Source of the DNA: an uncultured Gammaproteobacteria bacterium
GTDB taxonomy: Bacteria; Pseudomonadota; Gammaproteobacteria; GCA-2729495
DNA length: 39,618 nt
Direction: 5' to 3'
Assembly: GCA_947258805.1 (NCBI GenBank)
Contig: CAMYJV010000017.1
Coordinates: 1-39,618 of the forward strand
Position 1 is the first letter of the stretch. Each line of letters opens with the position of its first letter. Below are positions 1 to 39,618 of the stretch, in pieces. The translations under genes and the position numbers were made by a program. The notes beneath the pieces were generated by a model. The model saw only the letters and a program-made list of their open reading frames with translations, did no database searches and was not told where the DNA came from.

Positions 1-567
1 AGTGGCTGGCTGATCGCCGTCATTGCAATACTCGTGGTAAATATCTTGCTCGTCGGCGCGCTGCTGCTGCGTGAAGACAGCGACGCGCCGGCCACACGCA
101 CCGTGCAACCCGCGCCGGTCCCCAGGGCCACACCCGCCCCGGCGCGGCGCCCGGCGCCCACCGCGCCGAGGCGCGAAGACATCCGACCGCTGGCCGAAGA
201 AGTGCCTGGCGCGGCGGACACCGATGTGCCGGGAGCGGGCGGCACGGTTGCAGCAAACCGGCCGGCCCAGGCCGTGGCCGCATTGGCCACACCCGCGCCG
301 GAGCCTGCTGCAACACCGTCGACCTCCAGTGCTGCCGCCGGACTACCCAGCATGGAACAAGTCGTGCTCGAAGGCCGGCTGGAAATGAACATACTGCGCC
401 TCGACATACACGTGTACAGCGAACAGCCCGCGCAGCGTTTCGTGTTCATCAATATGACCAAGTACCGGGAAGGTGAAGCCCTGAAGGAAGGCCCGCGCGT
501 GGAGAACATCACGCCGGACGGCGTCGTGCTGAGCCACCAGGGCAACCGTTTCGTACTGACCCGCTAG
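1..567 (+). CDS. gspB: Type II secretion protein GspB, C-terminal part (5' end outside window)
   Basis: The reading frame is open from base 1 and stops at TAG 565-567, so the N-terminus lies upstream. It begins with a membrane-spanning segment (GWLIAVIAILVVNILLVGAL), followed by about 100 residues rich in Pro and Ala that would cross the periplasm. The last ~70 residues form a compact domain with LDIHVYSEQPAQRFVFINM, YREG and ITPDGVVLSHQG. This matches the C-terminal domain of GspB/ExeB/PulB, which works with the GspA ATPase to insert or assemble the GspD secretin of the type II secretion system. GspA would be expected just upstream. The gene ends 19 bases before the stop of the convergent SRAP gene, with no obvious terminator between them. 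Confidence 0.85.
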   Translation, partial: SGWLIAVIAILVVNILLVGALLLREDSDAPATRTVQPAPVPRATPAPARRPAPTAPRREDIRPLAEEVPGAADTDVPGAGGTVAANRPAQAVAALATPAPEPAATPSTSSAAAGLPSMEQVVLEGRLEMNILRLDIHVYSEQPAQRFVFINMTKYREGEALKEGPRVENITPDGVVLSHQGNRFVLTR

Positions 568-586
568 AGACCACGGCCAGGTTTGC

Positions 587-1255
587 TCACTCGGCGTCCA
601 CGGGCTGGATCAGGTCGGCGCCGTCATGGGCCGGGCTGTTCACCGCCCGGCTGACCGGCTGCATGTGCAGCTCCGTGGTGACAACACTATCCAGGACCGC
701 CAGCGCCTCGTCGCTGCCTGCCGCGCCGAGCCATCGATCGAGCGCATCGGGCGGCAGAATAACCGGCATGCGATGGTGAACCTCGCGCATGGCGCCGCTG
801 GCCTCGGTGGTGAGCAGCGTGCAGGTCTCAAGGGGCACATCGCCCTTGTCCCAGTGCTCCCACAGCCCCGCCATCAGGAAAGGCCCGCCGGCGGCCGCGG
901 TGATGAACCACGGCTGCTTCGGACCATCTGCCCGTTGCTGCCACTCGTAAAAGCCGTCGGCAAGGACTGCGCAACGCCGCCGCCGGAAAGCTGCCCGGAA
1001 TGCGGGCTTCTCCGCCACCGTCTCGAGCCTCGCATTGATCAGCCGGTTGCCGATCGCCGGTTCCTTCGCCCAGCTGGGCACGAGCCCCCAGCGCAGCATC
1101 GCAAACTCCGCCGCCGTCGCCTTTCCCGCCCGGAGCGTAGCCACCAGTTGCGTCGGCGCGATATTGTAATGCGGTTTCAGTTCGACGGTGCAATCGACAC
1201 CGAAGAGTTCCTGCACGGCCTCGCGCGGCGAAAAGAAAGCAAACCGGCCACACAT
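587..1255 (-). CDS. yedK: SRAP-family abasic-site protein (YedK/HMCES-like)
   Basis: The 222-residue protein is the full length of the SOS response-associated peptidase family, which covalently traps abasic sites in single-stranded DNA through its N-terminal cysteine. All the expected active-site elements are visible: MCGRF with Cys2, LINARLET with Asn74, DGFYEW with Glu104, and VHHRMPV with His160. Removal of Met1 to expose Cys2 is normal for the family. It follows yadH on the same strand by 14 bases, so it may be the last gene of a flhD-like/yadG/yadH/SRAP transcript. I see no LexA box directly upstream. Confidence 0.93.
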   Translation of the reverse strand: MCGRFAFFSPREAVQELFGVDCTVELKPHYNIAPTQLVATLRAGKATAAEFAMLRWGLVPSWAKEPAIGNRLINARLETVAEKPAFRAAFRRRRCAVLADGFYEWQQRADGPKQPWFITAAAGGPFLMAGLWEHWDKGDVPLETCTLLTTEASGAMREVHHRMPVILPPDALDRWLGAAGSDEALAVLDSVVTTELHMQPVSRAVNSPAHDGADLIQPVDAE

Positions 1256-1269
1256 ACTTCAGGCCAGCC

Positions 1270-2043
1270 TCAGTCGCGTATACCGACGCCCCGGTGGATC
1301 AGCACCAGGCTCAGCATAAACAACCCGCCCAGAAAGGCCAGGATGATCAGGTAGGCGACCCAGATATTGATGTCCGAAACGCCCAGCACGCCGAATCGAA
1401 ACGCATTGACCATGTACAGGATCGGATTCAGCAGTGACAACTGTTGGGCGAATTCCGGCAGCAGGGACACGGAGTAGAACACGCCGCCGAGATAGGTCAG
1501 CGGCGCCAGCACAAAGGACGGAATAATAGACACGTCGTCGAACTTGCGCGCAAAGATCGCGTTGATGAGGCCACCGAGAGAGAACACGGCGGAGGTCAGG
1601 ATGATCACGCTGACCGCGATGAACAGGTTGTGAACGGGCAGCCGGGTAAAAAACAGCGCGATCCCGGTGACCACCAGACCAACCAGCAGGCCACGGACCA
1701 TGCCACCCAGCATATGACCGATCACGATGACCCAGTTGGGCATTGGTGCGACCAGCATCTCCTCGAGGTGGCGGTTGTACTTGGCGCTGAAGAAAGACGA
1801 CACCACATTGCCGTAAGAATTGGTAATGACCGACATCAGGATCAGCCCCGGCGCGATGTATTCCATGTAATCGAACCCCGCCATCTGCCCGATGCGCCGG
1901 CCGATCAGGGTGCCGAAGATCAGGAAATACAGCGTCATCGTGATGGCCGGCGGCACCAGGGTCTGGACCCAGATCCGCATGACGCGCTGGAATTCCTTGT
2001 TCCCAAGTGTGCCGAGGCTGATGAGCTGACCCTGCAGGTTCAT
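1270..2043 (-). CDS. yadH: ABC-2 type transporter permease, YadH-like
   Basis: This 257-residue protein has about six hydrophobic segments and the ABC-2 membrane pattern (VPPAITMTLYFLIFGTLIG, EEMLVAPMPNWVIVIGHMLGG, PLTYLGGVFYSVSLLP, NPILYMVNAFRFGVLG). It would form the membrane half of an exporter with the ATPase encoded immediately upstream, whose stop overlaps its ATG by 4 bases, indicating translational coupling. YadGH-type exporters are widespread in proteobacteria, but their substrate is not established, so none is assigned here. Length and motifs look intact. Confidence 0.9.
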   Translation of the reverse strand: MNLQGQLISLGTLGNKEFQRVMRIWVQTLVPPAITMTLYFLIFGTLIGRRIGQMAGFDYMEYIAPGLILMSVITNSYGNVVSSFFSAKYNRHLEEMLVAPMPNWVIVIGHMLGGMVRGLLVGLVVTGIALFFTRLPVHNLFIAVSVIILTSAVFSLGGLINAIFARKFDDVSIIPSFVLAPLTYLGGVFYSVSLLPEFAQQLSLLNPILYMVNAFRFGVLGVSDINIWVAYLIILAFLGGLFMLSLVLIHRGVGIRD

Positions 2044-2993
2044 GAGGCCCTCGCAGCGATGGACTCCACGGCCTGCTCTTGACTACCGCGTTCGGTAAGG
2101 CGAAAGAACACCTCTTCCAGCCGATTCGATTTATTGCGCATGCTGATCACGCTGATGCCCGCACCGCTGAGCATGCGGAACAGGCCGTTCAGGTCCTGGT
2201 TGCGGGTGATTTCCACCTGCAGCTCGTTCTCGTTCAGCAGCGTGACGTCAAACTCGTCGAACAGCGGCAAGGCCACCACGGGCTCACGCGTGGTCAGGAC
2301 GAAAATTTCCCGATGCAGTTTCATCAGGATCGACGTCATGCGATCGTTCGCCACGATCTTGCCGTGGTCGATGATGCCGACATGCCGACAGAGCTTCTCC
2401 GCTTCTTCCAGGTAGTGCGTGGTCAGAATGATGGTGGTGCCCTGTTCGTTGATCTCGCGCAGAAACTCCCACATGGAGCGCCGTATTTCGACATCCACCC
2501 CGGCCGTCGGTTCGTCGAGTATCAGCAGCCGGGGCTTGTGGACCAGGGCCCGGGCAATCATCAGCCGGCGCTTCATGCCGCCGGACAGGTTTCGCGCGAT
2601 GTCGTCGCGCCGGTCCCAGAGTTGCATCTGTTCCAGGACTTCCCGGGCACGCCGGCGCGCCTCGCGACGCGGAACGCCGTAGAAGCCCGCCTGGTTCGCC
2701 ACGATATTGTCCAGCTGGTCGAACTGGTTCAGGTTGATTTCCTGGGGTACGACGCCGAGGCAACTCTTGGCGGCGGCGAGGTCGGTGTCCAGGCTGTGGC
2801 CGAAAACCTCGACCTGGCCGGAAGTCTTGTTGACCAGGGACGTGACGATGCCGATGGCCGTGGTCTTGCCGGCCCCGTTGGGCCCGAGCAGAGCGAAGAA
2901 ATCGCCCTCCTCCACGACCAGATCAATGCCGTCCAGGGCCCGCACGCCGTTAGCGTAGGTCTTGACCAGGTTTCGAATCGCGAGTGCGTGCAT
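2040..2993 (-). CDS. yadG: ABC transporter ATP-binding protein, YadG-like
   Basis: The 317-residue ATPase has a Walker A at residues 37-44 (GPNGAGKT), a Q-loop (GVVPQE), the signature NLSGGMKRR, a Walker B with LLILDEPTAGVD, and the switch histidine in TTHYLEEAE. After the ATPase core, a C-terminal extension of ~90 residues (from about VVALPLFDEF) is typical of ABC-2 exporters with a separate permease. It pairs with the overlapping yadH. The start is the ATG at 2991-2993; I see no strong ribosome binding site. The gene lies 63 bases downstream of the FlhD-like gene on the same strand and may share its transcript. Confidence 0.92.
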   Translation of the reverse strand: MHALAIRNLVKTYANGVRALDGIDLVVEEGDFFALLGPNGAGKTTAIGIVTSLVNKTSGQVEVFGHSLDTDLAAAKSCLGVVPQEINLNQFDQLDNIVANQAGFYGVPRREARRRAREVLEQMQLWDRRDDIARNLSGGMKRRLMIARALVHKPRLLILDEPTAGVDVEIRRSMWEFLREINEQGTTIILTTHYLEEAEKLCRHVGIIDHGKIVANDRMTSILMKLHREIFVLTTREPVVALPLFDEFDVTLLNENELQVEITRNQDLNGLFRMLSGAGISVISMRNKSNRLEEVFFRLTERGSQEQAVESIAARAS

Positions 2994-3056
2994 GACCGAC
3001 CATTTTGCCCGTCCGGAGAACCACAGGCCAAGGGTGGGTCAGCAGCGGCCGAAAAC

Positions 3057-3659
3057 TCAGGCGCGATGCCGTTGCGGACGTGGCGGCCGCAAACCGGCCA
3101 GACCCAGCGGAATCAGGTCGAGCCCGACGGGGCGCCAGCCATCGGCCTTCATGCGCGCGGCCCGCATCAGCAGTGGCAGCAGGTTGGGGCTGAAGGCCCG
3201 GCACACGCGCAGTTGCGAGGCTGCCAATGGGACACAGTTCTGGATCGTGTCGAAGCCGAGCTGTGCGAGCCGCTGCACCCGGGCCTGATCGGCACCCACG
3301 CACAGGGATGCGGCAACTGGCTGGTGGCGGGCAATTTGCCAAAGGTACGTCAGCAGGCCCGCCGCATAGGAATTGGCGGCGAGGCGCCAGGCAGGATCCA
3401 GGTTTGCCGGCGGTGGCTGTTCGGCAACCTGCGTCGATAACGGCAGCGTCCGGAAACCGGCCAAAGGTACCGGCAGTGCAGCCAACCGCCGCAGCTCTGA
3501 AGCATTCAGCGCAGCCAGCGCCTGAACGCTCCGGGGGTGCAGGCCGAGCATTTCGAGCCCGGCGTCACCAGCCCGGGGGTCCGCCACCAGGCTCAGGAAG
3601 GCCACGTTCAGATCCCGAATTTCGACGAAAAAAACCTTATCCAGCGCTTCACACCGCAT
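3057..3659 (-). CDS. FlhD-like regulator with an apparent tandem duplication of the FlhD domain
   Basis: I chose the ATG at 3657-3659 because AGGAG lies 7 bases before it. An ATG five codons further upstream lacks such a site. The resulting 200-residue protein is almost twice as long as E. coli FlhD (~116-119 residues). Residues ~14-70 (IRDLNVAFLSLVA, then LGLHPRSVQALAALNASELR, then PLAGFR) follow the FlhD layout from memory: a helical IYDINLSYLLLAQ-type start, then LGI......TLAALT, then a CHFR-like end. Residues ~96-154 repeat the pattern (AAGLLTYLWQIA, VGADQARVQRLAQLG, LAASQLRVCR). A Pro-rich linker (residues ~80-90) separates them. FlhD and FlhC together form the class 1 flagellar activator. 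The gene is divergent from the FlhC-like gene at 3781, which supports the pairing. The true targets are unknown; no flagellar genes are in the window. Confidence 0.6.
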   Translation of the reverse strand: MRCEALDKVFFVEIRDLNVAFLSLVADPRAGDAGLEMLGLHPRSVQALAALNASELRRLAALPVPLAGFRTLPLSTQVAEQPPPANLDPAWRLAANSYAAGLLTYLWQIARHQPVAASLCVGADQARVQRLAQLGFDTIQNCVPLAASQLRVCRAFSPNLLPLLMRAARMKADGWRPVGLDLIPLGLAGLRPPRPQRHRA

Positions 3660-3738
3660 TGGCCAGCTCCTCATATCTCAGGGCCGGATTACTATATATG
3701 GGAATTTTCGACCATAAAAGGTAAAAACAGCCTTGAAT

Positions 3739-3753
3739 CGGGTTCCGAACCCG
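3739..3753. promoter_or_regulatory. Inverted repeat in the flhD-like/flhC-like divergent promoter region
   Basis: CGGGTT-CCG-AACCCG is a perfect dyad with 6-base arms and a 3-base centre, placed 28 bases upstream of the FlhC-like ATG. The surrounding intergenic stretch (3660-3780) is the most AT-rich in the area (ACTATATATGGGAATTTTCG around 3691-3710), as expected for a promoter region shared by two divergent genes. It could be an operator for the FlhD-like/FlhC-like pair itself or for another regulator, or just a leader hairpin. Confidence 0.4.
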
Positions 3754-3780
3754 TTTCCAGCCAAAGGGAGAAGAATTGTC

Positions 3781-4362
3781 ATGCGGGTAACAGATGACCG
3801 CTACTCAGGCGAGTTGGAGAGGTTTGACCTGGCCATGCGGATGATCCGGCACGAAGCCCGAACCGGCACGATCCGTGCCTGCACGGGCTTCACCGAAGAC
3901 CGCGTGCGCAAGCTCGTTGCCAGCTACTGCCGGGAGACGGGCCGGCCGCCGTTGCGGCGCCGGCGCGGCAAGTCGCCGCGCCAGGTGGCGCCTTTCGTCA
4001 GCAGCGCCGAGCGCCAGGCCGAGACCACCCGGCTCGCGACGCTATATATCTATTGCCGCGCAGCTGACCTGAACGCCGAAGGCCGCATCACGCGCGACGA
4101 GAACGACTCGCTGGTCGAGATTGCCCAGCGGGTGTGCCAGGCCTACGAACTCTATGAAATGCTTGAACCCAGCCCAACGCTGTCCTTCGAATGGGCCTGG
4201 AACCTCTATCATGCGCTGCTGGTAACGGGTGAACTGTACTTTGCGTGGTGTGCGGCTTGCGATGCGCCCTATGTTCAGGACCGCTACGCACTGGATTACG
4301 AACACTGCCCGTCATGTGAACTGCGTGAGCAGCAGGAGAGGCGTGCACATGAACTCCGATGA
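3781..4362 (+). CDS. FlhC-like transcriptional regulator
   Basis: Starting at ATG 3781, with AGGGAG about 10 bases upstream, the protein has 193 residues, essentially the length of E. coli FlhC (192). The N-terminal half shows the FlhC helix-turn-helix pattern (LAMRMIRHEAR, DRVRKLVASYCRETGRPP, then a KSPRQVAPFVSS segment resembling SPPKGMLPFS). The middle has AYELYEMLEPSPTLSFEWAW, parallel to AYRLYLE and LTRAWTLVRF in FlhC. The C-terminal zinc site is complete: Cys157, Cys160, Cys176 and Cys179, as CxxC-15-CxxC, close to the FlhC arrangement. FlhC binds DNA with FlhD to switch on flagellar and other genes. Here it is divergent from the FlhD-like gene rather than co-transcribed, and it is followed 9 bases later by the disrupted nudC. 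It is strongly diverged from enterobacterial FlhC outside these landmarks. Confidence 0.7.
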   Translation: MRVTDDRYSGELERFDLAMRMIRHEARTGTIRACTGFTEDRVRKLVASYCRETGRPPLRRRRGKSPRQVAPFVSSAERQAETTRLATLYIYCRAADLNAEGRITRDENDSLVEIAQRVCQAYELYEMLEPSPTLSFEWAWNLYHALLVTGELYFAWCAACDAPYVQDRYALDYEHCPSCELREQQERRAHELR

Positions 4363-4371
4363 CTGCCCCCG

Positions 4372-5269
4372 ATGACTAAAGTCGAGATCACCTTTGCCGG
4401 CGGGCGTCTGGACCGGGCGCCGGAGGTGCGCGCGGATCCCGCCGCGCTGCACGCGGCGCTGACCTCGCCGCAGGCCCGCTTCGTGCCGGTCTGGCAACAA
4501 CGCTGCCTGGTGCAGAACGACCGGGCGGGCCTGCTGAGCGCGGCCGAGCTGGGCGCGGCCGCGCCCGGAGTGGATGCCGCCATTCTGCTTGGCCGGCGCG
4601 CCGACGAGTGGCTGTTCGCCGCAGAGCTCGATGCGGCGCGGGCGCCGAAGCTTGGCCCGGGCCAGGTGTTTGCCGAGCTCCGCGAGGTCATGGGGCAGTT
4701 GCCGGCCGGGGACGCCGCCCTGGTGGCCTAGCGGCGTGTGCGGCGCAGAGAACCGGCCGCGAGAAGGCGGCTTTGTCATGGAGTGCACCGCGGCGGGTTG
4801 CGGACATCGCAGTTTTCCGCGTCTCGATCCGGCGGTGATCGTGCTGGTACACCATGGCGAAAGCTGCCTGATGGGGCGCCAGCCCACCTGGCCGGAAGGC
4901 CGTTTTTCGACAATCGCCGGCTTCATCGAGCCGGGCGAAGGCCTTGAAGATGCGGTGCGCCGCGAAGTGGCTGAAGAGACCAACATCCGGGTCGGTGCCT
5001 GCCATTATTTCGCGTCGCAGCCGTGGCCGTTTCCCGCGGCATTGATGATCGGCTTTCACGCCGTGGCTGAAAGCACCGATATTCGTCTGAACGACGGCGA
5101 GCTGGCCGACGCCCGCTGGCTGACACGCGAGCAGATTGCGGGCCGGGACGTCACCTTGCCGCCGCGCACCTCCGTCGCCTTCCGGCTCATCGAATCATGG
5201 TTCGACAAGGGCGGCGTCACGCTGCGTGAACTGGGGATAGAGGGCCCGCCTCTCAAGCTGCGCCGCTGA
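4372..5269 (+). pseudogene. nudC: NADH pyrophosphatase NudC, disrupted in the zinc ribbon
   Basis: Frame 1 (4372-4731) encodes the N-terminal NUDIX-like domain (AILLGRRADEWLFAAEL) and stops at TAG after ALVA. A shifted frame then resumes with GVCGAENRPREGGFVMECT, the remaining zinc-ribbon cysteines, the Nudix box (GFIEPGEGLEDAVRREVAEE) and the NudC signature SQPWPFP, ending at TGA 5267-5269. NudC hydrolyses NAD(H) and removes NAD caps from RNA. Intact relatives carry roughly 13 residues (a YARxLxxWHxxHxFC-like stretch) between ALVA and GVCGA. These and the first zinc cysteine are missing. The junction fits a deletion running from inside a Tyr TAC codon to inside the TGC codon, with length 2 modulo 3, probably ~40 bases. 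An ATG at 4778 could start a separate Nudix fragment. The 3' end overlaps the convergent esterase gene by 17 bases. Confidence 0.75.
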
Positions 5270-5939
5270 CCGCCGGCAGGCAGCGGTCGAGGAACGCGCG
5301 CACGTCGGCGAGTTCATCGGGAATCACGGCATGCGGAATAGGGTAGGTACGCCACTCCGCATCACCATTGACTGCCTGCAACTGTTCATGGGAAGCGCGG
5401 CCGATCCACTCTGGCACCACCGGGTCAGCTTCGCCGTGCCCCTGGAATATGGGCGTCGACCGGTTTGCCGGGGTAATTTCTGCCGCCAGGGTGCGAGCCA
5501 GCGGCAGATAACACGACAATCCGACGATGCCGGCCAGGCGCTGCGGAAATCGCAGCCCGGTGAAAAGCGCCGTGGCACCGCCCTGGGAAAAACCGCCCAG
5601 TACGATTCGCTCCGCAGGAATGCCTCGGGCGATCTCGGCTTTCAGCAGCGCGCCCACACTAGCAGCGGCGCTGCGAATTCCCCCTTCGTCCTCCGGGTGG
5701 CCGTCTGGATCGAGATCGCCGATGTCGTACCAGGCCCGCATCTGCATGCCCGCATTCACCGTGACCGGGCGCACGGGTGCGTTCGGAAACACAAAGCGCA
5801 GCGGCCGTTTGGGGCCCAGGGCCAACATCGGCACCACGGGTTCGAAATCGTGGGCATCAGCGCCCAACCCGTGTAGCCAGATCACCGCCGCGTCAGGGGC
5901 CGGCCCCGACTCCCGCACCAGGGTGCTGAGTTCGTTCAT
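5253..5939 (-). CDS. Carboxylesterase/lysophospholipase-like alpha/beta hydrolase (YpfH/EstB type)
   Basis: The 228-residue protein is a complete small serine hydrolase of the Abhydrolase_2 family. It has an oxyanion segment (WLHGLGADAHDF), the nucleophile elbow GFSQGG with Ser118, an acidic residue in HGEADPVVP (Asp172) and the catalytic His203 in PIPHAVIPDE. The segment AWYDIGDLDPDG resembles the WYD(I/L) stretch seen in carboxylesterases of this family. It is probably cytoplasmic, as no signal peptide is visible; the natural ester substrate is unknown. The gene is divergent from argR, leaving a ~110-base shared upstream region, and overlaps the 3' end of nudC tail to tail. Confidence 0.88.
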   Translation of the reverse strand: MNELSTLVRESGPAPDAAVIWLHGLGADAHDFEPVVPMLALGPKRPLRFVFPNAPVRPVTVNAGMQMRAWYDIGDLDPDGHPEDEGGIRSAAASVGALLKAEIARGIPAERIVLGGFSQGGATALFTGLRFPQRLAGIVGLSCYLPLARTLAAEITPANRSTPIFQGHGEADPVVPEWIGRASHEQLQAVNGDAEWRTYPIPHAVIPDELADVRAFLDRCLPAVSGAA

Positions 5940-5990
5940 GACAGCTCCGCCGGAATTCAGCGGCTGATGGTAATCGCGTGCACGCAGCCA

Positions 5991-6018
5991 TTGACAGCCA
6001 GGCGTCAGATGATAGTAT
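5991..6018 (+). promoter_or_regulatory. sigma70-type promoter of argR and the arginine cluster
   Basis: TTGACA at 5991-5996 is followed after 16 bases by TAGTAT at 6013-6018. This places the transcription start near 6025 and gives a leader of about 25 bases before the argR ATG at 6051. No Shine-Dalgarno sequence is visible in that leader. The -10 lies inside the perfect dyad annotated next, a layout expected of a repressed promoter. Confidence 0.55.
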
Positions 6019-6046
6019 GCGCATCCTTTTTATTTTATGCGCATAC
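6015..6046. promoter_or_regulatory. Probable ArgR operator: perfect dyad overlapping the argR promoter
   Basis: GTATGCGCAT (6015-6024) and ATGCGCATAC (6037-6046) are exact reverse complements separated by 12 bases, nearly all T. Each arm contains the self-complementary ATGCGCAT, so the palindrome is repeated with a 20-base period. ArgR hexamers bind paired boxes about 21 bases apart, and the position over the -10 and start site suits autorepression. The core differs from the enterobacterial ARG box (TGAAT...ATTCA), so the assignment rests on position and spacing, not on consensus. Confidence 0.55.
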
Positions 6047-6050
6047 TTTG

Positions 6051-6524
6051 ATGCCGATCGATCAGGCAGCCCGCTCCGCTAGGCAACAGGCGATCCTGGA
6101 CATCCTGCAGGAACGGACCGTGACCCGGCAGGCCGAGGTTGTGGCCCTGTTGCAGGACCGCGGGATCCCGGCGACACAGTCGAGCGTGAGCCGCGATCTG
6201 CGCCAGCTCGGTATTGCCAAGCTGGATGAAGGTTACGCCGAGGCGCGCAGAGCGCCTGCCGAAGACAATCCGCGCCCGCCCGGCGACTTTGTCCGCGGCA
6301 CGGCGGCGGCGGGCGCCAATCTGCTGGTCATCCGCACGGCCGTAGGGGCCGCGGCGCGGGTTGCGGTCTACCTGGACCGGGCGGGCTGGTCGGAAATCGT
6401 CGGCACCCTCTCTGGCGACGACACGGTGTTCGTTGCCACTGACAGCGGCGCCGCACAGCGCCGCCTCCAGGCGCGGCTGCGCGCAGAATTTGCCATCGAC
6501 GAAAACTCGGGACACAACGGATGA
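6051..6524 (+). CDS. argR: Arginine repressor ArgR
   Basis: This 157-residue protein has the two ArgR domains. The winged helix-turn-helix (residues ~8-65) contains QQAILDILQERTVTRQAEV and the recognition segment SSVSRDLRQLG. The C-terminal arginine-binding/oligomerisation domain has GWSEIVGTLSGDDTVFVAT, matching the conserved GTIAGDDTIFV stretch. ArgR with arginine represses arginine biosynthesis. I start at ATG 6051; an in-frame ATG at 6009 would put the operator inside the coding region. The stop overlaps the argG ATG by 4 bases, so the repressor is cotranscribed with the genes it should control. Confidence 0.92.
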   Translation: MPIDQAARSARQQAILDILQERTVTRQAEVVALLQDRGIPATQSSVSRDLRQLGIAKLDEGYAEARRAPAEDNPRPPGDFVRGTAAAGANLLVIRTAVGAAARVAVYLDRAGWSEIVGTLSGDDTVFVATDSGAAQRRLQARLRAEFAIDENSGHNG

Positions 6525-7744
6525 CTAACGACAAACCCAACGCGACGCCCATCGTCCTGGCCTTTTCCGGCGGCCTCGATACGTCATTTTGCGTGCCGTG
6601 GCTGAAGGAAACCTACGGCCGGCCGGTCGTCACGGTCACCATCAATACCGGCGGCCTGGATGCTGCCGGCGCGGCCGAGCTGGAAGCCCGCGCCCTGGCC
6701 CTGGGTGCCAGGGAGCACGTGCTGGTGGAAGCGCGGCCGCGGTTCTTCGACCAGGTGCTGCGCTACCTGATTGCGGGCAACGTGCGCCGCGGCCAGTTGT
6801 ACCCCCTGTGTGTCGGTGCCGAGCGCGGTATCCAGGCCGCCCTGATGGCCGAGGTGGCCGGCGAACGGGGCAGCGACACCGTCGCCCATGGCTGCACGGC
6901 CGCCGGCAACGACCAGGTGCGCTTCGAGATTGCGCTGCGCACGATCAACCCGGGGCTCGACGTGCTCGCGCCGGTGCGCGATCATGCTTTCCAGCGCGAT
7001 ACGCAGGTTGCCTACCTGGACGAGCGGCAGCTCCCGGTGCCCGCGAAGGGCTCGGCCTACTCCATCAACCGTGGACTGTGGGGCGTAACCATCGGCGGCA
7101 CGGAAACCCTGGACTCGAAGGGCTCCATACCGGAGAGCGCGTGGGTCTTATCCGCCGGCGCGATGGACCAGCCACAGGCCCCTGAAACCCACAGACTCGC
7201 TTTTGAACAGGGCATTCCGGTCAGCCTCGACGGCACCGAGATGGAGCCCGTGGCGCTGATCGAAGCCGTGGAAGCACTGGCCGCAGCGTTTGGTATCGGC
7301 CGGGGCATTCACCTGGGCGACACGGTACTCGGTACGAAGGGCCGGGTGGCTTTCGAAGCGCCGGCCGCCGAAGTGCTGCTGACGGCGCACCGGGAACTGG
7401 AGAAGCTGGTGCTGAGCGGCCTGCAGCAGAGGATCAAAGACGCCGTGTCTGCGAACTACGGCGATTTCATCCATGAGGGCAAACAGCTCGACCCGGTATG
7501 CCGGGATATCGAGGCGCTGCTGGAATCTTCACAAGCCCGCGTCACCGGGCAGGTCAGGCTGCACATGCAGCCCGGCAGCGTGTTTGTCGAAGGTGTGGAA
7601 TCGCCGCACTCGCTGATGGCGGCGACGAAGGGCAAATACGGCGAAGCGGCGGGCGAGTGGACGGCGCAGGATGCGCTGGGCTACTCGAAGATCCTGGCCC
7701 TGACGGGCATGCTGCAGACCCGGGCAGCGGGGAACGACAAATGA
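6521..7744 (+). CDS. argG: Argininosuccinate synthase
   Basis: This enzyme joins citrulline and aspartate using ATP, the penultimate step of arginine synthesis. The 407-residue protein has the ATP-pyrophosphatase loop SGGLDTS at residues 16-22, the substrate segments HGCTAAGNDQVRFE and DRHAF-like RDHAFQRDTQ, and YSINRGLWGVTIGG. It is an intact, somewhat diverged ArgG of the type found with ArgF' clusters. It overlaps argR upstream and the P-loop gene downstream, each by an ATGA. Confidence 0.93.
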   Translation: MTNDKPNATPIVLAFSGGLDTSFCVPWLKETYGRPVVTVTINTGGLDAAGAAELEARALALGAREHVLVEARPRFFDQVLRYLIAGNVRRGQLYPLCVGAERGIQAALMAEVAGERGSDTVAHGCTAAGNDQVRFEIALRTINPGLDVLAPVRDHAFQRDTQVAYLDERQLPVPAKGSAYSINRGLWGVTIGGTETLDSKGSIPESAWVLSAGAMDQPQAPETHRLAFEQGIPVSLDGTEMEPVALIEAVEALAAAFGIGRGIHLGDTVLGTKGRVAFEAPAAEVLLTAHRELEKLVLSGLQQRIKDAVSANYGDFIHEGKQLDPVCRDIEALLESSQARVTGQVRLHMQPGSVFVEGVESPHSLMAATKGKYGEAAGEWTAQDALGYSKILALTGMLQTRAAGNDK

Positions 7745-8702
7745 AAACGGTCATTGCAGACAAGATCGCGTCCGTCGCGCAGGATGTCGCGCTGAAAAGA
7801 GAGCTGCGGATCTCCGCGGAGATTCCGTGCGAAGAGGGCGTGTTGATCGCAGCCGAAATCCTCAGTAGCAAGACCAGCTACAACACGCTGGAGCTGGTCA
7901 GCGGCCGCATGGCGAAGCTGCGCCCGGGCGACGTCATTGTCGGCGCCCTGGGTCACCGCAAGGCGCTGTTCGGATACTCCGGTCATCTGCCCGAGCGGCT
8001 TGTGCCGGGCGATACCGTGCAGGTACTGAACATGGGCGGCGTGCTCGGCATTTGCGACTCGATCAATGCGAATTTCGGCGCGCCCTTCGATGCCAGGGTG
8101 CTCGGAGCGGTGCTCGACTTCCCGTATCTCGGCGAACGCATCGGTGTGCCGGCACGCGTTGGCAGGGAACAGCTGGACACGGCCGTGGGCGCCGACACGC
8201 GCGGCGTGCCGGTGGTGGCTGTCGCCGGCACCTGCATGAACGCCGGAAAAACCGCGGCCGCCTGCGCCCTGATCAGCCGGCTGCGTCACCTCGGGCACAC
8301 CGTAGACGCCTTCAAGGCCACCGGCGTGGCACTGCGGCGGGATATCCTTGCAATGGAAGATGCGGGCGCGCGGAATACCGCCATTTTTACCGACTTTGGC
8401 GTGGTCAGCACCACGGCAACGAACGGCCCGCCGGTCACGCGCATGATGCTGACGCGGCTCGCCGCCCCTACCTGGCGCTGTGCGCCAATGATCCCGTGGC
8501 CGCATGGGGCGGCGTGAAGCTGCTCCGCGAAGAATTCGACCTGGAGCCGCACCTGGTCACGGGACCGGCCACAGACAACGTGGTGGGCCGCCAGATCATC
8601 ACCGACCGGCTCGGCGTGGCCGCAATCAATGCCATCACCGACGGCGCCGAGCTGGGCGATGCCGTGGCCGCCAGCCTCGGGCTTGGCGACACCGCGAACT
8701 GA
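7741..8702 (+). pseudogene. P-loop NTPase-fold protein of unknown role within the arginine operon, frameshifted
   Basis: Translation begins at ATG 7741 (overlapping argG) and runs in one frame to about 8460. The remaining ~80 residues (PYLALCANDPVAAWGGVKLL onward) are in another frame, ending at TGA 8700-8702. Adding one C to the CCCC run at 8466-8469 restores a single ~320-residue protein, so a one-base error or mutation is likely. The N-terminal ~150 residues look beta-rich (RPGDVIVGALGHRKALFGYSG). A Walker A follows at residues 163-171 (GTCMNAGKT), then a GHTVDAFKATG segment. The P-loop and following helix resemble dethiobiotin-synthetase-like or DUF1611-type folds, but I cannot name the family. 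It sits where Xanthomonas clusters carry argE, so a role in arginine metabolism is likely by context only. Confidence 0.6.
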
Positions 8703-8714
8703 GGAGCGCCAGGA

Positions 8715-9770
8715 ATGACAGCGACCCCAACTTTCCTGCTGGGCGGCACGGGTTACGTGGCCGGCGAACTGCTGCGCCTGCTCGCCCAGCACCCGCACCT
8801 CGAGGTGGCGGGCGTGCTGTCCGCGAGCCGCGCGGGTACGCCGATCCGCGAGGTGTTCCCACAACTGCAGGACAGCTATGGCGACAGGGTCTTCTGCAAC
8901 CGGGACGCGCTATACGAGGAGTTCCCCACGGGTCGGGCCGCCCTGTTCTCCGCCGCGCCGCACGGTGCCAGCGCCGCCCTGGTGGCTGAATGCCTGGCGC
9001 GGGCGGCACAGGCGAAAACCGAACTGACGGTGGTCGACGTATCCGCGGACTTCCGCTATCCGGACGCGGCCGCTTACGCTGCCGTCTATGGGCAGGCCCA
9101 TGGTGCGCCCGAGCTGCTGGAGAGTTTCCGCTGCGCGGTACCTGAACACCTGAAGGCCATTGACCAGCCGCACGTGGCCCACCCGGGCTGTTTCGCCACC
9201 GCACTGCTGCTGGCCACCGTGCCGCTGGTGTCCCTCGACCTGGTCACCGGTGACCTGCATGCGGTGGGCATCACCGGCAGCACCGGCTCCGGCCGGACAC
9301 CCGGGCCGGGCACCCACCATCCGGAACGTCACAGCAATCTCTATGCCTACAAACCCCTGGCGCACCGGCATGCGCCGGAAGTCATGGGCCTGTGTACTGC
9401 GGCGACCGGATCCCGGCCCAACCTGCACTTCGTCCCTCACTCCGGCCCGTTCGCCCGCGGCATTCATGTCACGGTGCAGGCTGCGCTGCGTGAGCCGGTG
9501 CACGCCGACGACCTGCGCGGGTCATTGGCCAATTTCTATGCCGACAGTGAGTTCGTGCAGGTGCACGACGGCACGCCGCGCATCAAGGATGTCACCGGCA
9601 GCAACTACTGCCACCTCGGCGTCGCAACGGATGCCGACGGCGTCGCGGTGTTCGCAGTCATCGACAACCTGGTGAAGGGCGCCGCCGGGGGTGCGTTGCA
9701 ATGGATGAACCGGCAGCTGGGCTGGCCCGAATCCACGGGCCTGCGCACACCGGCCCTCGCGTGGATCTGA
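8715..9770 (+). CDS. argC: N-acetyl-gamma-glutamyl-phosphate reductase (ArgC)
   Basis: ArgC reduces acylglutamyl phosphate to the semialdehyde with NADPH. The 351-residue protein has the nucleotide-binding start LLGGTGYVAGELLRLL, the catalytic Cys159 in HPGCFATA, the GSTGSGRTPG segment and PHSGPFARGIHVTV near the C-terminal half. GGAG and AGGA sequences lie between the upstream stop (8702) and the ATG. All expected landmarks are present and the frame is uninterrupted. The natural acyl group could be acetyl or succinyl (see the transcarbamylase). Confidence 0.92.
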   Translation: MTATPTFLLGGTGYVAGELLRLLAQHPHLEVAGVLSASRAGTPIREVFPQLQDSYGDRVFCNRDALYEEFPTGRAALFSAAPHGASAALVAECLARAAQAKTELTVVDVSADFRYPDAAAYAAVYGQAHGAPELLESFRCAVPEHLKAIDQPHVAHPGCFATALLLATVPLVSLDLVTGDLHAVGITGSTGSGRTPGPGTHHPERHSNLYAYKPLAHRHAPEVMGLCTAATGSRPNLHFVPHSGPFARGIHVTVQAALREPVHADDLRGSLANFYADSEFVQVHDGTPRIKDVTGSNYCHLGVATDADGVAVFAVIDNLVKGAAGGALQWMNRQLGWPESTGLRTPALAWI

Positions 9771-9774
9771 AGCG

Positions 9775-10858
9775 ATGAATCAATACGCGACACCGGCACA
9801 GGCCGCAGAGGCCCGGCACTTGCTGCAGGTCTACCCCCAGCTGGCCATTGAGCCGACGGGTTCCGACGGGGTGTACCTGCACTGCGGCGACCGCCGGGTG
9901 CTCGACCTGTACGGCGGCCATGCGGTCGCGGCCCTGGGCTACAAGCACCCGGAGCTGCTCGCGGCCATGGACAGCCAGGCGAAGACGCTGTTCTTCCAGA
10001 GCAACGCGGTAGCCCTGGACGTCAGGGCCCGGGCTGCCGACGCGCTGATCGACTTTGCACCCGACAACCTGGAACGGGTCTTTTTCGCCAACAGCGGCGC
10101 CGAAGCCAACGAGAACGCGCTGCGCCTGGCCTGCCGACTGACAGGCCGGACGCGGGTCGTCGCCATTGAACACGGTTTTCACGGCCGCACTGCCGGTGCC
10201 GGTGCCGTCACCTGGGGGGCGGCCGGCGGCTGGTACGGCTTCCCGAGGCTGCCCTTTGACGTGGACTATATTCCGCGCGACGTCGTCGGCGCGGTAGCGG
10301 ACAAAGTCACGGCCGACACTGCCGCCGTAATTGTCGAACTGGTGCAGGGCGTGGCCGGCGCCTACGACCTCGATCCCGCCTTCGTCACGGCAATCGCCGA
10401 CGCCTGCAGGGCCGCGGGCACCCTGTTGATCGTGGACGAAGTACAAACCGGTGTCGGCCGCTGCGGTGCGCCCTTTGCGAGCCAGCTCTACGGTATCCAG
10501 CCTGACTTGCTCACCGCAGCCAAGTCCCTCGGCGGCGGCTTTCCCTGCGCCGCGTTACTGACCACCGCCGACGTTGCTGCGGAAGTTCGGCACGGCGACC
10601 TCGGGACGACGTTTGGCGGCGGGCCGCTGGCCTGCGCGCTGATCGAAACCGTGCTGCGCGTGGTCCGGCGCGACGGCCTGGCGGCGCGGGTTGCGCTGCT
10701 CCCGGCGCGCGCGCGACGTGCAGGCCGAACTGCTGGCGGCGGACATCCTGGCCGGCTCCAGTGCCGATCCCAATATCGTTCGATTGCTGCCACCCCTGGT
10801 ACTGGAGCAGCAGCACATGGAACAACTCCTGAATACGCTGGCCGCGCTGCCAGCTTGA
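9775..10858 (+). pseudogene. argD: Acetylornithine aminotransferase ArgD, frameshifted near the C-terminus
   Basis: ArgD is the PLP-dependent aminotransferase that makes acylornithine. Landmarks include the N-terminal GSDGVYLHCGDRRVLDLYGG, FFANSGAEANENALRLA, the PLP aspartate segment DEVQTGVGR, and the Schiff-base Lys250 in AAKSLGGGFP. The frame is lost near 10700-10712. Removing one C from the CCC at 10701-10703 yields VALLRRARDVQAELL and continues to TGA 10856-10858, giving ~360 residues. Without that correction the frame reads straight into the transcarbamylase gene, giving an artificial 702-residue fusion. The argD stop and an ATG of the next gene overlap (TGATG). A homopolymer sequencing error is the simplest explanation. 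Confidence 0.85.
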
Positions 10859-10872
10859 TGAGAGAGACGATG

Positions 10873-11883
10873 ATGAAAGAATTTTACGACCTCGCAGATT
10901 TTTCCGTCGAGCAGATTGAAGCACTGATTTCGCTGGCCAGCCGACTGCAGCATAAGCCGGAGCCCGAGGCGCTGGCGGGCAAGGTGCTGTCGCTGCTGTT
11001 CCTGAGCCCTTCGCTGCGCACCCTCGCGTCCTTCCAGGCCGCCATGGTGCGCCTTGGCGGCGGCTCCTTCGTGATCTCTCCGGAGATGTCCATTCACGGT
11101 ATCGAAGCGCGGGCGGGCATCGTGATGGACGGTGTGGCCGCCGAACACATTCGCGAAGCGGTGCCGGTCATCGCATCCTACGGCGATGCAATGGGCATTC
11201 GCGCCTTCGCCGAACGGCGCAGTCTCGACGATGACCTGGCGGACCGCGAATACAACAATCTGCGCCGACTGGTGACGACGCCGCTGATCAACATGGAGTC
11301 GGCCATCGGGCATCCGTGCCAGAGCCTGGCCGACTGGAAAACGCTGGACGAAATCGGCGTGCCGAAGCAGGGCGGGCGCTTCGTGCTGAGCTGGGCCTAT
11401 CACCCGCGGCCACTGCCGCTGGCCGTGCCGGCGGCAACCCTGCAGATGGCGGCCATGCGCGGTATGGACGTGACGGTGTTGCGCCCGGAAGGTTTCGAAC
11501 TGCCGCCGTCGATCGTGGACCGCGCCGCGCAGGCTGCGGCCGCATCCGGTGGTTCCGTGCGTGAGACGGACGATCGCGGTGAAGCCCTGGCTGGCGCCCA
11601 CGTAATCTACGCGAAGTCCTGGTCGTCGACCCGGCACTACGGGGACAAGATCGCCGACGGCGACCTGCGCCGGGACTTCGACGACTGGTGCGTGGACGAT
11701 CCCTGGTTCGAATCGACGGCCGAAGACTGCCGCTTTATGCACTGCCTGCCCGTGCGCCGCGGCGTGGTGGTGTCCGATCGCGTGCTCGACGGCCCGCGCA
11801 GCGTCGTGATCCAGGAGGCCCAGAACCGCATGTACGCACAGATGGCCGTGCTGCATGCGATGCTCGGCAACGGAGGCCTGTAA
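10873..11883 (+). CDS. argF': N-acyl-L-ornithine carbamoyltransferase (ArgF', AOTC/SOTC family)
   Basis: The protein belongs to the acetyl/succinylornithine transcarbamylases rather than to classical ArgF. It has FLSPSLRTLASFQAAM (carbamoyl-phosphate loop), INMESAIGHPCQSLADW, the family-typical LSWAYHPRPLPLAVP, VIYAKSWSS and HCLPVRRGVV. Such enzymes transfer carbamoyl to acylornithine, so the pathway runs through acylcitrulline. At the position aligned by eye with Glu92 of the Xanthomonas enzyme (MDGxxEEH) it has Ala (MDGVAAEH). Published substitutions there shift preference toward N-succinylornithine. The phosphate loop has RTL where RTR is usual. I prefer ATG 10873, with AGAGAG 6 bases upstream, giving 336 residues; in-frame ATGs at 10858 (overlapping the argD stop) and 10870 are alternatives. 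Confidence 0.85.
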   Translation: MKEFYDLADFSVEQIEALISLASRLQHKPEPEALAGKVLSLLFLSPSLRTLASFQAAMVRLGGGSFVISPEMSIHGIEARAGIVMDGVAAEHIREAVPVIASYGDAMGIRAFAERRSLDDDLADREYNNLRRLVTTPLINMESAIGHPCQSLADWKTLDEIGVPKQGGRFVLSWAYHPRPLPLAVPAATLQMAAMRGMDVTVLRPEGFELPPSIVDRAAQAAAASGGSVRETDDRGEALAGAHVIYAKSWSSTRHYGDKIADGDLRRDFDDWCVDDPWFESTAEDCRFMHCLPVRRGVVVSDRVLDGPRSVVIQEAQNRMYAQMAVLHAMLGNGGL

Positions 11884-12821
11884 TGCAGAACCCGAACAAT
11901 CGCGACATCGTGGTGGCGGCGCTGAAACACGCCGCGCCCTACGTGCGCATGTACAAGAACAAGGTCTTCGTGCTGAAAGCCGGTGGTGAAATTTTTGCCA
12001 GTATCGACAGCACGCGCACCTTTGTGGAGCAGATTGCGATCCTGCACCAGGTGGGCATGCGCATCGTGCTCGTGCACGGCGGCGGGCCACAGTCCACGGA
12101 GCTGTCTGCAGCCCTCGGCATGCCGACCCAGTTCGTGCAGGGCCGACGGGTCACAGACGAGCACGCGCTGGAAGTCGCAGCTATGGTGCTGAACGGCCAG
12201 ATCAACACGCGCATTCTCGCCGCCTGCCGCGATCTCGACATACCCGCAGTGGGCATCAGCGGCGTGGACGCCGGGCTGATCCGCGCCCACCGGCGGCCCC
12301 CCGTGAAGGTGGACGACCACGACACGGACCATGTGGACTACGGCTACGTGGGCGACATCGAATCGGTAGACGCCGATGTGCTGCGCATGCAGCTGAACAG
12401 TGGCCTGATGCCGGTCATCAGCCCGCTGTCCGCCGACCACACCGGGACGCTGCTGAATATCAACGCCGATACGGTGGCCGCGGCCATGGCCAGCGAGCTG
12501 GGCGCGGAGAAACTGATCCTGATCACCGGCGCACCGGGCATTCTCGAGGACCGGAACGACGCGAGTTCGATCATGTCCTACCTCGACCTGGCCGGTCTGC
12601 GTGAACTGCGCGAGAACGGCTCGATGGCCGACGGAATGCTGCCCAAGGCTGCGGCGATTGAAACGGCGATCAAGGGCGGTGTGGCGCGTGTGCACATCAT
12701 TTCCTACAAGATCCCTGACAGCCTGCTGCTCGAAGTGTTCACTAACGAAGGTACGGGCACGCTGGTGGTCGCCAATACGAACACCTTGTCGCCGGCAGAA
12801 CAGGCGCCGGGACAGGACTAG
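11883..12821 (+). CDS. argB: Acetylglutamate kinase
   Basis: ArgB phosphorylates N-acylglutamate. The 312-residue protein has the amino-acid-kinase core: FVLKAGGEI near the N-terminus, IVLVHGGGPQST, GRRVTDEHALEVAAMVLNGQIN, LLNINADTVAAAMASELGAEKLILITG, and the C-terminal GMLPKAAAIETAIKGGV. There is no fused N-acetyltransferase domain, unlike the bifunctional ArgB of some relatives, so an acylglutamate source must be encoded elsewhere. Its ATG overlaps the argF' TAA by one base (TAATG), indicating coupling. Confidence 0.92.
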   Translation: MQNPNNRDIVVAALKHAAPYVRMYKNKVFVLKAGGEIFASIDSTRTFVEQIAILHQVGMRIVLVHGGGPQSTELSAALGMPTQFVQGRRVTDEHALEVAAMVLNGQINTRILAACRDLDIPAVGISGVDAGLIRAHRRPPVKVDDHDTDHVDYGYVGDIESVDADVLRMQLNSGLMPVISPLSADHTGTLLNINADTVAAAMASELGAEKLILITGAPGILEDRNDASSIMSYLDLAGLRELRENGSMADGMLPKAAAIETAIKGGVARVHIISYKIPDSLLLEVFTNEGTGTLVVANTNTLSPAEQAPGQD

Positions 12822-12833
12822 CAGGAGCGCATC

Positions 12834-14027
12834 ATGAGCAGGCTGTGGGACAAGGGCGAACCGCTGGACGAGCGGGTACTGCGTTATACGGCCGGCGAAG
12901 ATCATCTGCTGGACGGCCGGCTCGTGCCCTATGACGTGCGGGCATCCATTGCCCACGCGCGCATGCTGAATACCCGGGGACTGCTGCAGGACGCCGATCT
13001 GACGGCCATCGTCGCCGGACTGGAGTCCCTTGCAGAAGAGCACGCCCGCGGGGAGTGGCGCATCGAACTCGCGGATGAAGACGTACACACCGCGCTCGAG
13101 CAACGGCTGACGGAACGCGCCGGCGATGCCGGCAAACGAGTCCACCTGGGACGTTCGCGCAATGACCAGGTGCTCGCCGCGCTGCGCCTGTACCTGCTCG
13201 ACGTTGCCGAGCGCGCGTCACAGGCCGCCGAGGCGGTGGCCCATGCACTGGACGCGCTGGCGCAACGCGAAGCCGCAACGGAGTTGCCCGGGTATACCCA
13301 CATGCAGCAGGCCATGCCGAGCTCCGTCGCGCTGTGGGCCGGCGGATATGCGGCCGAACTGCGCGACGATGCAGCCGGCATTGCGGCCAGCCGCCGGCGG
13401 CTGGCCCGCAACCCGCTGGGCAGCGCGGCCGGCTACGGCGTGCCCGGCTTATCACTGGACCGGGAACACACCCGGGCGGCCCTGGGCTTCGACGAGGTGC
13501 ACGAACCCGTCACCGCGGTGCAGTTGTCGCGGGGCAAGGGCGAAGCCGGCCTGGTCTTCGAACTCTGCCTGCTGGTGCAGGACCTCGGGCGCCTGGCGGC
13601 GGACCTGCTGCTGTTCTATACGCAGGAGTTCGCCTACGTAGAGCTGCCGGAAGCTATGACGACGGGCTCGTCCATCATGCCGCAGAAACGCAATCCCGAC
13701 GTGCTCGAACTGGTGCGCGGCGCAACGGCGACACTGCACGGCAGCCTCGTGGAAATTCTCGGCCTGTCCGCGAAACTCGGCTCGGGTTATCAGCGCGACA
13801 CGCAGCGGCTGAAGGCGCCGCTGTTTCGGGCCGTCGATCTCACGCTGGATTCCTGCGCGATCATGGCGCACCTGCTCGACGGCGTGCGCTTCCTGCCGGA
13901 GAACATCCGGCTCGATCCCGGCATACATGCCGCATCCCGGGCGAACCAGCTGGTGCTGGAAGAAGGCCTGAGCTTCCGCGATGCCTACCAGCGGGTGGCC
14001 CGCGAACTGTCTGGAGACAAGGACTGA
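12834..14027 (+). CDS. argH: Argininosuccinate lyase, short form
   Basis: ArgH splits argininosuccinate to arginine and fumarate, the last step of the pathway. The protein has DEDVHTALEQRL, HLGRSRNDQVLAALRLYL, PGYTHMQQAMPSS and the fumarase/aspartase-superfamily signature TGSSIMPQKRNPDVLELVRG. At 397 residues it is ~60 shorter than the ~457-residue E. coli enzyme; the missing part is the C-terminal tail after FRDAYQRVARELSG. The core catalytic segments are present, so I read it as functional. AGGAG sits 7 bases before the ATG. Its TGA overlaps the ATG of lptM. Confidence 0.92.
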   Translation: MSRLWDKGEPLDERVLRYTAGEDHLLDGRLVPYDVRASIAHARMLNTRGLLQDADLTAIVAGLESLAEEHARGEWRIELADEDVHTALEQRLTERAGDAGKRVHLGRSRNDQVLAALRLYLLDVAERASQAAEAVAHALDALAQREAATELPGYTHMQQAMPSSVALWAGGYAAELRDDAAGIAASRRRLARNPLGSAAGYGVPGLSLDREHTRAALGFDEVHEPVTAVQLSRGKGEAGLVFELCLLVQDLGRLAADLLLFYTQEFAYVELPEAMTTGSSIMPQKRNPDVLELVRGATATLHGSLVEILGLSAKLGSGYQRDTQRLKAPLFRAVDLTLDSCAIMAHLLDGVRFLPENIRLDPGIHAASRANQLVLEEGLSFRDAYQRVARELSGDKD

Positions 14028-14302
14028 TGCGCCCGATTGTTACGGCAATTGTTGTGGCCATTGTGCCGGTGCTGTGCCTCGCCGCCGGCGGCTGCGGGTT
14101 GAAGGGCAACCTCTATCTGCCGCCCGAACCTTTGAAACCAGGGTCCTCTGCAACCGCTGAACCCCGCTCCGGAGTCACCGACCCGACAGCAACCCAGGCC
14201 GGCGACCCTGCGGCTGCGCCACCCGAACAACCGGAGCCGGACGCAGCAATCGAAGGCACCGAAGACTTCGACGATCGCTCCCCTGAGGACCGGCAACCGT
14301 GA
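14027..14302 (+). CDS. lptM: LPS-assembly lipoprotein LptM (YifL)-like
   Basis: The 91-residue product starts with a lipoprotein signal peptide (TAIVVAIVPVLCLAAGGC, Cys23) followed directly by GLKGNLYLPPEP. This corresponds to the CGLKGPLYxPP hallmark of LptM, which stabilises the LptDE lipopolysaccharide translocon at the outer membrane. The residue at -3 of the lipobox is Ala rather than Leu, a mild deviation. The rest is a low-complexity Pro/Glu/Asp tail. It overlaps argH (TGATG) upstream and polA (GTGA) downstream. Confidence 0.8.
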   Translation: MRPIVTAIVVAIVPVLCLAAGGCGLKGNLYLPPEPLKPGSSATAEPRSGVTDPTATQAGDPAAAPPEQPEPDAAIEGTEDFDDRSPEDRQP

Positions 14303-17028
14303 CGAAGCGCCCGCGGCTGATCCTGGTCGACGGCTCCTCCTACCTGTACCGGGCCTTTCACGCGTTGCCGGAACTCAGCAATTCGGCGGGGGAACCCACT
14401 GGTGCAGTACACGGCGTGCTGAACATGCTGAACAAGCTGCAGCGCGACCTGGAACCGACACACCTGGCCGTGGTCTTCGACGCGCCCGGCAAGACCTTCC
14501 GCGACCAACTCTACGCTGAATACAAGGCCAACCGCCCGCCGATGCCGGACGACCTGCGCGCGCAGATCGACCCGCTGCTGGAAGCCGTGCAGGCTGGCGG
14601 CCTGCCGATGCTGCGTATGCCCGGGGTAGAAGCGGACGACGTAATCGGCACGCTCGCGCAACGCGCGGTGGCCGCCGACATGGACGTCACCATTGTCACC
14701 GGCGACAAAGACATGGCCCAGCTGGTGGGACCCCACGTGGACCTGCTGGACACGATGCCCCGGGGCCCAAGCCGCGAACCGCGCGCGACGAATACCGACG
14801 GGGTGGTGGAACGCTTTGGCGTCCGCGCGGCGCAGATCACCGACTACCTGGCCCTGGTGGGCGACAGCTCCGACAACATTCCCGGCGTGCCGAAGGTGGG
14901 CGCCAAGACCGCGGCTGCACTGCTGCAACACTACGACCATGTTGAAGACATTCTGGCCGACATCGACGGTGTTGCAGCCTTGGCGATACGCGGTGCAAAG
15001 GGCCTCGCCGGGCGCCTGGAGGAATACCGGGACACCGTCACGATGTCCAAGGATCTCGCGACGATCCGTTGCGAGCTCGAACTCGATGTCGAACCCGCAG
15101 CGCTGACGCCGGGTGAGCCCGAACTCGAGCGATTGAGACCTCTTTACGAACGCCTGGAACTGCGGCGACTGCTCGATGCGCTGCCGGAGGCGGATGAATC
15201 TCATCAACCGCGCCAGCACGCGACGGACTACACCGTTATCCAGGATCAGGCAGCTCTCGATAGCTGGATGGCGAAGTTAGCCGACGCGAATCCTGTGGCC
15301 TTCGATACGGAAACCGACAGCCTCGATTACATGCAGGCCACTATCGTCGGCGTGTCTTTCGCCGTCGCCCGGGGGGTAGCCGCCTACCTGCCGCTGGCGC
15401 ACAAGGGTCCGGACCAGCCCGAGCAGCTGGACCGGGAAGCCACGCTGGAAGGGCTGCGACCGTGGCTGGAGGACCCGGCGCGCGACAAAGTCGGCCACCA
15501 CCTGAAATACGATGCGCACGTACTGCGTAACCACGGCATCAGCCTGGCCGGCATCACGTGGGACACGATGCTCGAGTCCTATGTGCTGAACAGTGCCAGC
15601 AATCGTCACGACCTCGACTCCGTCGCGCGCCAGTACCTGGGAGTGGAAACCATCCGTTTCGAAGACGTCGCGGGCAAGGGTGCGAAACAGATCACCTTCG
15701 ACCAGGTGCCGCTGGAACAGGCCGCGCCCTATGCGGCAGAAGATGCAGACGTCGCGCTGCAACTGCACCAGGCCCTGTGGCCCCAGCTGAAAGCCACCGG
15801 CGAACTGGCCGATGTCTATGCAGACATCGAACGACCGCTGGTGCCCGTGCTCCTCGCCATGGAAGAAACGGGTGTGCTCGTCGACCGTGACCTGCTGGCC
15901 AAGCTGAGCCGGGAATTCACCGGGCAGATGGCCAAACTGGAAGCCGCGGCCTACCAACAGGCAGGCCATCCGTTCAATCTCGGCTCACCCAAGCAACTGC
16001 AGGAAATCCTCTACAACGAACTGGGACTGCCGGTGCTGCGCAAAACACCCAAAGGCCAACCGTCGACGGCCGAAGGCGTGCTGGCCGAACTCAGTGACGA
16101 ACACGAACTGCCGCGCCTGATTCTCGACTACCGGGGCCTGAGCAAGCTGAAGTCCACCTACACGGATAAGTTGCCTACACAGATCAATTCGCGCACCGGG
16201 CGCATTCACACCTCTTATCACCAGGCAGTTACGTCCACGGGCCGGTTGTCGTCTTCCGACCCGAACCTGCAGAACATCCCGATACGCAACGCGGAGGGCC
16301 GCCGCATCCGCCAGGCCTTTATCGCACCCGACGGCTGGCTGTTGCTGGCCGCCGACTACTCGCAGATAGAACTCAGGATCATGGCGCACATCTCCGGCGA
16401 CGCGGGACTCCTGAAAGCCTTTGCCAAAGATCAGGACATTCACCAGGCTACCGCAGCCGAAGTGTTCGGCGCGGCGCCTGGCGAGGTCACCGCCGATCAG
16501 CGGCGCAGCGCGAAGGCCATCAACTTCGGCCTGATCTACGGCATGTCTGCCTTCGGGCTCGCGCGCCAGCTGGCGATATCCCGGGACGAAGCCCAGGGTT
16601 ACGTCGACCTGTACTTCGAGCGCTATCCCGGGGTGAAGGCCTATATGGACGAAACGCGCGCGCGCGCCCACGAGCATGGCTACGTCGAAACGGTATTCGG
16701 CCGGCGACTGTACCTGCCGGAAATCGCAGCCCGCCAGGCCCAGCGTCGCCAGGCTGCCGAACGGGCGGCTATCAACGCACCAATGCAGGGCACCGCGGCC
16801 GACATCATCAAGCGCGCCATGCTGGCCGTGGCCGACTGGCTGGCAACGGAACACAACGGCGCCCGGCTGATCATGCAGGTGCATGATGAACTGGTGCTGG
16901 AAGTGCCGGAACAGAACCTGGCCGCGGTGCAGAAGCGAATCTGCGAGCTGATGGCCGGTGCCGCTGATCTAAAGGTACCGCTGAAGGTAGCCGCCGGCAG
17001 CGGTCGCAACTGGGACGAAGCGCACTGA
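14299..17028 (+). CDS. polA: DNA polymerase I
   Basis: This 909-residue protein has all three PolI domains. The N-terminal 5' nuclease has LILVDGSSYLYRAFHALP, VEADDVIGTLA and GDKDMAQLV. The 3'-5' exonuclease is apparently active, with DTET (Asp336, Glu338). The polymerase has motif A DYSQIELR (Asp686), motif B RRSAKAINFGLIYGMS and motif C QVHDELVLEV (His862-Glu864). It fills gaps in repair and replaces RNA primers. It starts with GTG at 14299, overlapping lptM by 4 bases, so it may be read through from the arginine operon unless an internal promoter exists. A plus-strand terminator follows at 17207. Confidence 0.96.
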   Translation: MTKRPRLILVDGSSYLYRAFHALPELSNSAGEPTGAVHGVLNMLNKLQRDLEPTHLAVVFDAPGKTFRDQLYAEYKANRPPMPDDLRAQIDPLLEAVQAGGLPMLRMPGVEADDVIGTLAQRAVAADMDVTIVTGDKDMAQLVGPHVDLLDTMPRGPSREPRATNTDGVVERFGVRAAQITDYLALVGDSSDNIPGVPKVGAKTAAALLQHYDHVEDILADIDGVAALAIRGAKGLAGRLEEYRDTVTMSKDLATIRCELELDVEPAALTPGEPELERLRPLYERLELRRLLDALPEADESHQPRQHATDYTVIQDQAALDSWMAKLADANPVAFDTETDSLDYMQATIVGVSFAVARGVAAYLPLAHKGPDQPEQLDREATLEGLRPWLEDPARDKVGHHLKYDAHVLRNHGISLAGITWDTMLESYVLNSASNRHDLDSVARQYLGVETIRFEDVAGKGAKQITFDQVPLEQAAPYAAEDADVALQLHQALWPQLKATGELADVYADIERPLVPVLLAMEETGVLVDRDLLAKLSREFTGQMAKLEAAAYQQAGHPFNLGSPKQLQEILYNELGLPVLRKTPKGQPSTAEGVLAELSDEHELPRLILDYRGLSKLKSTYTDKLPTQINSRTGRIHTSYHQAVTSTGRLSSSDPNLQNIPIRNAEGRRIRQAFIAPDGWLLLAADYSQIELRIMAHISGDAGLLKAFAKDQDIHQATAAEVFGAAPGEVTADQRRSAKAINFGLIYGMSAFGLARQLAISRDEAQGYVDLYFERYPGVKAYMDETRARAHEHGYVETVFGRRLYLPEIAARQAQRRQAAERAAINAPMQGTAADIIKRAMLAVADWLATEHNGARLIMQVHDELVLEVPEQNLAAVQKRICELMAGAADLKVPLKVAAGSGRNWDEAH

Positions 17029-17085
17029 CCGGGGACATTCCGCGTCGGACGCAGCATGTCCTCTTAATGCAAAGCAGCAAACTGA

Positions 17086-17127
17086 CCCGGCGATCGCCGG
17101 GAACTTTAGACCCGTTCTAAGCTCAAA
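17086..17127 (+). promoter_or_regulatory. sigmaE (RpoE/AlgU)-type promoter with adjoining 16-base palindrome
   Basis: GGAACTT at 17100-17106 followed after 16 bases by TCAAA at 17123-17127 matches the sigmaE consensus (GGAACTT, 15-17 bases, TCnnA) and predicts a start near 17134. Immediately upstream and touching the -35 is the perfect palindrome CCCGGCGATCGCCGGG (17086-17101), a possible regulator site. The promoter lies downstream of the polA stop and points toward a terminator at 17250, with no reading frame between them. Confidence 0.6.
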
Positions 17128-17133
17128 TCTATC

Positions 17134-17250
17134 GGGCGCCTCGAGTGCCCCCCGCTAACCTCCCTGAGCGGGTAATGATAGCCGGTCACCCCAAACCGGT
17201 TGACTTGGCCTCGGGCGCACCCCTGTACTCCGCGTCCGAGGCCTTTTTTT
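17134..17250 (+). ncRNA. ErsA-like small RNA candidate between polA and engB
   Basis: The predicted ~117-base transcript is framed by a sigmaE-type promoter and a Rho-independent terminator. It folds into three stems. The first is CCCGCT (17151-17156) with AGCGGG (17167-17172), around a loop that exposes CCTCCC, complementary to ribosome binding sites. The second is CCGGT (17182-17186) with ACCGG (17195-17199). The third is the terminator stem. This is the location of Spot 42 in E. coli and of ErsA, the envelope-stress (sigma22-dependent) sRNA of Pseudomonas, where the flanking genes polA-engB-cytochrome c4-dsbA are also in this order. The 3' half is antisense to the end of engB. Targets are unknown, and sequence similarity to ErsA is not claimed. 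Confidence 0.6.
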
Positions 17251-17836
17251 GTGTGCCAGCCAGCAGCGCCTTGAGGCTGCGCCGTGCGGTGTCCAGGCCC
17301 TGGTCCTTGGTGGCGGAAAACAGCTGCACTTCGGCCTGCGCCCCGAGCTCCTTGCGGACCTGCGCCAGGGCCTTGGCGGCCGCCTCGCGCTTGAGCTTGT
17401 CGGCCTTGGTCAGCAACACGTGCACCGGGCAGCCGATATCCCGGCACCAGTCCAGCATTTGCCAGTCGAAGTCGCCGAGTTGCCGCCGGATGTCCACCAC
17501 CAGCATCAGGCCGGTCAGGGACTGCCGGTTCTCAAAATACTCCACCAGCAGGCCCTGCCAGTGATCCCGCAACGCGCGGCTGACCCGGGCATAGCCGTAA
17601 CCGGGCAGATCCACCAGTCGGCGGCCCTCGCCGAGGTCGAAGAAGTTGATTAATTGAGTGCGCCCGGGCTGCTTGCTGGTGCGCGCGAAGGCGCGCCGGT
17701 TGACGATGCGGTTGATCGCACTGGACTTCCCCGCATTGGAACGGCCGGCAAAGGCCACCTCGGTGCCCGTGTCGGGGACGAACTGCTCGGGCCGGAAAGC
17801 GCTGACCAGGAATCGGGCATCGGGATACTGGGACAT
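17186..17836 (-). CDS. engB: Ribosome biogenesis GTP-binding protein EngB/YsxC
   Basis: EngB is a small essential GTPase needed for large-subunit assembly. The 216-residue protein has the P-loop GRSNAGKSS (from residue 31), the switch segment KQPGRTQLINFF, G3 DLPGYGYARV, G4 LLTKADK and G5 FSATKDQG. The C-terminal ~20 residues are poorly conserved and are encoded over the antisense terminator of polA/sRNA. It is divergent from the cytochrome c4 gene. Position beside polA is conserved in gammaproteobacteria. Confidence 0.94.
   Translation of the reverse strand: MSQYPDARFLVSAFRPEQFVPDTGTEVAFAGRSNAGKSSAINRIVNRRAFARTSKQPGRTQLINFFDLGEGRRLVDLPGYGYARVSRALRDHWQGLLVEYFENRQSLTGLMLVVDIRRQLGDFDWQMLDWCRDIGCPVHVLLTKADKLKREAAAKALAQVRKELGAQAEVQLFSATKDQGLDTARRSLKALLAGTQKKASDAEYRGAPEAKSTGLG
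17207..17250 (+). terminator. Rho-independent terminator after polA and the sRNA candidate
   Basis: GGCCTCGG (17207-17214) pairs perfectly with CCGAGGCC (17236-17243), followed by seven Ts (17244-17250). It lies inside the 3' end of engB, on the opposite strand. Confidence 0.85.
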
Positions 17837-17863
17837 AAGACTCCGGTGCCGGTGGTCGCCGGC

Positions 17864-17880
17864 CTACACCGTTGGTGTAG
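17864..17880. promoter_or_regulatory. Inverted repeat between engB and cytochrome c4
   Basis: CTACACC-GTT-GGTGTAG is a perfect dyad with 7-base arms in the 99-base divergent region. A TAGAAT hexamer (17878-17883) overlaps its right edge and could be the -10 of the cytochrome gene; no convincing -35 is visible. It could be a regulator site for one or both genes. Confidence 0.35.
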
Positions 17881-17935
17881 AATGCGCGCCTTTCCAGAGT
17901 CTAGCACGCCCCGGAAACGGGGCCGTTTCGACGTG

Positions 17936-18540
17936 ATGCAAATTTTGAATCCCCAGCGGCTTGCCGCATTCATGATCTGCGCGCTCTTGAGCGCCCCGGT
18001 CGCACTGGCCCAGGGCTCTGCGGAAGCCGGGCAACAGAAGGCTGCCACCTGTGCGGCCTGCCACGGCCAGGACGGCAACAGCCTGAATCCTGAATGGCCC
18101 AGCCTGGCAGGTCAGCACGAGCAGTACATTGTGAAGGCACTGAAGGCATACCGTCCCGGTGGTAGCCGCAATAACGTACTGATGCTGGGCCAGGTTGCCG
18201 CACTGTCCGATCAGGACATGGCGGACCTCGGTGCGTATTTCGCCGCACAGCCGCGAGCGCCGCTGATGGCCGACCCGGATCTCGTCGCCGCCGGCGAACG
18301 CCTGTACCGCGGGGGCAATCAGGATAAGGGCATCAGCGCCTGCATGGCAGCGTCGGTAATCCGGCGGCCGCCTACCCGGCAGTGGCCGGTCAACACGCGA
18401 CCTACACAGCCAACAGTCTGCGCGCCTACGCCACCGAGGCACGGGCATCCGATCCCAACCAGATGATGCGCAATATCTCTGCCCTGCTGAGCGACGACGA
18501 CATTCGTGCCGTGTCGTCCTACATCCAGGGCCTCGAATAA
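17936..18540 (+). pseudogene. Dihaem cytochrome c4, frame disrupted at the second haem motif
   Basis: Cytochrome c4 is a periplasmic two-haem electron carrier that can feed terminal oxidases. The reading begins at ATG 17936 with a signal peptide ending in PVALA, then the first haem site CAACHG and the LMADPDLVAAGERLYRGG linker. At the second site the sequence reads ACMAASV instead of ACMACHG, and the frame is lost. The rest of the domain (GNPAAAYPAVAGQHATY, DPNQMMRNISALLSDDDI, SYIQGLE) is in another frame, ending at TAA 18540. The shift fits loss of 10 or 16 bases (1 modulo 3) carrying the CxxCH histidine. GGC repeats around the junction could have mediated a deletion. Restored length would be ~205 residues, normal for c4. 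Synteny with dsbA is as in Pseudomonas. Confidence 0.82.
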
Positions 18541-18586
18541 ACCAGCGTCCGGCGTTACCGGGCGCGCTGCCGGAAGGATTTCCACG

Positions 18587-19438
18587 ATGAACATGCACCG
18601 ACTTTTTCTGCTCCTGCTGGTCGCCTTCATCGTCAGCGCCTGCGGCAACGACGACAAGGCGACAGGTCCAGCGCCTGCAGCGATGACCGAGAGTGCAAGG
18701 GCGCCAGCCACGGCACCCGCTGAGACCACGGCCGTCGTAGAGGAAGAGATTTCTCCGGCTGCCGAAGAAGCGCCGGTTCCGCCGGCTGCGATAGAGGCGG
18801 AAATTCCCGTAGCTGCCACAGAGGCGATGGAAGACAAGCCGCCGGCCGCTGCCGCGCCGGACAAGGCCAACTGGCAGTACTCAGCCGGGCAGCACTACTC
18901 GCAGCTCACCTCGGCCCAAGGCACCAGCGGCGGCCCGGGCGGCGTCGAGGTCACCGAAGTCTTCTGGTACGGCTGCCCGCACTGCTTCAGCTTTGATCCC
19001 ATCATCACCCGCTGGGAAGACGAACAGCCGGCAGATGTCCGCTTTGTCAGGTTGCCGGTGATGTGGAATCCGACCAACGAGATTCACGCGCGCATGTACT
19101 ACACCGCCGAGGCCCTGGGCAAACTCGATGAAATGCACCAGGCTTTCTTCACCGCATTGCACCGGGACGGCAAGACCCTGACGCGGGAAGCGGATATTCG
19201 GCAGGTCTTCGCTGACTTCGGCGTCAGTAACGACGAGTTCGACAATACCTTCAGGTCCTTCACCGTGGAGAGCAAGCTGAAGAGAGCAAAGGACCTGACG
19301 CAGCGTTACAAGATCCGCAGCGTCCCGGTCATCGTGGTAGACGGCAAGTACGTGGTAGACGGCCCGCAGGTCAAGAGCTACGGCGACATGCTTGCTGTCA
19401 CGGACGAGCTGGTCGCGAAAGAGCGCTTCGACCGCTAG
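18587..19438 (+). CDS. dsbA: Thiol:disulfide interchange protein DsbA, lipoprotein form with long linker
   Basis: DsbA oxidises cysteines in the periplasm. The C-terminal ~185 residues are a DsbA fold with the CPHC active site (Cys130, Cys133) in EVFWYGCPHCFSFDP and the cis-Pro segment IRSVPVIVVDGKYVV. The N-terminus is unusual. A lipobox (FIVSAC, Cys19) suggests lipid anchoring, and a ~75-residue Ala/Pro/Glu-rich stretch follows before the fold, making the protein 283 residues instead of ~210. GGAAGGA lies 9 bases before ATG 18587. It follows the cytochrome c4 gene by 46 bases and converges with moaE with one base between stops. Confidence 0.88.
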   Translation: MNMHRLFLLLLVAFIVSACGNDDKATGPAPAAMTESARAPATAPAETTAVVEEEISPAAEEAPVPPAAIEAEIPVAATEAMEDKPPAAAAPDKANWQYSAGQHYSQLTSAQGTSGGPGGVEVTEVFWYGCPHCFSFDPIITRWEDEQPADVRFVRLPVMWNPTNEIHARMYYTAEALGKLDEMHQAFFTALHRDGKTLTREADIRQVFADFGVSNDEFDNTFRSFTVESKLKRAKDLTQRYKIRSVPVIVVDGKYVVDGPQVKSYGDMLAVTDELVAKERFDR

Positions 19439-19439
19439 T

Positions 19440-19919
19440 TTATTGCCCGGCCCGGCCGCCGGACGCAGTGGCCGGCGGTGACTGCGTCGCCGCGCTCGCG
19501 CAGGCTTCGCAGTTGACCCAACCGGAATCCCCGTCCGCGTAGTGTTCTTTCTTCCAGATGGGCACGCGGTGTTTCACTTCGTCGATAATGTAGCGACACG
19601 CGGCAAACGCCGAATCACGATGGTGTGAACTGACACCGACCCAGACGGCCATCTGACCGAGCTCGAGGCTGCCCAGCGCATGCACGCACGACGCATGCTC
19701 GATCTGAAACCGGTCCAGCACCTCGGCGATGATGCGCTCACCCTCTTTTACGCCAAGGCGCTCGTAGGCCTCATACTCCAGGCGCTGCACGTCGCGACCG
19801 TCGTTGTGATTGCGCACCCAGCCCTCGAAACTCACATAGCCGCCACAGGCCTGATCGTGCAGCGGCGCCAGGTGGTCGGCTGGAGACACCGAGCCGCGGA
19901 CAAATTTGAATGTATTCAT
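19440..19919 (-). CDS. moaE: Molybdopterin synthase catalytic subunit MoaE
   Basis: MoaE, with the thiocarboxylated MoaD tail, inserts the dithiolene sulfurs into precursor Z. The 159-residue protein has FEGWVRNHNDGRDVQRLEYEAY, VHALGSLELGQMAVWVGVSSHHRDSAF (split here as two conserved blocks) and the catalytic lysines in HRVPIWKKEHYADG. The last ~20 residues are low-complexity and lie beyond the usual end. Its start overlaps the moaD stop by 4 bases. Confidence 0.93.
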   Translation of the reverse strand: MNTFKFVRGSVSPADHLAPLHDQACGGYVSFEGWVRNHNDGRDVQRLEYEAYERLGVKEGERIIAEVLDRFQIEHASCVHALGSLELGQMAVWVGVSSHHRDSAFAACRYIIDEVKHRVPIWKKEHYADGDSGWVNCEACASAATQSPPATASGGRAGQ

Positions 19920-20155
19920 CCGCCGGCGACCGGCGGAATGAAGACCACGGAATCTCCGTCCGCCAGCCCAGTCTGCCAGTCGCCGAATTCGTCGTTGACC
20001 GCGACTTTCAGCTGGCCGATGGCGGGAAACTCGTGGCGACCGTTCAACTCGGCGTATAGCTGGTCGACGGTCTGCGCGTCGGTGGCGATTTCTTCACTGC
20101 TCACGCCGGTATGTTCCCGCAGCGCGGCAAAGTATTCGATGCGTATCGTCTTCAT
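19916..20155 (-). CDS. moaD: Molybdopterin synthase sulfur carrier subunit MoaD
   Basis: The 79-residue ubiquitin-fold protein ends in PPVAGG, the diglycine that is adenylated and thiocarboxylated as sulfur donor for MoaE. I begin at ATG 20155 (MKTIRIEYFAALREHTG), which fits the family. A TTG three codons upstream is the only in-frame extension and lacks a clear ribosome binding site. It is overlapped by moaE and lies 46 bases downstream of the mocA-like gene. Confidence 0.9.
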   Translation of the reverse strand: MKTIRIEYFAALREHTGVSSEEIATDAQTVDQLYAELNGRHEFPAIGQLKVAVNDEFGDWQTGLADGDSVVFIPPVAGG

Positions 20156-20201
20156 AGTCGCCAAGAACTTACACGGGGCGCCTGCGCACTGACAAGGCGA
20201 T

Positions 20202-20792
20202 TCAGGCCGGTCCGTTGGCCAGGTCGGCAGGTCGATCTATATCCCAGGAAGCGGCCGGCATCGGCACCTCGGTCAACGCCTCGGCGTCGCGCAACAGCGA
20301 CCGAGCCCCCCGATCACCCTGCAACTCCGTCAGCCTTGGCCAGTCACAGCGCGCGAAAATCGCCGGCACGCCCGGCGCACCGGCGTAGACTGCAGCGGCC
20401 GGTTGCTCCGGGGCAGCGCGCCATGCGCTGGCCAGTGCATCGTATTGGCGAGTATCGACACCCGGCTGGTCGGCCACGGCCAGCAGCACCGCATCAGCTT
20501 CGGGAGCCAGCGCGGCAATGCCCTGGCGAATGGATGCTGCCATTCCCTCCCGCCAGCCAGGATTGTAAACGCAACGCGCCGGCTCACTGGCCAGGGCCGT
20601 CACCACAGCTTCGTGGTATGCGCCGGTAACTACCAGCACCCCGACATCGCACACCGGCGCAATCGACCGCACGGTCTTCACCACCAGGCTCAGGCCATTG
20701 ATCAGCGCCAGCTGTTTTGGCCGGCCGAAACGGCTGGCCGCTCCGGCGGCGAGGATCAGCCCCGCGAGCTTTTTTGGCGGTTCAGCAGTCAT
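20202..20792 (-). CDS. MocA-like molybdenum cofactor nucleotidyltransferase
   Basis: The 196-residue protein has the nucleotidyltransferase start GLILAAGAASRFGRPKQL, then NPGWREGMAASIRQG and VLLAVADQPG. This pattern is found in MocA, which transfers CMP to molybdopterin for xanthine-dehydrogenase-type enzymes, and in related MobA-like proteins. GRPKQL and the MAASI segment favour MocA over MobA. The context with moaD and moaE supports a molybdenum-cofactor role. CTP versus GTP use cannot be read with certainty here. Confidence 0.78.
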   Translation of the reverse strand: MTAEPPKKLAGLILAAGAASRFGRPKQLALINGLSLVVKTVRSIAPVCDVGVLVVTGAYHEAVVTALASEPARCVYNPGWREGMAASIRQGIAALAPEADAVLLAVADQPGVDTRQYDALASAWRAAPEQPAAAVYAGAPGVPAIFARCDWPRLTELQGDRGARSLLRDAEALTEVPMPAASWDIDRPADLANGPA

Positions 20793-20939
20793 CGGTAAAG
20801 GCTAGTCTGCGCACTGCCCCACGTCCAACCTTTGCGAATCCACGGGCATTTGCCGCCCTGGGTTCTGCACAACAGCGAAACGCCCTGCCGACAGACTGCG
20901 CTTTGATTAGAATGGGGACGAGGGGACGCAATACAGCAA

Positions 20940-21923
20940 ATGCATAAAGATCGGATACTGGTGGTGGTGGACCCCACCGCGGCAGAGCAGCCGGCTGCGA
21001 CGCGCGGTCTGCAGCTGGCCGCAGCGCTGGATTGCGACCTGGAACTGTTGATCTGCCATCACGACCCGCGCATCAGCATGCGGCGGCTGTTCGCCGCCGT
21101 CGAGCGCGAAGCGCTGCGTGAACAAGCCCTGCGGCATCAGCTCGGCTATCTGAACTCGCTGCGCGCGGAACTCGGTGCCGACGACGTGCACATCGTCACG
21201 CGCGCGGTCTGGGACTCCCCGCTGGCCGAGGGCATCATCCGCGCGGCTCTGCGTGACGATCCACGCCTGTTGCTGAAAGACACGCACCACCATACGGCGA
21301 TTGCCCGCACGCTGTTCACGAGCACCGACTGGCATCTCATTCGCGACTGCCCCACACCACTGTGGCTGGTCAAGACCCCAGCCATGAACCAGCCGCGGAT
21401 ACTGGCTGCCGTCGATCCCACCCATGAACACGAAAAACCCGCGGCCCTGGACGACGCGGTGCTGGCCCAGGCTGCCACGCTGGCGAGGGCCCTCGGCGGT
21501 GAGCTGCACGTCTATCACGGCTACGACACCCTCGGAGATATCGCCAACGCGGGGTCTCTGGCCATGACACCCGCACCCATTGCGGTGGAAGAGATCAGCG
21601 CTCGAGTCAATGCCGAACACCAAGCCGCGTTCGCCGAACTGATGGCCCCGCATGACATCCCGGACTCACACCAGCACCTGTTGGCAGGCGATCCAGCGAC
21701 CGTGCTGCCCGGCCTCGCAGGCGAGCTGGGCGCCGCCGTGCTGGTGATGGGGGCAGTCGCCCGCGGCCGCCTGCAACGGGCTGTAATTGGCAGCACCGCC
21801 GAGCGAGTGCTCGATTATTTGCCCTGCGATGTGCTTATCGTTAAACCGCCGGGCTTCGACAGCAGCGTGACCTACAAGGCGCAATCGGCAGACTTCATGG
21901 AACTGCACGGGGCCGACGACTAG
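20940..21923 (+). CDS. uspE: Tandem-domain universal stress protein, UspE-like
   Basis: Two Usp domains occupy residues ~1-145 and ~150-310 of this 327-residue protein. The first has the start RILVVVDPTA but no clear nucleotide-binding glycine motif. The second has GAVARGRLQRAVIGSTAERVL followed by CDVLIVKPPGF, the G-2x-G-9x-G(S/T) ATP-binding pattern. This asymmetry is usual in UspE. The stop overlaps a possible GTG of the FixL-like gene (TAGTG), placing it first in an apparent stress/oxygen-sensing operon. Similar pairings with oxygen-responsive regulators are common, so control by low oxygen is plausible. Upstream, 20793-20939 holds no gene and no promoter I would defend. Confidence 0.88.
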   Translation: MHKDRILVVVDPTAAEQPAATRGLQLAAALDCDLELLICHHDPRISMRRLFAAVEREALREQALRHQLGYLNSLRAELGADDVHIVTRAVWDSPLAEGIIRAALRDDPRLLLKDTHHHTAIARTLFTSTDWHLIRDCPTPLWLVKTPAMNQPRILAAVDPTHEHEKPAALDDAVLAQAATLARALGGELHVYHGYDTLGDIANAGSLAMTPAPIAVEEISARVNAEHQAAFAELMAPHDIPDSHQHLLAGDPATVLPGLAGELGAAVLVMGAVARGRLQRAVIGSTAERVLDYLPCDVLIVKPPGFDSSVTYKAQSADFMELHGADD

Positions 21924-21979
21924 TGCCCGCGCGAGACGGCTGGCCGCAAGCGCAGTCGTCATTGTATCGTTGTCTGCCT

Positions 21980-23179
21980 ATGGAAACGCGTTACAGTCAT
22001 GAGGCGCTGGACCCGGAGGACCCGGGCCCGCGTATCGACACTGAATTCAGCGCGGCTGAATTCGACGCACTGCTCAACGCCGCTGTCGACGGCATCATCG
22101 TGGCGGACCGGCAAGGCCGCATAGTCCGCATGAACGCTGCTGCAGAACGCATGTTCGGCTACCAGGCAGCGGAGATTGCCGGGCAGAAAATCGACATCAT
22201 CATGAACGCGCGCGATGCCCGCAATCATGACCGATACATGGATAACTACGTGCGTACCGGCGACCGAAAGATCATCGGTATCGGCCGGGAAGTCGTGGCA
22301 CGCCACCGCAACGGCCGTGAATTTCCGGTAGACCTGTCCATCGGTGAGGCGAAAGTCGGTAGTGAAAAACGCTTCGTGGGCCTGATTCGCGACCTGACCG
22401 AGCAGAAGCGCGCCGAAGAACAGTCGCTGCAGCAACGCGAACAGATGAACCACGCGAGCCGGCTCACGACGATGGGTGAAATGGCGGCGGCCATGGCCCA
22501 CGAACTGAATCAGCCCCTCAGCGCAATTTCCAACTACACCGCGGCCTGCCAGCGACTCCTGAACCAGGAGGGTAACGGGCAGGAGGAGCGCCGGGACGTA
22601 GACCGCGCGCTGGAACAGATCGGTGTTCAGGCCCACCGCGCAGCAGAGATCATCCAGCGAATCCGCGATTTTGCGCGCAGCCGGGCAACCGCGCGCGAAC
22701 CGGTAGACCTTCGGGAACTGATCGCCCAGATCCTGCCTCTCGCCCGCATGGATGCCCGCGCTCATCACACCGATCTGCGTATCCGGCTGGAGAAAGACCT
22801 GCCGCTGGTGATGGCGGACCCCATCCAGATACAGCAAGTCATCCTGAACCTGGTGCGCAACGGTATTGATGCAATGGAGGCCATCCCGGATGACCAGCGC
22901 CGGCTGGACCTGCGGGCATGGCTGGAAGATGGCCAGCACGTGCGCGTGACCGTCACTGACCGCGGACCGGGCGTGCCGGAAGACGCAAAAGATGACCTGT
23001 TTACGCCGTTTTTTACCACCAAGGCCTCAGGAATGGGGCTGGGGCTGGCGATCAGCCGTTCCATCGCCACCGCCCACGGCGGTACACTGTCTCACTTTAA
23101 TAATCCGGTAGTCGGTGCAAGCTTCTACCTGATACTGCCCACCAAGATTGAACCAGAAGAAGAGACCGGGCATGACTGA
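21980..23179 (+). CDS. FixL-like PAS-domain sensor histidine kinase, probable haem oxygen sensor
   Basis: The PAS domain (residues ~27-142) follows rhizobial FixL closely from memory. It has NHDRYMDNYVRTGDRKIIGIGR, in which His83 aligns with the haem-binding histidine and Arg103 with the ligand-sensing arginine of FixL, then REFPVDLSIGEAKVG and GLIRDLTEQ. The kinase part has the phosphoacceptor His174 in MAAAMAHELNQPLSAISNY, N-box QVILNLVRNGIDAM, G1 DRGPGVP, F box FTPFFTTK and G2 GMGLGLAIS. There are no membrane segments, so it should be cytosolic, like the Bradyrhizobium type. I start at ATG 21980 (399 residues); a GTG at 21923 overlapping the uspE stop would add 19 unconvincing residues. 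It overlaps the FixJ-like gene by 8 bases. Confidence 0.85.
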   Translation: METRYSHEALDPEDPGPRIDTEFSAAEFDALLNAAVDGIIVADRQGRIVRMNAAAERMFGYQAAEIAGQKIDIIMNARDARNHDRYMDNYVRTGDRKIIGIGREVVARHRNGREFPVDLSIGEAKVGSEKRFVGLIRDLTEQKRAEEQSLQQREQMNHASRLTTMGEMAAAMAHELNQPLSAISNYTAACQRLLNQEGNGQEERRDVDRALEQIGVQAHRAAEIIQRIRDFARSRATAREPVDLRELIAQILPLARMDARAHHTDLRIRLEKDLPLVMADPIQIQQVILNLVRNGIDAMEAIPDDQRRLDLRAWLEDGQHVRVTVTDRGPGVPEDAKDDLFTPFFTTKASGMGLGLAISRSIATAHGGTLSHFNNPVVGASFYLILPTKIEPEEETGHD

Positions 23180-23783
23180 AAATACCGTCTTCGTGGTCGA
23201 CGACGACCGGGCTGTCCTCGATTCCCTGGGGATGCTGCTGCGATCCATGAAAATTGGCTGTCAGCTGTTTGCGTCCGCCCAGGATTTCCTCGACGCCTAC
23301 CAGGCAGACTGGCAGGGCTGCATCGTGCTGGACATCCGCATGCCCGGAATGAGCGGCATGGAGCTGCACCGGCACCTGGTAGAGCAGCACGCGACGATGC
23401 CCGTTATCTTCGTGACGGGGCACGGCGACGTGCCGATGGCGGTTGAAGCCATGCATAACGGCGCCTTCGACTTCATCCAGAAGCCCTACCGGGACCAGGA
23501 CCTGCTGGACCGGATCAACCAGGCCCTGGCCTGGGATGAAGAACACCGCTCGCAGGAAGACCGCAAGCGTGAGCTGCTGGAGCGCTCCCAGAGCCTCACA
23601 CCGCGGGAACGAGAGGGCATGGAATGTGTAGTGCGCGGCCTCGCGAATAAAGTGATTGCTATGGATCTCGACCTCAGCCAGCGTACGGTGGAAATTCACC
23701 GGGCCCGGGTGATGGAAAAGATGCACGCCCGCTCTCTGGCCGAGCTGGTGCGCATGTCCATGGTGCTCCAGGAACCCGCCTGA
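23172..23783 (+). CDS. FixJ-like response regulator
   Basis: The 203-residue protein has a receiver domain (VVDDDRAV, phosphoacceptor Asp54 in VLDIRMPGMSG, VTGHGDVPMAVEAMHNGAFDFIQKPY with the conserved Thr and Lys) and a LuxR-type C-terminal helix-turn-helix (LTPREREGMECVVRGLANKVIA, SQRTVEIHRARVMEKM). The arrangement and the VTGHGDVPMAV stretch are typical of FixJ/TtrR-class regulators. It is presumably phosphorylated by the overlapping FixL-like kinase. Start ATG 23172 follows an AGAAGAGA ribosome binding site. Its targets may include the FixK-like gene at 31519, by analogy only. Confidence 0.9.
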   Translation: MTENTVFVVDDDRAVLDSLGMLLRSMKIGCQLFASAQDFLDAYQADWQGCIVLDIRMPGMSGMELHRHLVEQHATMPVIFVTGHGDVPMAVEAMHNGAFDFIQKPYRDQDLLDRINQALAWDEEHRSQEDRKRELLERSQSLTPREREGMECVVRGLANKVIAMDLDLSQRTVEIHRARVMEKMHARSLAELVRMSMVLQEPA

Positions 23784-23799
23784 CAGCCGAGACACATTG

Positions 23800-24144
23800 A
23801 TGGAAATTGGCCCAACCGAACGAGAACAGATTCGCGCGCAACTGGTAACGCAGAAGCGAGAGCTGGAGGCGCGCGTGAACCGAATTCACGAGCATGCGCG
23901 CGAACCCCTGGACGCAGATTCATCCGAACAGGCGGCCCAGCTCGGCAATGTCGAAGTGGTATCCGCACTGGAAAACGAAGCGGTGCACGAGATTGCGCAA
24001 ATCGACGGTGCGCTGCGTCGCCTGGAAGCCGGGAGCTACGGCATTTGCATCACCTGCGGCGAGGACATCAGCACGAAGCGTCTGGAGGCCTGGCCGGCGT
24101 CGGCCGAATGCCTGGACTGCGCGGAGACCAGCTCGCCCCGCTAG
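23800..24144 (+). CDS. DksA/TraR-family zinc-finger protein
   Basis: This 114-residue protein has an N-terminal helical part and a C-terminal zinc finger (CITCGEDISTKRLEAWP, then CLDC; four cysteines). It is the short type related to DksA/TraR proteins that act in the RNA polymerase secondary channel. It is ~35 residues shorter than DksA, and the conserved acidic tip of the coiled coil cannot be identified with confidence, so ppGpp-type activity is not assured. It starts at ATG 23800, 16 bases after the FixJ-like stop, as the last gene of the uspE-fixLJ-like run. Confidence 0.85.
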   Translation: MEIGPTEREQIRAQLVTQKRELEARVNRIHEHAREPLDADSSEQAAQLGNVEVVSALENEAVHEIAQIDGALRRLEAGSYGICITCGEDISTKRLEAWPASAECLDCAETSSPR

Positions 24145-24148
24145 GCGC

Positions 24149-25201
24149 TCAGCCCTGCCAGCCGTAAGGGTCCCACGCGACCGGCGCGGTCTCCAGGTAA
24201 GCGCAAAGCCGCACGATGAATTCCTCTGCCGGAATGCCGGAGGCCTCGACGCCATCCAGGTACAAACGCGGCGCGACTTCCATGACCCCTTCGGCGCACC
24301 AGGTGCCTGGCGCACTGTCTATTTCGTTCAGTAAACAAGCCATTTCTTCCAGGTCGACCCGCAAGGCCGGTCGCTTCGCGGGCAGTTGCACCCAGCTTTC
24401 ATAGCGATACTGCAGCTCGTAGCGCTGGCCCTGGATTCTGAGCAGCCGGTTGCAAGCCGTGTGCCGGTGAATCGCAAACGGGTGCACCGGTGCCCGCTCC
24501 GTCTGCAGGTAACGGCGTGCAGTGCTTTCGGGCAGTTCCAGCGGCATGCGAACCAGGGCCAGGTCGAGTTCCGGCCGCTCCTCGATCTCGACGACGCCTT
24601 CAGCTACCCACGCGAGACTCTGCTCCAGGTGCTCGTCCTGCGCCCGCCACCACTGCGCGTGGCCAGGCAGATCGGCCAGGATCGCCGGCAAGTTTTCCAA
24701 CATGGCCGTGTACAGCTTCGCAGTGCGGCGGCGGTCGCAGACCGCAAACGTCGCTTTCGGCAGCGGCGAGACGTATGGATCGGTGAACGACTCAACGGTG
24801 AATGCGAGCCGCGCGGCATCGCGGTGTTCGAACACGCCGAAATCGCCGGCGCGAGAGGCATCGACAAGCAGGTCACGATATTGCTGGGCCGTGGCCGGGT
24901 CCACCAGCGCGAACATGCTGAATAGCCCGTCCTCGTCGAAATGGCTGTTGGATACGATGGCCTGCTCGCGATGCAACGCCGGCGTATCCAGGTACGCGAA
25001 GGCAATACCCGTAGAGGTGTCGCGCTTGAGTTCCGGCGGCGTGTCATTGTTGGGCCAGTGAGACAGTGTCAGCGTCGTCGCCTTGTGCGGCGGCCCGTCG
25101 ACGATCACATTGGGCCTTGCACCCAGATCGCCGTAGGGCACATAGACAGCGGGATCCGGCAGCCTTGCCGGGCCTCGCGCAATCGCATCCGCCAGCACCA
25201 C
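24149..25201 (-). CDS. Uncharacterised 350-residue protein
   Basis: I do not recognise a characterised family. The protein is probably cytosolic and has short conserved-looking stretches: TLTLSHWPNNDTPPELKRDTS, VSNSHFDEDGLFSMFALVD and PYGDLGARPNVIVDG near the N-terminus, and WYR-like aromatic residues later (HAQWWRAQDE, RYESWVQLP). The HFDEDG motif resembles a metal-binding cluster of the DHH kind, but the rest does not fit that superfamily well enough to call it. It starts with GTG at 25201, 4 bases after the stop of the upstream membrane protein gene, so the two are probably coexpressed. Its stop is 4 bases from the convergent zinc-finger gene. Confidence 0.7.
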   Translation of the reverse strand: MVLADAIARGPARLPDPAVYVPYGDLGARPNVIVDGPPHKATTLTLSHWPNNDTPPELKRDTSTGIAFAYLDTPALHREQAIVSNSHFDEDGLFSMFALVDPATAQQYRDLLVDASRAGDFGVFEHRDAARLAFTVESFTDPYVSPLPKATFAVCDRRRTAKLYTAMLENLPAILADLPGHAQWWRAQDEHLEQSLAWVAEGVVEIEERPELDLALVRMPLELPESTARRYLQTERAPVHPFAIHRHTACNRLLRIQGQRYELQYRYESWVQLPAKRPALRVDLEEMACLLNEIDSAPGTWCAEGVMEVAPRLYLDGVEASGIPAEEFIVRLCAYLETAPVAWDPYGWQG

Positions 25202-25204
25202 GTG

Positions 25205-25603
25205 TCAGCCGGAGTTGCGGCGCGCGCGCGCGATGCGGCAACCGGCCCACGAGACGATGCCGAGGCACAGCACACCCAGCAGCAGATACTGCGGCGCGGC
25301 CAGGTACTCCCGCCCTGGCGCGACTTCTTCGGGCAGTATGGCGCGCCACAGGTACCAGACCGCGCCCATCGCGGCCGGAATGAGCGTGGGCCAGAGCGCA
25401 ATCAGCTGTCCCGCCCGGACCCGGTTCGCACTCCGCAGCAGCAGCGCCGACACCAACCCGCCCAGGACCATCGGAATACAGTTGATCACGAAGACTGTCA
25501 GCATCGTATCGGTGCGCGGCCCGAACGAAATCAGCGCGCCCAGGACGGCGGCAACGGGCAGGATCGCCATGCCGACAAGATTGAGTTTTCCGTATCCGGT
25601 CAT
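25205..25603 (-). CDS. Uncharacterised small membrane protein
   Basis: The 132-residue protein has three to four hydrophobic segments (VGMAILPVAAVLGALISFG, LTVFVINCIPMVLGGLVSALLL, LIALWPTLIPAAMGAVWYLW, YLLLGVLCLGIVSWAGC) and a basic C-terminal end (RIARARRNSG). It belongs to no family I can name. The gene lies directly upstream of the 350-residue protein with a 4-base gap, which suggests a shared function or at least a shared transcript. The 77 bases between it and the next upstream gene hold nothing recognisable. Confidence 0.65.
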   Translation of the reverse strand: MTGYGKLNLVGMAILPVAAVLGALISFGPRTDTMLTVFVINCIPMVLGGLVSALLLRSANRVRAGQLIALWPTLIPAAMGAVWYLWRAILPEEVAPGREYLAAPQYLLLGVLCLGIVSWAGCRIARARRNSG

Positions 25604-25680
25604 TGCGGTTCTGCTGGCTCCGGCAATCGCGATGTCAGTATTCTAGCGGTCCCGGCACACCGTCTGCACCGAGGGGAGTC

Positions 25681-26055
25681 CTAGCGCGCCTTTGCGTCCA
25701 GGCTGAAACCTGCCTCATCGCCGGGCCACATGCCCTCGTAGCAGTAAGCTTCGAGGCTGTGCAGGCGCCCGCCGCGCAGCTCGAGCAGGAACTCAGCGGC
25801 GTCGGGCAACTGCGAGTGTCTACCCATGACCACGGGCGGCATCGCTTTCGGAGCCGCAACGGGGGCGTCAGCGGGCACCTGAAACTTGGTGACGAAGCCA
25901 ACACCGCTGTAGGTGCGCGACACGACCTTCGTGCCCGCAACCTGGTCGCGCAGCGTGCTGAATTCGTCTCCAACCAGGGCCACGGCGACCACGGCCCGTT
26001 CCAGCGGACTTAATTGCGGCGTCTCAGGTACGTCACCGGTGACCGACACCTTCAT
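25681..26055 (-). CDS. Uncharacterised 124-residue protein
   Basis: Start ATG 26055 has AGGGAG 7 bases upstream and overlaps the stop of the alpha/beta hydrolase gene by 4 bases. The protein has a segment SPLERAVVAVALVGDEFSTL, a central FVTKFQVP, and an end with LPDAAEFLLELRGGRLHSLE and AYCYEGMWPG. It has no signal peptide or membrane segment. I do not recognise the family. Coupling to the hydrolase is the only functional hint. Confidence 0.7.
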   Translation of the reverse strand: MKVSVTGDVPETPQLSPLERAVVAVALVGDEFSTLRDQVAGTKVVSRTYSGVGFVTKFQVPADAPVAAPKAMPPVVMGRHSQLPDAAEFLLELRGGRLHSLEAYCYEGMWPGDEAGFSLDAKAR

Positions 26056-26861
26056 CGCGGTCTCCCTTTCCCGTCGGCGCGGGCGGAGTCTAGCAGCCCC
26101 GCAAGGGTGCCGTAGAACTGCGCCGGCTTGTCGTGCATCGGGAAGTGCGCGGCGCCGGCGATTGCCACGGTCTGTTCCACCGGTAGTTTTCGCAACTCCG
26201 CAAGGTGCCGGTTGTCTGCCCCGTAGACAAACCATGCCGGGCAAGGCACACGGGCAAAACGCGGCAGCATCTCACCACTGCCCGCCCAACGCATCAACGA
26301 ACTCGCACTACGCTGGAAGGCCAGCGGGTCGGCGTGGTCCGCATCGAAAGCGACGCGCGCATCCGCGCCGACTCGGCGGCGGAAACTCAGCATGAATTGC
26401 CGCTCGAAATCGTCCTCGGGAATGCGGCTGGCTTCCGCCGCTACGCTGCAGCTCTCGGCCAGCAGGCGCGGCTCAACCAGGACCAGGGTCTCTAGGCGCG
26501 CCAGGATGCGCTCGGGCAGCAGCAAAGCCAGCGTGCCACCCATGCTGTGGGCAACCAGGTGCACGCGTCGCGACGCTCGCTGGTCGAGCAGCGATGCCAG
26601 CACCCTGGCCTGTTGCTGCAGGTCGTAACTGAAATCCGCCGGCTTGGGTGCGCGGCCAAAACCCGGCAGATCTGGCGCGAGCAGCGACCAGTCGCGGAAC
26701 TCCGTTTGCAACCAGGCGCCGGCGAAGCTCTGTTTACTGCAACCGAGCCCGTGGACCATGACCAGCAGCGTTTCGCTGCCGGTGTCGCGCTGCCAAGCCG
26801 TCAGGCGAAAGTCGTGGCCGGGCACTGTGGCGGGCACCACCGTCTCCGGGATGGCTGCCAT
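26052..26861 (-). CDS. Alpha/beta hydrolase
   Basis: The 269-residue protein has the canonical elements of the Abhydrolase_1 family: LLVMVHGLGCSKQSF (oxyanion), LLAPDLPGFGRAPKP, nucleophile elbow AHSMGG, and a late AWFVYGADNRHL and GAAHFPMHDKPAQF supplying Asp and His. The cap region between them (residues ~135-205) suggests a small hydrophobic ester or ether substrate, but nothing specific can be assigned. It is 12 bases downstream of the SelW-like gene and overlaps the 124-residue protein gene. Confidence 0.85.
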   Translation of the reverse strand: MAAIPETVVPATVPGHDFRLTAWQRDTGSETLLVMVHGLGCSKQSFAGAWLQTEFRDWSLLAPDLPGFGRAPKPADFSYDLQQQARVLASLLDQRASRRVHLVAHSMGGTLALLLPERILARLETLVLVEPRLLAESCSVAAEASRIPEDDFERQFMLSFRRRVGADARVAFDADHADPLAFQRSASSLMRWAGSGEMLPRFARVPCPAWFVYGADNRHLAELRKLPVEQTVAIAGAAHFPMHDKPAQFYGTLAGLLDSARADGKGRPR

Positions 26862-26873
26862 GCGGGTTCGGGC

Positions 26874-27149
26874 TCAGTGGTCCACGTGGCCGAGATCGCG
26901 ATCGGGCGCAATGCGGTCGCGAAGTCGCTGCTTCAACTCCTTGGCATCGGGAAAGCGGCCTTCCGCGGCCCGCGACCACAGGGTCTCGCCGTTCAGGCGC
27001 ACTTCGAAAATGCCGCCGTCGCTGCCAGGTCGCAGTGATACCTCGTCGAGTTCCTTCTCGAAGGTGCTCAGCAGCTCCTGGGCCACCCAGGCGGCTCGCA
27101 GCAACCAGCGGCAGCCGGTGCAATACTCGATTTCTATCCTGGCGCTCAC
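26874..27149 (-). CDS. SelW/Rdx-family thioredoxin-like protein
   Basis: The 91-residue protein begins ARIEIEYCTGCRWLLRAAW, the SelW/SelT/SelH (Rdx) pattern, with Cys10-x-x-Cys13 in place of Cys-Sec. GIFEVRLNGETLWSRAAEGRFPDAKELKQRLRD-type residues follow, matching the FEV..NG...WS.......P...EL layout. Members are thought to act in thiol redox reactions. I use the GTG start at 27149, which overlaps the rhodanese stop (GTGA). Longer in-frame starts lie inside the rhodanese gene. Confidence 0.85.
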   Translation of the reverse strand: MSARIEIEYCTGCRWLLRAAWVAQELLSTFEKELDEVSLRPGSDGGIFEVRLNGETLWSRAAEGRFPDAKELKQRLRDRIAPDRDLGHVDH

Positions 27150-27553
27150 GGCGCAGTAACCGTAACGACAGGCAGGCCCGCCGATCGCCACCCGGCCATA
27201 TCGCCGTCGAGATGGGCAAGGCCCGTGTAGCCGGCGTCTGTCAGCAGCTCCTCGGCAATGGCCGCGCGGCGGCCACTCTGGCAGTGCACGACGATCTCTC
27301 GATCCCGGTCACCGCCCAGTTCAGCGAGTCTCGCGCCGAGCGCATCATGGGGAATGTTGACCGCACCGGGAATATGGCCGGCCGCGTATTCCGCAGGCGT
27401 GCGCACGTCAAGAATCAACGGGGCGTCGCCGGCATCCAGCCGGGCCATGAGATCCTGACCGCTCAGGGTGCCGACCGTTTGATCCGGAGCCGGGCCGCAG
27501 CCGCTGAGAAACAGCATTGTGAGCAGCAAAGCGCAGAAGTGTAGTGGCCGCAT
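27146..27553 (-). CDS. Rhodanese-domain lipoprotein
   Basis: A lipoprotein signal (LLLTMLFLSGCG, Cys19) is followed by a single rhodanese domain with LILDVRTPAEYAAGHIPGAVNIP and the active-site Cys91 in IVVHCQSGRRA. It would be tethered on the periplasmic side. It may transfer or bind sulfane sulfur or act in redox signalling. Its overlap with the SelW-like gene suggests a thiol-related pair. The gene is preceded by 43 bases without a recognisable signal. Confidence 0.88.
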   Translation of the reverse strand: MRPLHFCALLLTMLFLSGCGPAPDQTVGTLSGQDLMARLDAGDAPLILDVRTPAEYAAGHIPGAVNIPHDALGARLAELGGDRDREIVVHCQSGRRAAIAEELLTDAGYTGLAHLDGDMAGWRSAGLPVVTVTAP

Positions 27554-27596
27554 GATCGTCAGTCGTTAACGGGGCACCCAATAATAGCGCAGCGGC

Positions 27597-28010
27597 TCAG
27601 TGCTCGTGCCGCTGCAGGTGCGCCTGGGCCAGGTCTCGATCCGAATCGAACAGCTCAGCGTTGGCAAGGGCGTGCTGCAGTTGCTCGCGCGCGGCCGCAG
27701 TTTCGACGCCACGCAACAGCAGCAGCGCCAGGTCGGGATCCCGTTCCGCCAGCCCGGTGCTTGGCCAGTGGCGCCTGGCGAGTTCGGCGTCCAGGCGCGC
27801 CCGCTGCGGGGCGGTCAACAGCTCGTCAGCTGCGAGCCAGCCCACGAGCTGCTGCAGCAGATCTGCCCGCGCCGTGTCGTTGGCACTCAATGCCAGCCGG
27901 CCCAGCAGTTTGTGTTCGAAGTAGCGGTGCGGATCAAGCATTAGCGACGCGACGAAGCGAATCAGCGCGTCGCAGTAATCCGTGACAGGATCTTCCGCCG
28001 AGGACCTCAC
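27597..28010 (-). CDS. Uncharacterised helical protein
   Basis: The likely start is GTG 28010, 5 bases after the DUF456 stop, giving 137 residues. The sequence is Leu/Ala/Arg-rich and appears almost wholly helical (YFEHKLLGRLALSAND, ADLLQQLVGWLAADELLT, ALLLLRGVETAAAREQLQHA). There are no cysteine or metal motifs and no membrane segment. No family recognised. An ATG further in (MLDPHRYFEHK) is an alternative start. Confidence 0.6.
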   Translation of the reverse strand: MRSSAEDPVTDYCDALIRFVASLMLDPHRYFEHKLLGRLALSANDTARADLLQQLVGWLAADELLTAPQRARLDAELARRHWPSTGLAERDPDLALLLLRGVETAAAREQLQHALANAELFDSDRDLAQAHLQRHEH

Positions 28011-28015
28011 GGTAT

Positions 28016-28504
28016 TCAGCTGAAACGCGCCAGCGCAAAGATGCCGACCATCGAAAACGCCACTGCAATCTTCAGCGCAGCGCCGAAAACCAGGCCAATC
28101 GCGGCACCAATCCCGGCGCGCCCGGCAGCCATGACGTCGGGCACGGCCGTCAGCTGGCCAATAAACGCGCCGATCAGCGGCCCGAGCAGCACGCCGATCA
28201 GGCCGAAAAACAGTCCCACCAGCCCGCCGACACCCGCACCCACCATGGCCCTGGGGGATGCGCCAAAGCGCCTGGCGCCAAGCAAACCAGCCACGACGTC
28301 GATCAGGTAGGTCAGGGCAGCGAGCGCCGCGAGCACGCCGAGTGTCCAGCCACCCGCGTACGCGAAGTCCTCCGCCCACGCGATGATGACCAGGCCAAGG
28401 AACAGCATCGGCGCCCCGGGCAGGGCCGGCAGCAGCAAACCGGCGAACCCGGCCAGGCCCAGCAACACGCCGAGCACCATCAGCGCCACGGCGGCGACGT
28501 CCAT
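28016..28504 (-). CDS. DUF456 family membrane protein
   Basis: The 162-residue protein is almost entirely hydrophobic, with small-residue-rich helices (VLLGLAGFAGLLLPALPGAP, then VGAGVGGLVGLFFGLIGVLLG, then AAGRAGIGAAIGLVFGAALK). The GLLLPALPGAPMLFLGL start and the Gly-zipper repeats are characteristic of DUF456, which has no known function. Its ATG overlaps the stop of the carbonic anhydrase gene by one base. Confidence 0.85.
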   Translation of the reverse strand: MDVAAVALMVLGVLLGLAGFAGLLLPALPGAPMLFLGLVIIAWAEDFAYAGGWTLGVLAALAALTYLIDVVAGLLGARRFGASPRAMVGAGVGGLVGLFFGLIGVLLGPLIGAFIGQLTAVPDVMAAGRAGIGAAIGLVFGAALKIAVAFSMVGIFALARFS

Positions 28505-29157
28505 TACACGGCCCGGATCAGTCGCTCACGAGCAGCGGCACAGTTTACAGTCGCTTCGGCCGCGCTGCCGGCATGCAAGCCGAGATCCCGCAGCAGGCCA
28601 TCCGAAACGTCGTAGATCAGGCCGTGAATCTGCAGCGCCTGGCCCTCGTCCCAGGCGCGCCGCACGACCAGCGCGCGGCTCAGACTGAGCACCTGCTCGA
28701 CGACGTTCAGTTCGCAAAGCCTTGCGTGTCGAGAGCCTTCGTCCGGCAATGCGTCGAGGGCCACCTGCTCCCGGTCGCGCAGTGCGCGCACACCCGTCAG
28801 CCAGTAGTCCACGAGGCCGACGCGCTCGCCGCGCAGTGCGGCCAGCACGCCACCGCAGCCGTAGTGGCCGCAGACGATGATATGGCGCACCCGCAGCGCT
28901 TCCACCGCATATTGAATAACGGAGTGGCTATTGAGATCTTCACCGGGCACCAGGTTCGCAACATTACGGTGCACGAATACCGTGCCCGGTTGCAGACCGG
29001 TGATCTGGTTAGCGGGGACCCGGCTGTCGGAACAGCCAATCCAGAGAAACTCGGGCGCTTGCTGGGCGGCGAGGCGGGAAAAGAACTCGGGGTCCTTACC
29101 GAGCATCTCGCGCGCCCACTCGCGGTTGTTGGCCAGCAATTCCTGGACGCTGTCCAA
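28504..29157 (-). CDS. can: Beta-class carbonic anhydrase
   Basis: The zinc site is complete: Cys42 and Asp44 in IGCSDSRVPA, His98 and Cys101 in GHYGCGG. FVHRNVANLV and HSVIQYAVEAL are also typical of the class. The enzyme interconverts CO2 and bicarbonate in the cytosol, which supplies carboxylases. I start at TTG 29157 because GGAG lies 7 bases upstream and the reading beyond it overlaps the Sel1-repeat gene in another frame. This gives 217 residues, the usual length. Confidence 0.93.
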   Translation of the reverse strand: MDSVQELLANNREWAREMLGKDPEFFSRLAAQQAPEFLWIGCSDSRVPANQITGLQPGTVFVHRNVANLVPGEDLNSHSVIQYAVEALRVRHIIVCGHYGCGGVLAALRGERVGLVDYWLTGVRALRDREQVALDALPDEGSRHARLCELNVVEQVLSLSRALVVRRAWDEGQALQIHGLIYDVSDGLLRDLGLHAGSAAEATVNCAAARERLIRAV

Positions 29158-29161
29158 CAGG

Positions 29162-29680
29162 CTACTCCGGGTCCGCCGGGCACTGGGCTGCGAGGGCGCG
29201 CAGCTCGGCCGCGCGGGCCGGCGCCATGCGCGCGCCCAGTTCACCCCGCTCGTAGATCTCAGCCAGGCGCAGCAGCGCCAGCCGATGGGACTGCGCCGCT
29301 GCCGCCTCGTACCAGCGGCGCGATGCGTCGGGATCGTTCGGCAGCAGCGGCCCCGAGTCGAGCTGCCATGCAAGCCAGTACTGGGCCTCCGGCACCCCGG
29401 CCCGGGCCGCCTGCGTAATCAACGGGGCGGCCCGCTCGGGGTTCCAGCCTGCCGGGCCTAAATCGAGCAGCGCCAGGTGATAGGTGGCAACGGGGTCCCC
29501 CGCCTCGCTGGCTGCTGCACACAGCCGCCGCGCATCCGCCACACTGGCAGCGGCCGGTTCTGGCTGCACCAGCAGCGCCCGAACTTCGGCCCGGCAATCC
29601 GCCGCGCCTGCGGGCCGCAATAACAGGGCCAGCAAGAAGGCCCATGACAAGCGACAGACTGGGATCACTGAACAACACAC
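29162..29680 (-). CDS. Secreted Sel1-repeat (TPR-like) protein
   Basis: After a signal-peptide-like start (WAFLLALLLRPAGAADC) the protein carries at least two Sel1-type repeats: GDPVATYHLALLDLGPAGWN and GVPEAQYWLAWQLDSG, followed by SHRLALLRLAEIYERGE. Such proteins usually mediate protein contacts in the periplasm. The start is uncertain: GTG 29680 opens the frame but has no clear ribosome binding site and leaves an odd CCSVIPV N-terminus. The stop is 4 bases from the carbonic anhydrase start. Confidence 0.7.
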   Translation of the reverse strand: MCCSVIPVCRLSWAFLLALLLRPAGAADCRAEVRALLVQPEPAAASVADARRLCAAASEAGDPVATYHLALLDLGPAGWNPERAAPLITQAARAGVPEAQYWLAWQLDSGPLLPNDPDASRRWYEAAAAQSHRLALLRLAEIYERGELGARMAPARAAELRALAAQCPADPE

Positions 29681-29724
29681 TCCGGGTCGCGGTGAGGGCG
29701 CAGTTTAGCGGATTCGTGTGTGCT

Positions 29725-30072
29725 TCACGGACGGGTCGCACCAGGATGAAAACGGCGCTCGAGCCAGTAGAGGGCTGACGCGGCCAGGGCCGTTTCCAGG
29801 GCCAGCACGAAAATGATGCGCCACCACACGGCTGACAGCAGTCCCGTTTCCGCGGCCCGTTCGGCACCGACGATAACGAAGTCGGCAAGCAGCGCGTGCG
29901 CGCAAAAAATGACGGTATAACTCAACGGTATCGCGTAGCGCAGAAATCGTGTCGGCACGCTGATGTGCGTCCAGCGCAAACGGGTGAAGCCCAGGGCCAC
30001 CAGGCCGGGCCATGCCAGGCTACCGGAGAGCCCGAGAGCCCAAAGCAAACTGCCCGACAGGGAAAGGCCCAT
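29725..30072 (-). CDS. Uncharacterised small membrane protein
   Basis: The 115-residue product has three or four hydrophobic segments (LLWALGLSGSLAWPGLVALG, AIPLSYTVIFCAHALLADFVIV, WWRIIFVLALETALAASALYWLE) and ends ERRFHPGATRP. The LSYTVIFCAHALL to ALYWLERRF stretch recalls the last helices of acyltransferase-3 membrane proteins, but the rest of such a protein is absent. It could be a remnant or an unrelated small protein. It begins 12 bases after the next upstream stop. Confidence 0.55.
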   Translation of the reverse strand: MGLSLSGSLLWALGLSGSLAWPGLVALGFTRLRWTHISVPTRFLRYAIPLSYTVIFCAHALLADFVIVGAERAAETGLLSAVWWRIIFVLALETALAASALYWLERRFHPGATRP

Positions 30073-30084
30073 AGCCAGGCGCGC

Positions 30085-30297
30085 TTACTCGGTACCGCCC
30101 CACTTCTCGCGGTGGGCCTGCTCTGCCTGGCTCTGAACCCGGGCGTGGCGATTACTGAGCAAGAGCTGCGAAGGGGAGCAAACCTGCGCGCGCAGCAGGC
30201 CGAGGTCAACCGCTGCGTCGAATAGACTCGGGTACCACGACTGCCAGTTTGGCAGGTGCTGCTCGACTCTTTCCTTCAGGCTTTTTCCGTCATCCAT
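30085..30297 (-). CDS. Uncharacterised 70-residue protein
   Basis: ATG 30297 gives MDDGKSLKERVEQHLPNWQS, followed by a WYPSLFDAAVDLGLLRAQV segment and a polar, Gln/Arg-rich tail. There is one cysteine and no export signal. No family recognised. It is placed between two genes of the same strand and closely spaced to the membrane protein downstream, which supports it being real. Confidence 0.5.
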   Translation of the reverse strand: MDDGKSLKERVEQHLPNWQSWYPSLFDAAVDLGLLRAQVCSPSQLLLSNRHARVQSQAEQAHREKWGGTE

Positions 30298-30379
30298 GGA
30301 CCTGCTCAAGTCGCGTCCGATTGCCGATGGATACTACCAGCCCGCGGTCGGGCAACCCGTGAACTCGCGCAGGGCGCGA

Positions 30380-30742
30380 CTAATTTCCGGTACCGTCGCC
30401 ACCCAGGATCCGATGCATTGCAGCAATCACGGCCCCCATATCCGCCCGCTCCAAACCCTCGGCAGACAGTTCGTTCCACCCGCCGGCGCGGTTTGGGGCA
30501 TCCAGGCTCAGGCGGCTCGCCTGGCCATTCCAGATCAGCCGCTGCGTCTCATCGTTGCGGCTCAACTCCAGCAGCCAACTCCCAAACGCGCCTTGAGCCG
30601 CGATGTAGCGCTGGACCGGACAGCCTGACGCTTCGCAAACCGCTCGCAGCGCCGCTTCAAAAGCCGGGTCCTCGGTGGGCAGCACGGGCTCCTGGGCTAC
30701 GGACGGTCGGCGCCCGACCCAGAAGACTTCCTGTTCGCTCAT
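30380..30742 (-). CDS. Uncharacterised 120-residue protein
   Basis: Start ATG 30742 has GGAG 5 bases upstream. The protein has a Trp/Arg-containing start (SEQEVFWVGRRP), a pair of cysteines in AVCEASGCPVQRYI, and WLLELSRNDETQRLIWNGQ. No signal peptide, no membrane segment, family not recognised. It is the first gene of the long minus-strand run ending at 24149 and faces the CRP-type palindrome at 30854-30883. Confidence 0.65.
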   Translation of the reverse strand: MSEQEVFWVGRRPSVAQEPVLPTEDPAFEAALRAVCEASGCPVQRYIAAQGAFGSWLLELSRNDETQRLIWNGQASRLSLDAPNRAGGWNELSAEGLERADMGAVIAAMHRILGGDGTGN

Positions 30743-30853
30743 GACGACTCCATGTGTTGGTCGCGACACGCGCCCTGGCGGGGCGAGGACGCTACGCCGC
30801 TGGCTGTAGCCGGAAACACGTAGACATCAGCGCTCGCGGACCCCGCAAAGTAT

Positions 30854-30883
30854 GCGTCACAGGCAGGTGTGACGCAGGTCACA
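30854..30883. promoter_or_regulatory. CRP-type palindromes sharing a half-site
   Basis: TGTGA-CGCAGG-TCACA (30868-30883) is an exact match to both halves of the CRP consensus. Its left half also forms a second perfect dyad with GCGTCACA (30854-30861), separated by GGCAGG from TGTGACGC (30868-30875). Three half-sites therefore lie in 30 bases, between divergent genes starting at 30742 and 30978. The site is about 76 bases upstream of the start predicted for the plus-strand gene. The remainder of 30743-30977 holds no gene. Confidence 0.6.
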
Positions 30884-30918
30884 AACCGCTGGCCGGTCCC
30901 GACTGTGATGCAGTTCGG

Positions 30919-30946
30919 TTGCCGGCGCCAGACTGGCGGCTATAGT
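30919..30946 (+). promoter_or_regulatory. sigma70-type promoter of the small gene at 30978
   Basis: TTGCCG (30919-30924) and TATAGT (30941-30946) are separated by 16 bases, predicting a start near 30952 and a ~26-base leader before the ATG at 30978. Confidence 0.5.
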
Positions 30947-30977
30947 GAGACCAGCGTCGAAAGCAGGACACCTTGCC

Positions 30978-31193
30978 ATGGGCAATGAAGGCAAAAAGGA
31001 CAGTGCGGAGCCGGACAATCCCCTCGAGGGCCTGGAAGAGGCCACCGCCGGCTGGGATCCTTATGTATCTGATTTAATTCAGGAAAAATCAGCTGCGCGC
31101 CGCGAAGAGAGACGCCGGCAGCCGCGGGACAAAACGCCGGCGCGGCGCCGCACCATACTGGTCAGCGATGATGAGCCGAAAAACGGGGACTGA
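30978..31193 (+). CDS. Uncharacterised small charged protein
   Basis: The 71-residue product is rich in Lys, Arg, Asp and Glu (MGNEGKKDSAEPDNPLEGLE, EKSAARREERRRQPRDKTP) and is probably disordered except for a short GWDPYVSDLIQE segment. There are no recognisable motifs. A promoter and a CRP-type site upstream and a strong terminator downstream (31234) make it a complete small transcription unit, which supports it being expressed. Confidence 0.6.
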   Translation: MGNEGKKDSAEPDNPLEGLEEATAGWDPYVSDLIQEKSAARREERRRQPRDKTPARRRTILVSDDEPKNGD

Positions 31194-31233
31194 GCGCTGT
31201 TCCGCAGCGAGCCGGCTTATCCGCTCAAAGTCA

Positions 31234-31263
31234 AAACGGGGGCCATGAGGCCCCCGTTTTTTG
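31234..31263. terminator. Rho-independent terminator
   Basis: ACGGGGGCC (31237-31245) and GGCCCCCGT (31250-31258) form a perfect 9-pair stem with an ATGA loop, flanked by AAAA on the left and a T run on the right. It can end the plus-strand small gene and, read from the other side, the tRNA-Arg transcript. Confidence 0.85.
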
Positions 31264-31289
31264 GGACCCGGAGGTCCCTGTCTTGCCTA

Positions 31290-31366
<77 letters not shown>

Positions 31367-31518
31367 AATAATCTCTAATGTCGTTACTCTATACCTTCCC
31401 GCAGCCCGGCTTTTGAAAACCCGCCGCCGCAGGGGCCGCGTAGCATACCTTCCGGGACGCACTCCTCCAAGGAAAGGACGGCTTGCGTGGCGACAGTCCC
31501 GTCGACAATCCTTAGGCC

Positions 31519-32244
31519 ATGGCTTCTGCTGTCAGCCCCGGTGACGTTTTCCTCGACGTTTTCGACCAGGCTCCGCGTCGCGAGCTCGCGCCCGGCGAGG
31601 TCCTGATTCACGCCGGCGAAACCGCCGCCGACGTATTCAACGTGATCGACGGCATGCTGATGATCAGTCGCTTCGGACGGGACGGCCGACGCCAGGTGCT
31701 GGGCTTCCTGTTTCCCGACAACTTCGTCGGCCTGACGGCCACCGATAAATATTTCTTCACCGTCGAAGCCATCACACCGACAGTGATCGCCAGCCGCAGC
31801 CGCGAGTTCCTGAACCAGCGCCTTGCAAGCGACCCGGTGGCCGAGCAAACCTTCATTGCGATGGTCTTCCGCGTACTCGAAAACCTGCTGGACCTGGCCT
31901 ACAGCCTCGGCCAGCGAACTGCTCGCGAACGCCTGGCGGTATTTGTGCTGTACCTGCGCCACCGCTATCGCCTGAGTGCCGGCGTACCCGACGACGACGG
32001 CCAGCTGCTAAACCTGGAACTGCCCATGAGCCGAACGGATATCGCGGATTTTCTGGGGCTTAAGAAAGAGACGGTCAGCCGCAGCTTCGGTCAGCTGGAA
32101 TCCGCCGGATTCATCGAACGCGTCGGCAGTGACCGGTTGCGAATCCTGGACATTGCCGGGCTGCGGGCGCTTGCCGGTGTCGACGACTTCGCAGCACCGG
32201 CGCGCCTGGCAACAGGGTGCAACAAGAACCGCGGGCAACCATGA
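31519..32244 (+). CDS. CRP/FNR-family regulator, FixK-like
   Basis: The 241-residue protein has a cyclic-nucleotide-binding-type sensor fold (residues ~20-130) and a C-terminal helix-turn-helix with SRTDIADFLGLKKETVSRSFGQLESAGFI. The recognition helix carries ExxSR, the FNR/FixK signature for TTGAT half-sites. The N-terminal cysteines that hold the FNR iron-sulfur cluster are absent; the only cysteine I see is near the C-terminus. It is therefore not FNR itself and fits a FixK-type regulator, whose activity is set by its synthesis. Together with the FixL/FixJ-like genes at 21980-23783 it may form an oxygen cascade (inference). Start ATG 31519; stop abuts comM tail to tail. Confidence 0.82.
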   Translation: MASAVSPGDVFLDVFDQAPRRELAPGEVLIHAGETAADVFNVIDGMLMISRFGRDGRRQVLGFLFPDNFVGLTATDKYFFTVEAITPTVIASRSREFLNQRLASDPVAEQTFIAMVFRVLENLLDLAYSLGQRTARERLAVFVLYLRHRYRLSAGVPDDDGQLLNLELPMSRTDIADFLGLKKETVSRSFGQLESAGFIERVGSDRLRILDIAGLRALAGVDDFAAPARLATGCNKNRGQP

Positions 32245-32256
32245 TCACGGGTTGCC
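32234..32256. other. Stem-loop spanning the convergent stops of the FixK-like gene and comM
   Basis: GGCAACC (32234-32240) and GGTTGCC (32250-32256) form a perfect 7-pair stem whose 9-base loop contains both stop codons. There is no T run, so a role as bidirectional terminator or RNA end-stabiliser is only possible. Confidence 0.35.
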
Positions 32257-33741
32257 ATGGTGCAAACTCAGGGCCTCGCCGATATGAGCCCGGGCAATGC
32301 GGTCCTGACCGGCCAGATCGGCAATCGTGCGCGCCACGCGCAACACCCGGTCACAGGCGCGGGCCGACAGCCGCATACGCTCGGCTGCCTCCACCAGCAG
32401 CCCTCGCCCCGCCGCTTCCGGCTGGCAGAATTTCCGCACACCGGCACGGGGAATAGCCGCGTTCACGACGCCCGATCGCGCGTGCTGCCGTTCCCGCGCC
32501 GCGGCCACCCGGGCGCGCACTGTGCTGCTGCTCTCACCCATTTCCGGCTCATCGAGGTGCGCCAGAGGCGGCTCCCAGTTCAGCGCCACCTGCAGGTCCA
32601 GCCGGTCGAGTAGCGGCCCCGAGATCTTGCTCCGGTAACGCTGCACCTGTTCCGGACCGCAGCGGCACTCTCGCCGCGGGTCGCCAGCGAACCCGCACGG
32701 GCACGGGTTCATCGCCGCCAGCAACTGAAAGCGCGCGGGATATTGCATCGTGCGCCGGGCCCGGGCAATGCTGATAGCACCCGTTTCCAGCGGCTCCCGC
32801 AGGGCCTCGAGGGCGGCGCGAGGAAACTCCGGCAACTCGTCGAGAAACAGCACGCCGAGGTGAGCCAGGGAAATCTCGCCGGGGCGTATGGCCTGCCCCC
32901 CGCCTACCATGGCGACTGGCGTTGCAGTGTGGTGCGGCGCCCGAAAAGGCGGGCAATGGCTTAGCCCGTCGACCACCCGGCCGGTGAGGGCTGCGAGGGC
33001 CGCGCTTTCCAGGGCGGAACAATCATCCAGGGCCGGCAGTAATCCCGGCAGACGGCGGGCCAGCATGCTCTTGCCGGTGCCCGGCGGGCCTATCAGCAGC
33101 AGATGGTGGCCACCCGCGGCGGCGATTTCCAGCGCCCGCCGGGCCAGGTGCTGGCCGCGCACATCCGCAAGGTCTGGCAGGCCGGGGTCGGACTCGGCCC
33201 GGGGCCCGGCCTCTGGACGGCGCAGCTCCAGATCTCCGCGCAGGTAACCCACCACCTCGAGGAGCTGGCTGGCCAGCCCGATGGACGCGGCCGGCAACAA
33301 GGCCGCTTCGCGCTCGCAGGCCACGGGCAACACGCCCGCACGGCCGGCACGCTGCGTGGCCATCAGCGCTGGCAACAGGGCTGGAACGGGCCGCAGTTGC
33401 CCCGACAAAGACAACTCGCCGAACAGTTCGTGATCGGCCAGACGGTTGCCGGGCAGCTGAGCGGTGGCGGCCAGCACGCCGACGGCAATGGCCAGGTCGA
33501 AGCGGCTGCCGGCTTTCGGCAGGTTGGCCGGCCCGAGGTTGATGGTGACGCGCGCACTCGGAAACTCGAAGCCTGCCGCCCGAATCGCCGCGCGCACCCG
33601 CTCCCGGCTTTCGCGCACCGCGGTCTCCACCAGGCCGACGACCGTCAGTGACGGCAGGCCGCCGGCAACTTCGACTTCTACGCTGACTTCCGGCGCGTCC
33701 AGACCCGACTGTCCGCGCGTGAAGACGGTGGCCAGCGCCAC
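32245..33741 (-). CDS. comM: Mg-chelatase-like AAA ATPase ComM (YifB)
   Basis: ComM is the hexameric helicase that drives branch migration during natural transformation. It has an N-terminal ChlI-type domain (VEVEVAGGLPSLTVVGL, INLGPANLPKAGSRFDLAIA), Walker A LLIGPPGTGKSMLARRLPG, Walker B GVLFLDELPEF, RPFRAPHH-like CPPFRAPHHTATPVAM, the Cys-containing NPCPCGFAGDPRRECRC segment and a C-terminal Mg-chelatase domain. I start at GTG 33741 (VALATVFTRGQ), giving 498 residues, the family length. The gene is adjacent to ubiK, as in many gammaproteobacteria. Confidence 0.93.
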   Translation of the reverse strand: MALATVFTRGQSGLDAPEVSVEVEVAGGLPSLTVVGLVETAVRESRERVRAAIRAAGFEFPSARVTINLGPANLPKAGSRFDLAIAVGVLAATAQLPGNRLADHELFGELSLSGQLRPVPALLPALMATQRAGRAGVLPVACEREAALLPAASIGLASQLLEVVGYLRGDLELRRPEAGPRAESDPGLPDLADVRGQHLARRALEIAAAGGHHLLLIGPPGTGKSMLARRLPGLLPALDDCSALESAALAALTGRVVDGLSHCPPFRAPHHTATPVAMVGGGQAIRPGEISLAHLGVLFLDELPEFPRAALEALREPLETGAISIARARRTMQYPARFQLLAAMNPCPCGFAGDPRRECRCGPEQVQRYRSKISGPLLDRLDLQVALNWEPPLAHLDEPEMGESSSTVRARVAAARERQHARSGVVNAAIPRAGVRKFCQPEAAGRGLLVEAAERMRLSARACDRVLRVARTIADLAGQDRIARAHIGEALSLHHGNP

Positions 33742-33760
33742 AGAATTGGCCGGGAGTGAT

Positions 33761-34024
33761 CTAGACGCCGGCGCCCGAATCTGCCCCGCGCACCTGTTCC
33801 AGCTGTGCCAGTTCCGACTCAAGGGCTTCGAGCCGCGCGCGGGTGCGCTCCAGCACCTTGCGCTGCACGTCGAATTCTTCGCGGGTGACAAGGTCCAGGC
33901 GCTCCAGCCCGCTGGCGAGCACGCCGGCGAAGTTCTTGCTCAGCTCATCGCGCACGGCCCCGATGCCGGGCGGCACGCTGGCTGCCAGCCGCCGTGCCAG
34001 CGCATCAATGTCTTGTTTTTCCAC
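33761..34024 (-). CDS. ubiK: Ubiquinone biosynthesis accessory factor UbiK (YqiC/BMFP)
   Basis: The 87-residue protein has an amphipathic N-terminal helix (EKQDIDALARRLAASVPPG), then a coiled coil beginning LVTREEFDVQRKVLERTRARLEALE, the BMFP/UbiK hallmark. UbiK helps assemble the soluble Ubi complex with UbiJ for aerobic ubiquinone synthesis. It starts at GTG 34024 with GAGGT 8 bases upstream. It is divergent from the porin-glnK-amtB unit. Confidence 0.9.
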   Translation of the reverse strand: MEKQDIDALARRLAASVPPGIGAVRDELSKNFAGVLASGLERLDLVTREEFDVQRKVLERTRARLEALESELAQLEQVRGADSGAGV

Positions 34025-34099
34025 GTGATCTACCTCGCCACCTTTCGTGTGTGCCGCCCGGGCTGATCTGCCCTGTTTCCCCGCATCGGCCCGGATCCC

Positions 34100-34116
34100 T
34101 GCGCCATCGTGGTGCA
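34100..34116. promoter_or_regulatory. NtrC-type binding site
   Basis: TGCGCC-ATCGT-GGTGCA is one base from a perfect NtrC palindrome (TGCACC-N5-GGTGCA). It lies ~98 bases upstream of the start predicted from the sigma54 promoter, the usual enhancer distance. A weaker related sequence (GCGCCGATTTGCAGC, from about 34126) may be a second site. Confidence 0.65.
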
Positions 34117-34179
34117 GCGAATTCGCGCCGATTTGCAGCAAGTCCGCCCAAAGCCTTGTTTTCGCATTGCCGGAAAGAG

Positions 34180-34195
34180 TGGCACGAAATCTGCT
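34180..34195 (+). promoter_or_regulatory. sigma54 promoter of the porin-glnK-amtB unit
   Basis: TGGCACGAAATCTGCT matches the sigma54 consensus TGGCACG-N4-TTGCW with one mismatch. The invariant GG and GC are 10 bases apart. The predicted start is near 34206, giving a ~64-base leader to the porin ATG. With the NtrC-type site upstream this indicates nitrogen-limitation control. Confidence 0.72.
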
Positions 34196-34269
34196 TATGG
34201 CCCAGCAGGGAGCAAGGATGATGGTGACATCCACCCTTGCCTGTCGCAAAACGAATTTGAGGACTCAAC

Positions 34270-34977
34270 ATGAACAAACTCACTTTGACAAAGCTGCTGG
34301 CCGCCACGGCAATCCTGCTGAGCGCCCCGGCCATGGCCGTCGATGTGACCGCCACCGGCGGCCTGAACACCCAGTACATCTTCCGGGGCATTCCGCAGTC
34401 CGATGAAAAGGCCGCGGGCTTCGGCAGCATCGATGTGTCGCAGTCGGGCTTCTACGGCGGCGTCTGGGGCTCGACGGTGGATTCGGGCAGCGTCGAGGTG
34501 GACACGTCCGGAAGCGGCGGCTCCACGGGCACCGACGGTATCGAATATGACGTCTACGGTGGCTACGGTGGCGAGGTTGGCGACTTCAGCTACGGTATCG
34601 GCTTCACGCTGTACCGCTACACCGACAGCTTCGACGATGACTACAACGAGCTGAATCTCAGCGGTGGCTGGAGATTTCTGTCCCTGAACGTCGACATCGG
34701 TGAGTACGAGAACTTCAGCAGCCCGACTCAGGACTATCAGCATTCGCTGCTAAAGGCTGAATACAACGGCTTCTTCGGCTCCTGGGGCAGTTTCTACGAC
34801 GACTTCGACGGCGACTACTTCACCTTGGGTTACGGCGACACGCTGAGCGTCGCCGATACCGATCTCTTCGACTACAGCTTCTCGGTGATTTACAGCAACG
34901 ACACGCTGCTGGGCGACTCCAGCGACACGAACATCGTTGTGGAAATCAGCAAGACCTTCGACGTCTTCAGCAACTGA
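34270..34977 (+). CDS. TorF-family putative porin (outer-membrane beta-barrel)
   Basis: A signal peptide (LTLTKLLAATAILLSAPAMA) precedes ~215 residues of Gly/Tyr/Asp-rich alternating strands: VTATGGLNTQYIFRGIPQSD, then YDVYGGYGGEVGDFSYGIGF and similar, ending in a terminal strand IVVEISKTFDVFSN. The N-terminal SNYIFRGxxQS-type motif identifies the TIGR02001/TorF group of small barrels found near ammonium-transport genes. Its cargo is not established. It is the first gene after the sigma54 promoter, so it should be induced with glnK and amtB, 36 bases before glnK. Confidence 0.85.
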   Translation: MNKLTLTKLLAATAILLSAPAMAVDVTATGGLNTQYIFRGIPQSDEKAAGFGSIDVSQSGFYGGVWGSTVDSGSVEVDTSGSGGSTGTDGIEYDVYGGYGGEVGDFSYGIGFTLYRYTDSFDDDYNELNLSGGWRFLSLNVDIGEYENFSSPTQDYQHSLLKAEYNGFFGSWGSFYDDFDGDYFTLGYGDTLSVADTDLFDYSFSVIYSNDTLLGDSSDTNIVVEISKTFDVFSN

Positions 34978-35352
<375 letters not shown>

Positions 35353-35378
35353 GTGCGGGCTAAAAAGGAGCAACGAAA

Positions 35379-36629
35379 GTGGACCAGGTAACAGAACTCA
35401 GCTACGCGCTGGATACTTTTTATTTTCTCGTGTGCGGGGCGCTGGTCATGTGGATGGCCGCGGGCTTCACGATGCTGGAAGCCGGCCTCGTGCGGTCGAA
35501 AAACACCGCCGAGATCCTGACCAAGAACGTCGGCCTCTATGCCATTGCCTGCGTGATGTACATGATTTGCGGCTACGGAATCATGTACGGCGACGGCAGC
35601 GGTGTGATTCCGGGCCTTAGCATGCTCGGCGCCGACGACAACGCGGTGGAAGCCGTCGTCGCCGGTGGCGAAGACGCGCCCTACTACTCGAACCTGTCGG
35701 ACTTTTTCTTCCAGGTCGTATTCGTGGCCACCGCCATGTCCATCGTGTCGGGCGCGGTGGCCGAACGCATGAAGCTGTGGTCCTTCTTTGCCTTCGCGGT
35801 CATTCTCACCGGTTTCATCTACCCGGTGCAGGGTTACTGGAAGTGGGGCGGCGGCTTTCTCGACGGCCTGGGCTTCCTGGACTTTGCCGGCTCCGGCGTC
35901 GTGCACATGTGCGGGGCCACTGCGGCCATAGCCGGCGTGCTGCTACTCGGCGCGCGCAAGGGCAAGTACAGCAAAAGCGGCCAGGTCAACGCGATCCCCG
36001 GCGCGAACCTGCCGCTGGCCACGCTGGGCACGCTGATCCTGTGGCTCGGCTGGTTCGGCTTCAACGGCGGCTCTGAGCTGAAAGTGTCGGATGTGGGCGA
36101 GGCCAACGCCGTGGCCCTGGTGTTTGTGAACACCAACATGGCCGCGGCCGGCGGGCTGCTCGGTGCACTGGTACTGGCGCGGCTCTGGTTCGGCAAGGCC
36201 GATCTCACCATGGCACTGAACGGGGCTCTCGCGGGACTCGTCGCGATTACGGCGGAACCCCTGACGCCGACACCCGTGATCGCCACGCTGATCGGCCTGG
36301 TCGGGGGGCTCATCGTGGTGCCGTCCATCATCTATATGGACCGCTGGTTCAAGATCGACGACCCGGTGGGCGCAATCTCGGTGCACGGCGTGGTCGGAAT
36401 CTGGGGCCTGCTGGCCGTGTGCCTGACCAACCCCGACGCATCGCTGGTGGCCCAGCTGATCGGCATCGTCACGATCTTCGGCTGGGTCTTCGTCACCAGC
36501 TTCGCCACCTGGTTCGCGCTGAAGGCCATTCTCGGCATCCGGGTCTCGGAGGAAGAGGAATACGAGGGCGTCGATATCGGCGAGTGCGGCCTGGAGGCCT
36601 ATCCCGAGTTTACCCAGGCCGCCGAATAG
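35379..36629 (+). CDS. amtB: Ammonium transporter AmtB
   Basis: The 416-residue protein has eleven or so membrane segments and the Amt landmarks: FTMLEAGLVRSKNTAEILTKN, the first pore histidine in SGVVHMCGATAAIAG, ILWLGWFGFNGGSEL, and the second pore histidine in ISVHGVVGIWG. It imports ammonium into the cytosol and is gated by GlnK. It starts at GTG 35379 after AAGGAG. There is no obvious cleavable signal peptide. A strong terminator follows. Confidence 0.95.
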   Translation: MDQVTELSYALDTFYFLVCGALVMWMAAGFTMLEAGLVRSKNTAEILTKNVGLYAIACVMYMICGYGIMYGDGSGVIPGLSMLGADDNAVEAVVAGGEDAPYYSNLSDFFFQVVFVATAMSIVSGAVAERMKLWSFFAFAVILTGFIYPVQGYWKWGGGFLDGLGFLDFAGSGVVHMCGATAAIAGVLLLGARKGKYSKSGQVNAIPGANLPLATLGTLILWLGWFGFNGGSELKVSDVGEANAVALVFVNTNMAAAGGLLGALVLARLWFGKADLTMALNGALAGLVAITAEPLTPTPVIATLIGLVGGLIVVPSIIYMDRWFKIDDPVGAISVHGVVGIWGLLAVCLTNPDASLVAQLIGIVTIFGWVFVTSFATWFALKAILGIRVSEEEEYEGVDIGECGLEAYPEFTQAAE

Positions 36630-36653
36630 GGGGCACCCGGCCGTTGAGGCTCC

Positions 36654-36689
36654 GGCGCCCGCAGCAGCCGCTGCGGGCGCCATTTTTTT
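36654..36689 (+). terminator. Rho-independent terminator after amtB
   Basis: GGCGCCCGCAG (36654-36664) and CTGCGGGCGCC (36671-36681) form an 11-pair stem with a 6-base loop, followed by A and seven Ts. Confidence 0.92.
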
Positions 36690-36728
36690 GTCAAATCCCG
36701 GCCAGCGGCGGAACGTGACCCGCATCAA

Positions 36729-36751
36729 GCCATCGGGTTATGCCCGATGGC
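36729..36751. promoter_or_regulatory. Perfect inverted repeat upstream of the DUF4124 gene
   Basis: GCCATCGGG (36729-36737) and CCCGATGGC (36743-36751) form a 9-pair stem with a TTATG loop. No T run follows, so a terminator is unlikely. It lies 55 bases before the ATG and could be an operator or a leader hairpin. Confidence 0.4.
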
Positions 36752-36806
36752 ATAATTGCCCAACTCTGTTGCTTCAGCGACGCGGTCCTCGCAAAGGAGG
36801 GCATCC

Positions 36807-37277
36807 ATGAAACTCACGTCAATTCTCCTCGCGGTCCTGGCCCTGGTCTGCTCGACTGCCGCCGGCGCTGTCGACGAGTTCAGCGTTTACACGTGGGTAG
36901 ACGACCAGGGCATTCCCCACTACACGGATCGCCCGCCGACTTCCGGTGAGGCCACGCGCACCGGCATCCGTTCCCAGCGCACGGATCCCAATGCCGTACT
37001 CGCGCGCACGGAGCAGCAGTCAGAACAGTTCTCGGCGCAGAACGAAGCCCGCCAGGAAGCCGGCGCCGCCGCAGACGAAGCCACCGCCGCACGCCAGAAG
37101 ACTGTCGACGAGCGCAAGAAGAACTGCGAACAGGCCCGGGAGCGGGCGCAAAAATACGACACGGCGCGGCGCCTGTACCGGCCCATGGCCGACGGCGGCC
37201 GCGAGTATCTCACTGACCAGGAGCTCTCCGACGCGCGAGCAGCCGCCAACGAAGCGGTCAATACCTGGTGCAATTAG
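36807..37277 (+). CDS. DUF4124 domain periplasmic protein
   Basis: A signal peptide (LTSILLAVLALVCSTAAGA) is followed by the short DUF4124 domain, VYTWVDDQGIPHYTDRPP, and then a long charged helical region (QQSEQFSAQNEARQEAGAAA, ERKKNCEQARERAQKYDTAR) and a YLTDQELSDARAAANEAVNTW tail. The family has no known biochemical role; the region after the domain is likely coiled coil with two cysteines that could pair. AAAGGAGG lies 6 bases before ATG 36807. Confidence 0.88.
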   Translation: MKLTSILLAVLALVCSTAAGAVDEFSVYTWVDDQGIPHYTDRPPTSGEATRTGIRSQRTDPNAVLARTEQQSEQFSAQNEARQEAGAAADEATAARQKTVDERKKNCEQARERAQKYDTARRLYRPMADGGREYLTDQELSDARAAANEAVNTWCN

Positions 37278-37300
37278 GCTCGTCTTAGACGCTGGCTCCG

Positions 37301-38362
37301 GTGACTACCGGACGCGACAAGCCCGCCGCTGCTGACCGCTTTTTCCTGCCGGATCTCTGTGCGCCGGCCGCGGTGCTCGGGGTGGTGCTGATTGCCGAAC
37401 TGGCGGCCATCGCACTGACCCTGGCCCGCCAGCCTTCCTGGGACCTGTTCTTTATTGACCTGGCCCGCACCTCCCTGCTGATGCTCTGGCTCGCGCTGAC
37501 TGCCGCAGCCACCCTGTGTGTGCTGCGGCGATACCTCGCCGGTTTTCCGCTGCCCAAGGCCAGCCTGCTGACCGCACTCGCCGTGCTTGCGATCGTCTGG
37601 CTGGTTTCCGAGGGGGTTTACTGGCTTGGCTATTTCTACGGCTCGGAGCTGACCGTCGGCTGGTTTCCGCAGCACCGTGGCTTTTTTGTCTCGCGCAACC
37701 TGGTGCTGGGCGCGTTGCTGACCGGCGGACTGCTGCGTTACTTCTCCGTCCCCCACGAATGGCGGCGCAATGTCGAAGGGCAGGCCGCGAGCCGCATTCA
37801 CGCCTTGCAGGCGCGCATAAGGCCACATTTCCTGTTCAACAGCATGAACACCATCGCCGAACTCACCCGCCGCGACCCTGCAGCGGCGGAGTCGGCCGTG
37901 GAAGACCTGTCTGACCTGTTCCGCGCATCACTCAGCGATGCGCGGGAAATGGTGCGATTGAGTGATGAAATGGAAATCACCCACGTCTACGAGCGCATCG
38001 AAGGTCAGCGGCTCGGCGACCGCCTGCGGGTGATCTGGGCGACGGACGATCTGCCCGGCGATGCCCGCATCCCGGGTCTGACCCTGCAACCACTGCTGGA
38101 AAACGCGATCTATCACGGTGTCGAACCGCTGCCGGAGCCCGGTGCCATCGAAATAGAAGGCCTGCGCAAGGGCGACATGCTTTACCTTTCAGTACGTAAC
38201 CCGCTGCCCGTCACCAGGTTGCGCAAGCAACCCGGCAATCGCATCGCGGTGGACAATATCCGCGAACGACTCGAGCTGGCATTCGGGCCGCGCGCCCGCC
38301 TGTCAACGGCCATCGACGCCACTCACTACCAGGTGAGCCTCGCCTTCCCCTACAAGCCGTGA
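37301..38362 (+). CDS. algZ: LytS/AlgZ(FimS)-type sensor histidine kinase
   Basis: The N-terminal half has four hydrophobic segments (DLCAPAAVLGVVLIAELAAI, TSLLMLWLALTAAATLCVL, SLLTALAVLAIVWLVSEGVYW, and a fourth near residue 130). After them comes the His_kinase domain with His176 in IRPHFLFNSMNTIAEL and the ATPase segment TLQPLLENAIYHGVEPL. The D-x-G box is weak and the G2 region (NRIAVDNIRERLELAFG) is of the LytS kind. AlgZ partners AlgR in Pseudomonas and relatives to control twitching and alginate. Starts at GTG 37301, just after the DUF4124 gene. Confidence 0.85.
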   Translation: MTTGRDKPAAADRFFLPDLCAPAAVLGVVLIAELAAIALTLARQPSWDLFFIDLARTSLLMLWLALTAAATLCVLRRYLAGFPLPKASLLTALAVLAIVWLVSEGVYWLGYFYGSELTVGWFPQHRGFFVSRNLVLGALLTGGLLRYFSVPHEWRRNVEGQAASRIHALQARIRPHFLFNSMNTIAELTRRDPAAAESAVEDLSDLFRASLSDAREMVRLSDEMEITHVYERIEGQRLGDRLRVIWATDDLPGDARIPGLTLQPLLENAIYHGVEPLPEPGAIEIEGLRKGDMLYLSVRNPLPVTRLRKQPGNRIAVDNIRERLELAFGPRARLSTAIDATHYQVSLAFPYKP

Positions 38363-38396
38363 AACCGGACGCCATCGCAACCTATCATTGCTGCTC

Positions 38397-39143
38397 ATGA
38401 GTGCAACCCGAATCCTGATCGCCGACGACGAATCGCCCGCGCGCGCCCGCCTGCGCCGACTGGTGGAAGAACTGGATGGCTGCAGTGTCGTCGGCGAAGC
38501 GGAACATGGTCACGACGCGCTCGCAAAGTGTGAGCAGCTGCATCCCGACGTCGTGCTGCTCGATATCCGGATGCCTGACATGGACGGTATCGAGACCGCC
38601 CGCCATCTCGCCAAACTGGATGACAGCCCCGCCGTGATCTTCACCACAGCTTACGACAGCTATGCGATAGACGCCTTCGACGCGCAGGCCATCGGTTATC
38701 TGCTCAAACCCGTGCGCCGCGAACGCCTGATGCGAGCGCTGCGCCAGGCAACACGGCTAAGCAAGCCGGCCGTCGACGCCCTGGATTCGCCGCAGCCCGC
38801 ACGCCGCAACCTGTGTGTCCGCAAGAGCACCGGCCTGCAACTGATCGACGTGGACACAGTTAGCCATTTCCAGGCCGACCAGAAATACGTGACTATTTTT
38901 CACAACGGCGGCGAAGACCTGCTGGACGAACCGCTGAAAGACCTGGCGGAAGAATTCAGCGACCGGTTCATTCGCATTCATCGCAGCGTGCTCGTTGCAG
39001 CTCGTTATCTCGAGCGGCTCGAGAAGAACCCGGCAGGCCAGTTCGAAGTCTGGTTGCGAGGCCGTGACACGCCGTTGCCAGTGAGCCGCCGGCACGTAAC
39101 CGACGTGAAGCTGGCTCTGCGCAGGCCTGCTGCCTCGCGCTGA
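38397..39143 (+). CDS. algR: LytTR-family response regulator, AlgR-like
   Basis: The 248-residue protein has a receiver domain (ILIADDESPARARLRRLVEE, phosphoacceptor Asp56 in VVLLDIRMPDMDG, FTTAYDSYAIDAFD, Lys in YLLKPVRRERL) and a C-terminal LytTR DNA-binding domain (VDTVSHFQADQKYVTIFHNG, FIRIHRSVLVAARYLE, LPVSRRHV). It follows its likely kinase by 34 bases. In Pseudomonas the next genes are hemC and hemD; here hemX follows directly. Confidence 0.9.
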   Translation: MSATRILIADDESPARARLRRLVEELDGCSVVGEAEHGHDALAKCEQLHPDVVLLDIRMPDMDGIETARHLAKLDDSPAVIFTTAYDSYAIDAFDAQAIGYLLKPVRRERLMRALRQATRLSKPAVDALDSPQPARRNLCVRKSTGLQLIDVDTVSHFQADQKYVTIFHNGGEDLLDEPLKDLAEEFSDRFIRIHRSVLVAARYLERLEKNPAGQFEVWLRGRDTPLPVSRRHVTDVKLALRRPAASR

Positions 39144-39192
39144 GTCCCGCTCACTGGCACAATCCAGACCACACCCGCTCGTTGGGGGAAAC

Positions 39193-39618
39193 GTGAACGA
39201 GCTTGCCAAGACCGAGTCTGCCGAAGCGCCGGCCGAAGCCACCAAGGCCGAAGTCGCTGCGCCCGTGAAGCCCGGGCGATCCTGGGCCGGCCTGCTGGCC
39301 CTGCTGATCGCACTGGGCGCTGCCGCCGGAACCGGCTACCTGTGGTGGACCCTGCAGCAGGATAAGGGCGCCTCCGCATCGCGTGTCAGCGACCTGAACA
39401 CGGCCATTGCGGACAGCAATCAACAGCTCGTCAGCGTGCGCGATCAGCTCGCGGCCCAGGCGCAAACCGGCGATCAGCTGACTCGCGACGTCGGCGGCCT
39501 GGAAGAGCGCCTGGCAAGCCAGCGCCGCCAGCTCGACGAACTGCCGCTGCGCCTGTCGCGGCTCGAACAGGCTCTCGATGAATTGCCTGGCATAGCCAGC
39601 CAGAGCCGCGCGGCGAGC
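39193..39618 (+). CDS. hemX: HemX-like membrane protein, N-terminal part (3' end outside window)
   Basis: The frame is open from GTG 39193 (GGGGGA just upstream) to the last base. It reads an Ala/Glu/Lys-rich cytosolic start, one membrane segment (WAGLLALLIALGAAAGTGYL, about residues 31-50) and a long periplasmic coiled coil (LNTAIADSNQQLVSVRDQLA, LEERLASQRRQLDELPLRLS). This is the layout of HemX, usually annotated as a uroporphyrinogen-III methyltransferase-like protein encoded after hemD and before hemY. The identification relies on that layout and on position after algR. Confidence 0.72.
   Translation, partial: MNELAKTESAEAPAEATKAEVAAPVKPGRSWAGLLALLIALGAAAGTGYLWWTLQQDKGASASRVSDLNTAIADSNQQLVSVRDQLAAQAQTGDQLTRDVGGLEERLASQRRQLDELPLRLSRLEQALDELPGIASQSRAAS

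What the first reader, a model, noticed from the sequence alone, without database searches (positions are those of the whole stretch)
3057..3659. Tandem FlhD-FlhD fusion protein
The minus-strand protein shows the FlhD pattern twice: residues ~14-70 and ~96-154, each with a helical start, a VQ(A/R)LAxL core and an ending with L...R. FlhD normally works as a dimer of single-domain subunits within a D4C2 complex. A covalent pseudo-dimer would fix that stoichiometry and allow the two halves to specialise. I know of no described FlhD of this build, though this rests on eye alignment.
Basis: partly seen in the sequence, partly recalled or inferred. Interest (0 to 1): 0.78.

Follow-up and report, generated by a model that had tools for sequence, protein, structure and literature searches.

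The report
Two-domain FlhD with divergent FlhC partner
This gene encodes a protein built from two fused copies of FlhD, a part of the bacterial motility master switch, and sits back to back with a gene for its usual partner FlhC; the four closest genomes found keep the pair although a key flagellar gene was not found in them, so the switch probably controls more than flagella.

Summary
The 200-aa protein (3057-3659, minus) has two FlhD domains, about residues 8-70 and 88-171. The single sequence does not show this: neither half reaches Pfam's cut-off. The family does: with 84 relatives, profile comparison gives 96% for the first half against canonical FlhD and 95% for the second against short single-domain FlhDs; reversed or shuffled controls stay at or under 1.6%. 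The predicted structure repeats one helix pattern twice, and its best structural matches, on the second half, are FlhD.

The divergent neighbour (3781-4362, plus) is an FlhC homologue, though itself below Pfam's cut-off; its model matches FlhC crystal structures. In 81 of 81 distinct relatives with both genes in view the two are divergent neighbours. FlhDD was found in 162 of 196 sampled genomes of one order, including 73 of 103 without an FlhA hit.

A conserved palindrome (3690-3723), laid out like the E. coli FlhDC box but different in sequence, lies between the genes. Copies precede a diguanylate-cyclase gene in some genomes and a flagellar sigma-54 activator gene in three. Most likely an FlhDC-type complex with pre-fused FlhD domains; no binding was tested. 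AcaD of IncC/IncA plasmids has the same build, so the architecture is not unique.

The parts
3057..3659 (-). FlhDD: 200-aa protein with two FlhD domains (stop codon included)
3450..3638 (-). N-terminal FlhD domain (residues 8-70); nearest profile is canonical flagellar FlhD
   Evidence: hhalign 96.4%; PDB profile search: three best are FlhD, within residues 10-71, E 0.0054, 0.34 and 0.8; helix pattern
3399..3449 (-). Linker between the two domains (residues 71-87), with four prolines
   Evidence: AlphaFold2 model: no helix between residues 60 and 88
3147..3398 (-). C-terminal FlhD domain (residues 88-171); nearest profile is the short single-domain FlhD
   Evidence: hhalign 95.4%; VIA-align rows 1-5 all FlhD
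3690..3723 (.). Conserved 34-bp inverted repeat (putative operator) in the shared intergenic region: TACTATATATGGGAATTTTCGACCATAAAAGGTA
3781..4362 (+). FlhC homologue (193 aa), divergent partner; cysteines C157, C160, C176, C179 (zinc-site pattern of FlhC) invariant in 46 aligned sequences
   Evidence: Pfam FlhC 19.3 bits, under the cut-off of 27
2040..2993 (-). ABC-transporter ATPase (named by eye) downstream of FlhDD; frequent neighbour, probably not part of the regulator

Best explanation
FlhDD is the FlhD subunit of a chromosomal FlhDC-type transcription factor in which two FlhD domains are fused in one chain. It works with the divergently encoded FlhC. By analogy with the E. coli D4C2 ring, which has two internal and two peripheral FlhD subunits, two FlhDD chains and two FlhC chains would build the same ring, with each chain supplying one internal and one peripheral FlhD domain. 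FlhC would contact DNA at the palindrome between the two genes, so the complex would regulate its own production, and in some lineages it would also control a membrane diguanylate cyclase (c-di-GMP) and the sigma-54 activator of a flagellar gene cluster. Shown here by computation: the two FlhD domains, the FlhC partner, the divergent pairing, the conserved palindrome and its extra copies at those promoters. Inferred: that the proteins form a complex, its stoichiometry, that it binds the palindrome, and whether it activates or represses.
For: Two FlhD domains. Partner is FlhC: the three Foldseek matches under E 0.001 are chains of 156-160 residues of FlhDC entries (8j56_F, 8j56_C, 2avu_E; FlhC by their length), E about 1e-6, prob 1.00; hhalign to six canonical FlhCs 98.2%; four cysteines invariant. 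Pairing: of 84 distinct FlhDD proteins fetched, 81 have an FlhC-like gene in view, all 81 divergent; two of the other three end near the contig edge and in one a transposase-like ORF lies between. Palindrome: 42 of 78 intergenic regions score >=15 of 20 against 4 of 390 shuffles; spacing exactly 10 bp in 39 of those 42. Scan of 18 genomes: in 12 the only sites are in this intergenic region; 9 of 15 extra places lie before three gene families. Cyclase upstreams: 7 of 30 reach 10 bits, against 0.2% of shuffles. The E. coli FlhDC box is likewise two inverted repeats with a 10-12 bp spacer (PMC9962212, passages). The ring with internal and peripheral FlhD: PMC3510510, passages.
Against: No binding or expression data exist. 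The palindrome could belong to another regulator of the divergent pair; 20 of 78 regions show no recognisable copy (10-13 of 20). 23 of 30 cyclase upstreams in the first batch and 18 of 20 in the second stay under 10 bits, and only 3 of 28 sigma-54 upstreams carry a site, from three genomes that look related; the regulon is lineage-bound or partly wrong. The backward control pattern also matched 7 times in the 18 genomes, and 6 of the 15 extra places share no context. The half-site sequence is unlike the E. coli FlhDC box. The window's FlhC scores under Pfam's cut-off and its single-sequence PDB search finds no FlhC. The FlhDD model is of moderate confidence (pLDDT 77.6) with weak Foldseek E-values for FlhD (0.8 and above). 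The relative placement of the two halves was not compared with an FlhD dimer.
Confidence: 0.65

Rival explanations
1. Tandem FlhD is right, but the palindrome is the site of an unrelated regulator that controls the divergent pair; the FlhDD-FlhC regulon is unknown.
For: No binding data. In 12 of 18 genomes the site occurs only between the two genes, which also fits a dedicated external regulator. 20 of 78 intergenic regions lack a recognisable palindrome.
Against: Extra copies sit at a c-di-GMP enzyme and at a flagellar activator, the kind of genes an FlhDC factor could control. The spacing resembles the E. coli FlhDC box (PMC9962212, passages).
Confidence: 0.25
2. Only the first half is a true FlhD domain; the second is an unrelated helical domain that AlphaFold2 and profile alignment draw towards FlhD.
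For: The C half has no Pfam FlhD hit on its own; N-half and C-half profiles match each other only at 12-16%; the PDB profile search matches FlhD through the N half only.
Confidence: 0.05
3. The pair is a domesticated relative of plasmid AcaDC (tandem FlhD plus FlhC) rather than a modified flagellar FlhDC.
For: AcaD has the same tandem build and aligns over 152 positions with the FlhDD profile (94.9%).
Against: The FlhC partner matches canonical FlhC (98.2%, six sequences) somewhat better than AcaC (94.7%, two sequences), though profile depth differs. The context is a conserved chromosomal-looking one in the loci mapped. A plasmid search with the protein gave only one chance-level hit. The half-domain tree cannot decide origins (AU p 0.38-0.49), and AcaD was not put on it.
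Confidence: 0.2

Closest known systems
AcaDC, master activator of IncC/IncA conjugative plasmids (AcaD 202 aa, AcaC)
   Same: AcaD also has two FlhD domains (two PF05247 stretches, whole-protein score above cut-off; halves vs short FlhD 91.1% and 95.6%) and works with an FlhC homologue; AcaD co-purifies with AcaC (PMC4207636, passage).
   Different: Plasmid-borne, acaD and acaC in the same direction, activates transfer genes (PMC4207636, passages); FlhDD lies in a conserved chromosomal-looking neighbourhood, divergent from flhC.
FlhD4C2 of Escherichia coli and Cupriavidus necator (PDB 2avu, 1g8e, 8j56)
   Same: FlhD homology in each half, FlhC fold and cysteine pattern in the partner; palindromic site with about 10 bp spacer (PMC9962212, passages).
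   Different: FlhD is a single domain there and lies upstream of flhC in one operon (recalled). The site sequence differs, and here the pair occurs in genomes without an FlhA hit.
Short single-domain FlhDs (about 97 aa, most with a WWxRL motif; loci L119, L121-L124, L126, L128, L133)
   Same: Best profile match of the second half.
   Different: Single domain; function not studied here.
SetCD (SXT/R391 ICEs) and BisDC (ICEclc)
   Same: Non-flagellar activators likened to FlhDC (PMC4344509, PMC7423338, passages).
   Different: On mobile elements; BisD is reported to have a ParB domain and no FlhD domain; SetD was not tested here.

Membership tests
FlhD (PF05247) | Whole-protein score above Pfam's gathering cut-off | tested here: not met
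   Window protein gives no FlhD hit; N half alone 12.5 bits against 27. Best of 22 family members E 1.6e-4. 0 of 196 genomes of the order over cut-off. So it is filed as a two-domain homologue of FlhD, not as a member of PF05247 as now drawn.
FlhD (PF05247) | FlhD fold | tested here: met
FlhD (PF05247) | Homology by profile comparison with controls | tested here: met
FlhD (PF05247) | One FlhD domain per chain (recalled family build) | tested here: not met
   84 distinct relatives are 180-239 aa long and align over both halves; for some the profile hit itself covers only part.
FlhC (PF05280) | Whole-protein score above Pfam's gathering cut-off | tested here: not met
   Window partner 19.3 bits against 27, E 0.001; 0 of 4 nearest genomes over cut-off. 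Many of the 120 listed relatives carry a precomputed PF05280.
FlhC (PF05280) | FlhC fold and C-x2-C ... C-x2-C cysteines | tested here: met
FlhDC complex | FlhC gene next to the FlhD gene | tested here: met
   81 of 81 in view, but divergent rather than co-directional
FlhDC complex | D4C2 assembly | not testable with these tools
   No complex prediction available.
FlhDC complex | Binds the FlhDC box AAYGSSNNAAATAGCG-N10-12-CGCTATTTNNSSCRTT | tested here: inconclusive
   Palindrome with 10-bp spacing but other half-site sequence; binding untested.
FlhDC complex | Controls flagellar genes | tested here: inconclusive
   Site before a sigma-54 activator gene in 3 of 28 upstreams examined; FlhDD present in 73 of 103 genomes without FlhA hit.
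AcaDC | Tandem FlhD subunit of about 200 aa with FlhC partner | tested here: met
AcaDC | Carried on a conjugative element, acaD-acaC co-directional | tested here: not met
   Conserved neighbourhood in L001-L004, L001 titled as a chromosome; divergent; no meaningful plasmid hit.

The most novel reading that the evidence does not exclude
One order of Gammaproteobacteria has replaced canonical FlhDC by a widespread core two-chain factor (tandem FlhD plus divergent FlhC) whose two FlhD halves are specialised for the internal and the peripheral position of the ring. Its ancestral role is c-di-GMP and lifestyle control rather than flagellum building, since it persists where FlhA was not found and its operator recurs at a diguanylate-cyclase promoter.
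Probability: 0.4. Interest if true: 0.72.

Novelty: new variant of a known kind. Interest (0 to 1): 0.6.

Why it matters
FlhDC is a textbook master regulator whose ring needs four copies of FlhD in two different environments. A natural fusion in which the two copies have diverged makes it possible to ask which copy does what, by mutating or swapping one half at a time, which a homomeric FlhD does not allow. Its presence in many genomes without an FlhA hit, and its operator at a c-di-GMP gene, suggest that FlhDC-type factors have a chromosomal role beyond flagella and beyond mobile elements. The same analysis indicates that AcaD, the key activator subunit of IncC/IncA plasmids, is also a tandem FlhD, which bears on how that complex is built.

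Full report
WHAT IS THERE. The minus-strand ORF 3057-3659 encodes 200 aa. A search of 5.8 billion proteins found 21 relatives, 165-208 aa (alignment A1); those with a source name are 'hypothetical protein', and three carry a precomputed FlhD domain. On its own the window protein is nearly invisible to libraries: no FlhD hit for the whole, 12.5 bits for the N half, none for the C half, nothing in NCBIfam, no FlhD in the PDB sequence search.

PARTNER. The divergent ORF (ATG 3781) is an FlhC homologue, itself under Pfam's cut-off (19.3 of 27 bits) and not matched to FlhC in a single-sequence PDB search. It has 1441 relatives at E<=0.001, of which the best 120 were listed, many with PF05280 precomputed. 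C157, C160, C176 and C179 are invariant in 46 sequences. The model (pLDDT 88.7) has three Foldseek matches under E 0.001, all chains of FlhC length in FlhDC entries. hhalign to six canonical FlhCs gives 98.2%. Of 84 distinct FlhDD proteins, 81 have an FlhC-like gene in the fetched locus, all divergent (an earlier count had one 'other', due to an over-long ORF). Of the other three, L033 and L089 lie near a contig end and in L010 a transposase-like ORF lies upstream.

DISTRIBUTION. A1 matched 93 and the broader A2 matched 162 of 196 genomes of one order (E<=0.001; some hits cover only part of the profile). In the class sample (369 genomes) 15 matched A2: 5 over both halves, all of them genomes of that order, and 10 by shorter matches. 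FlhD over Pfam's cut-off: 0 of 196 in the order, 9 of 369 in the class. FlhA (FHIPEP) was found in 93 of 196; FlhDD occurs in 89 of these 93 and in 73 of the other 103. G001-G004, which hold the four closest genome loci, have no FlhA hit. Many assemblies are in many contigs, so absences are soft. By eye, a NUDIX gene on the FlhC side and an ABC ATPase on the FlhDD side recur in many loci.

EVOLUTION. In a tree of 27 N halves, 27 C halves and 15 single FlhDs (86 columns), N halves form one group (97/95) and C halves another (100/94), which fits one ancient origin of the tandem. Whether it arose by duplication or by fusion of two FlhD lineages is open. Codon comparison shows constraint on both halves.

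OPERATOR. The intergenic region carries a palindrome, consensus TACCATATATGGT-N8-ACCATATATGGTA. 42 of 78 regions reach 15 of 20 box matches against 4 of 390 shuffles; spacing is 10 bp in 39 of the 42; 20 of 78 reach only 10-13. In the window it is 3690-3723; the search pattern finds only this place, 0 expected in shuffles. Of 18 genomes scanned, 12 have sites only in this region, 5 have extra sites (15 places) and 1 has none; the backward control pattern matched 7 times. Of the 15 places, 4 precede a membrane GGDEF diguanylate-cyclase gene (G019, G178, G184, G002), 3 lie between an HDOD-type gene and a sigma-54-activator gene, next to fliA and mot genes where families were checked (G019), 2 lie before or at the start of a DUF6502-type gene (G019, G178), and 6 share no context. 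A matrix scan upstream of cyclase homologues gave 7 of 30 at 10 bits or more (0.2% of dinucleotide shuffles) and 12 of 30 at p<=0.05; a second batch of 20 rows gave 2 of 20, one being G001, the nearest genome found, the other G003. For the sigma-54 gene 3 of 28 (2 of the 30 loci were cut off). These are 50 and 28 of the longer match lists. The matrix was trained on intergenic sites chosen for likeness to the box, so only the other promoters are independent tests.

MECHANISM. In E. coli the four FlhD subunits of the ring differ: two peripheral with exposed helices 1 and 4, two internal with these helices buried; DNA binds FlhC, and FlhD holds the ring (PMC3510510, passages read). [quoted passage not shown] A tandem FlhD would supply one internal and one peripheral domain per chain; the separate evolution of the halves fits this, but nothing here shows it.

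WHAT IS KNOWN. AcaD of IncC plasmid pAR060302 (202 aa) scores 31.6 bits for FlhD (cut-off 27) with two stretches, counted under the loose limit of that call, and pRA1's scores 27.4. Its halves match short FlhD at 91.1% and 95.6%, and the whole aligns over 152 positions with the tandem profile. Papers read in passages describe AcaD as weakly FlhD-like. Ten paper searches (listings only) did not show a report of a tandem FlhD. Hence 'new variant of a known kind'.

Noticed in passing
L281:43424-44032 (pAR060302) and L282:40678-41286 (pRA1): AcaD, the FlhD-like subunit of the IncC/IncA plasmid master activator, appears to have two FlhD domains; the passages read do not mention this.
   Followed up: partly
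window 4372-5269 (+): The NUDIX (NudC-like, by eye) gene next to FlhC, one ORF of 312 aa in L001, is split over two reading frames in the window (ORFs 4372-4731 and 4574-5269): a broken gene or a sequencing error.
   Followed up: no
window 9775-11880 (+): One ORF of 702 aa begins like the aminotransferase-like ORF of 389 aa that lies next to a separate carbamoyltransferase-like ORF of 338 aa in L002 (by eye): possible fusion of two arginine-pathway enzymes.
   Followed up: no
G033 (L066, L067) and G114 (L057, L081): Two FlhDD-FlhC pairs in one genome; the second pair (L050/L066, L057) lacks a clear palindrome.
   Followed up: partly
L190:4814-4842 and L194:328-356: Palindrome copies before or at the start of a DUF6502-type gene that follows a ligase-like gene in G019 and G178: possible third target.
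   Followed up: partly
L010:2120-3255: A transposase-like ORF (by eye) lies where flhC is expected, just upstream of FlhDD.
   Followed up: no
L119, L121-L124, L126, L128, L133: A family of about 97-aa FlhDs with a WWxRL motif; the G441 copies lie next to a reading frame that looks FlhC-like by eye.
   Followed up: partly
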